Positions 1 through 64,000 of a DNA stretch of 64,000 nt are shown here, piece after piece. This DNA comes from Agromyces laixinhei (GTDB taxonomy: Bacteria > Actinomycetota > Actinomycetes > Actinomycetales > Microbacteriaceae): NCBI RefSeq assembly GCF_006337065.1, contig NZ_CP040872.1, positions 124,001 through 188,000 of the forward strand, given 5' to 3'. The notes below the pieces were generated by a model that saw only the letters and a program-made list of their open reading frames with translations, searched no databases and was not told the DNA's origin. The translations under genes and the position numbers were made by a program. The number at the start of each line of letters is the position of its first letter. Positions within the stretch are counted from its first letter, which is position 1.

Positions 1-459
1 CAATCCGGCCTCGTCGGCCGCGGCCTCGAACATCGCGACGACGGCATCGGCGGCCTCGGGTCGCAGAAGCGGCTCCCACGTGTGCGCGACCGGCACCCCG
101 ACGAGGTCGGGCTCGTAGTCCTGCGGGTCCAGCGGGCGGAGCTTGTTCACGACGACCCAGATGCTGTTCGGGTCATCGATCGAGTGCGCGGTGCGATCGA
201 AGGTGTCGACGACCGCCGGCGCAGGTACGACCCCTGGAGCCGGACGCGCGGTCGCCGTTTCGGTCGAGGCATCGGTCGAAGCGGATGCCCCTGCCCCCGT
301 CGATCCGGCCGGCGAACCACCCGCGGCGGAACCCCCCGACACCGCGCCGATCACCACGACGGCGACCGCGACGAGGGCGAGGCTCAGCGCTCCGGCGATC
401 ACGAGTCGCCGACGCTGCCGAACCTCGGCGGAGGGCTCGTGGCGCTGACTCGATGACAC
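1..459 (-). CDS. M15-family D-alanyl-D-alanine carboxypeptidase, N-terminal part (runs off left edge)
   Basis: A GTG start at 459 opens a frame that stays open to the left edge (153 codons, no stop). The protein begins with a short basic cytoplasmic segment (QRRR), one hydrophobic helix at about residues 19-42, and a Gly/Ser/Ala/Thr-rich linker. The linker leads into a segment with VVNKLRPLDPQDYEPDL and VAHTWEPLLRPEAADAV. That segment is typical of the start of VanY-type zinc D,D-carboxypeptidases, which trim the terminal D-Ala of peptidoglycan stem peptides outside the membrane. The catalytic His/Asp residues lie beyond the edge, so activity cannot be checked. It is divergent from the sugar operon that starts at 705, with about 245 bp between. 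No strong Shine-Dalgarno sequence is seen before the GTG, so the start is less certain than the family. Confidence 0.82.
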   Translation of the reverse strand, partial: MSSSQRHEPSAEVRQRRRLVIAGALSLALVAVAVVVIGAVSGGSAAGGSPAGSTGAGASASTDASTETATARPAPGVVPAPAVVDTFDRTAHSIDDPNSIWVVVNKLRPLDPQDYEPDLVGVPVAHTWEPLLRPEAADAVVAMFEAAADEAGL

Positions 460-516
460 CGTGAGAGTCTACGCCTGGCCGCATGAGGGCCGGCCGGGCA
501 TCGCGATCCGAGCCGT

Positions 517-528
517 GAGAGCGCTCTC
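517..528. promoter_or_regulatory. LacI/CebR-type operator O1
   Basis: Perfect 12-bp palindrome GAGAGCGCTCTC ending one base before the -35 hexamer. It has the same core as the second operator at 569-586 and resembles the CebR box TGGGAGCGCTCCCA of Streptomyces. The LacI-family protein encoded at 5465-6469 is the likely ligand. Confidence 0.8.
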
Positions 529-557
529 TTGACAGCGCGTTCTCCAGTGGATAACAT
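529..557 (+). promoter_or_regulatory. Sigma-70-type promoter of the beta-glucoside operon
   Basis: TTGACA at 529-534, a 17-bp spacer and TAACAT at 552-557: a near-consensus housekeeping promoter, rare in such GC-rich DNA. Expected transcription start is about 563-566. It is bracketed by the two operators, so a bound repressor would block both polymerase binding and escape. Confidence 0.8.
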
Positions 558-568
558 CATGCCTGCAG

Positions 569-586
569 CGTGAGAGCGCTCTCACG
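569..586. promoter_or_regulatory. LacI/CebR-type operator O2
   Basis: Perfect 18-bp palindrome CGTGAGAGCGCTCTCACG just downstream of the predicted transcription start. Centre-to-centre distance to O1 is 55 bp, about five helical turns, which would permit a repression loop. Confidence 0.82.
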
Positions 587-622
587 AACTCGGCCCGCGC
601 TTCTCACCGCACGTTCCGATTC

Positions 623-693
623 GCACACGCACGCACGCACATGCACGCACGCACACCCACGCACGCACGCACACCCACGCACACACGCACACA
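623..693 (+). repeat. CACGCA-rich low-complexity leader
   Basis: About 70 bp made almost only of ACGC, ACAC and CACCC steps, with no T except one ATG, lying between the operators and the ribosome binding site AAAGGAG (693-699). The transcript would be an unstructured C/A-rich leader. An upstream ATG at 570 can be read through the tract in frame with the binding-protein gene, but it lacks a Shine-Dalgarno sequence and would destroy the signal peptide. Confidence 0.75.
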
Positions 694-704
694 AAGGAGT
701 GACC

Positions 705-1979
705 GTGAAGCTCTCACGCACCAAGGCGATCGCCGCAGTAACAGGCGCCGCATCCATCGCCCTCATCGCCACCGGTTGTTCACCGTCGACCGGCTCCGAA
801 GGCGGAGGCGACGGCGGCGCGATCGAACTGACCGTCGCCACGTTCAACGACTTCGGCTACACCGACGAACTCCTGCAGGAGTACATGGACGACAACCCCG
901 ACATCACGGTCGTGCACAACAAGGCGGCGACGACGAATGAGGCCCGCGCCAACTACTTCCAGAAGCTCGGAAAGGGAGGGCTCGCCGACATCGAGGCGAT
1001 CGAGGTCGATTGGCTGCCCGAGGTCATGCAGTACTCCGATCTGCTGGCCGAGGTCCCCGCCGACCTGAGCGACCGGTGGCTCGATTGGAAGGCCGGGGCC
1101 GCGACCGACACCGACGACCGGCTGATCGGGTACGGCACCGACATCGGCCCCGAGGCCGTGTGCTACCGCTCCGACCTCTTCGCCGCAGCCGGCCTGCCCA
1201 CCGACCGCGAGTCGGTCGCGACATTGCTCGAGGGCGACTGGAACACGTACTTCGACGTCGGTGCGCAGTACTCCGCCGCGACCGGCAAGGCCTGGTTCGA
1301 CTCGGCCGCCAGCAGCTACCAGGGCATGATCAACCAGGTCGAAGCGGCCTACGAAGACCCCGACTCCGGCGAGATCATCGCGACCGACAACGCTGAGGTC
1401 GAAGACATCTACAACCAGGTGCTCGAGGCGAGCGCCACGCAATCCGCCCATCTCGGGCAGTGGAGCGACGACTGGTTCGCCGGCCTCTCGAACGGCGCCT
1501 TCGCGACCATGCTCTGCCCCGGCTGGATGCTCGGCGTCATCTCGGGCAATGCCGAGGGCGTCACCGGATGGGACGTCGCGAACGTCTTCCCGAACGGCGG
1601 CGGCAACTGGGGCGGCTCCTACCTGACCGTGCCGGCCGACGGCGAACACGTCGAGGAGGCGCAGAAGCTCGCCGACTGGCTCACCGCGCCAGAGCAGCAG
1701 ATCAAGGCGTTCGTGAACGCGGGCACCTTCCCGAGCCAGGTCGACGCGTACGAGGACGAGGCGCTGACCGGGTTCGTGAACGAGTACTTCAACGATGCAC
1801 CGGTCGGTGAGCTCTTCATCGAGCGTGCGAACGCCGTCGAGGTCTCCCCGTTCAAGGGCGAGTTCTATTTCCAGATCAACGACGCGATGCAGAAGGCCCT
1901 GACCCGTGTCGAAGACGGCACGCAAGACCAGCAGGCCTCATGGGACCAGTGGGTCTCCGAAGTCGACGCCATCGGCTGA
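705..1979 (+). CDS. Sugar ABC transporter substrate-binding lipoprotein (CebE-like)
   Basis: A 424-residue extracytoplasmic binding protein. The GTG start at 705 is chosen because AAAGGAG lies 6 nt upstream and it gives a classic lipoprotein signal: basic n-region, hydrophobic h-region and lipobox IATGC with the lipidated Cys at residue 25, followed by a Ser/Gly/Glu linker. The mature part has the family-1 solute-binding layout (TVATFNDFGY near the start, WSDDWFAGLSNGAFATM, and a C-terminal LTAPEQQIKAFVNAGTFPS segment). It is first in an operon with two permeases and a GH1 beta-glucosidase, under a CebR-type promoter, so cellobiose or another beta-glucoside is the inferred ligand. No ATPase is encoded, so a shared MsiK-type ATPase elsewhere is expected. 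Confidence 0.9.
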   Translation: MKLSRTKAIAAVTGAASIALIATGCSPSTGSEGGGDGGAIELTVATFNDFGYTDELLQEYMDDNPDITVVHNKAATTNEARANYFQKLGKGGLADIEAIEVDWLPEVMQYSDLLAEVPADLSDRWLDWKAGAATDTDDRLIGYGTDIGPEAVCYRSDLFAAAGLPTDRESVATLLEGDWNTYFDVGAQYSAATGKAWFDSAASSYQGMINQVEAAYEDPDSGEIIATDNAEVEDIYNQVLEASATQSAHLGQWSDDWFAGLSNGAFATMLCPGWMLGVISGNAEGVTGWDVANVFPNGGGNWGGSYLTVPADGEHVEEAQKLADWLTAPEQQIKAFVNAGTFPSQVDAYEDEALTGFVNEYFNDAPVGELFIERANAVEVSPFKGEFYFQINDAMQKALTRVEDGTQDQQASWDQWVSEVDAIG

Positions 1980-1995
1980 TCTCAGGAGCCTCTCG

Positions 1996-2027
1996 GGCGT
2001 GTCGCGTCGCCAGCGGCGCGACACGCC
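1996..2027 (+). promoter_or_regulatory. Intercistronic stem-loop after the binding-protein gene
   Basis: Perfect 11-bp stem (GGCGTGTCGCG / CGCGACACGCC) with a 10-nt loop, 17 nt after the stop codon and with no T-run. Such hairpins after the first gene of importer operons commonly protect the binding-protein mRNA or attenuate downstream genes. That role is inferred here. Confidence 0.65.
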
Positions 2028-2076
2028 GAGCGGAGAGACGTCCGTTCCTGAATACCGCACGCGTACGGAGGACCCC

Positions 2077-3078
2077 ATGACCGCCACCGAGACGGATGCC
2101 CCGATCCGCACCGGCACGCCCGGCCCGGGCCGGGCCGGCCCCCCGCCCCGAGGCATCCGGCGCATCGCCTTCTCGCACCGCCTCAGCCGGTGGGATCTGA
2201 AGCTGTCGCCCTACCTCTACATCTCGCCGTTCTTCATCCTCTTCATCGTGACCGGGCTCTTCCCGATCGCGTACACCGCCGTGATCTCCTTCATGGACTG
2301 GGATCTCGTGCGCGGCACCGGCACCTTCATCGGGTTCGACCAGTACGCCTACGTGCTCGGGCAACCGAAGTTCTGGGTCGCCCTGCGCAACACCTTCAGC
2401 ATCTTCCTGCTCTCGAGCGTGCCGCAGCTCGTGCTCGCGATCTTCATCGCCGCGATGCTCGACCAGAACATCCGCGCGAAGACGTTCTGGCGCATGGGCG
2501 TGCTCGTGCCCTACGTCATGGCGCCGGTCGCCGTGGCCCTCATCTTCAGCAACATGTTCGGCGACCAGTACGGTCTCGTGAACTCCGTGCTGAACGATCT
2601 CGGCTTCGCCTCCGTGCCGTGGCACAGCGACGCCTTCGCGAGCCACATCGCGATCGCGACGATGGTGAACTTCCGCTGGACCGGGTACAACACGCTGATC
2701 CTCCTCGCCGCGATGCAGGCGATCCCGCGCGACTACTACGAGGCCGCCGCCATCGACGGAGCCGGCCGGCTTCGCCAGTTCTTCGCCATCACGGTGCCGA
2801 GCCTCCGGCCGACCCTCATCTTCGTGATCATCACCTCGACGATCGGCGGCCTCCAGATCTTCGACGAGCCGCGCATGTACGACCAGTTCGGCACCGGCGG
2901 CGCCGATTCGCAGTGGCTGACGATCACCCTGTACCTCTACGACATCGGCTGGGGGCAGTGGAACTTCGGCCGCGCAGCTGCGCTCGCCTGGATCCTCTTC
3001 CTGATCATCCTCGCGATCGGCGTCATCAACTTGCTCGTCACCCGAAGACTCGTGCGCAACGAAGGGAGCAACAGATGA
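2077..3078 (+). CDS. Sugar ABC transporter permease, MalF/CebF type
   Basis: A 333-residue inner-membrane permease. The ATG at 2077 follows GGAGGA with good spacing. An Ala/Pro/Gly-rich cytosolic N-terminus of about 40 residues precedes six predicted membrane helices (first: LYISPFFILFIVTGLFPIAY). The conserved cytosolic EAA loop is present as YYEAAAIDGAGRLRQFFAIT and would contact the ATPase. The gene overlaps the next permease by ATGA, so the two halves are translationally coupled. Family and membrane topology are clear; substrate specificity comes only from the operon. Confidence 0.93.
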   Translation: MTATETDAPIRTGTPGPGRAGPPPRGIRRIAFSHRLSRWDLKLSPYLYISPFFILFIVTGLFPIAYTAVISFMDWDLVRGTGTFIGFDQYAYVLGQPKFWVALRNTFSIFLLSSVPQLVLAIFIAAMLDQNIRAKTFWRMGVLVPYVMAPVAVALIFSNMFGDQYGLVNSVLNDLGFASVPWHSDAFASHIAIATMVNFRWTGYNTLILLAAMQAIPRDYYEAAAIDGAGRLRQFFAITVPSLRPTLIFVIITSTIGGLQIFDEPRMYDQFGTGGADSQWLTITLYLYDIGWGQWNFGRAAALAWILFLIILAIGVINLLVTRRLVRNEGSNR

Positions 3079-3896
3079 AGCGCCCCGGATGGTTCGTGTA
3101 CGCGAGCCTCGCGGTCGTGCTCGGCGCCGCGCTGTTCCCCTTCTACTGGTCGATGCTCATCGGCTCCGGAGACGCGTCGACCATCCGCGACCCGAACATG
3201 TCGTGGTGGCCCGGCGGCAACTTCCTGGCGAACGCGGCATCCGTCATCAATGACCCGGCCGTGAACTTCTGGCGCGCGCTCTGGAATTCCGTCTACAGCT
3301 CGGCGCTCATCGCGGCATCCGTCGTCTTCTTCTCGACGCTCGCCGGCTGGGCGTTCGCGAAGCTGCGGTTCCGCGGCTCGAAGTGGCTGCTCGTGTTCGT
3401 GGTCGCGACCATGGCGGTGCCCACGCAGCTCGGCGTCGTGCCGCTCTACATCCTCTTCGCCGAACTCGGCTGGACGGGCAACATCGGTGCGATCATCATT
3501 CCCGCGCTCACGAGCGCATTCGGGGTGTTCTGGATGACCCAGTACCTGCAGCAGGCCGTTCCCGACGAGCTCATCGAGGCCGCGCGCGTCGACGGTGCGT
3601 CCTCGTTCCGCACGTTCCTCACGGTCGCGCTCCCGGCCGCGCGGCCCGCCGCCGCGATGCTCGGGCTCTTCACCTTCGTGTCGGCGTGGAACAACTTCTT
3701 CTGGCCGTTCATCGTGCTGGACCGGGGTGACCCGACCCTGCCCGTCGCGCTCTCGCTCCTGCAGTCGAACTACTTCGTCGATTACTCGATCGTGCTCGCC
3801 GGCGTGCTGCTGTCGACGATCCCCCTGCTCATCCTGTTCGCCTTCGCGGGCAAGCAGCTCGTGAGCGGCATCATGGCGGGAGCCGTGAAGGGATGA
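3075..3896 (+). CDS. Carbohydrate ABC transporter permease, MalG/CebG type
   Basis: A 273-residue partner permease starting at the ATG that overlaps the previous stop. The first helix begins at about residue 6 (VYASLAVVLGAALFPFYWS), with the usual large periplasmic loop after it. The EAA motif is DELIEAARVDGASSFRTFLT. Its end overlaps the start of the GH1 gene by ATGA (3893-3896). Together with the preceding permease it would form the heterodimeric channel for the lipoprotein at 705. Confidence 0.93.
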   Translation: MKRPGWFVYASLAVVLGAALFPFYWSMLIGSGDASTIRDPNMSWWPGGNFLANAASVINDPAVNFWRALWNSVYSSALIAASVVFFSTLAGWAFAKLRFRGSKWLLVFVVATMAVPTQLGVVPLYILFAELGWTGNIGAIIIPALTSAFGVFWMTQYLQQAVPDELIEAARVDGASSFRTFLTVALPAARPAAAMLGLFTFVSAWNNFFWPFIVLDRGDPTLPVALSLLQSNYFVDYSIVLAGVLLSTIPLLILFAFAGKQLVSGIMAGAVKG

Positions 3897-5371
3897 CCAT
3901 CGACCTGCGAAAGGACCTCACCACCGTGGCCGATGTCACTCCCCGACCGTTCCCGACCGACTTCCTGTTCGGCGCCGCGACCGCCGCCTTCCAGATCGAG
4001 GGCGCCGCCTTCGACGACGGCCGCACCGCCTCGATCTGGGACGCGTTCTGCCGCGTTCCCGGTGCGGTCGTCAACGGCGACGATGGGGATGTCGCGTGCG
4101 ACCACTACCACCGCATGCCCCAGGATGTCGCGCTCATGCGTGAGCTGGGCCTGTCGAGCTACCGCTTCTCGAGTTCGTGGTCGCGGGTGCAACCCGACGG
4201 CGGCCCGGTGAATGCGAAGGGGCTCGACTTCTACTCCCGCCTCGTCGAGGAGTTGCTCGGCGCCGGCATCAAGCCCTGGCTCACGCTGTACCACTGGGAT
4301 CTGCCGCAGACCCTCGAAGAAGCGGGCGGATGGGCGAACCGCGACACGGCGTTCCGCTTCCGCGACTATGCGCTCGCGATGCACGACGCGCTCGGCGACC
4401 GGCTCGACGTCTGGACGACGCTCAACGAGCCGTGGTGCTCGTCGTTCCTGAGCTACACCGCCGGGGCGCACGCGCCCGGGCGCCAGGACGTCGCGGCGGG
4501 ACTCGCCGCGGGCCACCACCTGCTGCTCGCGCACGGGCTCGCGGTGCAGGCGTTGCGGGAGCGCGACGACGACCTCGAACTCGGCATCACGCTGAACCTC
4601 ACCGTCGCCGAGCCGGTCGACCCGACGAACCCGGGCGATGTCGACGCTGCGCGTCGCATCGACGGCCAGTTCAACCGCTTCTTCCTCGATCCGATCTTCC
4701 GCGGCGAGTACGCCGACGACCTGCTCGCCGACGTCGGCCACCTCGGTCTCGACGCGGTCGTGCAGCCCGGCGACCTCGACGTGATCTCGGCCCCGATCGA
4801 CACGCTCGGCGTGAACTACTACCACGGCGAGTACGTGAGTGAGCGGCCGGCGGAGCACCCCCTGCTCGTGCAGGCGCCGACCGATCGAGCCATCCGCTCG
4901 CCGTTCCCCGCCGCCGACGGCGTTTTCAACCACCCGCGCGGCCTTCCGCTCACCGCGATGGAATGGGAGGTGCAGCCCGATGGACTGCGCGATCTCCTCG
5001 TTCGGGTGCACGAGGACTACGCGGCATCCGCCGGTGTGCGCCTCTTCGTCACCGAGAACGGCGCCGCCTACGACGATGCACCGACGACCGACGCGTCGGG
5101 CGAGATGCGCGTGCACGATGCCGAGCGCACGGAGTTCCTCGAGGCCCACCTCGGCGCGATCCTCGACGCGATCGACGAAGGCGTGCCCGTGCACGGCTAC
5201 TTCTACTGGTCGCTCATGGACAACTTCGAGTGGGCGTGGGGGTACGACAAGCGCTTCGGCCTGGTGCGCGTCGACTACGACACGCAGGTGCGAACCGTGA
5301 AGGACAGCGGGCTCGCCTACGCCGCGATCATTCGCGATCGGGCATTGGCCGGCCCCGGAACCGTGCGCTGA
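3893..5371 (+). CDS. GH1 beta-glucosidase
   Basis: A 492-residue cytosolic glycoside hydrolase family 1 enzyme with no signal peptide, so it would split beta-glucosides after import. The acid/base motif TLNEP carries Glu179, the nucleophile motif TENG carries Glu388, and the N-terminal FLFGAATAAFQIEGA and the WSLMDNFEWAWGY region near the C-terminus line the glycone site. Length is normal for the family. It is translationally coupled to the permease. The gene order binding protein, two permeases, beta-glucosidase, LacI regulator matches the cebEFG-bglC-cebR locus of streptomycetes, which supports cellobiose-type substrates. Confidence 0.95.
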   Translation: MTIDLRKDLTTVADVTPRPFPTDFLFGAATAAFQIEGAAFDDGRTASIWDAFCRVPGAVVNGDDGDVACDHYHRMPQDVALMRELGLSSYRFSSSWSRVQPDGGPVNAKGLDFYSRLVEELLGAGIKPWLTLYHWDLPQTLEEAGGWANRDTAFRFRDYALAMHDALGDRLDVWTTLNEPWCSSFLSYTAGAHAPGRQDVAAGLAAGHHLLLAHGLAVQALRERDDDLELGITLNLTVAEPVDPTNPGDVDAARRIDGQFNRFFLDPIFRGEYADDLLADVGHLGLDAVVQPGDLDVISAPIDTLGVNYYHGEYVSERPAEHPLLVQAPTDRAIRSPFPAADGVFNHPRGLPLTAMEWEVQPDGLRDLLVRVHEDYAASAGVRLFVTENGAAYDDAPTTDASGEMRVHDAERTEFLEAHLGAILDAIDEGVPVHGYFYWSLMDNFEWAWGYDKRFGLVRVDYDTQVRTVKDSGLAYAAIIRDRALAGPGTVR

Positions 5372-5390
5372 ACCGTGCGCTGAACCGTGC
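5359..5390 (+). repeat. 12-bp tandem duplication across the GH1 stop codon
   Basis: The unit AACCGTGCGCTG occurs twice and then partially a third time, so the stop codon TGA (5369-5371) is repeated at 5381-5383. No coding effect. Confidence 0.8.
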
Positions 5391-5464
5391 CTGCTGTGGC
5401 GGCTCCGGCGGCACGAGTGCGGGCTGCACGGAAATAGAATGACGTCAGACAAGGGGGTGATCGA

Positions 5465-6469
5465 ATGCGGTCTGCGGCACCGACGCTCGAAGCGGTCGCC
5501 CGAGAGGCGGATGTCTCGCGCGCGACCGTGAGCCGGGTCGTCAACGGATCCCTGAAGGTGAGCCCCGAGGTGGTCACTGCCGTGAACGCGGCGATCGCCA
5601 AGCTCAACTACGTGCCCAACCGCGCCGCTCGGTCGCTGGCGAGCCGCACGGCGGGGGCGATCGCGCTGATCGTGCCCGAAGACGTGACCCGCTTCTTCGG
5701 CGATCCCTACTTCGCCGCGATCGTGCAGGGCATCACGCGGCGTCTCGACGAGAGCGACTATCTGCTGAACCTCCTCGTCGCCTCGACCGACCCGGGCCAC
5801 AAGACCATGCGATACCTCCGGTCGGGCATCGTCGACGGCGCGCTCGTCGTCTCGCACCACGAGGGCGACGAACTGCAGCACGACGCTGGGAAGACCGTGC
5901 CCCTCGTCTTCGGCGGTCGCCCGTCGTCGGAGTTCGATGAGCACCCCTTCGTCGACGTCGACAACGTCGAGGGCGGCAGGCTCGGCACAGCCCATCTCGT
6001 CGAGATCGGTCGCCGCCGCATCGGCACGATCACCGGCTCGCTCGACATGCCCGCCGGCATCGACCGGCTCACCGGGTTCCGGCTCGCGATGGAGGCCGCC
6101 GAGCTGCCTGCGGACGCGGAGGAGTCCGCCGACTTCACGGTCGCCGGGGCGATCGCGGCGACTCGGCGCCTGCTCGACCGGGTGCCCGATCTCGACGGCC
6201 TCTTCGTGGCGAGCGACCTCATGGCGACCGGCGCCCTCGCCGTGCTGCGCGAGCGCGGCCGCGCGGTGCCGGGCGATGTCGCCGTCGTCGGCTTCGACGA
6301 CAGCCCTGCGGCGACCTCAGCGGCGATCCCGCTGACGACCGTGCATCAGCCGTCGGAGCAGATGGGCTTCGAGATGGCCGACCTGCTGCTGCGCCACCTG
6401 GCCGGCGACACCGACGTGCCACGCCGCAACATCATGCCGACCCGGCTCGTGCGGCGCGCCTCGGCGTAG
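5465..6469 (+). CDS. LacI-family transcriptional regulator (CebR-like)
   Basis: A 334-residue repressor. The N-terminal helix-turn-helix (TLEAVAREADVSRATVSRVV) and hinge (VPNRAARSLASRTAG) are intact. The periplasmic-binding-fold effector domain begins with AIALIVPED and keeps DGLFVASDLMATGALAVL and VAVVGFDDSPAA. The ATG at 5465 follows AAGGGGGTG. It is the last gene of the beta-glucoside cluster, 93 bp after the GH1 stop. The two palindromes around the 529-557 promoter are the obvious targets; release by cellobiose or a related beta-glucoside is inferred from CebR. Confidence 0.93.
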   Translation: MRSAAPTLEAVAREADVSRATVSRVVNGSLKVSPEVVTAVNAAIAKLNYVPNRAARSLASRTAGAIALIVPEDVTRFFGDPYFAAIVQGITRRLDESDYLLNLLVASTDPGHKTMRYLRSGIVDGALVVSHHEGDELQHDAGKTVPLVFGGRPSSEFDEHPFVDVDNVEGGRLGTAHLVEIGRRRIGTITGSLDMPAGIDRLTGFRLAMEAAELPADAEESADFTVAGAIAATRRLLDRVPDLDGLFVASDLMATGALAVLRERGRAVPGDVAVVGFDDSPAATSAAIPLTTVHQPSEQMGFEMADLLLRHLAGDTDVPRRNIMPTRLVRRASA

Positions 6470-6495
6470 GCGCGCGCCGCGCCGCGGCGCGCGCC
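6469..6495 (+). terminator. GC-rich hairpin after the LacI gene
   Basis: Perfect 12-bp stem GGCGCGCGCCGC / GCGGCGCGCGCC with a 3-nt loop starting at the last base of the stop codon. No T-run follows, so termination efficiency is uncertain. Confidence 0.55.
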
Positions 6496-6505
6496 GCCGC
6501 CGCTC

Positions 6506-6576
6506 CGCGTCGGAGGACGTTTGTCGCGTCGGAGGACGCCGAGCCGTTGCCTCCGACGAGTTCCACGTCCTCCGAG
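6506..6576. repeat. GTCGGAGG repeat element, copy 1
   Basis: A 71-bp element with two direct GTCGGAGG boxes followed by two inverted CCTCCGA(C) boxes, so it can fold into nested hairpins. It matches copy 2 (7119-7189) base for base except at about eight positions, in the same orientation. A diverged relative lies at 16365-16499. Confidence 0.8.
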
Positions 6577-6663
6577 GCGTTTCGCGCGCGGGCGACTCGA
6601 TGACCGGCGCCGAGGACGGGATGATTCACCGCCCTCGGCGCCGACTTTCCCAGAAGATGCGCG

Positions 6664-6990
6664 CTACCCCCCGGCCGGCATCTTCGGGTCTGCACCGGGG
6701 TGCCGCAGCATCCCGGAATCCTGGTCGGTATCGGCCGGCGCCAGTGCCTGTTCTGAGGCCAGGTGTGCCAGACGCCGGTGCGGTTCAGGGCCGTTGGCGC
6801 GTCGATGCACCAGCCAACTCATGGTGTCGGGTTCATCGAGCAGGCCGTACGGCACGTCCGTGCGCGGGGGCGCGGTCGCTTCCTGAACGGGGCCGGCAAC
6901 CCGCCGCCGGAACGTGGTCGCGCGTTCGCCCGCACGTGAGGAGGCGCGGGCTCGTGCTGGTTTCGGCGGCGAAAGCGTCGTGCTCTTCAT
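6664..6990 (-). CDS. Small hypothetical protein
   Basis: A 108-residue reading frame. The ATG at 6990 follows GGGAGGGG with 6-nt spacing, a strong ribosome binding site. The protein has a basic, Arg/Ala-rich first third and a more ordinary middle (PYGLLDEPDTMSWLVHRR) and ends LAHLASEQALAPADT then PGADPKMPAGG. I recognise no family, membrane helix or signal peptide. It lies alone between the two copies of the 71-bp repeat, antisense to its neighbours. The good ribosome binding site and the amino-acid composition of the middle part are the only evidence that it is real. Confidence 0.5.
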   Translation of the reverse strand: MKSTTLSPPKPARARASSRAGERATTFRRRVAGPVQEATAPPRTDVPYGLLDEPDTMSWLVHRRANGPEPHRRLAHLASEQALAPADTDQDSGMLRHPGADPKMPAGG

Positions 6991-7413
6991 GTCGCCCCTC
7001 CCACATCACGTGGAACTCGACTGAGTTCCATCGATGCGCACTCCGAGGGCTAGAGAGAACGATCACCTGTGTTTCGAGCGTATGCGCGCACCCCCTGTCT
7101 CAGCAAGGGGTACCTGCCCGCGTCGGAGGACGATTGTCACGTCGGAGGACGCGGAGCCGTTGCCTCCGACGGGATGCGCGTCCTCCGACCTGTTCGGTGG
7201 ATGCGCGTTCGGTGCCAGCGCGCGCGGGGTGGGTTTCGCGGGCGCGGTCGAAAGTTTCGCCGACTGGCTTTCAACTTCTGCCCGACGTATGCTGTGCTTC
7301 AGTAATCCACTGAGCGGTTTTGCCACTTTCGTCGACACATCACGACGAGACGACGCGAACCTCGCCCGCGAGGAGCACGCCACCGCCCTGTCACCGTCGA
7401 CGGAGGAGCAGCA
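6991..7413. other. Intergenic region before the ebo-type cluster
   Basis: No convincing gene. It holds the upstream region of the small minus-strand gene, the second 71-bp repeat (7119-7189) and, at about 7260-7410, a less GC-rich stretch that must contain the promoter of the 7414-16371 operon. No clear -35/-10 pair stands out there. GGAGGAG at 7401-7407 is the ribosome binding site of the first cluster gene. Confidence 0.5.
7119..7189. repeat. GTCGGAGG repeat element, copy 2
   Basis: Same 71-bp architecture and orientation as 6506-6576: two GTCGGAGG boxes 20 bp apart, then CCTCCGAC boxes, with the shared central GAGCCGTTG. The two copies flank the small gene at 6664-6990. Confidence 0.8.
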
Positions 7414-8532
7414 ATGAAGCCGACCCCGGCGACCGCGCACGCGCTCACCTCCGCCCGCGAGACGAGCGAGCCGTCACTGGCCCCGCTCGTGGATGAGTTC
7501 GCTCGCCGGGCTCCTGCAGTCACCGCGGCCCAGTGGGACCGGGTGCACGCGCGGTGCGCCGCACTCGATCCGGCGGTCGCCGAACTCATCGCCGGCGCAC
7601 GCGCGGCCGACGGCGGCAAGCACATGCGACCCAGGCTCGTGGCTGCGGCATTCCTCGGTCTGGGCGGCACCCACGATGCACTGCTCAGCGAGGTCGCCGG
7701 CGCCCAGCAGCTCCTGCACCTCGGCCTCTGCATGCACGACGACATCATCGACGGCGACCGGGTGCGCCACGGCGAGCCCAACCTCATCGCGCAGTACGCC
7801 GACGCCGGCCGGCGCGCGGGCCTCTCCGAACGCTCGGCCGAGCGTCAGGCGCTCACGGCAGGGGTGCTCGCCGGTGATCTCGCGATCAACGCCGCGATGC
7901 TCGCGCTGCTCGGAGCCCCGGCACCCGCGGCGGTGCAGCAGAGCCTCGCCGCCGAGGCATCCGCAGCACTCGAACTCACCATCGCGGGCGAGCTGCTCGA
8001 CGTCAGGTCCGAGTTGCTGGCACCCGATGAGTCCGATCCGCTGCGCGTCGCCGAGCTCAAGACCGCCGCATACAGCGTCGCGCTGCCGCTCCGCCTCGGC
8101 GCGATCGCGAGCGGTGCGGCGACGACGACCCGGCTCGACTGCCTCGGGCAGATCGGCATCGCGTTCGGCATCGGCTACCAACTCGCCGACGACGAGCTCG
8201 GACTCTTCGGTTCGGCTGATGCGACCGGCAAGTCGGTGCTCTCCGACGTACGTCAGGGCAAGCGCACCGAGCACGTGCGCATCGCCTACCGTCAGGCCGA
8301 CGCCGCCGACCGGGCGGTGCTCGATGCGACCCTCGGCGACCCCGCCGCGACCGAAGCAGACGCCGCCGCCGTGCGCGACATCGTGACCCGTACCGGCGCA
8401 CGGGCCGAGGTCTCCCGCACGATCGACGAGCACGTCTCACGCGGCATCCGTCTCGCCGAGGCCGGACTGCCCGATGGACTCGCCGCCTACCTGACTGCTC
8501 TCGCCCGATCCCTGCGCGGGCGCACGAGTTGA
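7414..8532 (+). CDS. Polyprenyl diphosphate synthase (trans-isoprenyl synthase family)
   Basis: A 372-residue prenyl synthase that condenses IPP with an allylic diphosphate. The first aspartate-rich motif is HDDIIDGD (Asp109-Asp113), preceded by GGKHMRPRL, the IPP-binding region. The second is YQLADDELGLFG (about 255-266), in which the usual third Asp of DDxxD is replaced; this is common in actinobacterial members. An N-terminal extension of about 25 residues is unusual. GGAGGAGCAGCA precedes the ATG. It is the first gene of the ebo-type cluster and, with the IPP isomerase at its end, gives the cluster its own prenyl-donor supply, presumably for the UbiA enzyme. Chain length (C15 to C20+) cannot be read reliably. 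Confidence 0.9.
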   Translation: MKPTPATAHALTSARETSEPSLAPLVDEFARRAPAVTAAQWDRVHARCAALDPAVAELIAGARAADGGKHMRPRLVAAAFLGLGGTHDALLSEVAGAQQLLHLGLCMHDDIIDGDRVRHGEPNLIAQYADAGRRAGLSERSAERQALTAGVLAGDLAINAAMLALLGAPAPAAVQQSLAAEASAALELTIAGELLDVRSELLAPDESDPLRVAELKTAAYSVALPLRLGAIASGAATTTRLDCLGQIGIAFGIGYQLADDELGLFGSADATGKSVLSDVRQGKRTEHVRIAYRQADAADRAVLDATLGDPAATEADAAAVRDIVTRTGARAEVSRTIDEHVSRGIRLAEAGLPDGLAAYLTALARSLRGRTS

Positions 8533-8535
8533 ACG

Positions 8536-8607
8536 ACACGACACCGACCCGACACGACACGACCCGACACGACACCGACCCGACACGACACGACCCGACA
8601 CGACACG
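8536..8607 (+). repeat. 31-bp tandem repeat in the leader of the cyclase gene
   Basis: Two identical 31-bp copies (8536-8566 and 8567-8597) of a sequence built from CGACA/CGACC pentamers, plus a partial third copy running into the ribosome binding site GGAGGA. Like the tract at 623-693 it yields an almost T-free, C/A-rich leader directly before a ribosome binding site. Confidence 0.9.
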
Positions 8608-8617
8608 GAGGAACGAC

Positions 8618-9892
8618 ATGACCAGCCCTGAAACTCCCTCGACGCCGACCACATCGACGACGACGACCTCGACGACGAACGACGACGACGCATGGCAGGG
8701 CGGCCGCGTCGGCATCTGGCTGATCGGGGCTCGCGGCTCGATCGGCACGGTCGTCGCCGTCGGCCTGCACGCGATGCTCGCCGAGCTCGCCCCGCCGACC
8801 GGTTGCACGACCGCCGGTGAGGCCTTCGCCGACGTTCCGCTGCCCGCCTTCGGCGACCTCGTCATCGGCGGACACGACGTCACCACGACCCCGCTGCGCG
8901 AGCGCGCGCAGTTGATGGTCGACTCCGGAATGCTCGCCCACCGCTACCTCGCCGGCACCGAGGAGGCGCTGGCACGGACCGACGCCGAGATCCGCCCCGG
9001 GTACGACCGCGCGCAGCACACGGGCACGCAGGCCGAGGCCGTGCGGCGCATGGCCGCCGACATCACGGAGTTCCGTGACCGGCACGACCTCAGCCGCGTC
9101 GTGGTCATCGACGTCTCCTCGACCGAGCCGATTCCCGAAGACCATGTCGAGTACCACGACACCGCCCTGCTCGCCGCCGCCCTCGACGACCCTGCGCGGC
9201 CGCTGCTTCCCTCCAGTTCGATCGCCGCTCTCGCCGCGATCGAGTCGGGCAGCGCCTACGCCTGCTTCACCCCATCGGCCGGAATGAGCGTGCCGGCGCT
9301 TCGCGCCCTGGCCGCCGAGCGCGGCATCGCCTTCGCCGGGCAGGACGGCAAGACCGGCGAGACGCTCCTGCGCACTGCACTGGCCCCGATGTTCGTCGCG
9401 CGCGGCATGCGCGTGCTCTCGTGGACAGGCTCCAACATCCTCGGCGGCGGCGACGGCGCGACCCTCGCCGACCCCGAGGCCGTGCGCAGCAAGCTCGCGA
9501 CGAAGACCCGCGGTCTCGTGAGCCTCGTCGGCGACCACGTCGTGGCCCCACTGCACATCGACAACGTGCCCGACCTCGGCGATCTGAAGACGGCATGGGA
9601 TCACATCCACGCCGAGGGCTTCCTCTCGTCGCGCATCACGATGCAGACGATCTGGTCGGCCTATGACTCGATGCTCGCCGCACCGCTCGTGCTCGACATC
9701 GCCCGGCTCCTGTCGCTCGCAGCTGCCGACGGCCACCGCGGGGTCGTGCCCGAGCTCGGCTTCTTCTTCAAGGACCCGTGGGGCAGCGACGTGCACGACC
9801 TGTCGCAACAGGCCGCCGCGCTCGACGACTGGGCGCACGCCGCCGGCGCACGCGTGCGCGCCGGGGCGCAGAGCCAGGTGACGCCGGTATGA
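8618..9892 (+). CDS. Myo-inositol-1-phosphate synthase family protein (sugar-phosphate cyclase)
   Basis: A 424-residue protein of the NAD-dependent inositol-3-phosphate synthase family, which cyclises glucose 6-phosphate. After a Thr/Ser-rich N-terminal tail of about 25 residues comes the Rossmann loop WLIGARGSIGTVVAVGL (34-50). Other family signatures are FTPSAGMSVPALRALA, the GQDGKTGETLL loop (equivalent of the GDDxKSGQT region), LSWTGSNILGGGDG and FFFKDPWGSD. Divergence from the canonical N-G-x-N-D and K-S-G motifs suggests a relative rather than the housekeeping enzyme. It takes the place in this ebo-type cluster where other bacteria have EboD, a 3-dehydroquinate-synthase-like cyclase. 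ATGA overlap couples it to the prenyltransferase. The substrate is unproven. Confidence 0.85.
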   Translation: MTSPETPSTPTTSTTTTSTTNDDDAWQGGRVGIWLIGARGSIGTVVAVGLHAMLAELAPPTGCTTAGEAFADVPLPAFGDLVIGGHDVTTTPLRERAQLMVDSGMLAHRYLAGTEEALARTDAEIRPGYDRAQHTGTQAEAVRRMAADITEFRDRHDLSRVVVIDVSSTEPIPEDHVEYHDTALLAAALDDPARPLLPSSSIAALAAIESGSAYACFTPSAGMSVPALRALAAERGIAFAGQDGKTGETLLRTALAPMFVARGMRVLSWTGSNILGGGDGATLADPEAVRSKLATKTRGLVSLVGDHVVAPLHIDNVPDLGDLKTAWDHIHAEGFLSSRITMQTIWSAYDSMLAAPLVLDIARLLSLAAADGHRGVVPELGFFFKDPWGSDVHDLSQQAAALDDWAHAAGARVRAGAQSQVTPV

Positions 9893-10797
9893 CCTCGCCC
9901 GCCGACATCCTCGATCTCGTGCGCGCGCCGGCCGCGCTGACGGTGATCGGCGACACGTTGGCGGGCGGACACGCCGGTGGCGCACGCTTCACCGGCCGCA
10001 GCTGGCTGCTGCCCGCGGCATCCGTGCTGCTCTACAGCGGCGGCATGGCGCTGAACGACTACGCCGATCGAGACCTCGACGCCGAGGAGCGGCCCGAGCG
10101 GCCGATTCCGTCGGGCCGGGTCTCGGCGCGAGGCGCGCTCGCGGTCGTGAGCGGATGCTTCGCGGCAGGTGTCGCGCTCGCGGCCGCGGGCGGCGGGCGA
10201 CGGGGGCTCGGCGTCGCGGTTCCGCTCGTCGGGGCGATCGTGCTCTACAACACGGTGGCGAAGTCGACGCCGTTCGGGCCGCTGTCGATGGCCGCGTGCC
10301 GCGGACTCGACGTGATGCTGGGTGCCGGCGGGGCGAGCAGGGCGGTTCCCGCCGCCGCGACGCTCGCGCTGCACACGGCCGGCGTCACGCTGCAGTCGCG
10401 CGGCGAGGTGCACGGCGGATCGGTCGGCGTCGCGGGCGCGAGCCTCGCCGTCACCGCGCGAGCGCGCAGCGCTGCGCAGCCACCGGCGACCGCGGCGCCA
10501 TCGATGCACGCCCGGCGGAGCGATCGACGGCGTGGCGGGTCGGCTCGACGCTCGCCACCATCGCGGCGAGCGCCGCCTACGTCGCCGCGACCGTGCCGAC
10601 GCAGTTGCGCACGCTCGACGACCCGTCGGCGGGCAACGTGCGCACCGCGACGCGCGCGGGGCATCGGCGGGATGATCCCGCTCCAGGCCGCCCTCGTCGC
10701 CCGCACCGGAGCGCTCGGCTCGGCCGCGCTCCTCGCGGGCGCCGACCTCGCGCGACGGGCGCTCGGCTCGCGCCGCAAGCGGGGCGACGTCACATGA
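9889..10797 (+). CDS. UbiA-family prenyltransferase (EboC/SCO3242-like), with an out-of-frame internal segment
   Basis: A 302-codon frame starting at an ATGA overlap. The first 190 residues are a normal UbiA membrane prenyltransferase: the Mg-diphosphate motif NDYADRDLDAEERPERPIP (about 56-74) and helices such as VAVPLVGAIVLYN. From about 10454-10476 to 10652-10662 the open frame encodes an Arg/Pro/Ser-rich stretch unlike UbiA. Over the same bases the frame starting one nucleotide earlier gives TAWRVGSTLATIAASAAYVA and TQLRTLDDPSAGNVRTATRAG, a plausible helix and loop that joins smoothly to IGGMIPLQAALVARTG in the original frame. Two compensating one-base indels explain this; assembly error or real damage are both possible. 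The expected role is to attach the cluster's prenyl chain to a cyclic acceptor. Confidence 0.8.
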   Translation: MTSPADILDLVRAPAALTVIGDTLAGGHAGGARFTGRSWLLPAASVLLYSGGMALNDYADRDLDAEERPERPIPSGRVSARGALAVVSGCFAAGVALAAAGGGRRGLGVAVPLVGAIVLYNTVAKSTPFGPLSMAACRGLDVMLGAGGASRAVPAAATLALHTAGVTLQSRGEVHGGSVGVAGASLAVTARARSAAQPPATAAPSMHARRSDRRRGGSARRSPPSRRAPPTSPRPCRRSCARSTTRRRATCAPRRARGIGGMIPLQAALVARTGALGSAALLAGADLARRALGSRRKRGDVT

Positions 10798-11633
10798 CCG
10801 GCTTCAGCATCGGCTACGGCACCAATGGATTCGCCGACCACACCCTCGACGACACCCTCACCGTGCTCGAGGCCAACGGGTACGGCGCGCTGGCGTTGAC
10901 ACTCGGCCATCCGCATCTCGACCCATTCGCCCGCGATGCGTTCGAACGCGCCGCACACCTTCGCGAGCGCCTCGACGAACTCGGCTGGCCGGTCGTCGTC
11001 GAGACCGGCAGCCGCTACCTGCTCGACCCCTTCGTGAAGCATCGTCCGACGCTCGTCGATCGCGAAGCCGAGCCGCGGCTGCGATTCCTCGGCCGGGCCG
11101 TCGAGCTCGCGGCGGTGCTCCGCGCCGACTGCGTCTCGCTCTGGTCGGGGGTCGTGCCCGGCGACGTCGCGCCCGACGATGCCTGGTCGATGCTGACGGG
11201 GCGCATGCGCGAGGTGGTCGCCCTCGCCGACGGGGCAGGCGTGCGCCTCGGCTTCGAGCCCGAGCCCGGGATGCTCGTCGAGACGGTCGCCGACGCACTG
11301 CGGCTGCGCGACGAGCTCGGCCGGCCCGAGGCATTCGGGATCACCGTCGACCTCGGCCACTGCGTCGCGGTCGAGCCCGAAGGGGTCGTCGGCGCGCTCC
11401 GGGCCGCGGGCGCGCTGCTCGTGAACGTGCAGGTCGACGACATGATGCCCGGGGTGCACGAGCATCTCGAACTCGGCGAGGGGCGGCTCGACCTCACCGC
11501 GGCCCTCTCCACCCTGAACGAGATCGGATACCGGGGCGTGGCGGCCATCGAGCTGCCGCGCCACTCGCACGATGCGCCGGGCGCCGCAGCCCGAGGCATC
11601 CGTGCCATTCGCGACGCACTGGAGGAACGATGA
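10794..11633 (+). CDS. Sugar phosphate isomerase/epimerase (AP-endonuclease-2 TIM barrel)
   Basis: A 279-residue xylose-isomerase-like TIM barrel. It starts with SIGYGTNGFADHTLDDTL. Metal-ligand candidates are the Glu of LGFEPEPGMLVE, the Asp/His pair of TVDLGHCVAVEPEG, the Asp/His residues of VNVQVDDMMPGVHEHLELGEG and the Glu of GVAAIELPRHSHDAP. These correspond to the Glu-Asp-His-Glu set that binds a divalent metal in this superfamily. No signal peptide, so cytosolic. Coupled by ATGA at both ends to UbiA and eboA. Likely isomerises or epimerises a sugar-like intermediate of the cluster's product; the substrate is unknown. Confidence 0.85.
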   Translation: MTGFSIGYGTNGFADHTLDDTLTVLEANGYGALALTLGHPHLDPFARDAFERAAHLRERLDELGWPVVVETGSRYLLDPFVKHRPTLVDREAEPRLRFLGRAVELAAVLRADCVSLWSGVVPGDVAPDDAWSMLTGRMREVVALADGAGVRLGFEPEPGMLVETVADALRLRDELGRPEAFGITVDLGHCVAVEPEGVVGALRAAGALLVNVQVDDMMPGVHEHLELGEGRLDLTAALSTLNEIGYRGVAAIELPRHSHDAPGAAARGIRAIRDALEER

Positions 11634-12277
11634 CCCACCCATGGACGATCAGCGCGGTCGGCACCGTGGCCGCCGAGCCGCAGCGCATCTCGGTGCTGTT
11701 CCCCGCTGCAGGGCGCTCGGTCGGGCGCGATCCGATCGAGCCCGAGCACGATCCGCTCGGCCTCGTGCACGGCACCGACGATGACCTGGCCCGCGCGGCA
11801 CTCGTGCGGGCGCTCATCGACGCCGTCGACGCCGAGACCGCGGCCGGCACCGTCACCGAGCTCTACCGCCACGGCGACGACGCCGAGCGGCGCGGCGTGC
11901 TGTGCGGGCTGAATGCCGCGGTGCTGAATGCCGCAGCACTGAACACCGAGCCCGTGCCCGCGCTCGCAGCGCCGATCGTCGCAGCCGGCCGCGACCTCGT
12001 CGCCGATGCCCTCCGCACGAACGACCCGCGCCTCGTCGCCGCGGCGCTCGGCGACTTCGCGGCCCGGGAGCTCGACCAGCACGGCTGGCGTCACGGCGTG
12101 CTGAAGGCGCTCTTCATGGGAATCCCGCTCGAGGCCGTCTCGGGCATCGACGATCGAGCCGACGCCGAGCTCGCGCGCATGGCCGCTGCGCTCATCGCCG
12201 AGCGGCGCGCAGCCGGCCGCGACATCAGCGCCGACATGACCCGTCTCGCCACGATCCACACCACGCCGGGAGGCTGA
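11630..12277 (+). CDS. eboA: EboA domain-containing protein
   Basis: A 215-residue protein with the EboA hallmark near its C-terminal half: a helix ending DQHGWRHGVLKALFMGIPL followed by a segment rich in Ala/Glu/Arg (LARMAAALIAERRAAGRDI). The first 50 residues are poorly conserved and Pro-rich. EboA is a small helical protein of unknown biochemical function found only with other ebo genes; in cyanobacteria the ebo operon is required for export of the scytonemin monomer. Coupled by ATGA to the preceding gene and 2 nt from the next. Assignment rests on the motif and on the unmistakable neighbours. Confidence 0.82.
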   Translation: MTHPWTISAVGTVAAEPQRISVLFPAAGRSVGRDPIEPEHDPLGLVHGTDDDLARAALVRALIDAVDAETAAGTVTELYRHGDDAERRGVLCGLNAAVLNAAALNTEPVPALAAPIVAAGRDLVADALRTNDPRLVAAALGDFAARELDQHGWRHGVLKALFMGIPLEAVSGIDDRADAELARMAAALIAERRAAGRDISADMTRLATIHTTPGG

Positions 12278-12279
12278 CC

Positions 12280-13158
12280 ATGCGAATCTTCGACCCGCAC
12301 ATCCACATGAGCGCCCGCACCACGAACGACTACGCGGCGATGTACCAGGCGGGCGTGCGCGCCGTCGTCGAACCGGCCTTCTGGCTCGGGCAGCCCCGCA
12401 CGAACGTCGGCAGCTTCACCGACTACTTCGACGGGTTGATCGGCTGGGAACGGTTCCGCGCGGCGCAGTACGGCATTCGTCATCACTGCACGATCGGCCT
12501 GAATCCGAAGGAGGCGAACGACCCGCGCTGCCGCGAGGTGCTGGGCGTGCTGCCGCGCTACCTCGCAAAAGACGGCGTCGTCGCGGTCGGCGAGCTCGGC
12601 TACGACTCGATGACTCCCGAAGAGGACGAGGTCTTCGTGGCCCAGCTCGCGCTCGCCCGCGAGTTCGAGCTGCCCGCGATGGTGCACACGCCGCACCGCG
12701 ACAAGGCGGCGGGCACCCTGCGCACGCTCGACGTGATCCGCGACGCCGGCATCGCCCCTGAGCTGGTCGTCGTCGACCACCTCAACGAGACGACGGTGGC
12801 GGCGGTCGCCGACAGCGGCTGCTGGATGGGCTTCTCGATCTACCCCGACACGAAGATGGACGAGGCGCGCATGGTCGCGATCCTGCGCGAGCACGGCACC
12901 GAGCGGATGCTGGTGAACTCGGCCGCCGACTGGGGCAACTCCGACCCGCTCAAGACCCGCAAGACCGGGCAGGCCATGCTCGATGCCGGCTTCACCGACG
13001 ACGAGGTCGACGTGGTGCTCTGGCAGAACCCGGTCGCCTTCTACGGGCAGAGCGGGCGGCTGCACCTCGACCCGGTGCCCGGCTTCGATGATGCGACGAC
13101 GGATGTCTCGGGCGCGACCTTCGAGGGCAACTCCGTGCTGCGCGGGGCGAAGGCCTGA
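12280..13158 (+). CDS. eboB: TatD-like metal-dependent hydrolase EboB
   Basis: A 292-residue amidohydrolase-fold protein. The N-terminal metal motif is FDPHIHM (His7, His9), followed by VGELGYDSMTPEED (metal-bridging Glu), AMVHTPHRD and VVDHLNE (His ligands) and NSAADWGNSDP (catalytic Asp region). These match the order of ligands in TatD/phosphotriesterase-like enzymes. The ATG at 12280 follows GGGAGGCTGACC. It is cytosolic and overlaps eboE at TGATG. In ebo clusters EboB is the constant TatD-type member; its substrate is not known. Confidence 0.87.
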   Translation: MRIFDPHIHMSARTTNDYAAMYQAGVRAVVEPAFWLGQPRTNVGSFTDYFDGLIGWERFRAAQYGIRHHCTIGLNPKEANDPRCREVLGVLPRYLAKDGVVAVGELGYDSMTPEEDEVFVAQLALAREFELPAMVHTPHRDKAAGTLRTLDVIRDAGIAPELVVVDHLNETTVAAVADSGCWMGFSIYPDTKMDEARMVAILREHGTERMLVNSAADWGNSDPLKTRKTGQAMLDAGFTDDEVDVVLWQNPVAFYGQSGRLHLDPVPGFDDATTDVSGATFEGNSVLRGAKA

Positions 13159-14318
13159 TGGAACTGTCGTACTGCACCAACGTGCACCCGGCCGAAGACC
13201 TCGACGGCGTGCTCGAACAGCTCGACGCCTTCGCCGGGCCGGTGCGCGTGCAGGCCGGTCTCGACCGGCTCGGCGTCGGGCTGTGGCTGCCGGCCGAACT
13301 CGCCCGCCGGCTCGCATCGAGCGCAGCCGATCGGGCGCGGGTGCGCGAGCGGCTGGGCGCCAACGGGCTCGTGCTGCTCACCGTCAACGCCTTCCCCTAC
13401 AGCGGGTTCCACGCCGACGTCGTGAAGCTCGACGTGTACCGACCCGACTGGACCGACCCGCGCCGCACGGCCTACACGCTCGACTGCGCGCGTGTGCTCG
13501 CCGAACTGCTGCCCGCCGGGGCATCCGGAAGCATCTCGACGCTGCCGCTCGGCTGGCGCGATCCGTGGACGCCCGACGACGACGCTCGCGCGACCGAAGC
13601 GCTCGTGCACGTCTCCCGCGAGCTCAGAGCGCTGCGCGAGGAGACCGGTCGCACCGTACGCCTCGCGATCGAACCCGAGCCCGGCTGCACGCTCGACACC
13701 GTCGACGACGTCGTGCGCTGGCTCGAACCGCGCCTGGCCGAGGGCATCGACCCCGAGTTCGTCGGCATCTGCCTCGACACCTGCCACCTGGCCGTCTCGT
13801 TCGCCGACCCTGCCGCCGCCGTGCGGCAGATCGCCGGCGCGGGCCTGCGCGTCGTGAAGGTGCAGGCCTCGGCCGCGCTGCATGTCGAGCGCCCCGGCGA
13901 CCCTGCCGGCCGCGACGCCGTCGCCGCCTTCGTCGAGCAGCGCTACCTGCACCAGACCCGTGAGCTCACCGCCGACGGTTCGGTGCTCGCCGCCGACGAC
14001 CTGTCTGAAGCACTCACCGATCTGCCGGCCGACGGGCCCTGGCGGGTGCACTTCCACGTGCCGCTGCATCTCGCGCCGAGCGCACCGATCTCCGCGACGA
14101 CCGAGGTGCTGCGCGCCGCCGTCGAGGCCGTGCATGGCATCCCGCACGGCGCCGAGGCGCACCTCGACATCGAGACCTACACCTGGAGCGTGCTGCCGGG
14201 CGCCCCCCGCGACCTCGTCGCCGGCATCGCCGCCGAACTGCGCTGGGCGGCCGACGAGCTGCTCGCCGACCCGCCCCGTTCCGCTCCCGCTCGCTCGTTC
14301 TCGGAGGTTCGCTCGTGA
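13158..14318 (+). CDS. eboE: Metabolite traffic protein EboE (TIM-barrel family)
   Basis: A 386-residue protein beginning ELSYCTNVHPAEDLDGVLEQL, the characteristic EboE opening. The middle contains NAFPYSGFHADVVKLDVYRPDW, RLAIEPEPGCTLDT (Glu metal ligand), GICLDTCHLAVSFADP (Asp/His) and a late VHFHVPLHLAP and HLDIETYTWSVLP. These features define the EboE branch of xylose-isomerase-like TIM barrels. In cyanobacteria and Pseudomonas the ebo/edb genes are needed for secretion of natural products, but EboE chemistry is unknown. GTGA overlap with the next gene. Confidence 0.87.
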   Translation: MELSYCTNVHPAEDLDGVLEQLDAFAGPVRVQAGLDRLGVGLWLPAELARRLASSAADRARVRERLGANGLVLLTVNAFPYSGFHADVVKLDVYRPDWTDPRRTAYTLDCARVLAELLPAGASGSISTLPLGWRDPWTPDDDARATEALVHVSRELRALREETGRTVRLAIEPEPGCTLDTVDDVVRWLEPRLAEGIDPEFVGICLDTCHLAVSFADPAAAVRQIAGAGLRVVKVQASAALHVERPGDPAGRDAVAAFVEQRYLHQTRELTADGSVLAADDLSEALTDLPADGPWRVHFHVPLHLAPSAPISATTEVLRAAVEAVHGIPHGAEAHLDIETYTWSVLPGAPRDLVAGIAAELRWAADELLADPPRSAPARSFSEVRS

Positions 14319-15721
14319 CATCCGTTCTGCTGCTCGACGTCGTCGGGCTGACGCCCCGCGCGCTCTCGCACATGCCCCGGCTCCGCGCCATGGCGGGCGC
14401 GGGCGCGCAGACCGGACTCGGCACCGTGCTGCCCGCCGTGACCTGCAGCGTGCAGTCGACGATGCTCACCGGGCTCGCCCCTGCGCAGCACGGCATCGTC
14501 GGCAACGGGTGGTACTTCCGCGACCAGGGCGAGGTGCACCTGTGGCGCCAGCACAACCGGCTCGTGCAGGGCGAGAAGGTCTGGGAGACGGCCCGGCGCA
14601 CGCAGCCCGGGTTCACCGCCGCGAACATCGGCTGGTGGTACGCGATGGGGGCGACCACCGACATCACCGTCACCCCGCGCCCGATCTACCACGCCGACGG
14701 CCGCAAGTCGCCCGACGCCTACGTGCGGCCGCCGGCGCTGCACGACGAGCTCGTCGGCGCCCTCGGCGAGTTCCCGCTCTTCCAGTACTGGGGGCCGACC
14801 GCATCCATCGTGTCGACCCGGTGGATCGTCGAGGCCACGCGCAAGGTCATGCGCGAGCAGCGCTCCGACCTCGTGATGGCCTACCTGCCGCACCTCGACT
14901 ACGACCTGCAGCGCTTCGGGCCCGACGCCCCCGAGGCCGACCGCGCCGCCGCGGAGCTCGACGCGGCGCTCGCCCCGCTGCTCGACGATGCGGCCGCGGC
15001 GGGCGTCACCGTGATCGCGGTCGCCGAGTACGGTATCGCCGGCGCGCGGCATCCGGTCGACATCAACCGGGCGCTGCGGCGCGAGGGGTTGCTGGAGGTC
15101 TACACGCAGGACGGCCGCGAACAGCTCGACCCGTGGACGTCGCGGGCCTTCGCCGTGGCCGACCATCAGGTCGCGCACGTCTACGTGCCCGATGACGCCG
15201 ATCTCACCCGGGTCCGCGAGATCCTCCGCGCGCTTCCCGGCGTCGACGAAGTGCTCGACCGCGCCGAGCAGGCGCGCTACGGCATCGACCACGAGCGGTC
15301 GGGCGAACTCGTCGTCATCGCCGAACCGGGCGCCTGGTTCACGTACTACTACTGGCTCGACGACGACCGTGCACCCGAGTTCGCACGCGGCGTCGACATC
15401 CACCGCAAGCCGGGCTACGACCCGGCCGAGCTCTTCCTCGACCCCGCCGACCGGTTCGCGAAGGCGAAGGCGGGCCTCGGCCTCGTGCGCAAGAAGATCG
15501 GCCTGCGGTACGCGATGAACGTCGTGCCGCTCGACCCCTCGTGCGTGCGCGGCACGCACGGCCGGATTCCCGACGGCGTCGCCGAAACTCCGCTGCTGTT
15601 GTGCTCCGACGCGAACCTGCCGTTCTGGACGTCTGCGGGCGAGATCGTGCCGGCGGCGAACGTGCGCGACCTCGTGCTGCAGGCGTCGGGCGTCTCGACG
15701 GCATCGGGGGTGGCGCCGTGA
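14315..15721 (+). CDS. Alkaline-phosphatase-fold phosphodiesterase/nucleotide pyrophosphatase (EboF-like)
   Basis: A 468-residue type I phosphodiesterase/nucleotide pyrophosphatase family enzyme with a GTG start overlapping eboE. The nucleophile region is LPAVTCSVQSTMLTG, with the attacking Thr/Ser after the conserved Pro-Ala-Val. Metal ligands are in YLPHLDYDLQRFG (Asp, His), AEYGIAG, and the C-terminal GTHGRIPD (His). A leading VLLLDVVGLTP supplies the first Asp. No signal peptide is present, so it acts in the cytosol on a phosphate ester or diphosphate. The ebo operon of cyanobacteria also carries an alkaline-phosphatase-superfamily member (EboF). It could remove a phosphate from the prenylated cyclitol; that is inference. 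Confidence 0.85.
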   Translation: MTSVLLLDVVGLTPRALSHMPRLRAMAGAGAQTGLGTVLPAVTCSVQSTMLTGLAPAQHGIVGNGWYFRDQGEVHLWRQHNRLVQGEKVWETARRTQPGFTAANIGWWYAMGATTDITVTPRPIYHADGRKSPDAYVRPPALHDELVGALGEFPLFQYWGPTASIVSTRWIVEATRKVMREQRSDLVMAYLPHLDYDLQRFGPDAPEADRAAAELDAALAPLLDDAAAAGVTVIAVAEYGIAGARHPVDINRALRREGLLEVYTQDGREQLDPWTSRAFAVADHQVAHVYVPDDADLTRVREILRALPGVDEVLDRAEQARYGIDHERSGELVVIAEPGAWFTYYYWLDDDRAPEFARGVDIHRKPGYDPAELFLDPADRFAKAKAGLGLVRKKIGLRYAMNVVPLDPSCVRGTHGRIPDGVAETPLLLCSDANLPFWTSAGEIVPAANVRDLVLQASGVSTASGVAP

Positions 15722-16371
15722 CCGCGGGTGACGCCGCGCGCGGCGGCGCGCTGAGCGGCGCGGCCGGTGGCTTGAGCGGCGCGCTGAGCGGCGTTGGCGG
15801 TGGCGCCGTGACCGCGGCATCCGAGCAGGTGGTGCTGCTCGACCCCGCGGGCGCACCGATCGGCGCGATGGATAAGGCCGCCGTGCACACCGCCGACACC
15901 CCGCTGCACCTCGCCTTCTCGTGCTACGGCTTCGACTCGGGCGGGCGGATGCTGCTGACCCGGCGTTCGCTGCACAAGCGCACCTGGCCCGGCGTCTGGA
16001 CCAACACCGCCTGCGGGCACCCGGCGCCCGGCGAGCCCGGCGACGACGCGGTTCGCCGCCGGCTGCGCACCGAGCTCGGCGTGGAGCCCGTGTCGCTGCG
16101 GCTCGCTCTTCCGGGCTTCCGCTACCGCGCGATCGCGGCCGACGGGATCGTCGAGAACGAGGTCTGCCCGGTCTACGTGGCGGAGCTGACGGGCGATCCC
16201 TCACCGGCATCCGATGAGGTCATGGACTGGCACTGGGTCGATCCGTCGGCCTTCGCGCGCTCGATCGAGGAGGCCCCCTACCTGGTCAGCCCGTGGAGCG
16301 TGCTGCAGATGCGCGAGCTCGCGGCCGGGGGCTTCCTGCCCGGCGTCACGCCCCCGGCGCGGCAGCGCTGA
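15718..16371 (+). CDS. idi: Isopentenyl-diphosphate delta-isomerase, type 1
   Basis: A 217-residue Nudix-fold enzyme interconverting IPP and DMAPP. Signatures are LHLAFSCYGFDSGGRMLLTRR, the catalytic-Cys motif WTNTACGHPAPGE, the Nudix helix DDAVRRRLRTELG and the active-site Glu of GIVENEVCPVYVAEL. The GTG at 15718 overlaps the previous stop (GTGA) and gives a Gly/Ala-rich N-terminal extension. A second GTG at 15808, inside a duplicated GGTGGCGCCGTGACCGCGG sequence, would give the usual family start (ASEQVVLLDP) and may be the true start. As the last cluster gene it supplies DMAPP for the polyprenyl synthase at the other end. Confidence 0.92.
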   Translation: MTAGDAARGGALSGAAGGLSGALSGVGGGAVTAASEQVVLLDPAGAPIGAMDKAAVHTADTPLHLAFSCYGFDSGGRMLLTRRSLHKRTWPGVWTNTACGHPAPGEPGDDAVRRRLRTELGVEPVSLRLALPGFRYRAIAADGIVENEVCPVYVAELTGDPSPASDEVMDWHWVDPSAFARSIEEAPYLVSPWSVLQMRELAAGGFLPGVTPPARQR

Positions 16372-16499
16372 CCTCGCGTCGGAGGTCTCGAGTGCCGTCG
16401 GAGGCACTGGATCGGCGGCGCTGACTTCGCGTCGGAGGTCTCGAGTGCCGTCGGAGGCACTGGATCGGCGACCTCCGACGAGATTCAGTTCCTCCGACG
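16365..16499. repeat. GTCGGAGG repeat element, diverged copy with internal 53-bp tandem duplication
   Basis: Two 53-bp copies (16365-16417 and 16418-16470) differing at one base, each with two GTCGGAGG boxes, followed by two inverted CCTCCGACGAGATTCA boxes (from 16472 and 16491). The duplication begins inside the idi stop region, so the idi stop is repeated at 16422-16424. Box order is the same as in the copies at 6506 and 7119. It occupies the gap between idi and the converging methyltransferase gene. Confidence 0.8.
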
Positions 16500-16503
16500 A
16501 GAT

Positions 16504-17436
16504 TCACGTCCCGGCGGCGACTCCGCCGGGGGTCGCGACGCCCTGCTCGAACTCGACGCCCGCGACATCCGTGAACCGGCCCTTCATGACGGCGATCGCC
16601 TCGGGATTCTCGTCGACGAGCACGAAGCGGCGGCCGAGCGTCGCGGCGACCGCGCCGGTGGTGCCGCTGCCCGCGAAGAAGTCGAGCACCCAGTCGCCCT
16701 CGCGCGTCGACGCCTGCACGATGCGGCGGAGGATGCCCTCGGGCTTCTGCGTCGGGTACCCCGTCTTCTCACGCCCGCCGGGCGAGACGATCGTGTGCCA
16801 CCAGACGTCGGTCGGCAGCTTGCCCAGGGCCGCCTTCTCGGGCGTCACGAGCCCCGGCGCCATGTACGGCTCACGGTCGACGGCGGTCGAGTCGAACCAG
16901 TACTTCTTCGGGTTCTTCACGTACACGAGGATCGTGTCGTGCTTCGTCGGCCACTTGCGTTTCGTCTTCGCGCCGTAGTCGTAGGCCCAGATCAGCTCGT
17001 TGAGGAAGCACTCGCGCCCGAACAGCGCGTCGAGCAGCACCTTCGCGTAGTGCGCCTCGCGGTAGTCGAGGTGCAGGTAGAGCGTGCCGTCGTCGGCGAG
17101 CAGGCGCCAGGCCTCGACCAGGCGCGGCTCGAGGAACGCCCAGTAGTCGTCGAAGCGGTCGTCGTAGCGCAGCAGGTCGCCGCGGATGCGCTCGTAGCGC
17201 TTGCCTGCGAAACCGGTGATGGTGCCGGATGCGGCCGGCCCCGCGACATCCGCTGCGATCTCGTCGCCCGCCGCCCCGTCGGGAAGCCGCACGTGACGGG
17301 TCGACTGTCGCGCCTGCGCTCGGCCGGTGTTGAACGGCGGATCGAGGTAGACGAGCGTGAAGCGCCCGTCGGGGAGGGTCGGCAGCACGGCGAGGTTGTC
17401 CGCGTGGATGATGCGGTTCGGCTCGTCGGGGCTCAC
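16504..17436 (-). CDS. Site-specific DNA methyltransferase (orphan, beta class)
   Basis: A 310-residue amino-methyltransferase for adenine-N6 or cytosine-N4. Catalytic motif IV DPPFN (32-36) comes before the SAM-binding motif FFAGSGTTGAVA (about 255-266), the order of the beta group. TQKPEGILRRIVQAST (motif X-like) precedes motif I, and LVDENPEAIAVM follows. A basic TKRKWPTKHDTILVYVKNP segment in the middle is typical for Dam/HinfI-type relatives. No restriction endonuclease gene lies nearby, so it probably acts as a solitary regulatory or protective methylase. Recognition sequence unknown. Confidence 0.9.
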   Translation of the reverse strand: MSPDEPNRIIHADNLAVLPTLPDGRFTLVYLDPPFNTGRAQARQSTRHVRLPDGAAGDEIAADVAGPAASGTITGFAGKRYERIRGDLLRYDDRFDDYWAFLEPRLVEAWRLLADDGTLYLHLDYREAHYAKVLLDALFGRECFLNELIWAYDYGAKTKRKWPTKHDTILVYVKNPKKYWFDSTAVDREPYMAPGLVTPEKAALGKLPTDVWWHTIVSPGGREKTGYPTQKPEGILRRIVQASTREGDWVLDFFAGSGTTGAVAATLGRRFVLVDENPEAIAVMKGRFTDVAGVEFEQGVATPGGVAAGT

Positions 17437-17475
17437 GCGCTCCAGTCTGTCAGCTGGCGCGCGTGTCGGCCTCGT

Positions 17476-17571
17476 GGACCGCGGCGCGCGCGGTCAGACG
17501 GACCGCGGCGCGAGCGGTCAGACGGACCCCGGCGCGCGCGGTCAGACGGACCGCGGCGCGCGCGGTCAGAC
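17476..17571. repeat. Four tandem copies of a 24-bp repeat
   Basis: Unit GGACCGCGGCGCGCGCGGTC plus AGAC at 17476, 17500, 17524 and 17548 with one to two substitutions. Each unit is itself an imperfect palindrome (GACCGCG...CGCGGTC). The last unit contains the stop codon of the small membrane protein gene (17566-17568), and each copy carries the same TCA, that is TGA on the minus strand. It lies between two minus-strand genes. Confidence 0.88.
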
Positions 17572-17886
17572 GTCGAGGCGGATCGAGCCGCGGAAACGGT
17601 CTTCGGGCGCGGGCTCAGCGGCATCCGCGCCGTCGTCGGCGAAGGCGATGCCCTTATCGCCGTCGCCCGGCACCGGCGCTGGAACCGGGAGCCGGCTCTC
17701 CCGCTCGAGTTCGATCTGCGCCTCGTGCTTGCGCGGCGCGAAGACCTCGTCGCCGATCATCAGCACGCCGCCACCGCCGCCACCGCGCTTGGTCTTGTCG
17801 GAGAGGTCGATCCAGCCCCGCCGCACCGCGAATGCCACGAAGGCGAGCACGACGGCGGCGATCAGGAGCCACATCCACCAGTCCAC
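17566..17886 (-). CDS. Small single-pass membrane protein, unknown function
   Basis: A 106-residue protein starting at GTG 17886. An N-terminal helix rich in Trp/Leu/Val (WWMWLLIAAVVLAFVAFAV, about 3-21) precedes a basic RRGW, a (Gly)6 stretch and a charged cytosolic tail (APRKHEAQIELERESRLP) ending acidic. It resembles small SHOCT-less membrane proteins common in actinobacteria, but I recognise no family. It lies 129 bp from the methyltransferase gene downstream and about 160 bp from lplA upstream, all on the minus strand. Confidence 0.7.
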   Translation of the reverse strand: MDWWMWLLIAAVVLAFVAFAVRRGWIDLSDKTKRGGGGGGVLMIGDEVFAPRKHEAQIELERESRLPVPAPVPGDGDKGIAFADDGADAAEPAPEDRFRGSIRLDV

Positions 17887-17939
17887 CCGGCGAGTCTAAC
17901 CGGGATCCCTGAGCCTTCCCCCGCCCCACCCCCACAGCT

Positions 17940-17995
17940 CTTCTCAGGAGATTTTCGTCGGGTTCGGCTGTCACAACCCGATTTCTCCTGAGAAG
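17940..17995. terminator. Long interrupted hairpin between lplA and the small membrane-protein gene
   Basis: Outer arms CTTCTCAGGAGA (17940-17951) and TCTCCTGAGAAG (17984-17995) are perfect complements; inner arms CGGGTT and AACCCG (17959-17964, 17975-17980) extend the stem across internal bulges. It is AT-richer than its surroundings. It sits 51 bp after the lplA stop on the minus strand, so it may terminate or process the lplA transcript; an inserted palindromic element is the alternative. Confidence 0.5.
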
Positions 17996-18046
17996 CGACC
18001 TGTTCAGGAGGGTGGTTCTTGAAAAAGGTGGAAGGGGCGGGCGAGG

Positions 18047-19096
18047 TCAGGGCACGCGGTAGAGCCACTCGCTCGTCGAGAACTTCGACTCGACGAGCGC
18101 CTCGGCCTCGGCGAGTTCGTCGGCGGTCACCGTGCCGGGCGTCGCCCCGTACAACGTCGCGAACGTCTGCTTCAGGCTCTCGATGATCGCCGCCCGTGAC
18201 AGCCCCGTCTGCGAACGCAACGGGTCGACGCGCTTCGCCGCGCTGGCGATGCCCTTGTCGCTGATCTTCTCGCGCCCGATGCGCAGCACCTCGAGCATCT
18301 TCTCGTTGTCGAGGTCGTAGGCCATCGTCACGTGGTGCAGCACGCTGCCCGCGCCGAGCCGCTTCTGCGCGGCGCCGCCGATCTTGCCGGCGGGGCTCGC
18401 GATGTCGTTCAGCGGCTGGTAGGTCGCCTCGATGCCGAGCTCACGCAGCCCCTGGAGCACCCAGTCGTCGAGGAACGCGTAGGAGTCGGCGAAGCTCATG
18501 CCCTGCACGAGTTCGGCCGGCACGTAGAGCGAGTAGGTGACGACGTTGCCCTTCTCCATCATCATCGCGCCGCCCCCCGAGACGCGGCGCACGACCTCGA
18601 ACCCGTGCTTCTCGGCGCCCTCGGGGTCGACCTCGTTCTTCACCGACTGGAAACTGCCGATGACGACGGCCGACTCGTCCCATTCCCAGAAGCGCAGCGT
18701 GGGCCTCCGGCGGCCCTCGCCGACCCTGGTCGCGAGCACCTCGTCGAGGGCGAGATGCGTGCGCGGCGGCACAGCCGCACCGTGCACGATCTCCCAGTCG
18801 TACGCGGCCCAGCTCGTGGCATCCGTCATCGCCCGGCGCACCGCAACCGCGACCGCCTCGGCAGAGAAGCCGAGCATGACCGCGTCGCCCCGAAGTCCGG
18901 TCGTGATCGCCGCGGTGATCTGCTTGGCATCGGATGCCGCGGGCAGCCCCTCGAGCGCCCGGTCGATGTCGCCCAGCGCCTCGTCGGGCTCGAGGAAGAA
19001 GTCGCCCGCGACACGCGGATTCGCGATCACGCCATCGACCACGTCGAAGTCGACGACGACGAGCTTGCCACCGGGCACCTTGTATTCACCGTGCAT
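18047..19096 (-). CDS. lplA: Lipoate-protein ligase family protein
   Basis: A 349-residue cytosolic ligase that attaches lipoate to E2 and GcvH proteins. The first 85 residues form the small accessory domain (MHGEYKVPGGKLVVVDFDVV), here placed before the catalytic domain instead of after it as in E. coli LplA. The catalytic domain carries LRFWEWDESAVVIGSFQS, the lipoyl-AMP loop RRVSGGGAMMMEKGNVV and the KIGGAAQKR lysine motif that holds the acyl-adenylate. This N-terminal permutation is usual for actinobacteria and some archaea. Neighbours give no further hint of function. Confidence 0.88.
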   Translation of the reverse strand: MHGEYKVPGGKLVVVDFDVVDGVIANPRVAGDFFLEPDEALGDIDRALEGLPAASDAKQITAAITTGLRGDAVMLGFSAEAVAVAVRRAMTDATSWAAYDWEIVHGAAVPPRTHLALDEVLATRVGEGRRRPTLRFWEWDESAVVIGSFQSVKNEVDPEGAEKHGFEVVRRVSGGGAMMMEKGNVVTYSLYVPAELVQGMSFADSYAFLDDWVLQGLRELGIEATYQPLNDIASPAGKIGGAAQKRLGAGSVLHHVTMAYDLDNEKMLEVLRIGREKISDKGIASAAKRVDPLRSQTGLSRAAIIESLKQTFATLYGATPGTVTADELAEAEALVESKFSTSEWLYRVP

Positions 19097-19175
19097 GCGG
19101 TACAGCCTACGGATGTCGGCACCGACCCGCCCGGAGAACGAGGCGGGCGCGTAGCATCGGTCGTAGGGGGCAGAG

Positions 19176-19860
19176 ATGACGACGTTCTACCTGGCACGCC
19201 ACGGTGAGACGATTTGGCACGCCGACCACAGGTACGCGGGCAACTCGGATGTCCCGCTGACGCGCCACGGTCTCGGCCAAGCTGCCGCACTCGGTGCGTG
19301 GGCGGTCGACGCCCGGCTCGACGCGATCGTGGCCTCACCGCTCAGCCGCGCACGGCGTTCGGCCGCGCCATCCGTCGAGACGACCGGGCTCTCCCTGCGC
19401 ATCGACGACCGGCTCGTCGAGATCGACTTCGGCGACGGCGAAGGGCTCACCCCGGCGGAACTCGCCCGAGCGGTTCCCCGACGAGTGGGCCGCCTTCGGC
19501 GAGGCGCCGGCGTCGAACCCGCTGCCCGGCGGCGAGAGCGGCCGTGCCGGCATCGCCCGCGCGCTCCCGGTGTTCGATGAGCTCGTCGAGGAGTTCCCCG
19601 AGGGCCGCGTGCTCATCGTCGGGCACGCGACGCTCATCAGGCTGCTGTTCTGCGAGCTCGCCGGCATGGACCCCGACGGCTATCGCGACCTGCTGCCGGT
19701 GCTCGGCAACTGCTCGGTGACCACGATCGTCTACCCGTGGGCGACCGAGTCGCGGGCCGCCCACCACCCGCGCATCAGGCTGCTCGGTTTCGACGTGCCG
19801 CCGAGCCCGCGCAGCGATCTGACGTGTGGGTTCTCGCGTACCCTGTCGTCTTCTCGATGA
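19176..19860 (+). pseudogene. Histidine phosphatase family protein, interrupted by a one-base insertion
   Basis: The N-terminal frame begins TTFYLARHGETIWHADHRYAG, the RHG phosphohistidine motif of phosphoglycerate-mutase-like phosphatases, and is good up to EGLTPAELA (about 19467). The remainder continues one frame over: RFPDEWAAFGEAPASNPLPGG, then VLIVGHATLIRLLFCELAG, where the second catalytic His lies. Removing one C from the CCC at 19465-19467 restores a single protein of about 210-228 residues. As given, the first frame ends in 40 residues of unrelated Arg-rich sequence at 19580. An assembly error is likely; otherwise a recent pseudogene. AGGGGGCAGAG precedes the ATG. Confidence 0.8.
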
Positions 19861-20182
19861 GTTGTCGCGTACTTGGCGAATCGACGACGGGAGTCGGACG
19901 TTCTCAAGATCAGCTGGAATGCAGTCGGGGCAGACCCTCGCAGTAGTCGCCTCGTCATCGCGCCTCCTCGGAAACCAACGACATCAGATTGGACGCAGAC
20001 CTCATGGACGACGAGGTTGGCAGCTGGCCGGGGGCGAGTTCGCGATTGCTTCGGCTTCACAATAAGTCGTCCGCCGGTTCCAGCCCACCTTCGTACTGTG
20101 ATCAGAGAAGCGACAGGCTTGGGGCGAACGTGCGGTGAGGATCGTGCCGAGGCGATGGTCCTGAGGCCTGCTTGCCAGCGGA
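19861..20182. other. Non-coding stretch at the edge of an accessory region
   Basis: About 320 bp of visibly less GC-rich DNA with no convincing frame in any direction; open frames here have erratic composition and no ribosome binding sites. It may be decayed coding DNA. No inverted terminal repeats or transposase motifs were recognised. It ends at the operator-like palindrome before parD. Confidence 0.45.
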
Positions 20183-20197
20183 TACCAATTCTTGGTA
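20183..20197. promoter_or_regulatory. Probable ParD operator
   Basis: Palindrome TACCAA-TTC-TTGGTA ending 10 bp before the parD ATG. Position and symmetry fit an autoregulatory site for a ribbon-helix-helix antitoxin. No ribosome binding site is visible after it, so parD may be leaderless. Confidence 0.6.
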
Positions 20198-20207
20198 CTG
20201 TTGCGGT

Positions 20208-20441
20208 ATGGCTCATAATACCTCGATCAGCCTGGACGACCACTTCTCGGACTTCCTCTCGCGAGAGGTCTCGTCGGGGCGTTTCCGATCCAGCAGCGAG
20301 GTCGTCCGCGCCGGCCTCCGGCTGCTCGAGGATCAGGAGACGCAACTTGCCGCTCTGCGTGCTGCCCTCGTCGCCGGCGAGAATAGCGGCGAGCCAGAGG
20401 CGTTCGACTTCGACGCCTTCATCGCAGCGAAGAAGTCGTGA
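20208..20441 (+). CDS. parD: Type II antitoxin, ParD/CC2985 family
   Basis: A 77-residue antitoxin. The N-terminal ribbon-helix-helix (NTSISLDDHFSDFLSREV then SGRFRSSSEVVRAGLRLLED) binds DNA and dimerises; the acidic C-terminal tail (FDFDAFIAAKKS) would wrap the toxin. The ATG at 20208 is used because an upstream in-frame start would add unrelated residues. GTGA overlap with parE means antitoxin is made first and in excess. Confidence 0.9.
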   Translation: MAHNTSISLDDHFSDFLSREVSSGRFRSSSEVVRAGLRLLEDQETQLAALRAALVAGENSGEPEAFDFDAFIAAKKS

Positions 20442-20728
20442 AGGGCTACCGGCTTACACCGGCGGCGCAACGAGACCTCTCCTCGATCTGGAACTTCACC
20501 CAGGAGCGCTGGGACGCCAATCAGGCGGAGACCTACGTGACTGAGATCAGAGCAGCGATCGAGCGCATCGCCGACGACCCCAGGCGCGGACGCAACTGCG
20601 ATGAGATCCGCGAGGGATACCGTCGGTACAGCATCGGCAGCCACCTGCTGTTCTACGTCGAGAGCGCCGACGGCGTGGATGTAATCCGGATCCTGCATCA
20701 GCGCATGGATCCGACACGACACCTGTGA
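20438..20728 (+). CDS. parE: Type II toxin, RelE/ParE family
   Basis: A 96-residue toxin with the RelE/ParE fold: YRLTPAAQRDLSSIWNFTQERW (first two helices), IADDPRRGRNCDEI and the closing strands RRYSIGSHLLFYVES and VDVIRILHQRMDP. The conserved ILHQRMDP end is typical of ParE proteins. ParE members poison DNA gyrase, although some relatives cleave mRNA on ribosomes; which applies cannot be told from sequence. GTG start at 20438 overlaps the antitoxin stop. Confidence 0.9.
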   Translation: MKGYRLTPAAQRDLSSIWNFTQERWDANQAETYVTEIRAAIERIADDPRRGRNCDEIREGYRRYSIGSHLLFYVESADGVDVIRILHQRMDPTRHL

Positions 20729-20789
20729 GACACCGCTGACGGATCCGTTTGCGGGCGGCGGTTGCGATCGCTGGATCTGATGGAGGCCG

Positions 20790-21560
20790 CTACGTTGCGG
20801 GGAGCCAGAGGGTCATCCGAAGGGTTTCATCGGGCAGGTGCAGCACCTCGTACTGGCGGGCGACCACTCCAGTGTCGGTGCGGATGTGTGTGACGGAGCC
20901 GCGTCGTCGTTCGACGACGTGTTCGCCCCACCATTCGGCGAACTGGGGGCTCCGGTCGCGGAGTTCGTGAACGATCGCTTGCAGATCAGGGTTGCGGAGG
21001 TCGTCGGAGTTCGCGGCTCGGAGCTGTGCGACGGCGCCACGCGCGATTGGTTCCCACTCGACGAAGACCTGGCGGGCTCGTGGATCCGTCAACAGGTACC
21101 GGCACGTGTTGCGGTCCTCGGGTGCGAGCTCGGCGAACCCGTCGTAGAGGGCAAGGCCCTCGGCGTTCACGGCGACCATGTTGCTCAGCCGATCGAGAAC
21201 GTACGCAGGGTTCGGCGAGAGGGCGTCGACCATGGCGGACATCCGCGCGCCGAGCGGTGCGCTTTCGGCCCGTGCCGCGCGGCTCGACGGGCCGGCCCGG
21301 CGGAGGTGGAGTAGGTGCTCTCGTGCGTCGGGTGAGAGGTGGAGTGCTCGGGCGAGTGCGTTCACAACGGACTCGCTCGGGTTGCTCTCGCGACCCTGCT
21401 CGAGGCGCGTGTAGTAGTCGACGCTGATTCCTGCGGCGGTGGCTACCTCTTCGCGCCGCAGCCCCGGGAGGCGGCGCCGACCGGAGTCGTTCGCGTGCGC
21501 CGGCGCGAGACTCGCATCCGCCCGCCTCGCACGGAGGAAGTCCCCGAGTTCACTGGGCAC
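20790..21560 (-). CDS. XRE-family regulator with MmyB-like ligand-binding domain
   Basis: A 256-residue regulator. The GTG at 21560 is chosen because GAAGGAGG lies 6 nt before it. N-terminal helix-turn-helix: LPGLRREEVATAAGISVDYYTRLEQGRE. The rest is the MmyB PAS-like domain (SPNPAYVLDRLSNMVAVNAEGLALY, NTCRYLLTDPRARQVFVEWE, and WGEHVVERRRGSVTHI near the end) found in many actinobacterial regulators paired with oxidoreductases or transferases. It is divergent to the methyltransferase at 21680 with 119 bp between and probably controls it. Confidence 0.88.
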   Translation of the reverse strand: MPSELGDFLRARRADASLAPAHANDSGRRRLPGLRREEVATAAGISVDYYTRLEQGRESNPSESVVNALARALHLSPDAREHLLHLRRAGPSSRAARAESAPLGARMSAMVDALSPNPAYVLDRLSNMVAVNAEGLALYDGFAELAPEDRNTCRYLLTDPRARQVFVEWEPIARGAVAQLRAANSDDLRNPDLQAIVHELRDRSPQFAEWWGEHVVERRRGSVTHIRTDTGVVARQYEVLHLPDETLRMTLWLPAT

Positions 21561-21679
21561 GCGGCCTCCTTCGGCTCCGGGATGGGTAGGTGTGGCGCTC
21601 CTATGAACAGTACGGTCTTCCCAGTCGGCAGGATGCCGCGGAGGCTGGAGGCAACCGCACTCCAGTCCTGAGGAACCGC

Positions 21680-22474
21680 ATGTCGACCTACACCCACGGC
21701 CACCACGAATCGGTGTTGCGCTCGCACCGCTCACGCACCGCGTTGAACTCGGCGGCGTATCTTCTCCCGCTGCTCAAGCCGACCGACCGGCTTCTGGATG
21801 TCGGCGCAGGCCCGGGCACGATCACCGTGGATCTCGCCGAGGTCGTCGATGCCGTGACCGCGACCGAGGTCGGGCTTGAGGAACTCCGACTCACCCGCGC
21901 GACCGTCGCAGAGCGGGGCGCTACGAATATCCACTTGCAGGTCGCCGACGTGCACGCTCTCGAGTTCCCGGATGCCTCGTTCGAGGTCACTCACGTGCAC
22001 CAGGTGCTCCAGCACGTGGCCGACCCGGTACAGGCGCTCCGAGAACTGGCGCGCGTGACGGCACCCGGCGGCATCGTCGCAGCACGCGACAGCGACTACA
22101 GCGGCTTCTGCTGGTGGCCCCGCCTCCCCCTCCTCGACAAGTGGCTCGACCTGTACCGCACCGCCGCGCGCGCGAACGGCGGCGAGCCCGACGCCGGGCG
22201 CCGCCTTCTCTCCTGGGCACACGCAGCAGGACTCACCAACGTCACAGCGACCTCAAGCACCTGGTGCTACGCAACAGAGAAGGAACGAGCCTGGTGGGGC
22301 GGAATGTGGGCCGACCGTATCCTCGACTCAGCCATCGCGCGTCAGATCACCAGCACCGGGCTCGCGACTGCCGCTGAACTCCAGGAGATCAGCGAGGCAT
22401 GGAAAGAGTGGGCCGACGACGAGGACGGTTGGTTCTCCATCCTCCACGGCGAGATCATCTGCCACGTGCCCTGA
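21680..22474 (+). CDS. Class I SAM-dependent methyltransferase (UbiE/MenG-like)
   Basis: A 264-residue enzyme. SAM-binding motif I is RLLDVGAGPGTITVDLAEVV, followed by the acidic-loop TATEVG, motif QVADVHALEFPDASFEVTHV and post-motif VLQHVADPVQALRELARV. This matches methyltransferase domain 11/25 proteins acting on small molecules. The C-terminal third carries several Trp (WWPRLPLLDKWLDLY, ERAWWGGMWADRIL) that would form the acceptor pocket. ATG at 21680 follows GAGGAA. Divergent from the XRE/MmyB regulator, its likely controller. Acceptor unknown. Confidence 0.87.
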   Translation: MSTYTHGHHESVLRSHRSRTALNSAAYLLPLLKPTDRLLDVGAGPGTITVDLAEVVDAVTATEVGLEELRLTRATVAERGATNIHLQVADVHALEFPDASFEVTHVHQVLQHVADPVQALRELARVTAPGGIVAARDSDYSGFCWWPRLPLLDKWLDLYRTAARANGGEPDAGRRLLSWAHAAGLTNVTATSSTWCYATEKERAWWGGMWADRILDSAIARQITSTGLATAAELQEISEAWKEWADDEDGWFSILHGEIICHVP

Positions 22475-22539
22475 CCCGCGCGCGGACCCCGCACCACCGA
22501 CGTCGCAAATGCGATCAACCTGCGGACCTCGCTTGACGG

Positions 22540-23145
22540 TTACCGGGTGCCCGCCCGTTGGGCAATGATCGCTGCCTGCGGCCGCTGGCCCGTCGTCGTC
22601 CTGACGTGAGATTCGACCACATCGAAGCCGGCGGCGAGTAGTTCGTCGCTGAGATCTCCAACTGGCCAGCGGTATGCCGGGGTGACTGCGTGATCGAACC
22701 GCTCAACCACGGCACCCTCGAAGAACCCGATGAGCAGCGTGCCTCTCGGGCTGAGTGCGCGACGGAACTCCCTCAAAGGCTGGCGTATCGTGCCGGGGTC
22801 ATGATGGATGAGGGAGTACCAAGAGAGGACGCCGCCAACCGTTTCCGTTTCGCAGTCGAGATTGTCGAGGTCGCCGACCTCGAATGGAACGCCTGGGTAT
22901 TCGCGCCGGGCACGTTCGATGAATTCGCGCACCAAATCCACGCCGCTGGCAGTCAGCCCGAGTTCAGTGAGGAAGTTGGTCCATTGGCCAGGGCCGCAGC
23001 CGGCATCGATCACGCGACCTTCGATCCCTTGCGCCCAAGTCGATACAAGTTGACAATCTGAGGGATGAACGGGGCTCATCGAGCCGAAGAGAGCGGTGTA
23101 CTCCACTGCCCGCCGGGAGTACGCGCAGCTGACCTTGCTGATCAC
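22540..23145 (-). CDS. SAM-dependent methyltransferase, small (Methyltransf_11/25)
   Basis: About 201 residues from the GTG at 23145. The protein starts KVSCAYSRRAVEYTALFGSM, followed by motif I RVIDAGCGPGQWTNFLTELG, the acidic loop SGVDLVREFIERAR, EVGDLDNLDCET and LSWYSLIHHDPG, then LSPRGTLLIGFFEG. These are standard class I methyltransferase motifs. The open frame extends upstream to 23301, but the extra residues show no domain. No clear ribosome binding site supports any start, so the exact N-terminus is open. GC content is lower than in neighbouring core genes, in keeping with an acquired region. Confidence 0.78.
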   Translation of the reverse strand: MISKVSCAYSRRAVEYTALFGSMSPVHPSDCQLVSTWAQGIEGRVIDAGCGPGQWTNFLTELGLTASGVDLVREFIERARREYPGVPFEVGDLDNLDCETETVGGVLSWYSLIHHDPGTIRQPLREFRRALSPRGTLLIGFFEGAVVERFDHAVTPAYRWPVGDLSDELLAAGFDVVESHVRTTTGQRPQAAIIAQRAGTR

Positions 23146-23238
23146 ACGCTCGCGTCTATGGAAACCGCCGACGCCGCCCGAAAGCCGATGGGTATCCGGG
23201 CATGTCTGGACGTTCAAATCCCCTGACATGATCGTCCA

Positions 23239-23550
23239 ATGGACATCGCGAGAATGGGCCAAGAGGTCGAGGAAGTCTCGGCGTTCTATGCCGAGCGGCA
23301 CAACATCGACCGAACAGACGACTGGCTGATGTTAAAGCTGAACGAGGAGGTCGGAGAGCTCACGCAGGCCTACCTCGCACGAGCAGGTCAGGCGCGTGAC
23401 AAAGGACGAAGCGATCACGAACTCGATGCGGACTTCAGCGAAGAGTTGGCTGACGTACTCGCTCAGGTGCTCCTCATCGCGAATCGCTTCGGCGTTGACC
23501 TTGCCAGCCAGGTCGACCGAAAGTGGCTCGTCTGGAAGCCATCCCGATAG
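23239..23550 (+). CDS. MazG-like nucleotide pyrophosphohydrolase domain protein
   Basis: A 103-residue all-alpha NTP-pyrophosphatase-fold protein. Metal-binding motifs: LNEEVGELTQAYLAR (EExxE) and DADFSEELADVLAQVLLIAN (ExxD). Single-domain MazG-like proteins hydrolyse nucleoside triphosphates to monophosphates, removing non-canonical or alarmone-related nucleotides. Divergent to the methyltransferase at 22540-23145 (93 bp apart). Lower GC than the core genes. Confidence 0.83.
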   Translation: MDIARMGQEVEEVSAFYAERHNIDRTDDWLMLKLNEEVGELTQAYLARAGQARDKGRSDHELDADFSEELADVLAQVLLIANRFGVDLASQVDRKWLVWKPSR

Positions 23551-23721
23551 CCGATCGCTGAGCGCACATGGTGGTGCGCTGCAGTGGTTCCGGTGCCAGC
23601 GGCGAACTGCCGCTGCAGGCGCCGATCACGGTGTCCGGCGGCGGCGCCGGATGATCGCGATCCCGATCAGCACCAGCCCGTGAGGCGCTACGGACTCCGC
23701 TGCCCCCGCGCCCGACTTCTC

Positions 23722-24381
23722 TCAACGTTGTCGCGTGCGGGCGATGGCTTCCGCAGTATCGTCGCCCGTTTCGCCCGCGAACAGCTGGGTGGCGAGAGTC
23801 TCAGCGAGCCAGGTCTCGAAGCGGTCGACCGGCCAGCCTGAGCCCACCACCAGCTCCCCGTAGACTCCCGGCGCCGCGAACGCACGATAGACGGCCTGGG
23901 CGTCGTCGAGCGGCATTGAAAGGTGCACCTCGATCGACGCGATGAGCCGATCCATCACGCGGTTGCGGCCGCGCAGCTTCGCGCGAAGCAGATCGCGGGT
24001 CTCGGCATCCTCATCCATCGCCGCATCGAGGATGCGCACGACGTCGAAGTCAGTGGAGTACAGCTTCGTGAGCCACATCGCCGCCCCGCGGAGACGAAGA
24101 AGCGGGTCCGGCTCGTCGAGCACGGTTTGCGCCAGCGGCCGCGCGCTGGCCCGCTCGAGCCAGCGGTCGCAGATCACGTTGAGGATCTCGCGCTTGGTGC
24201 CGAATACCGCATAGACGGTGCGGTTTCCGACGCCGGCCTCCCGGGCGATCGCATCCATGCTCGTGGCGGAGTACCCGTGGGTCGCGAAGAGGTGCTGCGC
24301 GGCATCCGCGATGCGCAGCTTCGTCGCCTCGGCCTGTTCTTGCCGATACGCCGAGGTCGACCTCTTGACACGCGGCTCCAT
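23722..24381 (-). CDS. TetR-family transcriptional regulator
   Basis: A 219-residue regulator from the ATG at 24381 (a TTG at 24408 would add nine residues). The DNA-binding part is complete: ATKLRIADAAQHLFATHGYS, ATSMDAIAREAGVGNRTVYAVFGTKREILNVI. The C-terminal ligand domain ends DRFETWLAETLATQLF. It is divergent to the SnoaL-like gene at 24455 with 73 bp between, so it probably represses that gene and itself. No clean palindrome was resolved in the gap. Confidence 0.88.
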   Translation of the reverse strand: MEPRVKRSTSAYRQEQAEATKLRIADAAQHLFATHGYSATSMDAIAREAGVGNRTVYAVFGTKREILNVICDRWLERASARPLAQTVLDEPDPLLRLRGAAMWLTKLYSTDFDVVRILDAAMDEDAETRDLLRAKLRGRNRVMDRLIASIEVHLSMPLDDAQAVYRAFAAPGVYGELVVGSGWPVDRFETWLAETLATQLFAGETGDDTAEAIARTRQR

Positions 24382-24454
24382 GGAGTTCAGAATATCCACT
24401 GTACTCAATGCATGCCTACTGCATCGGATACAGCATTACTGCAAGGAGGGCGAA

Positions 24455-24958
24455 ATGAACACCAATCGCACGCCCGAGGTCCAGATGCTCGAGCGCATGC
24501 TCACGGAGGGCTTCGCCACCGGCGACACCGCGATCGTCGACGAACTCTGCGCGCCCGACTTGATCGAGCACCAGTTCGGGATGACGGGGGTCGGCGAAGA
24601 CGCGATCCAGAAGGTGAAGCGCGGAATCGAGCAGGTGCACCAGGGTATGCCCGACATCAGCTTCACCGTCGAGGACTGGGCCCAGGTCGGAGACATCGTC
24701 TGGATGCGCGCGGAGGCCACCGGCACCAACACGGGTCCGTTCTTCGGTCCTCCCACCGGCCGCACGGTGCGACTCACCGTCATCGATATCGCGCGCGTGG
24801 TCGATGGCCGGATCGTCGAACATTGGGGTGTTCCCGACAGATTCGCCATCCTGGTCCAGAGCGGCCGCCTCGACGAGCTGTTGCCTCCGCGCAAGGAGCA
24901 CGGGGCGACGACGGATGCCGCCGAGCAGCCAGTTCCCTTGGCGCCCGTCGTCGCCTGA
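24455..24958 (+). CDS. SnoaL-like ester cyclase/polyketide cyclase family protein
   Basis: A 167-residue alpha+beta-barrel protein. The ATG at 24455 follows AAGGAGGG, an excellent ribosome binding site. Family features: MLERMLTEGFATGDTAIVDEL, CAPDLIEHQFG (conserved His), FTVEDWAQVGDIVWMRAEATGTNTGPF, PPTGRTVRLTVIDIARVVDGRIVEHW. Such proteins include polyketide cyclases, but most genomic copies are of unknown role. A C-terminal 25-residue tail is probably disordered. Controlled by the divergent TetR gene by inference. Confidence 0.83.
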   Translation: MNTNRTPEVQMLERMLTEGFATGDTAIVDELCAPDLIEHQFGMTGVGEDAIQKVKRGIEQVHQGMPDISFTVEDWAQVGDIVWMRAEATGTNTGPFFGPPTGRTVRLTVIDIARVVDGRIVEHWGVPDRFAILVQSGRLDELLPPRKEHGATTDAAEQPVPLAPVVA

Positions 24959-25147
24959 ACGGATCGGGATCCCAATCGGCGACCCGATGGATGCTTTGGA
25001 CGACGACAACGATCCAGACGTGTGCGAGTCACGATCCGCTTGCGGTCGTTCAGGGCTTGCGGCCTCCGGTGCGCACGGGACTCCATGCCCTTCGGCGTGG
25101 AACCCACATGACTGCGCAGCCGCGACTCCCGCCGGCACGCAGCGTGC

Positions 25148-25996
25148 TCAGTCGACGGCGAAGCGCTCGTCGAGCCAGCTGATGAGGTCGGCGCGCACCT
25201 CGACGCGATTGGTCTCCTTGAAGACCTCGTGCCGGGCGCCCTCGTAGACGATGAGGTGCGCGTCGACGAGACCGCAGCGGCGCACGTAGTCACGCAGCAA
25301 CGCGAGGGAGCTCCGTTCGCCCGCGACCGGGTCGTCGCCACCGACCATGATGAGCAGCGGCAGCTCGCTCGGGATGCGCTTCGACGGTCGGGTCATGAGC
25401 GTGAACGACTGCGGCCATCCGAACAGCTGTTGCAGTGTGCGATCCGTCGTGTACGGGTCGGCCATGAAGTCGCGAGCGACCTGCGGGTCGCGGCTCAGCC
25501 ACTCGACCGGCGTGCCGTCGGGCCGAGCGAACCCCTTGTTGAGGTTGCCGAGGTTCGTGTAGCCGAGTTGCAACCACGCGGATCCGGTGAGCACGACGGC
25601 GTCGTATCGGTCGGGATGCCGGTTGACGACGTGCTGCGTCATGAACGAGCCCCACGAGTGCCCGAGGATCACGAGCGGCACGTCGTCGCCCTCTGCCTCG
25701 CGGATGACCTCGCCGAATCGCTCGACGCCGGCGATCGCCGCGCGCATGCCGCCCGGCCCGGGCCGGCCCATACGGGTGAGGTCGCCTCCGTGCTGCTCGA
25801 AGCCCGTCTGCCCGTGACCGCGATGGTCATCGGCCCAGACCGTGTAGCCCGCCGCGTTCAGCGCCGCGATGAGCTCCTGGTACCGGCCGATGTGCTCGCC
25901 GATGCCGTGCGCGAGCTGCACGACGGCATGCGGCTCGTCGACGCGCCACGACTCGTAGTGGATCCGGACCCCGTGCGCATCGGTGAAGGTCGCCAT
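25148..25996 (-). CDS. Alpha/beta hydrolase, monoacylglycerol-lipase type
   Basis: A 282-residue serine hydrolase. Oxyanion region AVVQLAHGIGEHIGRYQEL, cap-proximal YTVWADDHRGHGQTG, nucleophile elbow ILGHSWGSFMTQHV (Ser), acid GGDDPVAGERS (Asp) and catalytic His in EGARHEVFKETNR. The YEGARHE...NR ending is the hallmark of the Hydrolase_4/monoglyceride-lipase branch. No signal peptide. The substrate would be a monoacylglycerol or similar ester. Divergent to the GH31 gene at 26116. Confidence 0.88.
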   Translation of the reverse strand: MATFTDAHGVRIHYESWRVDEPHAVVQLAHGIGEHIGRYQELIAALNAAGYTVWADDHRGHGQTGFEQHGGDLTRMGRPGPGGMRAAIAGVERFGEVIREAEGDDVPLVILGHSWGSFMTQHVVNRHPDRYDAVVLTGSAWLQLGYTNLGNLNKGFARPDGTPVEWLSRDPQVARDFMADPYTTDRTLQQLFGWPQSFTLMTRPSKRIPSELPLLIMVGGDDPVAGERSSLALLRDYVRRCGLVDAHLIVYEGARHEVFKETNRVEVRADLISWLDERFAVD

Positions 25997-26115
25997 GCCG
26001 CCATTGAATCACGACTCATGTTCCGAAACCCCTTGACCGCGGCGACTCTGAAGTGATCAGATATGAGCGTTTCTCCCTGATTAACGTCATATGCAGTCAA
26101 TGGTGAAAGTGAGCA

Positions 26116-29100
26116 ATGATGGTCATCCACCGTACGACCCGAACACGCCGGGGCTCTCGAGCCCCGGCGATCGTCATGGGAACCGCCTTCGCAGTCCTGG
26201 CAACCGTCGGCATCAGCCCGGCCATGGCGGCCCCCGGGGCGCCGGCCGCTGAGCCCCCGGCCGCGCCGACCCAGGCCACGGCGACCCCGGCCGCGGCGCC
26301 CCAGGCCGCCACGGCCTCCGCGGCGACGACGCCGATCACCCCGAAGCCCGTGACCCCAGAGGTCGCCGTCGACCCAGCCGGCACCCCGGTGGGCGCGATC
26401 GGCGACGTGCAGCAGGATGGCGCGAGCGTCACGCTCACCGCTGCCGGCGGCGCGATGCGGGTGACCTTCCTCGACGAGGCGACCTTCCGTTTCGAGGCCG
26501 ACCCGAGCGGCAGCTTCACCGACCCGGCGAACACGCCGCAGGGCGACCCGGAGCGCACGGCCGACATCGTCGTCGGCACCGACAGCTTCGAGGCCGCCGA
26601 CGTCACCGTCACCGACGGCGACACGATCACCATCGCCACCGAGGCCGTCTCGGTGGTCGTCGACCGCGCCACCGGCCGATCGAGCGCGACTCGTGCCGAC
26701 GGCTCCGTCATCTGGTCGGAGACCGCGCCCATCACCTTCGGCGCCTCGTCGGCGACCCAGCACCTGGCCGCAGTCGACGGCGAGCAGTTCCTCGGCGGCG
26801 GCATGCAGAACGGCCGCTCCATCCACACCGGCGCCACCATCAACATCGCCGCCAACTTCGACTGGGACGATGACGGCTACCCGAACGCCGTGCCGTACTA
26901 CATGTCGTCCAACGGCTACGGCGCACTGCGCAACACCTTCGCGCGCGGCAGCTACGACTTCGCCGCACACACCACGACGCACCAGGAGCGGCGTTTCGAC
27001 GCCTACTACTTCGTGGGCGACTACAAGCAGTCGCTCGACTCGTACACCCAGCTCACCGGGCGCCCGATGATGCCGCCCGTCTACGGGCTCGAGTACGGCG
27101 ACGCCGACTGCTACAACCGCGGCAACCCGACGTACACGGCCTACAAGGATCCGGCGAAGCTGCGCACGCCGCAGGCGCTCGACTTCGCCAAGGGCTTCGT
27201 CGACAACGACATGCCCGCCGGCTGGATGCTCGTCAACGACGGGTACGGATGCGAGTACGAGGAGTTGCCCGCCACGGTCGACGCGATCGAAGCAGAAACG
27301 GGGCTGAAGACCGGCCTCTGGACCCAGCGCTCGCTCACGAACCAGGAGTTCGAGGTCGGCGAAGCCGGCGTGCGCCTGCGCAAGCTCGACGTAGCGTGGG
27401 TGGGCCAGGGCTACCGCCAGGCGCTCACCGGCTGCGAGTCCGCCCATGACGGCATCGAGCAGTACTCCGATGCGCGCGGCCAGGTGCTCATGGTCGAAGG
27501 CTGGGCAGGGTCGCAGCGCTGCGGCATGCAGTGGACCGGCGACCACTCGGGCAACCTCGACGCCGTGCGCTGGCAGGTCTCGGCGCTCACCGGCGCCGGC
27601 AACTCGGGCCTCGCGTTCACGACGGGCGACGTCGACGGCATCTTCGGCGGCTCGGCCGAGAGCTACGTGCGCGACCTGCAGTGGAAGGCCTTCGCTCCCG
27701 CGCTCTACTCCATGAGCGGCTGGGCGGCGACCGACAAGCGGCCGTGGCTCTACGGCGACGAGGCCACCGAGATCAACCGCGACTACCTGCAGCTCCGCCA
27801 GCGCCTGATGCCCTACATCTACACGCTCGCCGAGGAGTCGCACCGCACGGGCCTGTCGATGATGCGGTCGATCGCGATCGAGTACCCGAACGACCCCGGT
27901 GCCTACAGCGTCGAGGCGAACAACGAGTTCCTGCTCGGCGAGGACTTCCTCGTCGCGCCGGTGTTCACCGACTCCGACATCCGCAACGGCATCTACCTGC
28001 CCGCGGGCGATCGCTGGGTCGACTACTGGACCGGCACAGTTCACGAGGGCGGCAAGGTCATCAACGGCCACCCCGCTCCGCTCGACCGACTGCCGATCTT
28101 CGTGCGTGCCGGAGCACTGGTGCCGCAGGGCATCACCGCCCGCAACGCCTCCCTCGTGCCCGAGGACTCGCCCATCACGGTGACGGCGTACCCGCAGGGC
28201 GACTCCTCGTTCACGCTGTACGAAGACGACAAGGTCACGCAGGCTCACGCCGCCGGCGAGGCGAGCACGCAGCTCTTCGAGGTCAGCGCTCCGGCGGCCG
28301 CCGAAGAGGGCGACGTGACGATCGCGCTCGGCGAGCGCACGGGCGAGTACGACGGCAAGGCCGCCGAACGCGCCTACCGCCTCGAAGTGCACACCGGCTC
28401 CGAGCCGGCCGCGGCCTCGCTCGACGGCACCGCGCTCGAGCAGGTCGCCGACGCGGCGGAGCTCGACGGCCGCACCGGTTGGGCCTACGAGGGCGACCGC
28501 ACGGGCGGCGTCGTGGTGGTCTCGACCGGCCGGCTCGCATCGGATGCCTCGGCGCAGGTCGTGCTCTCGGGCACGAGCGCCGTGGGCGGCCGCGATCAAG
28601 ACGCCTCCGCGGCATCCGTCGATGTCACGCTCGAGGACCGCGTGTTCCAGGGCACGCAGACGACGGCGACCGCGACCTTCACGAACACCGGCTCGGCCGC
28701 GAAAGACGACGTGGTGCTCACTCCCGAGCTGCCCGAGGGCTGGAACCTCGTGTCGGCCACGGGCGAGTCGGCCGACCGGGTGGAGCCCGGCGCGTCGATG
28801 ACCGCCGAGTTCGTGCTCGAGGTGACCGCCGAATCGGGCGCCGATCTGCAGACGGTCACCGTGACGGCGGCGTACACCTCGGCATCCGGTCAGCAGGTCG
28901 AGGTGTCGGGGGCGAACCAGCTCTACGTCGCCTACGGCTCGCTGCAGGGCGCGTTCAACGCGGTGTCGATCACCGATCTCGAGACGGCGACCGCCGGCAA
29001 CTTCGACGGTGGCGGGGCATCCTTCTCGAAGGCGGCGCTCGAAGCGGCCGGCGTGACTCCCGGCGGCACCGTCACGGTGGGCACGGGCGATGCGGCGATC

Positions 29101-30267
29101 GAGTACACCTGGCCGACCCCGGTCGGCACGCCGAACTCGGTGACACCCACGGGGCAGACCATCGCCCTCTCGGGCCAGGGCACGCACCTCGCGATCCTCG
29201 CTTCGGCGGCCACCGGCGCCGGGGTGAACCCCGAGCTGACGATCAACTACACCGACGGCACGGTCGGGAAGCAGAACGTGTACATCCCGAACTGGTTGCT
29301 GCAGGCGTCTGGCCTGCAGGGCTCGACCGTCGCGATCACGTCGATGGGCCGCAACAGCGCCACGAACCCCGACGTGTACGAGTACCCGAACGGCAAGTAC
29401 CAGGTGTACTCGAACCTCCTCCGCCTGAACCCGGGCAAGGAGGTCGCCTCGATCGTGCTGCCGAACGAGAGCCGCATGAAGATGTTCGACTGGCAGATCG
29501 TCGACCAGCCGCTGCCGGCGGTGCCGGCGGGCTCGGCCTGGGCCTCGGATCTCGACTGGCTGAGCGCCACCAACGGCTGGGGCGTCATCGGCAAGGATGT
29601 CGCGAACAAGGACGCGGCCTCGTCACCCGACCTGCCCCTGAAGATCAACTACACGGACCCCGACACCGGCACGTCGCCCGAGTACGAGAAGGGGCTCGGC
29701 GTTCACGCCCAGTCGAAGATCACCTACTACGTGGGCGGGTCGTGCTCGGCCTTCACCGCAGAGGTGGGACTCGAATCGGGCTTCGCCGGAAACGTGATCT
29801 TCAAGGTCGACACCGACGGCGTCAACCGGTATCAGTCGCGCACGTTCACGCCGGGCTTCGCCCCGGAGTCGGTGAACGTCGACCTGACCGGCGCGCAGTA
29901 CGTCGACCTGATCGTCGAGGCGCCCGGCAGCATCAACGGCGCCCACGGCATCTGGGGCGACGCCCGGTTCACCTGCGACTCCGCGGGCCCCGAGGTGACG
30001 GTGACCGCCGACACCCGGTGCATCGCATCGAAGGCGTACTTGAGCGTCAAGGCGACCAACGAGGAGGACGCAGCCCTGGCCGTGAAGATGCAGTCGGAGT
30101 TCGGCGAGAAGTCGTTCGCGTCGGTCGCGGCCGGCAAGAACGCCGTACATGCGTTCTCGACCCGCACGGCGAACCTAGCGGCAGGTGAGGTCACCGTGAC
30201 GGCGACCGCCTCCGATGGGGCGGTCACCACACGCACGGTGCCGTACGACGCGCGCAGCTGCGGCTAG
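26116..30267 (+). CDS. Large secreted GH31 enzyme with NEW3 and NPCBM domains
   Basis: A 1383-residue exported protein. Signal peptide: basic start, hydrophobic VMGTAFAVLATVGISPAMAA with likely cleavage after AMA. A Pro/Ala/Thr linker is followed by the GH31 N-terminal sandwich (about 90-300) and the (beta/alpha)8 barrel. KLDVAWVGQGY holds the nucleophile Asp425, and WTGDHSGN holds the acid/base Asp476. After the proximal C-domain (LPIFVRAGALVPQG) comes an NPCBM-associated NEW3 domain (about 835-935), a further beta-sandwich, and an NPCBM carbohydrate-binding domain (about 1140-1290, YEKGLGVHAQSKITYYV). YGLEYGDADCYNRG resembles GH31 glucosyl- or isomaltosyl-transferases more than plain alpha-glucosidases. 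It acts outside the cell on an alpha-linked glucan; exact linkage unknown. Confidence 0.88.
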   Translation: MMVIHRTTRTRRGSRAPAIVMGTAFAVLATVGISPAMAAPGAPAAEPPAAPTQATATPAAAPQAATASAATTPITPKPVTPEVAVDPAGTPVGAIGDVQQDGASVTLTAAGGAMRVTFLDEATFRFEADPSGSFTDPANTPQGDPERTADIVVGTDSFEAADVTVTDGDTITIATEAVSVVVDRATGRSSATRADGSVIWSETAPITFGASSATQHLAAVDGEQFLGGGMQNGRSIHTGATINIAANFDWDDDGYPNAVPYYMSSNGYGALRNTFARGSYDFAAHTTTHQERRFDAYYFVGDYKQSLDSYTQLTGRPMMPPVYGLEYGDADCYNRGNPTYTAYKDPAKLRTPQALDFAKGFVDNDMPAGWMLVNDGYGCEYEELPATVDAIEAETGLKTGLWTQRSLTNQEFEVGEAGVRLRKLDVAWVGQGYRQALTGCESAHDGIEQYSDARGQVLMVEGWAGSQRCGMQWTGDHSGNLDAVRWQVSALTGAGNSGLAFTTGDVDGIFGGSAESYVRDLQWKAFAPALYSMSGWAATDKRPWLYGDEATEINRDYLQLRQRLMPYIYTLAEESHRTGLSMMRSIAIEYPNDPGAYSVEANNEFLLGEDFLVAPVFTDSDIRNGIYLPAGDRWVDYWTGTVHEGGKVINGHPAPLDRLPIFVRAGALVPQGITARNASLVPEDSPITVTAYPQGDSSFTLYEDDKVTQAHAAGEASTQLFEVSAPAAAEEGDVTIALGERTGEYDGKAAERAYRLEVHTGSEPAAASLDGTALEQVADAAELDGRTGWAYEGDRTGGVVVVSTGRLASDASAQVVLSGTSAVGGRDQDASAASVDVTLEDRVFQGTQTTATATFTNTGSAAKDDVVLTPELPEGWNLVSATGESADRVEPGASMTAEFVLEVTAESGADLQTVTVTAAYTSASGQQVEVSGANQLYVAYGSLQGAFNAVSITDLETATAGNFDGGGASFSKAALEAAGVTPGGTVTVGTGDAAIEYTWPTPVGTPNSVTPTGQTIALSGQGTHLAILASAATGAGVNPELTINYTDGTVGKQNVYIPNWLLQASGLQGSTVAITSMGRNSATNPDVYEYPNGKYQVYSNLLRLNPGKEVASIVLPNESRMKMFDWQIVDQPLPAVPAGSAWASDLDWLSATNGWGVIGKDVANKDAASSPDLPLKINYTDPDTGTSPEYEKGLGVHAQSKITYYVGGSCSAFTAEVGLESGFAGNVIFKVDTDGVNRYQSRTFTPGFAPESVNVDLTGAQYVDLIVEAPGSINGAHGIWGDARFTCDSAGPEVTVTADTRCIASKAYLSVKATNEEDAALAVKMQSEFGEKSFASVAAGKNAVHAFSTRTANLAAGEVTVTATASDGAVTTRTVPYDARSCG

Positions 30268-30284
30268 CGGCCGACCTCTCCAGA

Positions 30285-30322
30285 TGACGGATGCCCCGGG
30301 TCTCGGCCCGGGGCATCCGTCA
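30285..30322. terminator. Bidirectional terminator between GH31 and the isomerase gene
   Basis: Perfect 16-bp stem TGACGGATGCCCCGGG / CCCGGGGCATCCGTCA with a 6-nt loop, lying between the two convergent stop codons (30267 and 30370). No long T-run on either side, as is usual in this GC range. Confidence 0.8.
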
Positions 30323-30369
30323 CTCTGCTCGGCCCGCGTCCGGCCTCCTGCCTCAGCGCGCCACGGTGC

Positions 30370-32007
30370 TCAGAGCGCCACGGTGCCGACGAGGTTGACC
30401 TGCACGCCGATGCGGTCGAGCATTGCGACCTTCGCCGTGAGGGCCCGGTCGGCGGTCTCGGCGTCGGGAGCGTAGACGAGCTGCACGTGGTTGGCCTTGT
30501 GACGGGCCATGAACTGGTCGCGGGTCACGTCGTGCAGCACGATGTGGGCGATCGGCCACTCGGGGTTGGTCGCCTGCTTTCGGCGCTCGGTCTCCGCTGC
30601 CGGAAGCTCGGCAACGGTACCGCGGAAGACGTCGGCCTGCAGGATGCCGTCGGCGATGAACACGCGCGAGAGCACGACCTCGCCGGGCTTCGACACCCCG
30701 TTGATCGTCGCGCCGCCCGCAGGGAAGAACACGGGGTCCTGGCGCCAGCCCTCCGCGTGCTGCCAGCCATCGAGGTGGGAGGCCGGCACCGAGCCCGAGA
30801 TCTCGTACACCCAGACGAACTCGCCGTCGTACTCCTCGCCCCAGCGCACGTCGTGCAGGGTGTTGTCGGGCACGAGCCCCATCGCGCTCCAGACGCGATC
30901 GGTGATGAGCGCGTCGACGGCGACCCCTTCATCGGCCTCGTTGAAGTGGGGGAACGCGCGGCCGGCGTGGAGCTCGCGCGAACCGTCGCGCGAGAACACG
31001 GGGGGCCGCTCGGTGGAGTTCAGCACGCCCTCGGCGAGGTCTGATGCCGGCACGAGGTTCTTCAGCCCCTGCTGGTACTGGATGCCGACGGCGTCGAGGC
31101 CGAAGTCGTCGGCGATGCGTAGGGCCGCGATGTACATCTTCATCTGCCAGCGCACCTGCTCTGCCGTGAGCTCGGTCGCATCGTCGGTGCCGAAGCGGAA
31201 GGACATGCCGCGCCCGACGAGCCAGTCGCGAGCGGCATCGGCGTCGGCATCCGGCACGGTCAGCATCTCGGCGTAGAGCGCCGACTGCGAGAGCCGTTCC
31301 TTGTAGATGCCGAGCTGGTTCAGCAACTCGTCGTCGAACACCGCGTTGTACATGCCCATGCAGCCCTCGTCGAAGACGCCGATGATCGCCTTGTCGGCCA
31401 GCAGCTGGTCGCCGAGGGCACGGCCGAGGCGCACCTCGGGGGTGTCGGGCAGTTCGGGCAGCGCCCGCACGTGCGAGGCGTCGTGGGTGATGCGCCCGGT
31501 CTCGACCCATTCGCGGAGCCCGTCTCTGAACCACTCGTCGGTGAAGTCGACCGACCAGATCGTCGAGTACGGCGTGCCCATCTTCGTCAGCCCGGCGTTC
31601 AGGCCGAGGAGGCCGACGAGACCCGGCCAGTCGCCCACGAAGTTCGCGACGGTGAGGATGGGGCCGCGATGGGTGCGCAGACCCGCCAGCACATGGTGCG
31701 AGTACTGCCACACCGCCTCGGCGACGATGAGCGGGGGCATCGACCGGAATCGCCGTGAACACCTCGAGCCCCATGCGCTGGCTCGAGATGAACCCGTGCC
31801 CGGTGGCCGGATCGACGCCGTTCGCACGAACGACGCGCCAGCCGAGCTCTTCCATTGCGGCGGTCACATCGGCTTCCATCGCGGACTGGATCGCGCCCAG
31901 CCCGCGATGTTGGCGGGCTCGCGCAGATCGCCGCTCGCGATGAGGTAGGCGGTCTTGGGTGCCGCGACCGGCCGTTCGACCGGCGCGGGCAGGGTGTAGC
32001 TGGTCAT
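30370..32007 (-). pseudogene. L-fucose/arabinose-isomerase-like sugar isomerase (probable D-arabinose isomerase), two compensating frameshifts
   Basis: Read with two one-base corrections this is a protein of about 545 residues. The ATG at 32007 (AGGAGA upstream, ATGA overlap with GH116) gives YLIASGDLREPANIAGW. One base is missing at about 31897-31902, after which EADVTAAMEELGWRVVRA and GHGFISSQRMGLEVFTAIP follow in the second frame. One G too many in the G5 run at 31733-31737 returns to the first frame: PLIVAEAVWQYSHHVLAG, ILTVANFVGDWPGLVGLLG, AIIGVFDEGCMGMYNAVF. The body matches FucI/AraA-fold ketol-isomerases, which convert D-arabinose to D-ribulose in several bacteria. As given, translation from the ATG stops at 31864. 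Assembly errors are likely because operon neighbours are intact. The isomerase assignment is moderate; the substrate comes from context. Confidence 0.65.
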
Positions 32008-34541
32008 CGTGTCTCCTGGTGTTCGTGGTCTGTCTCGGCGCGCACGGCGCGTTGGTCGCCGGCGGTCAGATGCATGGGGCCGGATGCCTCGCGCCCGCGC
32101 AGCACGACGCGGTCGACGTCGAGCACGCCGCCGTCGAGCTGCAGCGTGAGCTCGTCGCCGTCGATCTCGACGCGGCCCCACGCCGCACCGGTCGTGAAGA
32201 GGTATCGGCCATCGGCGGCCGGATCGAACGAGAGGGTGCGCGCCGGGGCATCCCACTGCGCGCCGCTGAACGCGAGCAGCAGCGCCCATGAGGCGAGCGA
32301 GCGAGCGTAGTGATTGCCGCACTCGATCTCGTTCCACGGGTTTCGCATGCTGCCGTCGTAGCGGGCTCGCAGCGTCCGCTCGACGAGCAGTGCGTCGTCG
32401 ACGAGTCCCGCGTACACGAGGCTCGCCGCGACCTGGTGCTCGATGCCGGTCCAGATCTCGTCGGAGTAGACGAAGGGAATCGCGGGCCGACCGCCTCGCG
32501 GCCAGGAGGCGAGCAGCAGTCCGCCCTCGTCGTTCAGGGCGTAGACCCGCTGCGTGCTCTCGTGTTCGGTGAGGTCGCTGCGGTGGTTGTGACGCACGAT
32601 CGCGCGGAGCGCGCTGCGCACGTGGTCGGGCGGAAGGATCTCGCCCAGTCCGTTGACCGAGGCGTGGAACTGGCCGAGCAGTTGGTCGGAGAGCACGCCG
32701 TCGCCGTACTGGTAGCGGTGCCCGTCGACGTCGTCGATGAGTTGCCGGTAGTACTCGCCGTTCCAGAGCGCCGCCTCCATGCCCGCGGCGCATCGCTCGG
32801 CGCGTTCCCGCCAGTCGGCCGCGAGACCCGTTTCGCCGAGATGGGCCGCCATGCGCGCGCCGGCGTGCAGCGCGGCCAGGAACATGCCGTTGGCGAGCGG
32901 TTCGACGCCGTGGAACTCGATGTCGTAGGTGTTGTGCAGTTCGCCGTCGAGCAGGCCGTCGCCGTCGCGGTCCCACTCGCGGATCGCGTAGTCGAGGGTG
33001 CGCACCGCCGCAGGCCACAGCTCGCGAAGGAAGTCGTCGTCGCCCGAGAACCGCCACTCGCGGTGCAGGCGCAGGAAGGTGCCGAGCTGCCCGTCGACGG
33101 CCGGGCCCATGAACCAGGAGGGGCCGCCGAAGACGCGGTTCGACCGGAACTTCTGGGCGCCCGCGTCATCCGTCTCGAGCAGGAACTCGACCCGGCGCGC
33201 ACTGCGCTCGAGCGACGGGAACAGCCATGCGGCCGTCTGCGCGTACGACCAGACGTGCGTGCAGGTGCCCTCGCACGAGCCGCCGTGGTCGAACGACCCC
33301 TCCCATGCGGCGAACACCGGCGCGTCGCCGAGCTCGGGGTTCGGGTGTTCGACCACGAAACAGGTCGTCGAACGGAGGGTCGCGATGTTCGCCCCGACGG
33401 CGTCGGCGATCACGGGGTCGAGCGTGCCGCCGTAGAGCGCATCGACGAATGCGCGCGTCGAGGCCTCGAGGGTCGGCAGTTCGCGGTGCAGATGGGATGC
33501 CGCGGCCCACGCGTCGGGCCAGAGCGACGCGTAACGGTTGCGCACCACGGCGGCGGGGTCGGCATCGCCGAAGACGATGTGCCCGTACCACCCGCGCCGA
33601 CGGTTCGGGAAACTCCACGCGAGCACGAACTCGAAGTCGCGGGACTGCCCTGGCGCCAGCTCGTGCACGATGCCGAGCGTGCCGGTGCGGAGCCTCGGGA
33701 GCTTCTCGAAGAGCGCCTCCTCGGTCATCGGTGCGCCGTCGTCGGAGTCGGCGAAGAGGCCGCGCGGGCGATCCTCGAGCGTCAGCCGCGCCTCGGGTTC
33801 GAGCAGTCCGTCGGCGGTGAGATCGCTCCAGAAGAGCCGCGGGCCGTCGGGCCAGAACCCGGTCACCCATTGGGGCTTCGCGGTCGTCGAGGCATCCGTC
33901 GTCGTGAGGCTCATCGTGCCGTACCCGAAGTCGTCGTCGGGCAGCCCGATGCCGAAATCGAGCCCGCGCACGGCGCCGTCATCGCGCCAGCGCACCGTCT
34001 GCGCGGCACGCATGCCGAACGGCCCGTCACCGCGCCCCGCGGTGTGGGTGAGCGAGCCGGCGACCGTGACCCTGACGGGCACCTCTGCAGGGTTCGTGAC
34101 GCGGTAGCGCAGCACGGCGGCGGGAATGCCCGAGGCGTCGGCGTCGAGCGGCACGAGCGGCGTGAAGGCCGTGAGCGACACCTCGACCGGCAGCACCTCG
34201 TCGTCGAAGTCGATGTCGACGACGGGGTACTCGCCGTGCATCGTTGCGCCGGCCAGACGCGGCAGCCCGGCGAGCCGGTCGAAGCCGTACCCGGCATCCC
34301 AGTCGTGGCGCCCGGTGAGCCGCCCCTCGAGCACCCGGGTCACCGCCGTGCCGCCCAGGGGTGCCGCGTGGATGGCGAAGAAGGTGTTGGGGTTCAGGCG
34401 CCCCTTGTCGGGCAGGTTCTCGAGCTCCCAATCGCGCAGCTCGCCGCGGGCACCGAGCGAGACGTTGCCGGTGCCGATGCCTCCGAGCGGGAACGCCGCG
34501 CGCTCCGCGGTGTGCGGGATTCCTCGTGCTCGGCGGGTCAT
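32004..34541 (-). CDS. GH116-family glycosidase (probable exo-beta-D-arabinofuranosidase)
   Basis: An 845-residue cytosolic glycosidase without signal peptide. The ATG at 34541 follows AGGAGG and overlaps the kinase stop. N-terminal beta-sandwich (about 1-330) opens with FPLGGIGTGNVSLGARGELRDWEL, typical of the GBA2/DUF608 group. The helical (alpha/alpha)6 catalytic domain contains GTCTHVWSYAQTAAWLFP, NTYDIEFHG (about residue 535, matching the NTYD acid/base motif of GH116), IPFVYSDEIWTGIEHQVA and NPWNEIECGNHYARSLASW. GH116 includes beta-glucosidases, but also the exo-beta-D-arabinofuranosidase of Microbacterium arabinogalactanolyticum. The presence of GH172 and GH183 here favours the latter activity. 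Its stop overlaps the isomerase ATG. Confidence 0.85.
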   Translation of the reverse strand: MTRRARGIPHTAERAAFPLGGIGTGNVSLGARGELRDWELENLPDKGRLNPNTFFAIHAAPLGGTAVTRVLEGRLTGRHDWDAGYGFDRLAGLPRLAGATMHGEYPVVDIDFDDEVLPVEVSLTAFTPLVPLDADASGIPAAVLRYRVTNPAEVPVRVTVAGSLTHTAGRGDGPFGMRAAQTVRWRDDGAVRGLDFGIGLPDDDFGYGTMSLTTTDASTTAKPQWVTGFWPDGPRLFWSDLTADGLLEPEARLTLEDRPRGLFADSDDGAPMTEEALFEKLPRLRTGTLGIVHELAPGQSRDFEFVLAWSFPNRRRGWYGHIVFGDADPAAVVRNRYASLWPDAWAAASHLHRELPTLEASTRAFVDALYGGTLDPVIADAVGANIATLRSTTCFVVEHPNPELGDAPVFAAWEGSFDHGGSCEGTCTHVWSYAQTAAWLFPSLERSARRVEFLLETDDAGAQKFRSNRVFGGPSWFMGPAVDGQLGTFLRLHREWRFSGDDDFLRELWPAAVRTLDYAIREWDRDGDGLLDGELHNTYDIEFHGVEPLANGMFLAALHAGARMAAHLGETGLAADWRERAERCAAGMEAALWNGEYYRQLIDDVDGHRYQYGDGVLSDQLLGQFHASVNGLGEILPPDHVRSALRAIVRHNHRSDLTEHESTQRVYALNDEGGLLLASWPRGGRPAIPFVYSDEIWTGIEHQVAASLVYAGLVDDALLVERTLRARYDGSMRNPWNEIECGNHYARSLASWALLLAFSGAQWDAPARTLSFDPAADGRYLFTTGAAWGRVEIDGDELTLQLDGGVLDVDRVVLRGREASGPMHLTAGDQRAVRAETDHEHQETR

Positions 34542-36106
34542 CGCGCGTCCTCCTGGCGGTCGTTGTCGTGGTCGTCGGCACTGTCGTGGTCGTGGGCGCT
34601 CTCGCCCGCCTCGCGCTGCACCTGGGCGAGTTCGTGCACGAGCCCCGCGGTCGCTGCGTACAGTCGCAGGTAGCGCTCGAAGAGCACGTCGTAATCGGCG
34701 GCGACCTCCGGCCGCGGCCGGATCGTCGAGGCGACGGGGTTCCAGTCGGCGATGCTCGGCGGTGCGACATCGGCGGTCGCGGTCGCCGCGAGGAATGCCG
34801 CCCCGTAGCTCGCCCCGATCGTCGTCTGCGGCACCTCCTGCTCGAGCCCCGTGACATCCGAGACGATCTGCAGCCACAGCACCCCCTGCGTGCCGCCGCC
34901 GACGGCGACGATCCGACGGATGTCGGCGCCTGCGGCGCGCATGGTCTCGACGTTGTGCCGCACGCCGAGGGCGGTCGCCTCGAGGGCGGCGCGATAGAGG
35001 TCGCCGCGGGTGTGGCTGAGGGTGAGCCCGGCGACCACGCCGCGGGCGTCGGGGTCGAGGATCGGGGTTCGTTCCCCGGCGAAGTACGGCAGCATCACGA
35101 GGCCGCGGGCGCCGACGCCGGACTCGGCGGCCTCGGCGAGCAGGGTCGGGTAGTCGGCGGCGGTGAGTCCTTTCAGCCACGCCGTGAGTGCGCCCGAGGT
35201 CGCGAGCCCGCCGGCGAGGTTGCGGGTGCCCTCGAACGCCCCGACCGTGGTCCACATCGACGGGGTGCGCAGCGTCTCGTCGCCCGTTGCGATGAGGAAC
35301 ATCGTCGTGCCGTACATGAGCATGAGGTCGCCCGAGCCGTGGGCGCCCACGCTGACGGCTTCGCTCCACGCGTCGATCGTGCCGGCGATGACGGGAGTGC
35401 CGGCCGGGATGCCGCACACGGCCGAAGCTTCATCGGTGACGGCGCCGACGATGTCGCCCGCCCACACGAGTCGCGGCGCCTCGATGCCGCCGGCGAATCG
35501 CCCCCACCACGGCTCGTGCCACGCCTCGGCCTCGATGTCGTAGAGCGGCGAGACCTGGCTGGCCGACTGATGGTCGAGCACGTAGGCGCCGGTCAGCTTG
35601 CGTGCCAGCCACGACGCCGGCATGAAGAGGCGGCGGGCCCGGGCGAACGCCTCGGGCTCCTCGTCGGCGACCCAGCGGATCTTCGGCCCGCCCGCCTGCG
35701 AGGTGAGCGTCGAGCCGCCGACCCTCGTGATCTCGTCGATGCCGAGTTGCTGCGACATCCACTCGATCTGCGCTGCCGCCCTCGTGTCGACCCCGTACAG
35801 GATCGCCGGGCGCACCGGTTCATCGTCGTCGTCGGCGAGGAGCACGCAGGGCCCCATGCCGCTGACGCCGACGCCCGCCAGCTCGACCTCGACGCCGAGA
35901 GCGGATGCCTCGGCGAGCAGCCGCCGCGAGAGCTCGGCGAACTCGTGCCACCAGATGCGGCCGTCCATCTCGACCATGCCGGCCTGCGGGCGCTGCACCT
36001 CATGCGCCACCGACGCGGTCGCGAGGATGGCTCCGTCTGCCGCGACGAGCACGCCCTTGCTGCTCGAGGTGCCGATATCGACACCGAGCGTGCACCGCTT
36101 CGGCAT
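34538..36106 (-). CDS. FGGY-family carbohydrate kinase (probable D-ribulokinase)
   Basis: A 522-residue sugar kinase. Phosphate-1 motif CTLGVDIGTSSSKGVLVAADG at the N-terminus, MVEMDGRIWWHEF, VGVSGMGPCVLLAD, sugar-binding DHQSASQVSPLYD and TIDAWSEAVSVGAHGSGD, and the adenosine motif RRIVAVGGGTQGVLWLQIVSD are all intact. The C-terminal 20 residues are unusually rich in His/Asp. It heads a three-gene operon with GH116 and the isomerase; an isomerase plus FGGY kinase normally feeds a ketopentose 5-phosphate into the pentose phosphate pathway. Ribulokinase activity is inferred from context, as FGGY substrates are hard to read from sequence. An operator lies about 50 bp upstream. Confidence 0.87.
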   Translation of the reverse strand: MPKRCTLGVDIGTSSSKGVLVAADGAILATASVAHEVQRPQAGMVEMDGRIWWHEFAELSRRLLAEASALGVEVELAGVGVSGMGPCVLLADDDDEPVRPAILYGVDTRAAAQIEWMSQQLGIDEITRVGGSTLTSQAGGPKIRWVADEEPEAFARARRLFMPASWLARKLTGAYVLDHQSASQVSPLYDIEAEAWHEPWWGRFAGGIEAPRLVWAGDIVGAVTDEASAVCGIPAGTPVIAGTIDAWSEAVSVGAHGSGDLMLMYGTTMFLIATGDETLRTPSMWTTVGAFEGTRNLAGGLATSGALTAWLKGLTAADYPTLLAEAAESGVGARGLVMLPYFAGERTPILDPDARGVVAGLTLSHTRGDLYRAALEATALGVRHNVETMRAAGADIRRIVAVGGGTQGVLWLQIVSDVTGLEQEVPQTTIGASYGAAFLAATATADVAPPSIADWNPVASTIRPRPEVAADYDVLFERYLRLYAATAGLVHELAQVQREAGESAHDHDSADDHDNDRQEDAR

Positions 36107-36155
36107 GGCGTTCCTCCTCGATCGCAGCCAAGTCCCCTCGTGCCGAAACTCTAGG

Positions 36156-36169
36156 CGAAATCGATTTCA
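36156..36169. promoter_or_regulatory. LacI operator before the kinase-GH116-isomerase operon
   Basis: CGAAATCGATTTCA, with the perfect palindrome GAAATCGATTTC at 36157-36168, 50 bp upstream of the kinase ATG. One of four sites of the same consensus in the D-arabinan locus. Confidence 0.85.
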
Positions 36170-36215
36170 TGATCAACCGCGCCTCGCACGACGTGCGAGA
36201 GCAGGGCCCCCAGGG

Positions 36216-37205
36216 TCAGGCGCCCGGGCGCCCTCGGGCCGGCTGCACCTCGCCGCGCAGCACGACCGTGCGAGCCTGCTGGTCGTCGCCCGAGAGACGC
36301 TCGAGCAGCATCTTCGCCGCGGTCACGCCCATGTGGCGCGCCGGCAGCTTCACGACCGTGACGGCGCTCGGCGACAGCGTGGTGAACGGCAGCGAGCCGA
36401 CGACCGCGACCCCGAACGCCGGCGGGGTGAGTCCGCGTTCGGTCAGCACCTGGATCGCGCCGACCCCGAGCAGGTTGTTGGCCGCGACGACCGCATCGGG
36501 CGGTTCGGGAAGCGCGAGAAGCTCCTCCACCGACTCACGGCCGCCGTCGACGCGGAAGGTCGAGTACCGCAGCAGTTCATCGGCGTCCACGCCGGGGCAC
36601 TCGCGCGCCATGACCGCACGCCAGCCCGATGCGCGCTCGGCGGCCGTCTCGATGTGCTGCGGGCCCGTGATGCAGGCGATGCGACGGTACCCGGCCTGCA
36701 CGAGATGCTCGGTCGCGGCCTGCCCGGCCGTGCGGTTGGCCATGACCACGCCGTCGATGTCGTAACCCGTGCTCCGGTCGACCGCGACGACCGGCCGCCC
36801 CGCAGCTCGGATGTCGTCGAGATTGGTCTGATCGGATGCCGCGGCGAGGATCACTCCCGCCATGTGCTCGGAGATCGCGATCTGGAGGTAGGTCGCCTCC
36901 TTGTCGACCTGGGCGTCGGTGTTGCAGAGCACGACCGAGAAGCCGGCCTTCTGCGCGACGTCTTCGACGCCACGGGCGAGTTCGGTGAAGTACGGGTTCT
37001 CGATGTCGGGGATGACGAGTGCGATGACCTCGGACTCCTGCTTTCGCAGGGTGCGGGCGGTGCGATTGGGGGTGAACCTGAGCTGCTTCGCGGCATCGCG
37101 CACCGCGGCCGACTTCTCGTCGGAGACCGTCACCCCGTTGAAGACACGCGAGACCGTCGCCGGGGAGACCCCGGCGAGTTTCGCCACCTCGTAGATCGTC
37201 GCCAT
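36216..37205 (-). CDS. LacI-family regulator of the D-arabinan locus
   Basis: A 329-residue repressor from the ATG at 37205, which gives the standard ATIYEVAKLAGVSPATVSRV start; an ATG at 37238 would add 11 residues. Hinge region FTPNRTARTLRKQESEVIAL and effector domain (IPDIENPYFTELARGVEDVA, DAVVAANNLLGVGAIQVL) are complete. It stands between the kinase operon and the divergent GH172 gene. Operators with the TGAAATCGATTTCA consensus occur just upstream of its own gene/GH172, before the kinase, before the binding protein and before GH183. The inducer would be a D-arabinan fragment or D-arabinose-derived metabolite. Confidence 0.92.
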   Translation of the reverse strand: MATIYEVAKLAGVSPATVSRVFNGVTVSDEKSAAVRDAAKQLRFTPNRTARTLRKQESEVIALVIPDIENPYFTELARGVEDVAQKAGFSVVLCNTDAQVDKEATYLQIAISEHMAGVILAAASDQTNLDDIRAAGRPVVAVDRSTGYDIDGVVMANRTAGQAATEHLVQAGYRRIACITGPQHIETAAERASGWRAVMARECPGVDADELLRYSTFRVDGGRESVEELLALPEPPDAVVAANNLLGVGAIQVLTERGLTPPAFGVAVVGSLPFTTLSPSAVTVVKLPARHMGVTAAKMLLERLSGDDQQARTVVLRGEVQPARGRPGA

Positions 37206-37262
37206 GCGCCCTGCCCCTGCGCCGGCCCGCGTTGACATGCCGGTGAGGCAACCTTACAGTGT

Positions 37263-37276
37263 TGAAATCGATTCCA
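37263..37276. promoter_or_regulatory. LacI operator between lacI and GH172
   Basis: TGAAATCGATTCCA, one mismatch from a perfect palindrome, 58 bp downstream of the 5' end of the divergent lacI gene and 44 bp before the GH172 start. It can serve both promoters. Confidence 0.82.
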
Positions 37277-37319
37277 GCAGCGCGACGTCCGCCGTGCCGA
37301 CACGAGGAAGTGGCCGATC

Positions 37320-38462
<1,143 letters not shown>

Positions 38463-38475
38463 CGCGGGACGTCTG

Positions 38476-40227
38476 CTACGAGTTCCCGCCGTCGGCGCTC
38501 CACGCCCGCCAGAGGTCGGCGTAGCTGCCACCGCGAGCGAGCAACTCATCGTGGGTGCCGAGTTCGGCCAGCTCCCCGGCATCGATCACCGCGATCCGGT
38601 CCGCGTCGTATGCGGTGGCCAACCGGTGCGCGATGGCGATCACCGTGCGCCCGTCCATGACGGCCGCGAATGCGGCCTCGAGATCGCGGGCGGCCGTCGG
38701 ATCGATGGCCGACGTCGCCTCATCGAGGATCACGGTGTGCGGATCGGCCAGCACGACGCGGGCGAGGGCGAGCTGCTGCTCCTGGGCGCCGGTCAACGGG
38801 TGTCCAGCCGATCCGACCGTCGTGCCCCACCCATCGGGCAGTCGATCCACCCAGTCGGCTGCGCCAGTGGCCTGCAGGGCCCGCAGCACCTCATCGTCGC
38901 TCGCGCTCGACCGAGCGAGCCGCACGTTGTCGAAGACGCTTGCCGCGAAGATGTGGCTCTCCTGCGTCACGAGCAGCACTTCGCGGCGGCGGCGTTCGAG
39001 CGGAACCTCGCGCACGTCGACCCCGCCGATCGTCGCGCGACCCGCGGTCGGATCGTCGATTCCGGCGAGGAGCCGTGCGAGGGTCGACTTGCCGGCACCG
39101 GATGCGCCGACGATGGCGAGCCGCTCGCCGGGCACGATGCGCAGGGAGACGCCATGCAGCACCTCGTGACCGGTGCGGTAGGCGAAGCGCACGTCGCGTA
39201 GCTCGACATCGGTCGACGATGGCACCGCCTCGCCGCCCGGCCGCTCGCGTACCTCACCGACGCCGAGAATGCGAGCGAACGAGACGAGGCCCTTCTGCAG
39301 CTCGTCGGTCCACCCGATCAAGGCTTCGAGCGGGGCGACCAGCGCCGACGCGTAGAGCGTGACGGTGACCACGGTGCCGATGGAGACGTGACCTTGGATC
39401 GCGAGCCAGCCACCCCACGCGAGCGAGCTGAACACCGGTATCGCGAACGCGAGGTTCGACCACGGCAGCACCACCATGCGCAACTGGATCCGCCCGACTG
39501 CCGTAAGCCAATGGCGAGCGAGCACGTCGTCGATCGACCGGTTGCGAACCTCGGCGAGGCTCAGTGCCTCAACCGTGCGGGCGCCGTTCGCCGTCTCGGT
39601 GAGCGACGCGAAGAGCGGTCCGTAGCTGGCACCGAGACGCTCGTAGACGCCGACCGCGCGCTTCATGTACCACCGCATGACCACGATGAGCACGGGCACC
39701 GCCAGGAGGTAGGCCGGGGCGATGAGCGGCGACGTCAGCACAGCGGCCACGAGCGTGAGGATCACCGTCACCCCGGCGATGAGCGACTCGGGCAATGCCC
39801 GTCGCACCGTCTCGGAGACGGAGCTGATGTCCTGGGTCGTGCGCGTGACGAGTTCCCCGGTGCCCACCGATTCGACGAGCCCCATCGGCACGCGGAGCAC
39901 ATCGGACATGAACTGATCGCGCAGATGGGTGAACACGTCTTCGCCGAGCACCAGAGCCGCACGAATGGCCGTCATGACGAGCACGGCCTGCACCAGTACG
40001 CACGCCAGCATCGCCGCTCCGTACGCGGACGCCTCGGCCGGTCCGGCCCCCGCAGTGAGCCGGTCGATGAGCGCACCGACGAGACGTGGCGGGGCAAGTC
40101 CGGCGAGCGCGGATGCGCCGAACAGTGCGATGACGACGACGAATCCGACCCGATGCGTGCGCCAGATCGACCGGAGTTCGTTGCGAACCCGGTCGCGCCC
40201 GGCGCCCGGAAGTACCGTCTCGGTCAT
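38476..40227 (-). CDS. ABC exporter half-transporter (catalytic Walker A/B, degenerate signature)
   Basis: A 583-residue membrane-ATPase fusion: six helices in the first 330 residues (VGFVVVIALFGASALAGLAPP, LIAPAYLLAVPVLIVVM) and a nucleotide-binding domain. Walker A GASGAGKST (about 374-382) and Walker B HTVILDEATSAIDP (about 498-511) are canonical, but the signature is LTGAQEQQ instead of LSGGQ. The ATG at 40227 overlaps the stop of its partner gene. The ABC signature of the partner is normal while its Walker motifs are not, so the two form a heterodimer with one active ATP site. Substrate unknown; drug, lipid or peptide export are the usual roles. Confidence 0.9.
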   Translation of the reverse strand: MTETVLPGAGRDRVRNELRSIWRTHRVGFVVVIALFGASALAGLAPPRLVGALIDRLTAGAGPAEASAYGAAMLACVLVQAVLVMTAIRAALVLGEDVFTHLRDQFMSDVLRVPMGLVESVGTGELVTRTTQDISSVSETVRRALPESLIAGVTVILTLVAAVLTSPLIAPAYLLAVPVLIVVMRWYMKRAVGVYERLGASYGPLFASLTETANGARTVEALSLAEVRNRSIDDVLARHWLTAVGRIQLRMVVLPWSNLAFAIPVFSSLAWGGWLAIQGHVSIGTVVTVTLYASALVAPLEALIGWTDELQKGLVSFARILGVGEVRERPGGEAVPSSTDVELRDVRFAYRTGHEVLHGVSLRIVPGERLAIVGASGAGKSTLARLLAGIDDPTAGRATIGGVDVREVPLERRRREVLLVTQESHIFAASVFDNVRLARSSASDDEVLRALQATGAADWVDRLPDGWGTTVGSAGHPLTGAQEQQLALARVVLADPHTVILDEATSAIDPTAARDLEAAFAAVMDGRTVIAIAHRLATAYDADRIAVIDAGELAELGTHDELLARGGSYADLWRAWSADGGNS

Positions 40228-42011
40228 GACGTCTCCTCCGCCCGCAGCACGATGCCGCGGTAGTCGGCCTCGAGCTGCAGCAGCTCCTCGTGCGCCCCGT
40301 CGGCGACGAGCCTTCCGGCCCCGTCGATCAACGCCACTCGATCGCTCACGCCGAGCACGAGCGGGCTGGTACTGACGATCATCGTCGTGCGCCCGCGCCG
40401 ATAGTCCCGCAAGCCCGCCGCGATGCGCTCCTCGGTCGACGCGTCGACCGAGGACGTCGGCTCGTGCAGCACGAGCAACTGCGGTTCGCAGAGCAGGCTC
40501 CGCGCGGCTCCCAGACGTTGCCGCTGCCCACCGGAGAACTCGACTCCGCGCTCGCCGACCACCGCGTCGAGCCGGCCGTCGACCGACTCGACGATGTCGA
40601 TCGCGTCCACAGCGGCGACGGCACGCAGGATGATCTCGTCGTCGCGACGGCCCCGGGGATCGAGCAGTTCCCGCAGCGTGCCGCTGAACAGGAACGGCAC
40701 CGGGTCCGAGACCACGATCCGGTCGCGAACCACATCGATGGGGATCTCTGCGATGTTCACCCCCTGCAGGCGCACGACGGCTTCGGGGTCGTCGGGCGCC
40801 AGGCGCCCGATCCGATCGACGAGCGCGCGCGCCTGAACGGAGTCTCCGACGGCGACGCCGAGCAACTCCCCCGCCCGTACGCGCAGACGGCTGCGCTCGT
40901 CGAACAGTTGTTCCCAGTCGAGTGCCGGATCCGCCCCGCCACCGTGGTGCTCTGCCGTCTGGGCGGCCTTCAGCGCTTCCGCGACGCCGGGCGCCCGGCC
41001 GTCGACCTCCCGTGGCCACAGCGGAGCCACCTCGAGCAGCCTCGTGATCTGCCGTGCCGCGATGAGCGCCCGCACCGCGACGGTCACCGCCTGGTTGAGC
41101 AGTGTGACGGGCAGCACCATGAAGCCGGCATAGCCGTAGAAGGACACCAGCTCACCGACGGTCAGTTCGCCCTGGGTGACGAGGAGGGCGCCGATCCAGG
41201 TCAGCCCGACCACGAGCGTGCCGGCGATCAGCACCTTGAGCGACTCAGCGATCGACATCGGCCTCGCGACCTTCTTGCCGGCATCGCGCGCCGCCGCCGA
41301 CCGCTCCCGGAACCGGGCGAGGAACCATTCCTCGCCGCCGATGCCGCGAAGCACCCGCAGCCCGCGCGCGCTGTCCGTGGCGACGGTGTTCATTTCCGAC
41401 GTCGCATCGCGCGCTTGCGTCTGGCGAGTGCGCAATGATCGCACGAGCAGGAACAGGAGCGCCGAGAAGGCCGGCACCCCCACGATGACGAGCCCGCCCA
41501 GCAGCAGTGAGTCACGCAGGAGAATCACGGCGACGGTTGCAAAGGAGATCAGCGCCGACACCAGCGATCCCACGTTGATCGCAACGAAGCTCAGCGCCCA
41601 GACATCGGAGGACGCCATGGTGACGACCGCACCGGGGTGCAGATCTCGCTCAGCGGCGACCGTGACGCGAGACGAGGCGCGAGCGATGATCTGGTCGACT
41701 CGCGACCATGATCGCTCGAAGTTGACCGATCCGGCGCGATCTCGCAAGCCCTGGATCAGGGAGTGTTGCAACTGCAGCAGCACCACGATGCCGAGCCACC
41801 GAAGGAACGCCCCGTAGTCGCCCGCCACCAGGCCCTCGTCGACCGCGCGACCGATCGCCCACGGCGTGAGTGCGAGACCCAGCAACCAGATGACATCGCA
41901 GACGGTGCCCTGTACGACCGTGGTCCACTGCCGGGCGACGAGCCACCGAAGCAATCCCCACGGGGTCACGCCGCGAGGGGGCGCGGCGAACGGCTCGGGG
42001 ATGGCGCGCAT
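40224..42011 (-). CDS. ABC exporter half-transporter (degenerate Walker A/B, canonical signature)
   Basis: A 595-residue membrane-ATPase fusion. Membrane helices occupy about 30-320. In the nucleotide-binding domain the Walker A position reads LLGVAVGDSVQARAL (about 380) without the GKS/T core, and Walker B is LLVLHEPTSSVDA with His in place of the magnesium-binding Asp. The signature FSGGQRQRLGAARSL (about 488) is perfect. The domain therefore donates a signature to the partner's ATP but cannot hydrolyse its own. It starts only 22 bp after the permease stop at 42034, so it may share the importer's transcript. Confidence 0.9.
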   Translation of the reverse strand: MRAIPEPFAAPPRGVTPWGLLRWLVARQWTTVVQGTVCDVIWLLGLALTPWAIGRAVDEGLVAGDYGAFLRWLGIVVLLQLQHSLIQGLRDRAGSVNFERSWSRVDQIIARASSRVTVAAERDLHPGAVVTMASSDVWALSFVAINVGSLVSALISFATVAVILLRDSLLLGGLVIVGVPAFSALLFLLVRSLRTRQTQARDATSEMNTVATDSARGLRVLRGIGGEEWFLARFRERSAAARDAGKKVARPMSIAESLKVLIAGTLVVGLTWIGALLVTQGELTVGELVSFYGYAGFMVLPVTLLNQAVTVAVRALIAARQITRLLEVAPLWPREVDGRAPGVAEALKAAQTAEHHGGGADPALDWEQLFDERSRLRVRAGELLGVAVGDSVQARALVDRIGRLAPDDPEAVVRLQGVNIAEIPIDVVRDRIVVSDPVPFLFSGTLRELLDPRGRRDDEIILRAVAAVDAIDIVESVDGRLDAVVGERGVEFSGGQRQRLGAARSLLCEPQLLVLHEPTSSVDASTEERIAAGLRDYRRGRTTMIVSTSPLVLGVSDRVALIDGAGRLVADGAHEELLQLEADYRGIVLRAEETS

Positions 42012-42033
42012 CGGCAGGATCCCTCGAACCGCG

Positions 42034-42900
42034 CTACTTCAGGCCGGCCAGCTTGATGTTGCCGATGATCTGCCGCTGGAAGATCAGGAACAGGATGATC
42101 ACCGGCGCAGCGGCGAGCACCGAGCCCGCCATCAGCAGGCCGAGTTCGGTCGAGCGTTCCGAGCGGAAGGTGGCGAGGTACTGCTGCACGACGTACTTGT
42201 CGGGGCTCGTGATCGTGAGGATCGGCCACACGTAGGAGTTCCAGTACAAGAGGAACGCGGTGATGCCCATCACGACGAACGGCGGCTTCGAGAGCGGGAG
42301 GAAGAGTCGGATGAAGATGGTGAATCGGTTGCAGCCGTCGAGCATCGCAGCCTCTTCGAGACTCGACGGGATGCTCAGGTAGAACTGGCGGATGAAGAAC
42401 ACCATGGCTGCACTCGCGGCACCCGGGAGAACCAGCACCGCGAGTGTGTCGAGCATCTGCAGGTTCGACACGACGATGAAACTCGTCAGCAGAATCGTCA
42501 TGGCGGGGATGAACAGCGTGGTGATCACGATGACCCAGAGTGTCCGCTTGAACCGGAAGTCGAGGCGGGCGAATGCGTACGCGGCGAGCGAGTTCACGGT
42601 GAGGCTCAGCAGCGTGAACAGCACTGCGCCGAAGAAGGTCCACGCCATCGTGCGAAGGAAGCTGGGGTCGGCGAGGATCTGGACGTAGTTCTCCCATTTC
42701 CACACTTCGGGAAAGAACTGGAAGGGTGTCTTGATCACCTCGGTCTTCGACTTGAAACCGGCGATGAGCATCCAGGCCAGAGGAAAGAGCGCCGCGAGAA
42801 TGTAGATCGTTCCGGCCACGCCCTTTCCGGTGGCGAAGAACCACCATCGGGCATCGCGCGTGGTGCGTCGGTGGGTGTCGAGTTCTGTGGTTCGGGCCAC
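42034..42900 (-). CDS. Carbohydrate ABC transporter permease, MalG type (D-arabinan locus)
   Basis: A 288-residue permease. The GTG at 42900 lies one base after the upstream permease stop. Features: N-terminal helix VAGTIYILAALFPLAWMLIAG, large outer loop (FFPEVWKWENYVQILADP), five more helices and the EAA loop SLEEAAMLDGCNRFTIFIRL. With its partner it forms the channel for the binding protein at 43947. No ATPase gene is present, so a shared MsiK-like ATPase is expected. Confidence 0.92.
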   Translation of the reverse strand: MARTTELDTHRRTTRDARWWFFATGKGVAGTIYILAALFPLAWMLIAGFKSKTEVIKTPFQFFPEVWKWENYVQILADPSFLRTMAWTFFGAVLFTLLSLTVNSLAAYAFARLDFRFKRTLWVIVITTLFIPAMTILLTSFIVVSNLQMLDTLAVLVLPGAASAAMVFFIRQFYLSIPSSLEEAAMLDGCNRFTIFIRLFLPLSKPPFVVMGITAFLLYWNSYVWPILTITSPDKYVVQQYLATFRSERSTELGLLMAGSVLAAAPVIILFLIFQRQIIGNIKLAGLK

Positions 42901-42901
42901 G

Positions 42902-43870
42902 TCAGTCCACGAGCCTTTCGGAATTGACGAAACGGAAGATGATCGCTGAGACGCTGCCGAGGACCGCGAACAGGAGCAGTGCGGCGGCGATCGAGTAGCC
43001 GACGTTGATGTCGTTGCGGAAGTGGGTGAAGATGAACAGGTTCGGCAGCATCGTGGCGTTGACCGGGCCACCGTTGGTCATGATGAGCGGCAGGTCGAGC
43101 TGCTGGATCGCAACGACGAATCCGGTGACCAGAAGGTAGAGCAGCACGTTCTTCATCTGCGGCAACGTGATGTACACCGTCTTCTGCCGCCAGTTCGCGC
43201 CTTCCATCGATGCTGCCTCGTAGTACTCGATCGGCACATCGATCATCGCCGCGACCATGATGAGCGACGTCAGTCCCATGCCGAGCCAGATCGCCGGCAC
43301 CGCGATCGCGACGAGGGCCCAGGCCGGGTCGCCGATCCAGGCGGTCGGGGCGACGCCGAACTGGGCGAGGAACCAGTTGAGCAGCCCGCCCGAGTAGTCG
43401 TAGATCAGCACGAAGATGATCGAGGTGATCACCGTCGAGACGATGGTCGGCACATAGATGCTGACCTTCAGTACGCCGGCGAACCGGCGCGCGACGCTCA
43501 CGACGAGGGACGCGAAGAAGAAGGCGAGCACGAGCATCGGCGGCACCGTGAGCAGCACGAAGATGAAGCCCCGAACGATCGCGTCGAGGAAGAGCGGGTC
43601 GGCCAGTACGTCGGCGTAGTTCTTCAGCCCGACGAACACAGGGGGCTTGTAGAAGCTCCAGTCCTGGAATGAGAGGAACGTGGCATAGATCGCCGGCCAG
43701 ATGACGAAGATGCCGAGCAGCACCATCGCGGGCAGGATCAGCACGTACGCCAGCTTGCTGTCCCGGTAGCGATGGCGATCGTGCCGCCGACGTTGCTCCC
43801 GCTTGTCATCGGCATTGCTCGCGCCGCGTGCGTCGATGACGACGCTGTCGTGCACCGCCTGATGGACCAT
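42902..43870 (-). CDS. Sugar ABC transporter permease, MalF type (D-arabinan locus)
   Basis: A 322-residue permease from the ATG at 43870 (AGGACG upstream; an ATG at 43885 is possible). A charged N-terminus (KREQRRRHDRHRYRDSKLAY) precedes the first helix VLILPAMVLLGIFVIWPAIY; the EAA motif is YYEAASMEGANWRQKTVYI. The last helix ends SERLVD just before the next gene. It lies 76 bp after the binding-protein gene, across a strong stem-loop. Confidence 0.92.
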   Translation of the reverse strand: MVHQAVHDSVVIDARGASNADDKREQRRRHDRHRYRDSKLAYVLILPAMVLLGIFVIWPAIYATFLSFQDWSFYKPPVFVGLKNYADVLADPLFLDAIVRGFIFVLLTVPPMLVLAFFFASLVVSVARRFAGVLKVSIYVPTIVSTVITSIIFVLIYDYSGGLLNWFLAQFGVAPTAWIGDPAWALVAIAVPAIWLGMGLTSLIMVAAMIDVPIEYYEAASMEGANWRQKTVYITLPQMKNVLLYLLVTGFVVAIQQLDLPLIMTNGGPVNATMLPNLFIFTHFRNDINVGYSIAAALLLFAVLGSVSAIIFRFVNSERLVD

Positions 43871-43897
43871 GATTCGTCCTGTCATTCCATTCGGGCT

Positions 43898-43938
43898 CGA
43901 TCGGTCGGAGGCCGATGCGACAGGCCTCCGACCGATCG
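43898..43938 (-). promoter_or_regulatory. Intercistronic stem-loop after the binding-protein gene
   Basis: Perfect 16-bp stem CGATCGGTCGGAGGCC / GGCCTCCGACCGATCG with a 9-nt loop, directly after the binding-protein stop and before the first permease. No T-run, so more likely an mRNA stabiliser or attenuator than a full terminator. It parallels the stem-loop at 1996-2027 in the other importer operon. Confidence 0.75.
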
Positions 43939-43946
43939 AATGCGTG

Positions 43947-45290
43947 TCAGTTCTTCGGCGCCTTGCTGGGCAGGTCGTTCTTCTCGATGACCTGCTGGAT
44001 GGCGTCGGATGCGGTCTTCAACGCGTCGTCGACGGATGCCGCACCCTTCATGCCCGCCTCGATCGCGGTGCCGACCGCGAGTGAGACATCCCACGGGTAG
44101 GTCGGCTCGGAGATCGCGTCGGGTGCGATCTCGTCGACGATGATGCTCGACCAGGGGGCATCCGCCGCACCCTCGCTGCCGGCCACGGCCTCCTGCACCG
44201 AATCACGCACGGGCACCTTGGTGAACTGCGTGTCGACGAAGAACGGAACGAGGAGCTCGGGGTCGCCTGCAAGAGCCCACTCGAGGAACGCGCCGGCTGC
44301 TTCGGCGTTCTTCGTCTTCGCATCGATGACCCACTTGAAGTTGCCGAGGGTCGTGGTGGTGCGGTCGTCGGACCCGGCAGCAGACGGGAATGCGCCGATG
44401 CCGGTCTTCGGCAGCAGGTCGGGGTAATCGGAGCCGATCTCCGACATCATCCACGAGCCCGACACCTTGAACGCGGCCTTCTGCTCGCCGAAGTCCTTGC
44501 CTTCGACGTAGGCGGCGAGCGGCTGCTTGGGCATGTACCCGTTGTCCCAGAGCTGCTTGTAGTTGTCGATCAGAGACCGGTAGCCGTCGTCGTCGATGTT
44601 CGGTTCGGTCCAGTCATCGGTGAGCGCTGTGTGCCCGGCGAAGTTGTACTGCTGGCCGACCGACGACCACGCGAAGGTGATCGCGTCCTGCGCGGGCGAA
44701 ATGCAGTACTGGCCGCTCTGCAGCGTCGGCTGGATCTTGGCGCACGCGGCGAGCAGGTCGTCCCAGGTCGCCGGCGCCTGTTCCGCGTCGACCCCGGCTG
44801 CCGCCAGCATGTCCTTGTTCCAGAACAGCACGGTCTGCGGCTCGAGCAGCAGCGGGTAGGCGTAGTACTTGCCGCCGAGTTCGGAGACGGGCTTGGCCGC
44901 ATCGATGATCTCGTCGAGTTTGCTCTCGTCGACCACCTTGTTGAGCTCGTAGAGCTGGCCGGCGTTGACCGCTTCCTGGATGCTTCCGGGATGGGTGTAG
45001 ATGTCGGGCGCCTTGCCGGCGGCCTGCGCTGACTTCATCTTCTGGTCCCACGCGTCGGCCGGTACTTCGGTGTCGACGACCTTGACCTCGTCTTGCGCGG
45101 CGTTGAACTGCTTCACGATGTCGGCGTACCACTCGTTCTCGACCGGCGTGAAGGTACGGTGCCAGAACTGGATCGTGGTCGTGCCGCCGGCATCATCCCC
45201 GCCACTTGCCGGTGTACACCCGGCCAACATGGCTGCGACAGCTGCGGCCGCGATACCGGCGGTGGCGAGCCTGGAGATTCTCTTGTGCAT
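43947..45290 (-). CDS. Sugar ABC transporter substrate-binding lipoprotein (D-arabinan locus)
   Basis: A 447-residue lipoprotein. Signal: basic HKRISRLAT, hydrophobic Ala-rich core and lipobox MLAGC with Cys25. Family-1 solute-binding features: IQFWHRTFTPVENEWYADIV, YAYPLLLEPQTVLFWNKDML, AAFKVSGSWMMSEIG, NAEAAGAFLEWALAGDPE. Binding-site aromatics are plentiful. GAGGAGGG precedes the ATG. A LacI operator of the locus lies about 135 bp upstream. Ligand inferred to be arabino-oligosaccharides released by the GH183 lipoprotein encoded just upstream. Confidence 0.92.
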   Translation of the reverse strand: MHKRISRLATAGIAAAAVAAMLAGCTPASGGDDAGGTTTIQFWHRTFTPVENEWYADIVKQFNAAQDEVKVVDTEVPADAWDQKMKSAQAAGKAPDIYTHPGSIQEAVNAGQLYELNKVVDESKLDEIIDAAKPVSELGGKYYAYPLLLEPQTVLFWNKDMLAAAGVDAEQAPATWDDLLAACAKIQPTLQSGQYCISPAQDAITFAWSSVGQQYNFAGHTALTDDWTEPNIDDDGYRSLIDNYKQLWDNGYMPKQPLAAYVEGKDFGEQKAAFKVSGSWMMSEIGSDYPDLLPKTGIGAFPSAAGSDDRTTTTLGNFKWVIDAKTKNAEAAGAFLEWALAGDPELLVPFFVDTQFTKVPVRDSVQEAVAGSEGAADAPWSSIIVDEIAPDAISEPTYPWDVSLAVGTAIEAGMKGAASVDDALKTASDAIQQVIEKNDLPSKAPKN

Positions 45291-45422
45291 TCGTCCCTCC
45301 TCAAGGAACCCGACTCTTCGGTGAGTCGTTGCTGTGGCCGGTCAGGAAGCCCGGTCCGTTCGATCAGACCTGCGTGCCGCTCCTGCGAATCGCCGCTGAT
45401 CCCGTCTCGGCGTCAGCGTACG

Positions 45423-45436
45423 CGAAATCGATTTCA
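45423..45436. promoter_or_regulatory. LacI operator before the importer operon
   Basis: CGAAATCGATTTCA with perfect core GAAATCGATTTC at 45424-45435, in the 191-bp gap between GH183 and the binding-protein gene. Identical to the site at 36156-36169. Confidence 0.85.
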
Positions 45437-45481
45437 TGCGCAATGGCCCTCTCGTGCGGCACGAGCGCGCTCGGCACCCGA

Positions 45482-46657
45482 TCAGTCCGCGCGTTCCAGG
45501 TCCACCGAGAACCAGTACACGTTGTAGGGCCCCCAGAGCGAGAGCGTGAAGTAGATGCGCCGCCCGTCGTCGGAGACGTACCGCGGATTCAGGTACGGCG
45601 AGTACAGACCCGGATACTCCGCCGCCGAGACCATCTCGATCGGCTCGCCCCACGGCCCCCACGGCGTGATGCCCTCGCGGATGTAGGCGTTGCCGGCGTC
45701 CGAGTAGGTCATGATCCAGCGATCGAGGTAGCCCGACCACATGACCGAGAGCTCGCCGATCGTGCCGTCGACGACCGTCGTCGCGGCGGCCATGTCGTCG
45801 CTCCACACGGGGTCGCCGTCACCGTCGACGCCCGCGAAGTACGTGTACGCCGCAGCATCCTCGACCGCCTCGACGGTGGCCGGCACGCGCATGAGCTGCA
45901 CGGCCCCGAAACGCCCGGCGGGAATGGACCAGAAGTAGATGTGCTCGACGCCGTCTTCTTCAGCGGTCACGGCCGCGACCTGCACGAAGTTCGAGTCGCC
46001 CGGCCATCGCGGCGCGTCGAGGGCAGTCCAGCTCTCGCCCTCGTCGGTCGACTTCGCGAGACCCGCGAAGTTCGCGTCCCACGCACCGGGTTCGCCCCAG
46101 AACTTCACCGACATGTACGAGAGGTACAGCGTGTCCTCCACGGTGAATCCGTGGGTCGGGATCTTCGTCACCTCACCCGTGCCGTCGTTCACGTCATGGT
46201 CGCCCTCGACGAGCGCGCTCGCCCACCCGAAGTCGTCTGCGGGGGCCCAGCCGTCGAATGTCAGCCCGTCGCTCGGGTCGTCGTCGGTCGTCCACGCGGC
46301 GACGTTCGACCGCCAATTGCCGCCCTGCCCTCCGTAGGAGTCGGGGGCGCGGTCGCCGAAGGTGTCACCGAAGAGCAGGAAGGTCTTGTCGCCGAAGTTG
46401 ACCATCGAGCCCAGGTCGGTGCCCGCAACGGCGGCCGCCTCGGTGTCGTTGATCGCGTCGGGCCCGGTGAGCTTCGCGATCTCGGTCAGACGGCTCACTC
46501 CGTCGAGCACGAACGGCTGGTCGGGGTCGGCATCGATGCTCACCGGCCCGCCGCCCCCGCCGCTCTGAGCGCCCTGGGCGCAGGCACCCAGCACGAGCAT
46601 GACGGATGCCCCGAGCGCGAGACTCCACGGAACACGACTGTTGCAGCCATTGCGCAT
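45482..46657 (-). CDS. GH183 (DUF4185) lipoprotein, probable endo-D-arabinanase
   Basis: A 391-residue lipoprotein: signal helix WSLALGASVMLVLGAC with the lipobox Cys26, then a Gly-rich linker. The remainder is a DUF4185 five-bladed propeller-like protein: DLGSMVNFGDKTFLLFGDTFG, WRSNVAAWTTDDDPSDG, GFTVEDTLYLSYMSVKFWG, YSPYLNPRYVSDDGRRIYFT. Asp residues in the FGDTFG and nearby segments fit the acidic active site of this family. DUF4185 enzymes were shown to be endo-D-arabinanases acting on mycobacterial arabinan (family GH183). Surface anchoring makes it the first step of the pathway. An operator of the locus lies 47 bp upstream. Confidence 0.87.
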   Translation of the reverse strand: MRNGCNSRVPWSLALGASVMLVLGACAQGAQSGGGGGPVSIDADPDQPFVLDGVSRLTEIAKLTGPDAINDTEAAAVAGTDLGSMVNFGDKTFLLFGDTFGDRAPDSYGGQGGNWRSNVAAWTTDDDPSDGLTFDGWAPADDFGWASALVEGDHDVNDGTGEVTKIPTHGFTVEDTLYLSYMSVKFWGEPGAWDANFAGLAKSTDEGESWTALDAPRWPGDSNFVQVAAVTAEEDGVEHIYFWSIPAGRFGAVQLMRVPATVEAVEDAAAYTYFAGVDGDGDPVWSDDMAAATTVVDGTIGELSVMWSGYLDRWIMTYSDAGNAYIREGITPWGPWGEPIEMVSAAEYPGLYSPYLNPRYVSDDGRRIYFTLSLWGPYNVYWFSVDLERAD

Positions 46658-46703
46658 GATCCTCCTCGATCGTCACCGACACGATACGTTGCCAGGCCTG
46701 ATT

Positions 46704-46719
46704 CTGAAACCGATTTCAG
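46704..46719. promoter_or_regulatory. LacI operator before the GH183 gene
   Basis: CTGAAACCGATTTCAG, one central mismatch from the consensus palindrome, 47 bp before the GH183 start. Fourth site of the D-arabinan regulon. Confidence 0.82.
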
Positions 46720-46742
46720 CATTCGGCGCCGCTCACGCATTC

Positions 46743-46757
46743 ATTAGCGTGGCTAAT
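46743..46757. promoter_or_regulatory. Probable MarR operator
   Basis: Inverted repeat ATTAGC-GTG-GCTAAT, followed at 46758-46773 by a second, imperfect repeat TTGTTAGACTAAGCAA that reaches to the start codon. AT-rich symmetric sites directly before a marR gene are typical autoregulatory targets. Confidence 0.72.
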
Positions 46758-46774
46758 TTGTTAGACTAAGCAAT

Positions 46775-47272
46775 ATGACGGATGGTGCGCGCTCTGCCTC
46801 GATCGAACGAACGACCCAGCCCGCGAGCACGAGCGCACCCGCTGCGCGTCGCCGCCCCCTCGCCGAGCAGAGCAACGAGCTGCGCGTCGCGGTCATGCGC
46901 CTCGCCCGACGCCTGAGGCAGGAGCGCACCGAGACCGAGCTCAGCGGCTCGCAGTTCTCGACCCTCGTGTGGATCGCGGCCGAGGGCCCCCTCACGATCG
47001 GCCGGCTCGCCGAGCTCGAGCGGGTCACCGCCCCCTCGATGAACCGCACCGTCAATTGCCTCGTCGACGCCGGATTCGCCACTCGCGGCCCCTCCCCCGA
47101 CGACGGGCGCAAGGTGCTCGTCGCGGCCACCGAGACCGGCGAGACCGTCGTGCGCGACACGCGCCGCCGCCGCGACGCCTGGCTCGCCAAGCGGTTCGCC
47201 GTACTCACCCCCGCCGAACGCGAGACGCTCGCCGAGGCCACGACCATCCTCAGGAGGCTCACCGACCAGTGA
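46775..47272 (+). CDS. MarR-family transcriptional regulator
   Basis: A 165-residue winged-helix regulator. The N-terminal 30 residues are disordered Ser/Thr/Ala. The DNA-binding domain has LSGSQFSTLVWIAAEGPLTIGRLAELERVTAPSMNRTVNCLV and the wing DAGFATRGPSPDDGRKVLV. Its stop overlaps the MFS gene (GTGA), so it controls its own transporter. Inverted repeats lie directly before the ATG, with no separate ribosome binding site evident. Confidence 0.9.
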   Translation: MTDGARSASIERTTQPASTSAPAARRRPLAEQSNELRVAVMRLARRLRQERTETELSGSQFSTLVWIAAEGPLTIGRLAELERVTAPSMNRTVNCLVDAGFATRGPSPDDGRKVLVAATETGETVVRDTRRRRDAWLAKRFAVLTPAERETLAEATTILRRLTDQ

Positions 47273-48726
47273 GTGCCGTATTCCGCTCCCTCGCCGTACG
47301 CAACTACCGCATCTGGTTCATCGGCGCCCTCGTCTCGAACGTCGGCGCGTGGATGCAGGCAACCGCCCTGAACTGGGTCGTGCTCACCGAACTCACCGAC
47401 AACGATGCGCTCTCGGTCGGCGTCACCATGGCCCTGCAGTTCGCGCCGCAGCTGCTGCTCGTGCCCATCACGGGCCTCATCGCCGACCGCTTCGACCGTC
47501 GCAAGATCCTGTTCGTGACGCAGTCATCGCTCATGCTGCTCGGATTCGCGCTCGGCCTCCTGCTCCTGCTCGGCCACGCCGAACTGTGGCACATGTACGT
47601 GTTCGCCCTGCTGTTCGGCATCGTCAACGCCGTCGACACCCCCGCGCGCCAGACCTTCGTCTCCGATCTCGTGGCGACGTCGCACATGTCGAACGCGGTG
47701 GCGCTGAACTCGGCGTCATTCAACGCCGCGCGCATGCTCGGACCGGCCGTCGCCGGGCTCCTCATCGTGCTGGTCGGGTCGGGCTGGGTATTCATGATCA
47801 ACGCCGCCAGCTTCCTCGCGGTGCTTGGGGCGCTGGCGATGCTGAACAGCAGACAACTGCACCGCATCCCGCGGCCGGCGCGTTCCGGCGGGCAATTCAT
47901 CGCGGGCTTCCGTTACGTCGCGAAGCGACCCGACCTGGTCGTCGTGTTCGTGATCGTCTTCCTCATCGGCGCGTTCGGCATGAACTTCTCGATCTTCTCG
48001 TCGACGATGGCCGTCGAGTTCGGACGCGGCGCCGGCGAGTACGGATTGCTCAACTCGATCCTCGCCATCGGTTCGCTGACGGGCGCGCTCCTGGCGGCGC
48101 GGCGCGAGCGAGCGCGAATCCGCATCATCATCATCGCGTCGGGCTTCTTCGGCGTCGCGCTGCTCGTCTCGGCGGTCATGCCCACCTTCTGGACCTTCGC
48201 CGCCTCGACCGTCCTGATCGGCTTCGGCGCGGTCTCCATCCTCACGACGGCGAACGGCTACGTGCAGACCACGACCGAGCCCGAGCTCCGCGGACGCGTG
48301 ATGGCGCTGTACATGGCGATCCTCGTGGGCGGCACTCCGTTCGGCGCACCCATCGTGGGCGCGGTCGCCGATGCCTGGGGTCCGCGCTGGGCGCTCGTCG
48401 TCGGCGGCGTCGCCGCAGCCGTCGCCGCGCTCGTCGGCCTCGGCTGGCTCGTGTTCTCGCGGGGAATGCGGTTCGCCCGGCATCCCGAGTACGCCTGGCG
48501 CCCGGTCGTGCGATTCGCGGATGCCCCGACCGCGGCGATCGCGGCCATCACCACCGAGGCGGTGCCGACCCTGCGGATCGACCAGCTCGAGGACGAGATC
48601 GAGCGAGAACTCGGGCGAGGGCGCGCGACCGCGCCGTCGGCGCCACGCGACCGGCCCGAGCCGGCCGACTTCTCTGAGGAGATGGCGCTCACCTCGCCGA
48701 TCCCGCTGCCGCGCGCGCGCCGCTGA
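47269..48726 (+). CDS. MFS transporter (EntS/TetA-like exporter)
   Basis: A 485-residue permease starting at the GTG overlapping marR (CAGGAGG upstream). N-terminal FRSLAVRNYRIWFIGALVSNVGAWMQ is characteristic of the MFS_3 (enterobactin exporter-like) family. The loop GLIADRFDRRKILFVTQ is motif A, and the second-half motif TEPELRGRVMALYMAIL is present. Twelve helices are predicted, then a long cytosolic tail of about 70 residues. Pairing with MarR suggests efflux of a toxic compound or siderophore. Confidence 0.9.
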   Translation: MSAVFRSLAVRNYRIWFIGALVSNVGAWMQATALNWVVLTELTDNDALSVGVTMALQFAPQLLLVPITGLIADRFDRRKILFVTQSSLMLLGFALGLLLLLGHAELWHMYVFALLFGIVNAVDTPARQTFVSDLVATSHMSNAVALNSASFNAARMLGPAVAGLLIVLVGSGWVFMINAASFLAVLGALAMLNSRQLHRIPRPARSGGQFIAGFRYVAKRPDLVVVFVIVFLIGAFGMNFSIFSSTMAVEFGRGAGEYGLLNSILAIGSLTGALLAARRERARIRIIIIASGFFGVALLVSAVMPTFWTFAASTVLIGFGAVSILTTANGYVQTTTEPELRGRVMALYMAILVGGTPFGAPIVGAVADAWGPRWALVVGGVAAAVAALVGLGWLVFSRGMRFARHPEYAWRPVVRFADAPTAAIAAITTEAVPTLRIDQLEDEIERELGRGRATAPSAPRDRPEPADFSEEMALTSPIPLPRARR

Positions 48727-48770
48727 CTCCCGAGCGCGAGCCCGAGCGCGAGCTCAGCGCGAGCGGCGCG

Positions 48771-50267
<1,497 letters not shown>

Positions 50268-50759
50268 TCAGACGCGCGCCGGCACCGCCGATGCTCGCCC
50301 TCGTGCGTGCTCGGTGTCGCGCATGCCGAGGGTCGAGACGCCGATGCCGAAGGTGACGAAGTCACTCGTCGGCCGCACGCCGACGCCGATGAGCGCCCCG
50401 CGTTCGCCGTCGCTGAGCTCGAGCCCGTGCACGAGCGCGTCGTGCACGGGCCCCGGAAGCTCTGCGGCGGGCACGATCTCGGCGACGCCCGAGAACGTGA
50501 TCGTCGCTGCGGGCACCTTGACCCGCGGTGCGAACGGGATGCGCTTCGGAATCGGCACCGTCACCGAGACACGGGGATCGGCCGCGATGTGGCGGGCCTT
50601 GAACTCCCGTTCGTTCGTCGTGAACCAGAGCCGGCCGTCGTCGACGACGTGCATGACGCCCGCGGTGCGCGCTTCGCCGCGCACGGACACCATGCCGACG
50701 ACCATGAAGTTCACGCTGTTGATCGCCTTCCAGACGTCGGCGCTCGTGATGTCGACCAT
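50268..50759 (-). CDS. Pyridoxamine 5'-phosphate oxidase family (split-barrel flavin) protein
   Basis: A 163-residue split-barrel protein. Sequence runs FMVVGMVSVRGEARTAGVMHVVDDGRLWFTTNE, FKARHIAADPRVSVTVPIPK: the strands and the Lys/Arg-rich element used to bind FMN or F420 phosphate. ATG at 50759 follows GAGGAAT. Divergent to the TetR gene at 50862, with two identical-type palindromes in the gap, so it is probably the TetR target. Substrate unknown. Confidence 0.82.
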   Translation of the reverse strand: MVDITSADVWKAINSVNFMVVGMVSVRGEARTAGVMHVVDDGRLWFTTNEREFKARHIAADPRVSVTVPIPKRIPFAPRVKVPAATITFSGVAEIVPAAELPGPVHDALVHGLELSDGERGALIGVGVRPTSDFVTFGIGVSTLGMRDTEHARGRASAVPARV

Positions 50760-50775
50760 GTCATTCCTCCTCGAA

Positions 50776-50790
50776 CTTTACAATGTCAAG
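50776..50790. promoter_or_regulatory. TetR operator, PPOX-proximal site
   Basis: CTTTAC-AAT-GTCAAG, one mismatch from the perfect form at 50822-50836. It lies 16 bp upstream of the PPOX gene start and is likely to overlap its promoter. Confidence 0.75.
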
Positions 50791-50821
50791 TCCATCGTGA
50801 AGACCGACGTTACGCGCGCCG

Positions 50822-50836
50822 CTTGACGATGTCAAG
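50822..50836. promoter_or_regulatory. TetR operator, TetR-proximal site
   Basis: Perfect inverted repeat CTTGAC-GAT-GTCAAG, 46 bp from the related site at 50776 and 25 bp before the regulator gene, so it is expected to give autorepression. Confidence 0.8.
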
Positions 50837-50861
50837 TAGTCTGGTCGGCGAAGGGATGACA

Positions 50862-51512
50862 ATGACCGAGACGATGCCGCAGCCCGCAGTTGCGCCCGGC
50901 GCACCCGCCACGCCCCGCGCCCCCGCCACGCCCGGCGCACCCGGTCGGGCGGCGCTGCTCCGGGCGATGGAGGAGCTTGCCCGCGAGCACGGCGTGAACA
51001 ACGTGGGCCTTCGCGAAGTCGCCCGCCGCGCCGGGCTCTCGCACGCGGCGCCGACGCATTTCTTCGGCAGTCGTGAAGGCATGATCCGGGCCCTCGCCAT
51101 CGAGGGGCTCACGCTGCTCGACGACGAGCTCTGCGCCGCGCAGGAGCTCGCGGCCCACCTGCCCGGTCGCGAACGACTCGTCGCCGATTCGGTCGAGTTC
51201 GTCGCCTTCGCGCTTCGGCACCCCGCCCACTTCGATGCGATGTTCCGCACGCCCTCGTCGGCGCAGGGCGACGACGCGCTCGACCGGGCGCGCATTGCGG
51301 CCCTCGACGGCCTGCGGGCGCTCGTCGTGCAGGTGCACGAGTCGGGCGAGATCGGCGGCGATGCCGAGACGACCTTTCTGCAGCTCTGCGCGATGAGCCA
51401 CGGCGTCGCCTCGCTCGCCGTCGATGGCCTGCTGCACGGCTTCGGCGAGCTCGCCGCGGCAGACGACGTGGTCGAACGCATCATCCGCGCTCAGATCGCG
51501 CAGTTGCCGTAG
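50862..51512 (+). CDS. TetR/AcrR-family regulator
   Basis: A 216-residue regulator from the ATG at 50862 (AAGGGA 6 nt upstream; an ATG at 50856 is possible). About 25 Pro/Ala residues precede the helix-turn-helix: AALLRAMEELAREHGVNNVGLREVARRAGLSHAAPTHFFGSREGMIRAL. The C-terminal WHG-type ligand domain is complete (FLQLCAMSHGVASLAVDG). Its repeats in the divergent promoter region make control of the PPOX protein and itself likely. Confidence 0.9.
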   Translation: MTETMPQPAVAPGAPATPRAPATPGAPGRAALLRAMEELAREHGVNNVGLREVARRAGLSHAAPTHFFGSREGMIRALAIEGLTLLDDELCAAQELAAHLPGRERLVADSVEFVAFALRHPAHFDAMFRTPSSAQGDDALDRARIAALDGLRALVVQVHESGEIGGDAETTFLQLCAMSHGVASLAVDGLLHGFGELAAADDVVERIIRAQIAQLP

Positions 51513-51586
51513 CCGTCACCGCCCGAGACGCGCTCCGCCTGCATTCGGCCGGCGCGCCGCGGCATCCCCTCTGAAAGGATTGCGTC

Positions 51587-52513
51587 ATGACGGACGCCCC
51601 GCTGCTCGTGACCGTGCCCGGCCGGACCCTGCTGAACGCGCTCGGCTCGCCGCCGCCCGGTGCCGAGGTGCAGATCTGGGACCTCACGGGCGCCCCGCCC
51701 GCCGCGCACATCGACCTCGTCGTTCCGCCGTACATGGGCGCGGCCGCGCGACTCGGAGCACTCGACGACGTGACGGCACAGCTCGTGCAGTCGCAGTCGA
51801 TCGGCTACGACGACGTGCCAGACGCCCTGCCGGCCGGCCACGTCTTCGCCAACGCCGCGAGCGTGCACGAGACGTCGACCGCCGAGCTCACGCTCGCACT
51901 CATCCTCGCCTCGCAGCGCGGCATCCCCGATTTCGTACGCGCGGCCGGCGAGGGCCGCTGGGCGCCGGTGCGCAACGAGAGCCTCGCCGATCGGCGAGTG
52001 CTGCTCCTCGGCTACGGCGGCGTCGGGCGGGCGATCGAAGCGCGCCTCGCGCCCTTCGAGGTCGAGCTCACCAGGGTCGCCAGTCACGCCCGTTCCGACG
52101 AGCGGGGCTTCATCCGCGGCATCGACGAGCTGCCGACGCTGCTTCCGAACGCCGACGTCGTCATCGTCGCCGTGCCGCTGAACGAGTCGACGACGGGGCT
52201 CGTCGACGCCGCCTTCCTCGCCGCCCTGCCCGACGATGCCCTCGTCGTGAACATCGCGCGCGGCAAGGTCGCCGACACCGAGGCGATCCTCGCCGAGGCG
52301 AAGCCCGGCCGACTCCGCTTCGCGCTCGACGTCACCGATCCCGAGCCGTTGCCGACGGGGCATCCGCTCTTCGCACTGCCGAATGTGCTCGTGAGTCCGC
52401 ACGTGGGCGGGGCCACGACCGCGATGATGCCCCGCATGGCGAGGCTGCTGCGAGAGCAGATCGAGCGGATGCTGCGCGGCGATGCGCCCCTCAACGTCGT
52501 GTACCGCAGCTGA
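51587..52513 (+). CDS. D-isomer-specific 2-hydroxyacid dehydrogenase family protein
   Basis: A 308-residue NAD(P)-dependent oxidoreductase. Rossmann motif RVLLLGYGGVGRAIEARLAPFE, catalytic Arg in NIARGKVADTEAIL, Glu in LDVTDPEPLPTGHPLF and His in VSPHVGGATTAMMPRMA are all present. GAAAGGAT precedes the ATG. Substrates in this family vary (glyoxylate, hydroxypyruvate, phosphoglycerate); the N-terminal domain is short, similar to GhrA-like members. Stands alone between TetR and VapBC. Confidence 0.9.
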   Translation: MTDAPLLVTVPGRTLLNALGSPPPGAEVQIWDLTGAPPAAHIDLVVPPYMGAAARLGALDDVTAQLVQSQSIGYDDVPDALPAGHVFANAASVHETSTAELTLALILASQRGIPDFVRAAGEGRWAPVRNESLADRRVLLLGYGGVGRAIEARLAPFEVELTRVASHARSDERGFIRGIDELPTLLPNADVVIVAVPLNESTTGLVDAAFLAALPDDALVVNIARGKVADTEAILAEAKPGRLRFALDVTDPEPLPTGHPLFALPNVLVSPHVGGATTAMMPRMARLLREQIERMLRGDAPLNVVYRS

Positions 52514-52540
52514 GCTGCGAGGCACGGCTCACACCGACAT

Positions 52541-52570
52541 GCGCATGCTTGTGCATGCCTGCGCATGCGC
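52541..52570. promoter_or_regulatory. Three GCATGC boxes spaced 10 bp, probable VapB operator
   Basis: GCATGC occurs at 52543, 52553 and 52563, exactly one helical turn apart, 14 bp before the antitoxin ATG. Regular 10-bp spacing is what cooperative binding by ribbon-helix-helix dimers along one DNA face needs. Confidence 0.75.
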
Positions 52571-52583
52571 GTATCCTCGAGCC

Positions 52584-52850
52584 ATGGCCACCCTCGACCG
52601 TCGCGTGCAGGTGCTCTTCGAGCCCGAGCAGTACGCCGCCCTCGAGGCCGAGGCGGCGGCGGCGCACATGAGTGTCGGTGCGCTCATCCGCGAGGCCGTC
52701 GATGAGCGCCTCGCGCGCCGCCGCCGTGACGCGCGCGCCGCACTCGATGCACTGTGGGCGAGGGCCGACGAGCAGCCGGCGCGTGGGCCGATCGACTGGG
52801 CCGCCGAGAAGGAATCGATGGAACGCCCGTTCTTGCGCGAGATCCCGTGA
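52584..52850 (+). CDS. Ribbon-helix-helix antitoxin (VapB-like)
   Basis: An 88-residue antitoxin. The RHH part is TLDRRVQVLFEPEQYAALEAEA then HMSVGALIREAVDERLA; the rest is a charged tail (RRRRDARAALDALWARADE, ending MERPFLREIP) that would bind the PIN toxin. GTGA overlap with the toxin gene. No clear ribosome binding site, so it may be translated leaderless from a promoter overlapping the GCATGC boxes. Confidence 0.87.
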   Translation: MATLDRRVQVLFEPEQYAALEAEAAAAHMSVGALIREAVDERLARRRRDARAALDALWARADEQPARGPIDWAAEKESMERPFLREIP

Positions 52851-53281
52851 GCCCGACGGTCATGGAGCGCGCGGTGCTCATCGACTCCGCCGTCGTGATC
52901 TACGCGCTCGCTCCGGATGACCCGCGCAGCGCCCCCTGCCGGAGCCTCCTCACCGAAGTGATGGTCGGGCGCGGCCGCGGCTACGCGAGCGTCGAGATGA
53001 TCCAAGAGGTCGTGCACCATCGCATGCGCCGCACGGCCGATCGGCGCCTCGCCATCGCCGACGGCCGCGATCTCATGACCGGGCTCATGGTCCTCGACTT
53101 CGACCGCGAGGTGCTCGACCTCTCGCTCGACCTGATCGCACGCGTTCCGACGATCCGCGGGCGCGACGCGGTGCACGCCGCGACCGCCCTCGCCTACGGC
53201 ATCGATACCATCGCATCGCCCGATCGCGCTTTCGACGGCATTCCGGGGCTTCGGCGCCTCGATCCGCTGGCTGCGCCGTGA
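52847..53281 (+). CDS. PIN-domain ribonuclease toxin (VapC-like)
   Basis: A 144-residue PIN-fold toxin; GTG 52847 overlaps the antitoxin stop (an internal ATG at 52862 is also possible). Acidic active-site residues: VLIDSAVVIYALA (Asp), YASVEMIQEVVHH (Glu), IRGRDAVHAATAL (Asp) and IASPDRAFDGIPG (Asp). This is the D-E-D-D set of VapC toxins, which cleave tRNA or rRNA. VapBC identification is by motif and pair structure. Confidence 0.88.
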   Translation: MSPTVMERAVLIDSAVVIYALAPDDPRSAPCRSLLTEVMVGRGRGYASVEMIQEVVHHRMRRTADRRLAIADGRDLMTGLMVLDFDREVLDLSLDLIARVPTIRGRDAVHAATALAYGIDTIASPDRAFDGIPGLRRLDPLAAP

Positions 53282-53332
53282 CCACCGCGCCGTTCGGCCA
53301 GGGCATCGCGGCACGGGCGGCCCGCCGCCTGA

Positions 53333-53854
53333 TCAGTTGCGCCGTCGGTACTCGGAACCGGGGCCGTAGATGATGATGCCTGCGACCGGGATCATGACGA
53401 ACCAGATCCACGACCACGCGTAGCTTCCGAAATGCCCCGTGAGGAAGAACAGGCCCAGCGCGATGAACGGAACGAGCGCCATGATGGTCGCACCGATCGC
53501 GCCGCCGAGCGGTTGCGGACCCCGGCGTCCGCGCTCCTCAGGCGCAGACGCCGGCCCCGCCGAGACGGGTGACGTGTACGCCGGCGTGGGGGCCGGCGGT
53601 GGTGTGAGCGCGTCCGGCGGTGACGCGAACGCGGCAGACGGCGCCGCGCCGCGCCCGTCGGAGGGCAGATCGGCGAAGAGCGGTGCGAGGTCGCCGTACG
53701 TCACGGCGGCCCGGGCCGCAGATGCACGCTCGGCGTACTCCGATGGCGAGAAGCGCCCTTCGGCCTGCGCCTCCGCCAGTCGCGCCACTGCCGCGTCGCG
53801 CTCGGCATTGCTGAGCCGGAGTTCGGGCCTGGCGGGATTCGCGTAGTCGGTCAT
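53333..53854 (-). CDS. DUF1707 domain-containing small membrane protein
   Basis: A 173-residue protein. It starts with the DUF1707 SHOCT-like motif LRLSNAERDAAVARLAEAQAEGRFSP (split here: LSNAERDAAVARL, AEGRFSPSEYAERA), followed by AAVTYGDLAPLFADLP, a Pro/Ala/Ser linker and two C-terminal membrane helices (GGAIGATIMALVPFIALGLF; YAWSWIWFVMIPVAGIIIY). It ends with basic residues. Such proteins are widespread in actinobacteria; function unknown. Convergent with vapC. Confidence 0.85.
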   Translation of the reverse strand: MTDYANPARPELRLSNAERDAAVARLAEAQAEGRFSPSEYAERASAARAAVTYGDLAPLFADLPSDGRGAAPSAAFASPPDALTPPPAPTPAYTSPVSAGPASAPEERGRRGPQPLGGAIGATIMALVPFIALGLFFLTGHFGSYAWSWIWFVMIPVAGIIIYGPGSEYRRRN

Positions 53855-53947
53855 CCCCCCACTCTGGCGCAGAGGCATCCGCACTACCACCCCCGCATTC
53901 CGAACTCCCTCGGGCGTTCGCGCAGCCGTGAGGCATAGGGTCGAGGC

Positions 53948-55069
53948 ATGGCCACTTCGGCAGAACCCCGCGTCGCCCTCTACTTCGACTTCGACAACAT
54001 CATCATCTCGCGATACGACCAATTGCACGGCGACAACGCGTACCGCAAAGACACCTCGCGCGGCAAGGCGCCCGCCGCCGGAACGCAGACCGCGAAGAAG
54101 CTCACCGAGGCGACCGTCGACATCGACGCTGTGCTCGACTTCGCGGCGACGTTCGGCACGATCGCGATCGCACGCGCCTACGCCGACTGGTCGGGGCCGA
54201 TCAACGCGAGCTATCGCGGCCAGCTCATCGACCGCGCGGTCGACCTCGTGCAGCTCTTCCCGCTGTCGGCGACGAAGAACGGCGCCGACATCCGCCTCGC
54301 CGTCGACGCGGTCGAAGACATGTTCCGCATCGACGATCTCTCGCACATCGTCATCGTCGCGGGCGACTCCGACTACGTCGCGCTCGCGCAGAAGGCCAAG
54401 CGCCTCGGCCGCTATGTCGTCGGCATCGGCGTTGCGGGCGGCACGAGCCGCGCGCTCACCGCGGCCTGCGACGAGTACGCCGACTACGACACGCTGCTTG
54501 CGACTGATTCGGCGGTCACCGATGAAGCAGCGGATGCCGCGCCGGACGCCGCCGCGTCGAGCACCACGTCGGGCCGCAGAACCCGAGCGAAGAAGTCGGA
54601 GACGGCCGCGACGACCGCCGGGCAGACGACCGAACCGGCCGCAGCACCGGTCGCAGAACCGGCGCCCGCCCGACGGCGCCGCGCCACGACGAAGACGGTC
54701 ACGGATGCCGCCGCCGAGGTGCCGATCGAGACGACGGAGTCGCCCGAACCGCCCTCGAAGCGCACCTCGGCCAGGGCGCTGCAGTTCGTGGCGCCCGCCG
54801 AACCCGCGTCGGCCGACGATTCCGACGGCAGCCCGCGCAACCCCGGCCGGCTCCTCGTCAAGGCGCTCGAACTGCTCCACGCGAAGAACGACGAGGAGTG
54901 GCAGTCGTCGAGCACGGTGAAGAACCAGATGATGCGCATGGATCCGAGCTTCCAGGAGCGCCGCCTCGGCTTCGCCTCGTTCACCGACTTCCTGCGGTCG
55001 CGCGGCGGGGTCGTCGAGGTCGATGAGTCCGGTCGGGGCCGCGTGCGCATCCGGCCGAAGAAGGACTGA
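53948..55069 (+). CDS. NYN (LabA/PIN-like) domain protein with C-terminal OST-HTH/LOTUS domain
   Basis: A 373-residue protein. The N-terminal NYN nuclease fold (about 5-185) has VALYFDFDNIIISRYDQ (paired Asp), IAIARAYADWSG, GADIRLAVDAVEDM (Asp) and HIVIVAGDSDYVALAQKAK (GDSD Asp pair), the acidic set of PIN-like RNases. A low-complexity Ala/Thr/Pro linker (about 185-285) with basic clusters leads to an OST-HTH-like module (GRLLVKALELLHAKNDEEW then FASFTDFLRSRGGVVEVDE), which binds RNA in related proteins. Probably an RNA-processing or RNA-silencing enzyme; target unknown. Confidence 0.87.
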   Translation: MATSAEPRVALYFDFDNIIISRYDQLHGDNAYRKDTSRGKAPAAGTQTAKKLTEATVDIDAVLDFAATFGTIAIARAYADWSGPINASYRGQLIDRAVDLVQLFPLSATKNGADIRLAVDAVEDMFRIDDLSHIVIVAGDSDYVALAQKAKRLGRYVVGIGVAGGTSRALTAACDEYADYDTLLATDSAVTDEAADAAPDAAASSTTSGRRTRAKKSETAATTAGQTTEPAAAPVAEPAPARRRRATTKTVTDAAAEVPIETTESPEPPSKRTSARALQFVAPAEPASADDSDGSPRNPGRLLVKALELLHAKNDEEWQSSSTVKNQMMRMDPSFQERRLGFASFTDFLRSRGGVVEVDESGRGRVRIRPKKD

Positions 55070-55117
55070 ACTGCGGCGAAACCCCGATGGTTCGCCCGCC
55101 GGTTGCGAACCTGCGCT

Positions 55118-55136
55118 CGTGTGGTCTGACCACACG
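55118..55136. promoter_or_regulatory. LldR operator, upstream site
   Basis: CGTGTGGTCTGACCACACG, a perfect 19-bp palindrome about a central T, matching the FadR-subfamily consensus TNGTNNNACNA. Confidence 0.85.
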
Positions 55137-55142
55137 TGCTAG

Positions 55143-55157
55143 TGTGGTCTGACCACA
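55143..55157. promoter_or_regulatory. LldR operator, start-codon site
   Basis: TGTGGTCTGACCACA, whose last base is the first base of the regulator's ATG. Spacing to the upstream site is 23 bp centre to centre. The location over the start points to autorepression, perhaps of a leaderless transcript. Confidence 0.8.
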
Positions 55158-55963
55158 TGGCGGAGCGGGCGAAGGGCGGGCGCATGACGGGCGGCACGGG
55201 CGCTGAGGCATCCGACGCACCGCGCGCCTGGCGCACCGTGCTCGAGCACGTCGAGACACGGTTGCTCGATGGCGCACTGCGCCCCGGCGATCGCCTGCCC
55301 GGCGAGCGAGCCCTCTCGGCCGAACTCGGCGTCGGCCGCTCGAGCGTGCGCGAGGCGCTGCGCGTGCTCGAGGTGCTGGGGCTCATCCGCACGGCCGCGG
55401 GCTCCGGCCCGAGCTCCGGCGCCATCATCATCGCGACGCCCGGCGGCGGCATGTCTGCGCTCATGCGCCTGCAGGTCGCTGCGAGCGGATTCCCCGTCGC
55501 CGACATCGTGCGCATGCGCCTCATCCTCGAGACCTCGGTCGCGGGCGATCTCGCCGAGGCGTCCGACACGACCGCCACGACCGAGGCATCCGACCTGTCA
55601 GGTGCGACCGCGACCCCTCCCGACCTCGCCCCCGCCGAACTCCTGCTCGACGCCATGGACTCCCCCGACCTCGCGCCCACCGAGTTCCTCGCCCTCGACG
55701 CGGCCTTCCACCTGGCGCTCGCCGAGGCTTCCGGAAACCACGTGGTCACCGCGACGATGGCGGGCCTCCGCAGCGGCATCGAGGGATACGCCCTCGACGG
55801 CCTCGCCGTGATCACCGACTGGCACGCGACATCAACCCGGCTGCGCAGCGAGCACCGCGGCATCGTCGAGGCGATCAGACGAGCGGATGCCGCATCCGCT
55901 CGCGCCAGAACCCACGACCACATCTCGGGCTACTACGCCGAGACGTTCATCGACACCCACTGA
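55157..55963 (+). CDS. lldR: GntR/FadR-subfamily regulator (LldR-like)
   Basis: A 268-residue regulator from the ATG at 55157. Winged helix: [45 protein letters not shown]-terminal FCD domain with [33 protein letters not shown] and EHRGIVEAI, the metal-binding His/Asp positions. A short insertion of about 40 residues ([12 protein letters not shown] region) is unusual. Two operators precede it and an FMN-dependent lactate dehydrogenase follows 25 bp later, so L-lactate is the likely effector. Confidence 0.88.
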
Positions 55964-55988
55964 AGCGACGAAAGCGAGCATCGCCACC

Positions 55989-57338
55989 ATGGTCAAGCGC
56001 CAGTTCCCCAACCCGAAAGAACTCGCCGAGCTCATTCGCTTCAAGGCACCGACGCTGAACGCGAAGCGGCGCCGCCTCGACCGGGCGCTCACGATCCACG
56101 ACCTGCGCGACATCGCGAAGCGCCGCACGCCGAAGGCCCCGTTCGACTACACCGAGGGTGCCGCCGAGGGTGAGATCTCGCTCGGGCGCGCCCGCCAGGC
56201 GTTCGAGGACATCGAGTTCCACCCGGCGATCCTGCGCAACGTGCCGGTGGTCGACATGAGTCGCGAGGTGCTCGGCGGCCCTTCCGCCCTGCCGTTCGGC
56301 ATCGCCCCGACGGGCTTCACGCGCATGATGCAGACCGAGGGTGAGACCGCCGGCGCCGGCGCGGCGGGCGCTGCCGGCATCCCGTTCACCCTGTCGACCA
56401 TGGGCACGACGTCGATCGAAGACGTGAAGTCGGCCAACCCGGACGGCCGCAACTGGTTCCAGCTCTACGTGATGCGCGACCGCGAGCGCTCCTACGAGCT
56501 CGTGCGGCGTGCGGCCGCCGCGGGCTTCGACACCCTCTTCTTCACCGTCGACACCCCGGTCTCCGGAGCGCGCCTGCGCGATGTGCGCAACGGCTTCTCG
56601 ATCCCGCCGCAGCTCACGCCCGCGACCGTGATCAACGCGATCCCCCGCCCCGAATGGTGGGTCAACTTCCTCACGACCCCGAAGCTCGAGTTCGCCTCGC
56701 TCTCATCGACCGGGGGCACCGTCGGAGAGCTCATCGACGGCATGTTCGATCCCACCATCTCGTTCGACGACCTCGCCACGATTCGCGACCTGTGGCCGGG
56801 CAAGATCGTGGTGAAGGGCGTGCAGACCATCGAAGACGCGAAGCTCCTCGCGGGCAGGGGCGTCGACGGCATCGTGCTCTCGAACCACGGCGGCCGCCAG
56901 CTCGACCGGGCGCCGATCCCCTTCCATCTGCTGCCGCACGTCGTGCGCGAGGTCGGCTCCGACATGGAGGTGCACCTCGACACCGGCATCATGTCGGGCG
57001 CCGACATCGTCGCATCCATCGCCCTCGGCGCCCGCTTCACCCTCATCGGCCGCGCCTACCTCTACGGCCTCATGGCCGGTGGCCGCGAGGGCGTCGACAA
57101 GACGATCTCGATCCTCGGGGCGCAGATCGAGCGCACCATGAAGCTGCTCGAGGTGTCGACGCTCGATGAGCTCGGCCCGCAGCACGTCACGCAGTTGTCA
57201 CGCTTCACGGCGCTGCCGAAACCGGCGACGGATGCCGCGGAGGCCGCGGTGTCATCCAAGGCCCGGGCCGTGCGCACGCCGCGACCAGCCTCGGCATCCA
57301 CAGGAAACTCTCGAGCGAAGCTGCATCCGAGCACGTAG
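55989..57338 (+). CDS. lldD: FMN-dependent alpha-hydroxy-acid dehydrogenase (L-lactate dehydrogenase, LldD-like)
   Basis: A 449-residue flavoenzyme oxidising L-lactate to pyruvate with quinone or another acceptor at the membrane. Motifs: [73 protein letters not shown], active-site [16 protein letters not shown] (catalytic His) and FMN-phosphate region [22 protein letters not shown]. The C-terminal 40 residues are extra and low complexity. Long N-terminal helical segment is typical of actinobacterial LldD. Cotranscribed with lldR. Confidence 0.93.
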
Positions 57339-57423
57339 GCTCGTTGATCGTGTACCCCGTTCGGGTGCCATCTGAGACGTCCGCGGTCGCGGATGCGAAC
57401 GTCGATGCAGGAGGGTGAAACGT

Positions 57424-58203
57424 ATGGGGCGGCACAGCTATCGGGCATCGTGGCTGCCCGCGCGTCGCTGGTTGATCGGAGCCGGCGCCCTGCTTCTCGT
57501 CGGCGGCCTGTCGATCACCGGCGTCGTGCTCAGCGGGCCGGATATCCCCGCCGAGACGGCGGCCGACACGCTGACCGCCGGCTCCGAGCCGGCGCGGCAC
57601 GACGCGGCGAAGCGCTCCGCGTCCGCCGTGGCGGAGTCCACGCCCACGTCGGCCGAGGTGCCCGCGCCCGAGGCCACCTCTCCGACTCAACCGGCCCCGG
57701 CGGCACCGGCCGACCCGCCCGTCGCCGCGCCTGCCCCCGCTCCCGCTCCCGCCCCGGCTCCGGCACCAGCTCCAGCTCCAGCGCCAGCGCCCGCCCCAGC
57801 CCCGGCTCCGGCGCCCGCCTCTGGAGCCACGCCCGTCGAGGCAGAGGTGCTCGCGATCGTCAATCACGAGCGTACGGCCGCGGGATGCGGACCCGTGGCC
57901 CACGACGCAGCGCTTGCGGGTGTCGCCCGAGCCCACTCCGCCGATATGGCCGCACGCGGATTCTTCGACCACACGAACCCCGACGGGCAGAGCCCGTGGG
58001 ATCGCGCGGCCGCCGCCGGCATCTCGTACGCGGGCGGCGAGAACATCGCTCGCGGCCAGGCCGACGCGGCATCCGTCATGACGAGCTGGATGGACAGCCC
58101 CGGCCACCGCGCCAACATCCTCAACTGCTCGTTCACGACGCTCGGCGTCGGCGTGCACGAGGGCTCAGGCGGCCCGTGGTGGACCCAGCTGTTCGGGTAC
58201 TGA
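57424..58203 (+). CDS. CAP/SCP-domain secreted or membrane-anchored protein
   Basis: A 259-residue protein from the ATG at 57424 (AGGAGGG upstream with 8-nt spacing; the GTG at 57415 is too close). Cytosolic basic start, one helix (WLIGAGALLLVGGLSITGVVL, about 17-37), an extracellular linker with about 16 Ala-Pro repeats, then a CAP domain: EVLAIVNHERTAAGCG, AHSADMAARGFFDHTNPDG, SYAGGENIARG, WMDSPGHRANILNC. Metal-binding His residues are retained. CAP proteins in bacteria are extracellular with largely unknown roles. The Ala-Pro coding tract is a low-complexity GCNCCN repeat at about 57727-57828. Confidence 0.9.
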   Translation: MGRHSYRASWLPARRWLIGAGALLLVGGLSITGVVLSGPDIPAETAADTLTAGSEPARHDAAKRSASAVAESTPTSAEVPAPEATSPTQPAPAAPADPPVAAPAPAPAPAPAPAPAPAPAPAPAPAPAPAPASGATPVEAEVLAIVNHERTAAGCGPVAHDAALAGVARAHSADMAARGFFDHTNPDGQSPWDRAAAAGISYAGGENIARGQADAASVMTSWMDSPGHRANILNCSFTTLGVGVHEGSGGPWWTQLFGY

Positions 58204-58213
58204 GCCCCAGCCC

Positions 58214-58720
58214 TCAGTCGCCACCGCCCGACACTCGCCCGATATACCGCGGCACACGCTCGCGATACCGCGCATACTCGTCGCCGAACTCGCGTTCGAG
58301 GGCGCGCTCCTCGGCGAGCACGCCGCCGTGTTCGCCGAGCACCGCCGCTGGCAGGGTCGCCGTAACCCACGCCGAGGCGCGCAGCAGGCCCGCCCCGAGG
58401 TGGATGAGCCACCAGCCGACGTACATCGGGTGACGGCTGAAAGCGTGCGGGCCGGTCGTGACGAGTGACTGCGGTCGCTCGAGCTCGAACCCACCGTTCG
58501 TGTGGCGACGCCGCTCGGCGAGCGCCCAGACGGTCAACGCAGCGCCCGCCGTGAGCGCGACGGCTCCCGCTGCCCGTTGCGCAGCACGCGGACCGGGCAA
58601 CGATGCCGGCCGCAGCCGCTCGAGCACCAGAACCGCGATGATCCCGACGGTCTGCCCTGGCGGAAACGGCAGGTTGCGCAGCAGGCTGATCAGACCTCTC
58701 ACAGAGGACGTAATAGTCAC
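58214..58720 (-). CDS. Isoprenylcysteine carboxyl-methyltransferase-like membrane protein
   Basis: A 168-residue integral membrane protein starting at a GTG that overlaps the previous stop (GTGA). Three to four helices; the C-terminal SAM-binding signature LVTTGPHAFSRHPMYVGWWLIHLGAGL followed by LAEERALEREFGDEYARYRERVPRYI is the PEMT/ICMT pattern (RHPxY...E). Enzymes of this fold methylate lipids or prenylated or small hydrophobic acceptors. Substrate unknown. Confidence 0.85.
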   Translation of the reverse strand: MTITSSVRGLISLLRNLPFPPGQTVGIIAVLVLERLRPASLPGPRAAQRAAGAVALTAGAALTVWALAERRRHTNGGFELERPQSLVTTGPHAFSRHPMYVGWWLIHLGAGLLRASAWVTATLPAAVLGEHGGVLAEERALEREFGDEYARYRERVPRYIGRVSGGGD

Positions 58721-59187
58721 GTCTTCGTGCGACGCTGCGCGCGCTTTGGAGCGTCGTCGTCGCCCGATGTCGAGACCGATGCACCGATCACATGCGCGGC
58801 GACGAACTTCGCCATCTTCTGCGACTGCTGGGCCTGCTTGCGGCGTTGCTTGATAGTCTTCGCCCTCGCCTTCGCACGCTCGTCAGCGCTGCTCCCGACG
58901 GCCGCCGACCCGCGCGCGCCGTCGGCCGCACCGATCGGGCGGGAAACCCGCTCGAGCTTCGCCGCTGCCCGCGCTGCGCGGCGGGCCGCACGTCTCGGGG
59001 AGTCACTGCGCTCGGCTGCCACCGACTTGCGCACGGACCGCGCGTCGGCAACGGCGTCGTCCAACCGTGCTCGCCGAGCCCCCTTCGGCAGTTCTTTCGC
59101 CAGCCCTCGCGCCTCGGACTCGGCTCGCTTCAGCCGCACGATGGCGCGCTTGGCCTCGGCGCGCGCAGTCCGGTTCGGAGCACCCAC
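58717..59187 (-). CDS. Basic hypothetical protein (Lys/Arg/Ala-rich)
   Basis: A 156-residue protein, GTG start at 59187, 3 bp after the upstream gene. Mostly predicted coiled helix with many Arg/Lys/Ala (AEAKRAIVRLKRAESEARGL, RRAARRAARAAAKLERV, KARAKTIKQRRKQAQQ). No recognised domain or membrane helix. The composition resembles nucleic-acid-binding or histone-like proteins, but that is only composition. Part of a three-gene minus-strand operon; overlaps the membrane methyltransferase gene. Confidence 0.7.
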   Translation of the reverse strand: MGAPNRTARAEAKRAIVRLKRAESEARGLAKELPKGARRARLDDAVADARSVRKSVAAERSDSPRRAARRAARAAAKLERVSRPIGAADGARGSAAVGSSADERAKARAKTIKQRRKQAQQSQKMAKFVAAHVIGASVSTSGDDDAPKRAQRRTKT

Positions 59188-59190
59188 GGA

Positions 59191-59538
59191 TCAGCCCTCG
59201 TCGATCAGGTCGAGGAGTCTCTTCGCGGCATCCCGGATCTCATCGTGGTCATACTGACCGGCGCGGCTCTCGAGCGAGATCACTGCACACCGATGCACCT
59301 TCCGGAAATCGCCGTAGGGAAAGGAGTACGCCTCTTTCGTCTCTTCGTTCGCATCGTCGTCGATGCCGAGATGCCAGTGCCGGAACTCCGTCCATCCCTC
59401 GCTTTCGATGAAGCCGTTCTCCTCGTCTGCCGTGGGTGCGTCCTCGCTCCAGGCATCGCGTTCGTCGTGCACCACGTCGCCGTCGCGCACGAGCGAGCGT
59501 GCGTGTCGCAGTGCCGTCTCGTTGAGCCGTATCGCCAT
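59191..59538 (-). CDS. Conserved hypothetical protein, 115 aa
   Basis: ATG at 59538 with AGGGAGGAG upstream. Soluble acidic protein with LNETALRHARSLVRDGDVV, WSEDAPTADEENGFIESEG, WHLGIDDDANEETKEAYSFP and YGDFRKVHRCAVISLESRAG segments; it ends DAAKRLLDLIDEG. The pattern looks conserved, and I recall similar unnamed proteins in diverse bacteria, but no function is known to me. First gene of the 59538-58214 operon, divergent to the FAD monooxygenase. Confidence 0.8.
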   Translation of the reverse strand: MAIRLNETALRHARSLVRDGDVVHDERDAWSEDAPTADEENGFIESEGWTEFRHWHLGIDDDANEETKEAYSFPYGDFRKVHRCAVISLESRAGQYDHDEIRDAAKRLLDLIDEG

Positions 59539-59633
59539 CGGTGTCTCCTCCCTGCCGGTCACCTTCCGGTCTACGTGACCACGGATACCTCTGCAAGGGG
59601 TTGCGGAACCGGACTCGTGCGGCCCCATGATGT

Positions 59634-59658
59634 AGACTGCTGGTCTAACCAGCAGTCT
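59634..59658. promoter_or_regulatory. 25-bp palindromic operator before the FAD monooxygenase
   Basis: Perfect arms AGACTGCTGGT and ACCAGCAGTCT around CTA. It ends 10 bp before the preferred ATG and probably overlaps the -10 region or transcript start. The TetR protein encoded immediately after the monooxygenase is the likely binder. Confidence 0.83.
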
Positions 59659-59668
59659 CAGGATGGTG

Positions 59669-60853
59669 ATGAACATGCGAGTGCTGATCGTCGGGGCGGG
59701 TATCGCGGGCACCACGCTGGCGTACTGGCTGCGCAGATCAGGGCATGAGCCCACGCTCATCGAACGGGCGCCCCGTCTTCGTGAGGGCGGCTACGTGGTG
59801 GACTTCTGGGGTTCCGGGTTCGAGGTCGCGGACCGGATGGGGATCGTCCCCCGGCTGAGGGAGCAGGGTTACCGGTTCCGCGAAGCGCGGGAGGTGTCCG
59901 GTTCCGGCCGTCGGATCGCTCACATGGACCCCCGTCAGGTCATCGACCGTGCCGGAGACCGCTATGTCACCATCGCGCGCTCCGATCTGGCCGCCGCGAT
60001 CTACGCGGCGCTGGACGGCAAGGTGGAGACGGTCTTCGACGACACCGTGCACGTGCTCGACGACGTCGGCGGCCGGGTGCGCGTGGAGTTCGCGCGCGGC
60101 GGGCCACGGGAGTTCGACCTGGTGGTCGGGGCCGACGGCCTGCACTCGCGGGTGCGCACCCTCACGTTCGGGCCGGAGTCGGAGTTCGAGCGTTCCTTGG
60201 GGATCTGCGTGGCGGTGTTCGATGTTCCCGGGTACCGGCCGCGGGAGGAGCTGGTCGCGGTCACGCACACGCAGGTCGGAGCGCAGATTCTGCGGATCGC
60301 GTTGCACGACGATGTGACGATGTTCTGCCTCACCTTCCGCTACGACGGAGATGCGCCGGTCGATGATGTGGTCGCGCAGCAGCAACTGCTCCGCACCCGG
60401 CTGCGGGACGTGGGCTGGGAGGCTCCCGAGATCCTGGCGCGGATGCCGCAGGCCCGCACGTTCTACTTCGACCGAGCCAGCCAGATCCTGATGCCGTCAT
60501 GGTCGCGCGGTCGCGTGGCGCTGATCGGGGATGCCGCGGCCTGCCCGTCACTGCTTGCGGGTCAAGGTTCCGCGTTGGCGATGGTGGAGGCCTACGTGCT
60601 GGCGGCCGAACTGCACCGGGCGGGCGGGGACCACGCTGCCGCGTTCGCCGCCTACGAGCGACGACTCGCGCGGGTGGTGCGCACGAAACAGGATGCCGCA
60701 GTCGGGCTCGGCGTGGCGTTCGCCCCACGCAATCGCGCGCAGGTGCTGCTGCGCAACACCGTGTTCGGACTGATGGGTATCCCTCTCGTGGCCAGGCTCG
60801 CGATGGGCCGCAGCCTCCTCGACCCGATCCGGCTCCCGCCGCCGCCTGCTTGA
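59669..60853 (+). CDS. FAD-dependent monooxygenase/oxidoreductase (TetX/PHBH-like)
   Basis: A 394-residue flavoprotein. Three in-frame ATGs (59663, 59669, 59675) precede the dinucleotide fold RVLIVGAGIAGTTLAYWLRRSG; 59669 has the best spacing to AGGA. Second FAD motif VVGADGLHSRVRTLTFG (DG fingerprint) and third motif RVALIGDAAACPSLLAGQGSALAM (GD). The C-terminus has a hydrophobic tail. This is the PHBH group that includes tetracycline and rifampicin hydroxylases. With its palindromic operator and adjacent tetR it looks like an inducible detoxification unit. Substrate unknown. Confidence 0.9.
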   Translation: MNMRVLIVGAGIAGTTLAYWLRRSGHEPTLIERAPRLREGGYVVDFWGSGFEVADRMGIVPRLREQGYRFREAREVSGSGRRIAHMDPRQVIDRAGDRYVTIARSDLAAAIYAALDGKVETVFDDTVHVLDDVGGRVRVEFARGGPREFDLVVGADGLHSRVRTLTFGPESEFERSLGICVAVFDVPGYRPREELVAVTHTQVGAQILRIALHDDVTMFCLTFRYDGDAPVDDVVAQQQLLRTRLRDVGWEAPEILARMPQARTFYFDRASQILMPSWSRGRVALIGDAAACPSLLAGQGSALAMVEAYVLAAELHRAGGDHAAAFAAYERRLARVVRTKQDAAVGLGVAFAPRNRAQVLLRNTVFGLMGIPLVARLAMGRSLLDPIRLPPPPA

Positions 60854-60861
60854 CTGTCGGC

Positions 60862-61536
60862 ATGCCCCGTCCCCGTTTCGACAAGCTCCCCGCCACGCAG
60901 CAGGCCGCGATCCTGAACGTCGCGCTGGCGGAGTTCGCGGCCCATGGGTACCGTGATGCATCGTTGAATCGGATCATCGAGACCGCCGCAACCTCCAAAG
61001 GTTCGATGTACTACTACTTCGACGGCAAGGAGGACCTGTACGCGCATGTGATCCTCGTGCAGTTGCAGGGCCTGCTCCAGGAGGGCGGGCTGTCGCGCAT
61101 CCCCGACGCCCATGACCCCGACTCGTTCTGGGCGGCGCTCGAGGACTACTACCTGCGACTCATGCAAATGCTCACTGCCTCCCCGCGCGTCGCCGCGCTG
61201 CTTCGAGACTGGCTCACCGGTGGCGCCCCTTCGTTGTACGACGCACGACACGACGCCGAACTGCAGGTGATGCCCTGGCTCGCTCGCACGGTCGCGGCAG
61301 GACAGGACGTCGGCGCGGTGCGCACCGACATTCCGACCGACCTCATCCTCACCCTTGCGATGGGGATGGGCCAGGCCATGGATACCTGGCTGATCACGCG
61401 CACACCCGAAGCCATCGACGTGCCGAACGCAGTCCACATCCTCATCGACACCATGCGTCGAGCTCTCGGTCCGGTCGAATCATCACCCGCAAGGCCTGAG
61501 CGGATGCCCCGGGCCCCCGACGCGGCACGGGAATGA
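60862..61536 (+). CDS. TetR-family regulator
   Basis: A 224-residue regulator, ATG 8 bp after the monooxygenase stop, so in the same transcript. HTH: PATQQAAILNVALAEFAAHGYRDASLNRIIETAATSKGSMYYYFDGKEDLYAHV. (Quoted in part: ASLNRIIETAATSKGSMYYY.) The ligand domain is complete. It would bind the 25-bp palindrome at 59634 and repress the two-gene operon until the monooxygenase substrate appears. Confidence 0.9.
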   Translation: MPRPRFDKLPATQQAAILNVALAEFAAHGYRDASLNRIIETAATSKGSMYYYFDGKEDLYAHVILVQLQGLLQEGGLSRIPDAHDPDSFWAALEDYYLRLMQMLTASPRVAALLRDWLTGGAPSLYDARHDAELQVMPWLARTVAAGQDVGAVRTDIPTDLILTLAMGMGQAMDTWLITRTPEAIDVPNAVHILIDTMRRALGPVESSPARPERMPRAPDAARE

Positions 61537-61564
61537 TCCGACGCGAGACACGCTTGCACCACTC

Positions 61565-62471
61565 ATGAGCGCGACCGACGCACCACCACGCCCGGGCACC
61601 GTCGCCGAGCGCAGCATCGACGCCGTGCTGGAGAGCTTGCACTGGAGCGTGCTCGAGTTCGGCCACCGCGAACTCGCGGCGGGCACCATGCGCCTCGATG
61701 TCGAGCGCGGCATCCGCTTCCACTATGTCGCGAATGGCGAAGTGGAACTGCGACGCGACGGCGACGAGATGCTCGGCATGCAGGGCGGCGATTTCGTGAT
61801 GGTGCCGAGCGGCGACCGGGTCGAGCTTCACGCCGCCCGCGACACGCTCCTGCTCAGCGGCTCGCTCGCGCTCCACGGCTCCGACGCGATCGCTCCGCGC
61901 GTCATGCCGTCGGTGTTGTTCACCTGCGGCTTCCGGGTCGACGAGCCGATCTTCGCGGCGTTGCTCGAGACGATGCACCGCGAGGCGTCGAGCGGTCGGG
62001 CGGGGCGGGTCTCAGTCATCGAGAGGCTCGCCGATGTCGTGGCATCCGCCGCCGTGCGCATCTGGCTGGAACGCGGCTGCGGCAACGCGCTGGAGTGGCT
62101 CGCCGGCTCGCGCGACCCGCACCTCGGCCGGGCTCTCGATGCGATCCACGAGCGCCCCGGCTCCCCGTGGACCGTTGAGTCGCTCGCCCGACTGGCCAGC
62201 TCCTCACGGTCGCAGTTCGCCGAGCAGTTCAAAGACGCCGTCGGCGACACCCCCGCCCGCTACGTCACTCGCGTGCGCATGGAGCGGGCGGAGCGGATGC
62301 TGCGGGCGGGCATCCCCGGTCGCCGGCATCGCCTACCAGCTCGGCTACGAGAGCGAAGCGGGCTTCAGCCGCGCGTTCCGCCGCCATTCCGGGTTCGCGC
62401 CGAGCCTGTGGCGCCGCAGTGATGAGCTCGGCTCGGCCGCCCCACCCGCTACCGTCTCCGTGCAGAGGTGA
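61565..62471 (+). pseudogene. AraC-family regulator with N-terminal cupin, C-terminal frameshift
   Basis: Cupin-type sensor domain (AGTMRLDVERGIRFHYVANG, GGDFVMVPSGDRVELHA) followed by the two-helix-turn-helix domain: WTVESLARLASSSRSQFAEQFKDAVG, RYVTRVRMERAERMLRAGI. At the CCCC run 62314-62317 the frame slips; the true continuation is one frame over (VAGIAYQLGYESEAGFSRAF then RRHSGFAPSLWRRSDE), restored by removing one C. As given, the first frame ends at 62422 with an Arg/Pro-rich tail and lacks the second recognition helix. Assembly error is likely. It would control the convergent MFS gene whose end it overlaps (62449-62471). Confidence 0.82.
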
Positions 62472-63660
62472 GCACGCCGGCGCCGAGCACCGCCGCGATG
62501 CCGCCGGCGATGAGAGCCGTCTGCACGCCGACCGAGTCGACGAGGAGCCCGCCGACTGCGGCGCCGATCGTGATCGAGATCTGGAACGCGGCGACCACGA
62601 GGCCGCCGACGCTTTCGAGCCGGTCAGACGCGACGCGTGCGCTCCAGGTCTGCACCATGGTGGGCACCGCACCGAAGCCGGCGCCCCAGACGAACACCGT
62701 CACGAAGGTGAGCGCGAGGTTCGAGCCGGCGAGTGCGAGCAGCACCGTTCCCGCGCCGATCGCGACCGGCGCGGCGATCACCAGCACGGGCAGCCGCCGG
62801 TCGGCGAGCAGACCCGCGACGAGGTTGCCGACGAAGCTCGCGATGCCGTAGGCCATGAGGAGCATGGCGAGGAGTGCGGGGGTGAGTCCGTCGATCGTCT
62901 CGAATACCGGCCGCAGGTAGGTGAACCCCATGAAGTGGCCACCGGCGATCAGGACGATCGCGAGGATGCCGATGGCGACGATCGGCGAGCGCGCGGTCTG
63001 CACCAGCGTGCGGAAGCCGGGGGCTCCGCTCGGAGGGATCGACGGCAGCGTTGCGAGTTGCGCGACGAGTGTCAGCACACCGGCCGCAGCCGCGCCGAAG
63101 AACACGGCCCGCCACCCGAACAGCTCACCGAAATACGCGCCGGCCGGCACCGCGGCGATCGTCGCGAGCGAGACGCCCATGTTCACGACGGTCATCGCGC
63201 GGCCGAGACGGTCGGCCGGCACGAGCTGCGCCGTGACGGCCAGCGACATCGCCCAGAACCCCGAGAGTGCGATTCCGAGGAGCAGGCGCGACGCGAGCAT
63301 GAGGCCGAACGCCGGCGAGATCGCGACGAGCACGTTCGAGACGATGGCGAGTATCGTCAGGCCCGCCATGACCCACCGGCGATCCACCCGGGGCAGCGCC
63401 GAGACGACGAGCGGTCCGCCGATGATGCCGATGACGCTCGTCGCGGTCACGAGCTGGCCGGCCGCGCCCTCGGTGATTCCGAGTCCGGCCGCGATCGGCG
63501 AGAGCAGGCTCGCCGGCAGGAACTCGCTCGCGACGAGAGTGAAGATCCCGAGGCCGAGCGAGACGACCGCGAGCCACGCGGCCGGTCGACCGACCTGCGT
63601 CGCCGGTTCAGTCGCGGCATCCGGTGACTGCGACGGCGTCGTCAGTGTGTTCGTGGGCAT
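62449..63660 (-). CDS. MFS transporter (DHA1-type exporter)
   Basis: A 403-residue permease from the ATG at 63660 (AAGGAG upstream). Twelve helices: AAWLAVVSLGLGIFTLVASEF, ITEGAAGQLVTATSVIGIIG, motif A region SALPRVDRRWVMAG, LLLGIALSGFWAMSLAVTAQLV and, in the second half, LMAYGIASFVGNLVAGLLADRRL. This pattern fits the AraJ/CmlA-like DHA1 group of drug or sugar efflux pumps. Convergent with and probably controlled by the AraC-family gene. Confidence 0.9.
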   Translation of the reverse strand: MPTNTLTTPSQSPDAATEPATQVGRPAAWLAVVSLGLGIFTLVASEFLPASLLSPIAAGLGITEGAAGQLVTATSVIGIIGGPLVVSALPRVDRRWVMAGLTILAIVSNVLVAISPAFGLMLASRLLLGIALSGFWAMSLAVTAQLVPADRLGRAMTVVNMGVSLATIAAVPAGAYFGELFGWRAVFFGAAAAGVLTLVAQLATLPSIPPSGAPGFRTLVQTARSPIVAIGILAIVLIAGGHFMGFTYLRPVFETIDGLTPALLAMLLMAYGIASFVGNLVAGLLADRRLPVLVIAAPVAIGAGTVLLALAGSNLALTFVTVFVWGAGFGAVPTMVQTWSARVASDRLESVGGLVVAAFQISITIGAAVGGLLVDSVGVQTALIAGGIAAVLGAGVLTSARRR

Positions 63661-63767
63661 GGCACTCCTTCGAGGTCGACCACCAGCCTCCCGCGGCGCG
63701 GCGCAGCGCACCCGACCGATCGTCGCCTCGACCCGACCGTTGCTCCGGAATACGACCGGCGCGCCCG

Positions 63768-64000
63768 TCAGGCGCGAGAACGCCGTGCGGTCGACCCGCC
63801 GCGGGCGGGCTGCGGCGCGGGGTGCCGCCGGAACCGGCTCCGGATGCCCCATCCGGTGACCCGCAACATCGCCTCGATCACGATCGCGGGACTCATCTTC
63901 GAGCGCCCCTTGACCCGCTCGACGAAAGTCACCGGCACCTCCACGACGACGAGACCTGCCTCGCGCGCGTGCCACAGCATGTCGACCTGGAATCCGTAGC
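63768..64000 (-). CDS. GT2 polyprenol-phosphate mannosyltransferase, C-terminal part (runs off right edge)
   Basis: The frame is open from the right edge to the stop at 63768. It reads YGFQVDMLWHAREAGLVVVE, VPVTFVERVKGRSKM, IVIEAMLRVTGWGIR: the C-terminal end of dolichyl/polyprenyl-phosphate mannose synthases (Ppm1/Dpm1 type), where FxxRxxGxSKM is the substrate-binding loop. It makes polyprenyl-phosphate mannose for lipoglycans and protein mannosylation. Catalytic DxD part lies beyond the edge. The 107 bp between it and the MFS gene contain no obvious feature. Confidence 0.85.
   Translation of the reverse strand, partial: YGFQVDMLWHAREAGLVVVEVPVTFVERVKGRSKMSPAIVIEAMLRVTGWGIRSRFRRHPAPQPARGGSTARRSRA

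Follow-up and report, generated by a model that had tools for sequence, protein, structure and literature searches.

An actinobacterial ebo-type operon in which an archaeal-type MIPS-family enzyme and a TIM-barrel partner probably take the place of EboD

Introduction

Clusters of ebo genes occur in several bacterial phyla and in some plastids, and they are needed for the export of scytonemin in Nostoc. The described ebo (or edb) operon is eboABCDEF (PMC5133447, PMC6282210), and a role in metabolite transport across the membrane was reported for ebo mutants of Nostoc punctiforme (PMC6282210). Because EboD resembles a sugar-phosphate cyclase, a cyclitol product has been proposed for the system; the idea that EboD and EboC give a prenyl-cyclitol, or isoprenoid-cyclitol, was published in 2016 (PMC5133447) and that of a lipid carrier in 2018 (PMC6282210). 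A published link between myo-inositol-1-phosphate synthase (MIPS) and ebo was not found in the main text of open-licence papers. Here, we analysed an ebo-type cluster in a window of 64,000 nucleotides from Agromyces laixinhei (contig NZ_CP040872.1).

Results

The cluster consists of nine packed genes on the + strand, at positions 7414-16371 of the window (contig 131,414-140,371). Nine coupled genes of ebo type had been claimed in the initial annotation, and profile searches found all of them in place, as follows.

7414..8532, + strand: polyprenyl diphosphate synthase, accessory (PF00348, 112.2 bits)
8534..8606, no strand: tandem repeat, 31 bp x 2.4 copies, in the polyprenyl synthase-MIPS gap
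8618..9892, + strand: MIPS-family cyclase, ebo-class, archaeal-type, occupying the EboD slot (NAD_binding_5, 149.7 bits; Inos-1-P_synth, 99.5 bits)
9889..10797, + strand: UbiA prenyltransferase, EboC-like, SCO3242 family (274.3 bits, cut-off 260)
10794..11633, + strand: TIM1, xylose-isomerase-fold TIM barrel, ketose-epimerase-like partner of MIPS (AP_endonuc_2, 119 bits)
11630..12277, + strand: EboA (NF035938, 140.8 bits, cut-off 50)
12274..13158, + strand: EboB, TatD-type metallo-hydrolase (PF01026, 55.7 bits)
13158..14318, + strand: EboE TIM barrel (NF035939, 428.7 bits, cut-off 250)
14315..15721, + strand: EboF-like phosphodiesterase/phosphatase (PF01663, 212.8 bits)
15718..16371 (alternative start 15808), + strand: type I IPP isomerase (IDI), accessory (NF002995, 248.7 bits, cut-off 127)

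Adjacent genes overlap by 1-4 bases at six of the eight junctions, and also at a seventh if IDI starts at GTG 15718 and not at GTG 15808. The only intergenic gap whatever the IDI start, 8533-8617, separates the polyprenyl synthase and MIPS genes and is mostly filled by the tandem repeat, followed by GGAGG. A promoter and terminator scan found none. The EboA protein remained below the cut-off of the stricter model NF035937 (49.6 bits, cut-off 320). EboB and EboF were assigned via the TatD-type family and PF01663, the window genes having no match to a dedicated EboB or EboF model, and they scored about 290-340 bits and about 410-475 bits, respectively, against cyanobacterial and Bacteroidota ebo loci. 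Among the other 28 actinobacterial loci, 27 have an EboB with 64-79% identity to that of the window, and locus L042 has one with 42%. The UbiA protein, with 124.8 bits, did not reach the cut-off of the EboC model (250), and it gave 63 bits with a digeranylgeranylglycerylphosphate synthase family. It carries the motifs NDxxDxxxD and SRGEVHGG, of which NDxxDxxxD and the form SxGEVHGG are common to EboC. The polyprenyl synthase and IPP isomerase noted initially at the cluster ends are indeed present; they are not part of the core, as they were found in only 4/28 and 2/28 of the other actinobacterial loci, within the stretches fetched. A ScyD/ScyE-like gene adjoins the cluster in a single actinobacterial locus and was for this reason not taken as evidence.

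The product of 8618-9892 matched PF07994 (149.7 bits, cut-off 25) and PF01658 (99.5 bits, cut-off 27), and no DHQ-synthase-like gene was found near the cluster, the single PF01761 match of the genome lying at 1,966,561. The initial claim that a MIPS-family enzyme stands where EboD is expected was thus borne out. The MIPS residues D243, N273, D279, K292, K296, K324, D350 and K385 are kept in the window enzyme. The positions D225, N255, D261, K274, K278, K306, D332 and K367, which we take to be the catalytic ones in Archaeoglobus fulgidus MIPS, are conserved in 31/31 ebo-clade sequences; K278, K367 and N255 also occur as PDB mutants among the structure matches. With these residues intact in an archaeal-type protein, the window MIPS is probably catalytically active. 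One signature sets the group apart: residue G277 (position 259 in A. fulgidus, where it is D) is G in all 31 actinobacterial ebo-clade MIPS, whereas the remaining sequences of the comparison have N or D there, so the substrate may differ from glucose 6-phosphate. The ebo-class MIPS form their own clade, apart from the mycothiol-type enzymes, and a score gap from 281 to 188 bits separates them from the rest.

We then classified 162 EboE loci, a survey for co-occurrence that the initial annotation had proposed: 57 had MIPS, 96 EboD, 9 neither and none both. The joint occurrence that was to count against the initial reading was not observed, although these loci are not independent, since the exclusion largely tracks phylum and many plasmid records are closely related. 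In Actinomycetota, 29 clusters in 27 genomes, the window included, comprised 26 with MIPS (one truncated), one with EboD and two with neither. EboD was present in 76 of the 80 loci from other phyla and the remaining four had neither, some of these contigs being so short (3-8 kb) that a distant second cyclase could escape notice. The plasmid records (n = 47), classified by comparing coordinates by eye, gave 29 with MIPS, 15 with EboD and 3 with neither; all four Chloroflexota loci carried EboD and two additional loci from the family of the window both carried MIPS. Among 396 Actinomycetota, ebo-class MIPS was found in 25/27 EboE-positive genomes compared to 0/369 EboE-negative ones. Seven genera from six families of the phylum sample show MIPS together with EboE and the genes around it, which argues against chance.

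Several loci depart from this pattern. A cyclase was absent nearby in nine loci, four of which (L035, L061, L090 and L138) have no ready reason for it. In Lewinella (L138, without EboD), a MIPS is present elsewhere in the genome; it belongs to a separate YcaO/PIG-L-like cluster and was not counted as a replacement in trans. Genome G244 has an EboE split across two frames with no MIPS near and a MIPS-TIM1 pair on a different contig, and in G335 truncation has left a cluster MIPS that covers only query residues 30-136, an intact ebo-clade copy being located on another contig.

We found also that TIM1 nearly always accompanies MIPS, and that the TIM1 residues E155, D186, H189, H222, H224 and E253 are invariant in 14 rows of the alignment. 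The suggestion that two non-homologous cyclases fill one slot is supported by their mutual exclusion, but not as a one-for-one swap: EboD is exchanged for MIPS plus TIM1. As this pair occupies the EboD slot, the cluster was treated as an ebo variant.

The history of the exchange was read from protein trees. Gemmatirosa carries MIPS and TIM1 within an otherwise EboD-type lineage. In a tree of EboF and EboB built on 27 rows hand-picked from 57, its proteins nest among those of EboD-type clusters with support 100/100, and on these chosen rows a single clade of MIPS-bearing clusters, that is, a single origin, was rejected (p-AU 1e-27). When all 57 rows were used in a faster EboF tree, Gemmatirosa fell on the EboD side with a support of only 81. 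A single clade of the actinobacterial, haloarchaeal and Gemmatirosa cluster copies was compatible with the data for the MIPS protein itself (p-AU 0.363), in a test of 29 rows from which L155, L177 and L182 were excluded together with the A. fulgidus sequence and other close relatives; L155 and L177 group with the rows under test. Gemmatirosa may thus have gained its MIPS by transfer. By these sequence comparisons, its MIPS and TIM1 inside an EboD-type lineage indicate that the cyclase has been exchanged at least twice. A related gene set is present in haloarchaea.

Discussion

The ring-forming step of this ebo-type operon is likely the task of an archaeal-type enzyme of the MIPS family that is catalytically competent, acts with TIM1 and replaces EboD. 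The gene content, the exclusion of EboD, the repeated exchange and the intact active-site residues are the observations behind this reading. That a second, non-homologous cyclase is found in the same slot and to the exclusion of EboD, with two or more exchanges in its history, amounts to independent evidence that ebo systems form a ring, that of a cyclitol.

The gene could instead make inositol 1-phosphate for primary needs, such as phosphatidylinositol and mycothiol, and merely be located in the operon. The initial annotation had raised the case of a sole housekeeping inositol synthase, and the cluster MIPS is indeed the only MIPS gene of this genome and of the congener G237. The housekeeping role, however, agrees neither with its class nor with its distribution, which follows EboE: 95/120 genomes of the family, congener G206 included, have no MIPS whatsoever, and a second MIPS exists in 23/25 genomes carrying the ebo-class gene. 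Matches to MshA in three genomes of the genus were partial and reached 144-148 bits at best (147.7 in the window genome), compared to about 300 bits in some MIPS-less family members, a relative comparison only, since all 15 family members scored, with or without MIPS, were below the cut-off of 462.5. On class, distribution and MshA scores, we rejected the housekeeping function as the main explanation and consider it very improbable.

For the replacement of EboD by MIPS and TIM1, we infer the substrate, the order of steps, the product and its role as follows. MIPS, using its own NAD, would turn a hexose phosphate, most likely glucose 6-phosphate, into the phosphate of an inositol or inosose, and TIM1, given its ketose-epimerase fold, might epimerise or isomerise a keto form. 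EboF would hydrolyse a phosphate ester, EboB and EboE would modify the ring, and the UbiA enzyme would add a prenyl chain, perhaps supplied by the polyprenyl synthase and IPP isomerase of the operon. The resulting amphiphile could help metabolites to cross the membrane. More tentatively, both kinds of ebo cluster might make a cyclitol-headed prenyl lipid as a general carrier of secondary metabolites, with the ring made by EboD or by MIPS and an epimerase, and with the same chemistry in haloarchaea. If this were true, such a lipid would be a carrier system spanning two domains of life.

MIPS enzymes make C6 rings and retain the phosphate. EboD is thought to take the C7 sedoheptulose 7-phosphate and to lose the phosphate (PMC5133447), and the products may thus differ. 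The actinobacterial operon could then make a different, dedicated prenylated metabolite, sharing the ebo scaffolding genes and not the chemistry, with MIPS and EboD feeding unrelated products. The C6 and C7 substrates, the presence of TIM1 beside MIPS and the G277 signature are in line with this, as are the varied biosynthetic genes (type II PKS, NRPS) adjoining the Streptomyces copies and the assignment, by annotation, of SCO3242/SCO3243 to the CDA cluster (PMC3610822). However, EboA, EboB, EboE, EboF and the UbiA motifs are common to both cluster types, and the Gemmatirosa arrangement is easiest to understand if the two cyclases supply a common set of downstream enzymes, so that we regard unrelated products as rather unlikely. 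A somewhat better case, still short of even, can be made for an aromatic natural acceptor of UbiA, the cyclitol being prenylated late or never and used as a head group, or being first aromatised. In vitro, homologues of EboC transfer a farnesyl group to 8-hydroxyquinoline-2-carboxylic acid but to neither phenols nor catechols (PMC9235831), and scytonemin, whose monomer is the Nostoc cargo, is an indole-phenol (PMC6282210). Yet the acceptors named as tried in PMC9235831 are all aromatic, which leaves room for cyclitols, and EboC is close to the digeranylgeranylglycerylphosphate synthases (PMC6282210), a type of family against which the window UbiA also scores.

For the reading with MIPS and TIM1, the reaction and usual substrate of MIPS are well known, which makes the first ebo step directly assayable. 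Streptomyces offers a workable model for the MIPS-type system, in which the ebo product becomes testable.

As in the ebo/edb operon, EboA, EboB, EboE, an EboF-like protein and an EboC-like UbiA are encoded in the window by adjoining genes of one orientation. The window cluster differs in having an archaeal-type MIPS with TIM1 in place of EboD, a UbiA of the SCO3242 family, and a polyprenyl synthase and IDI attached. The MIPS of A. fulgidus (PDB 1u1i) is alike in fold (TM 0.84, normalised to the query length; 34% identity) and in catalytic residues, whereas the window enzyme has G for D at 259 and sits in an ebo operon. The mycothiol-type MIPS (TIGR03450; M. tuberculosis Ino1, PDB 1gr0) belong to the same superfamily but to a separate clade, the window enzyme scoring 20.7-20.9 bits for a TIGR03450 cut-off of 638, with a TM of 0.56. 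Ari2 (PDB 6k96), of aristeromycin biosynthesis, converts fructose 6-phosphate to a five-membered ring. Named as a MIPS homologue in PMC11348189, it too is a member of the MIPS family that has been drawn into secondary metabolism, with a TM of 0.58-0.61 and 16% identity to the window MIPS. TIM1 has the fold of the ketose 3-epimerases (TM 0.72-0.81 for the UlaE and D-tagatose 3-epimerase rows) but only about 16-20% identity to them, and is genetically tied to MIPS.

Cluster layout and identity of the cyclase

All nine genes described by the initial annotation were found in the actinobacterial host genome (3.44 Mb, one contig):
7414-16371, + strand: ebo cluster of polyprenyl synthase, MIPS, UbiA (EboC-like), TIM1, EboA, EboB, EboE, EboF-like and IPP isomerase genes
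8618-9892, + strand: MIPS, a protein of the myo-inositol-1-phosphate synthase family
10794-11633, + strand: TIM1, a xylose-isomerase-fold protein

MIPS, UbiA, TIM1, EboA, EboB, EboE and EboF are joined in series by 1-4-base overlaps, and the IPP isomerase start may overlap the EboF stop. Only the polyprenyl synthase gene is set apart, by an 85-base gap before MIPS that contains a tandem repeat as well as GGAGG, which resembles a ribosome-binding site. The IPP isomerase gene ends inside a 53 bp tandem repeat (2.1 copies, 96% match, 16360-16470).

The domain search showed both MIPS domains in the 8618-9892 protein, which reached only 20.7 bits with the model for mycothiol-type MIPS, where the cut-off is 638. 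Among solved structures, the archaeal Archaeoglobus fulgidus enzyme came closest (214 bits), and the AlphaFold model (mean pLDDT 89) matched it with a TM of 0.84 and 34% identity; M. tuberculosis Ino1 was far below (31 bits, TM 0.56). Leaving out the truncated L040, the eight MIPS active-site residues checked were conserved in 31/31 ebo-clade sequences (26 and 5 in two sets). Site 259 (A. fulgidus numbering; G277 in the window MIPS) is G in 31 actinobacterial ebo-clade MIPS, N in 29 other MIPS compared and D in the A. fulgidus enzyme itself. The GGGDG signature marks the actinobacterial ebo clade and is absent from the Gemmatirosa and haloarchaeal cluster copies. An Arthrobacter plasmid (L182, 5968-7137) encodes a divergent MIPS-like protein with S replacing K of the DxK(S/T) motif of the other MIPS compared, with sulfotransferase and adenylylsulfate kinase genes nearby.

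Distribution of MIPS and EboD

Of the 396 Actinomycetota genomes searched, 27 have EboE: in 26 it scores above the cut-off, and in G244 the gene is split. The window MIPS (E <= 1e-20) matched in 84 of the 396, in two groups: 26 matches at >= 281 bits, in 25 genomes, and the remainder at <= 188 bits. All 25 genomes are EboE-positive, and such a MIPS is absent from all 369 EboE-negative genomes (Fisher p 1e-37, a statistic that ignores kinship). EboE-positive genomes without ebo-class MIPS are G301, which has EboD, and G244. All but one of the 26 matches adjoin EboE; the exception is in G335, alongside a truncated cluster copy. In that genome the cluster MIPS is truncated (L040, 14425-15081), and a different contig carries an intact copy of the ebo clade (L155, 9496-10968).

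We classified 162 EboE loci by their cyclase: 57 had MIPS, 96 had EboD, the usual, unrelated cyclase, nine neither and none both.

Cyclase at EboE loci (MIPS, EboD, neither)
Actinobacterial clusters (29): 26, 1, 2
Plasmid records (47; one further Streptomyces record omitted; 28 actinobacterial MIPS records, many closely related): 29, 15, 3
Chloroflexota (4): 0, 4, 0
Further loci of the window's family (2): 2, 0, 0
Other phyla (80, part of them on contigs of just 3-8 kb): 0, 76, 4

The last set is the best 80 of 586 ranked by similarity to an EboD-type EboE, and is therefore uninformative on the frequency of each type; among 37 genomes hand-chosen from it, 24 had no MIPS whatever. Among the loci with neither cyclase, further ebo genes are likewise missing from L104 and from the plasmid records L163-L165, and L075 is from Nostoc, where eboD can be located elsewhere in the genome according to a passage of PMC5133447; L035, L061, L090 and L138 have no explanation. 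On the Streptomyces plasmid L163 a lone EboE gene (8965-10143) lies beside type II PKS genes, at the position where the related plasmid L161 has a full MIPS-type cluster. In L061 (6642-11628, genome G244) EboE is split over two frames and UbiA is in pieces, from either decay or assembly error.

TIM1 as partner of MIPS

By tblastn, TIM1 stood alongside MIPS in 24/25 actinobacterial MIPS loci beyond the window and in 0/77 EboD loci; L045 has MIPS without TIM1 and L035 the reverse. The proposal of the initial annotation, that non-homologous cyclases fill one slot, agrees with the exclusion, but a one-for-one swap does not hold, since TIM1 accompanies MIPS. We consider it likely that MIPS replaces EboD in its slot.

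The predicted TIM1 structure (mean pLDDT 95.8) was closest to UlaE and D-tagatose 3-epimerases, and an enzyme of this epimerase fold may act on a keto form (inosose or ketose). Across 14 rows the acidic and histidine residues that make up the site are invariant. TIM1 and EboA are separate genes with a 4-base overlap in the window and share one open frame in L059; a fusion of actinobacterial EboA to a xylose-isomerase-like domain was already noted in a passage of PMC5133447 that does not name MIPS.

MIPS and TIM1 also occur together in a second context, so the pair looks like a functional unit.

Clusters with MIPS, TIM1, YcaO, Gfo/Idh and PIG-L deacetylase genes, mostly with a glycosyltransferase
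L180, 7983-17092: Roseomonas, annotated
L181, 7590-16291: Hymenobacter, annotated
L169, 1441-10975: Lewinella, read from open frames

These clusters possibly encode an undescribed inositol-derived pathway. Part of such a cluster was read from open frames in an actinobacterium, L156.

Test for a housekeeping role

The 8618-9892 gene could be the sole housekeeping inositol synthase of its genome, a case that the initial annotation had named as opposing its reading. It is indeed the only PF01658 gene there, but 95 of 120 genomes of the family, congener G206 included, have none, and a second MIPS is present in 23/25 genomes bearing the ebo-class gene. MshA-like matches were partial and weak (144-148 bits) in the three Agromyces genomes (G000, of the window, G237 and G206); five family members whose MIPS is not of the ebo class were searched, and in four of them an MshA-like gene (300-348 bits) lay within ~4 kb of it. 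Counting against this pairing, the MshA cut-off (462.5) was reached by 0/15 family members tested, and several without any MIPS score ~300. The ebo-class MIPS is thus the sole synthase in the literal sense, but probably not a housekeeping gene.

Gemmatirosa and haloarchaeal clusters

A Gemmatirosa kalamazoonensis (Gemmatimonadota) record carries EboE, EboB, EboF, UbiA, MIPS and TIM1, and EboD was not found on it. On the EboF+EboB tree Gemmatirosa fell inside EboD-type clusters (Acidobacteriota, Abditibacteriota, Chloroflexota, Deinococcota and others; support 100/100). A single group of all MIPS-bearing clusters was rejected in the tree test. These trees of 27 chosen rows require the cyclase to have changed at least twice, a point carried by the one Gemmatirosa record.

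In the haloarchaea Halobaculum salinum, Natronococcus sp. CG52 and Halocatena salina, plasmids encode proteins resembling EboB, UbiA, MIPS and EboF, together with no fewer than two TIM barrels.

Haloarchaeal sets of TatD, two or more TIM barrels, UbiA, MIPS and PF01663-like genes
L176, 2109-8659
L178, 936-7609
L179, 1238-7539

Neither EboA nor EboE (own profile) was found on the three plasmids, and the NCBIfam EboE model matches in Haloferax volcanii below its cut-off; we call these sets ebo-like, not ebo.

Comparison with known ebo systems

In Nostoc, ScyE works at a step that follows ebo export. On a Streptomyces plasmid (L160, 6177-7376) a ScyD/ScyE family gene lies directly upstream of MIPS, a single case among the actinobacterial loci searched. 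A prenyl-cyclitol carrier is an attractive, if tentative, candidate for the ebo product. Passages in earlier work proposed an isoprenoid-cyclitol as product (PMC5133447) and a lipid carrier as role (PMC6282210); the word 'inositol' has 0 occurrences in PMC5133447, PMC6282210, PMC9235831 and PMC6092422. Quinolines are farnesylated in vitro by EboC homologues, as a passage of PMC9235831 reports, so the UbiA acceptor need not be a cyclitol. Full actinobacterial clusters adjoin type II PKS genes and an NRPS, and SCO3242/SCO3243 are annotated in a part of PMC3610822 as belonging to the CDA lipopeptide cluster. A service role for differing cargo would fit these PKS, NRPS and CDA neighbours, and in Nostoc a role of ebo for scytonemin cargo is reported in PMC6282210.
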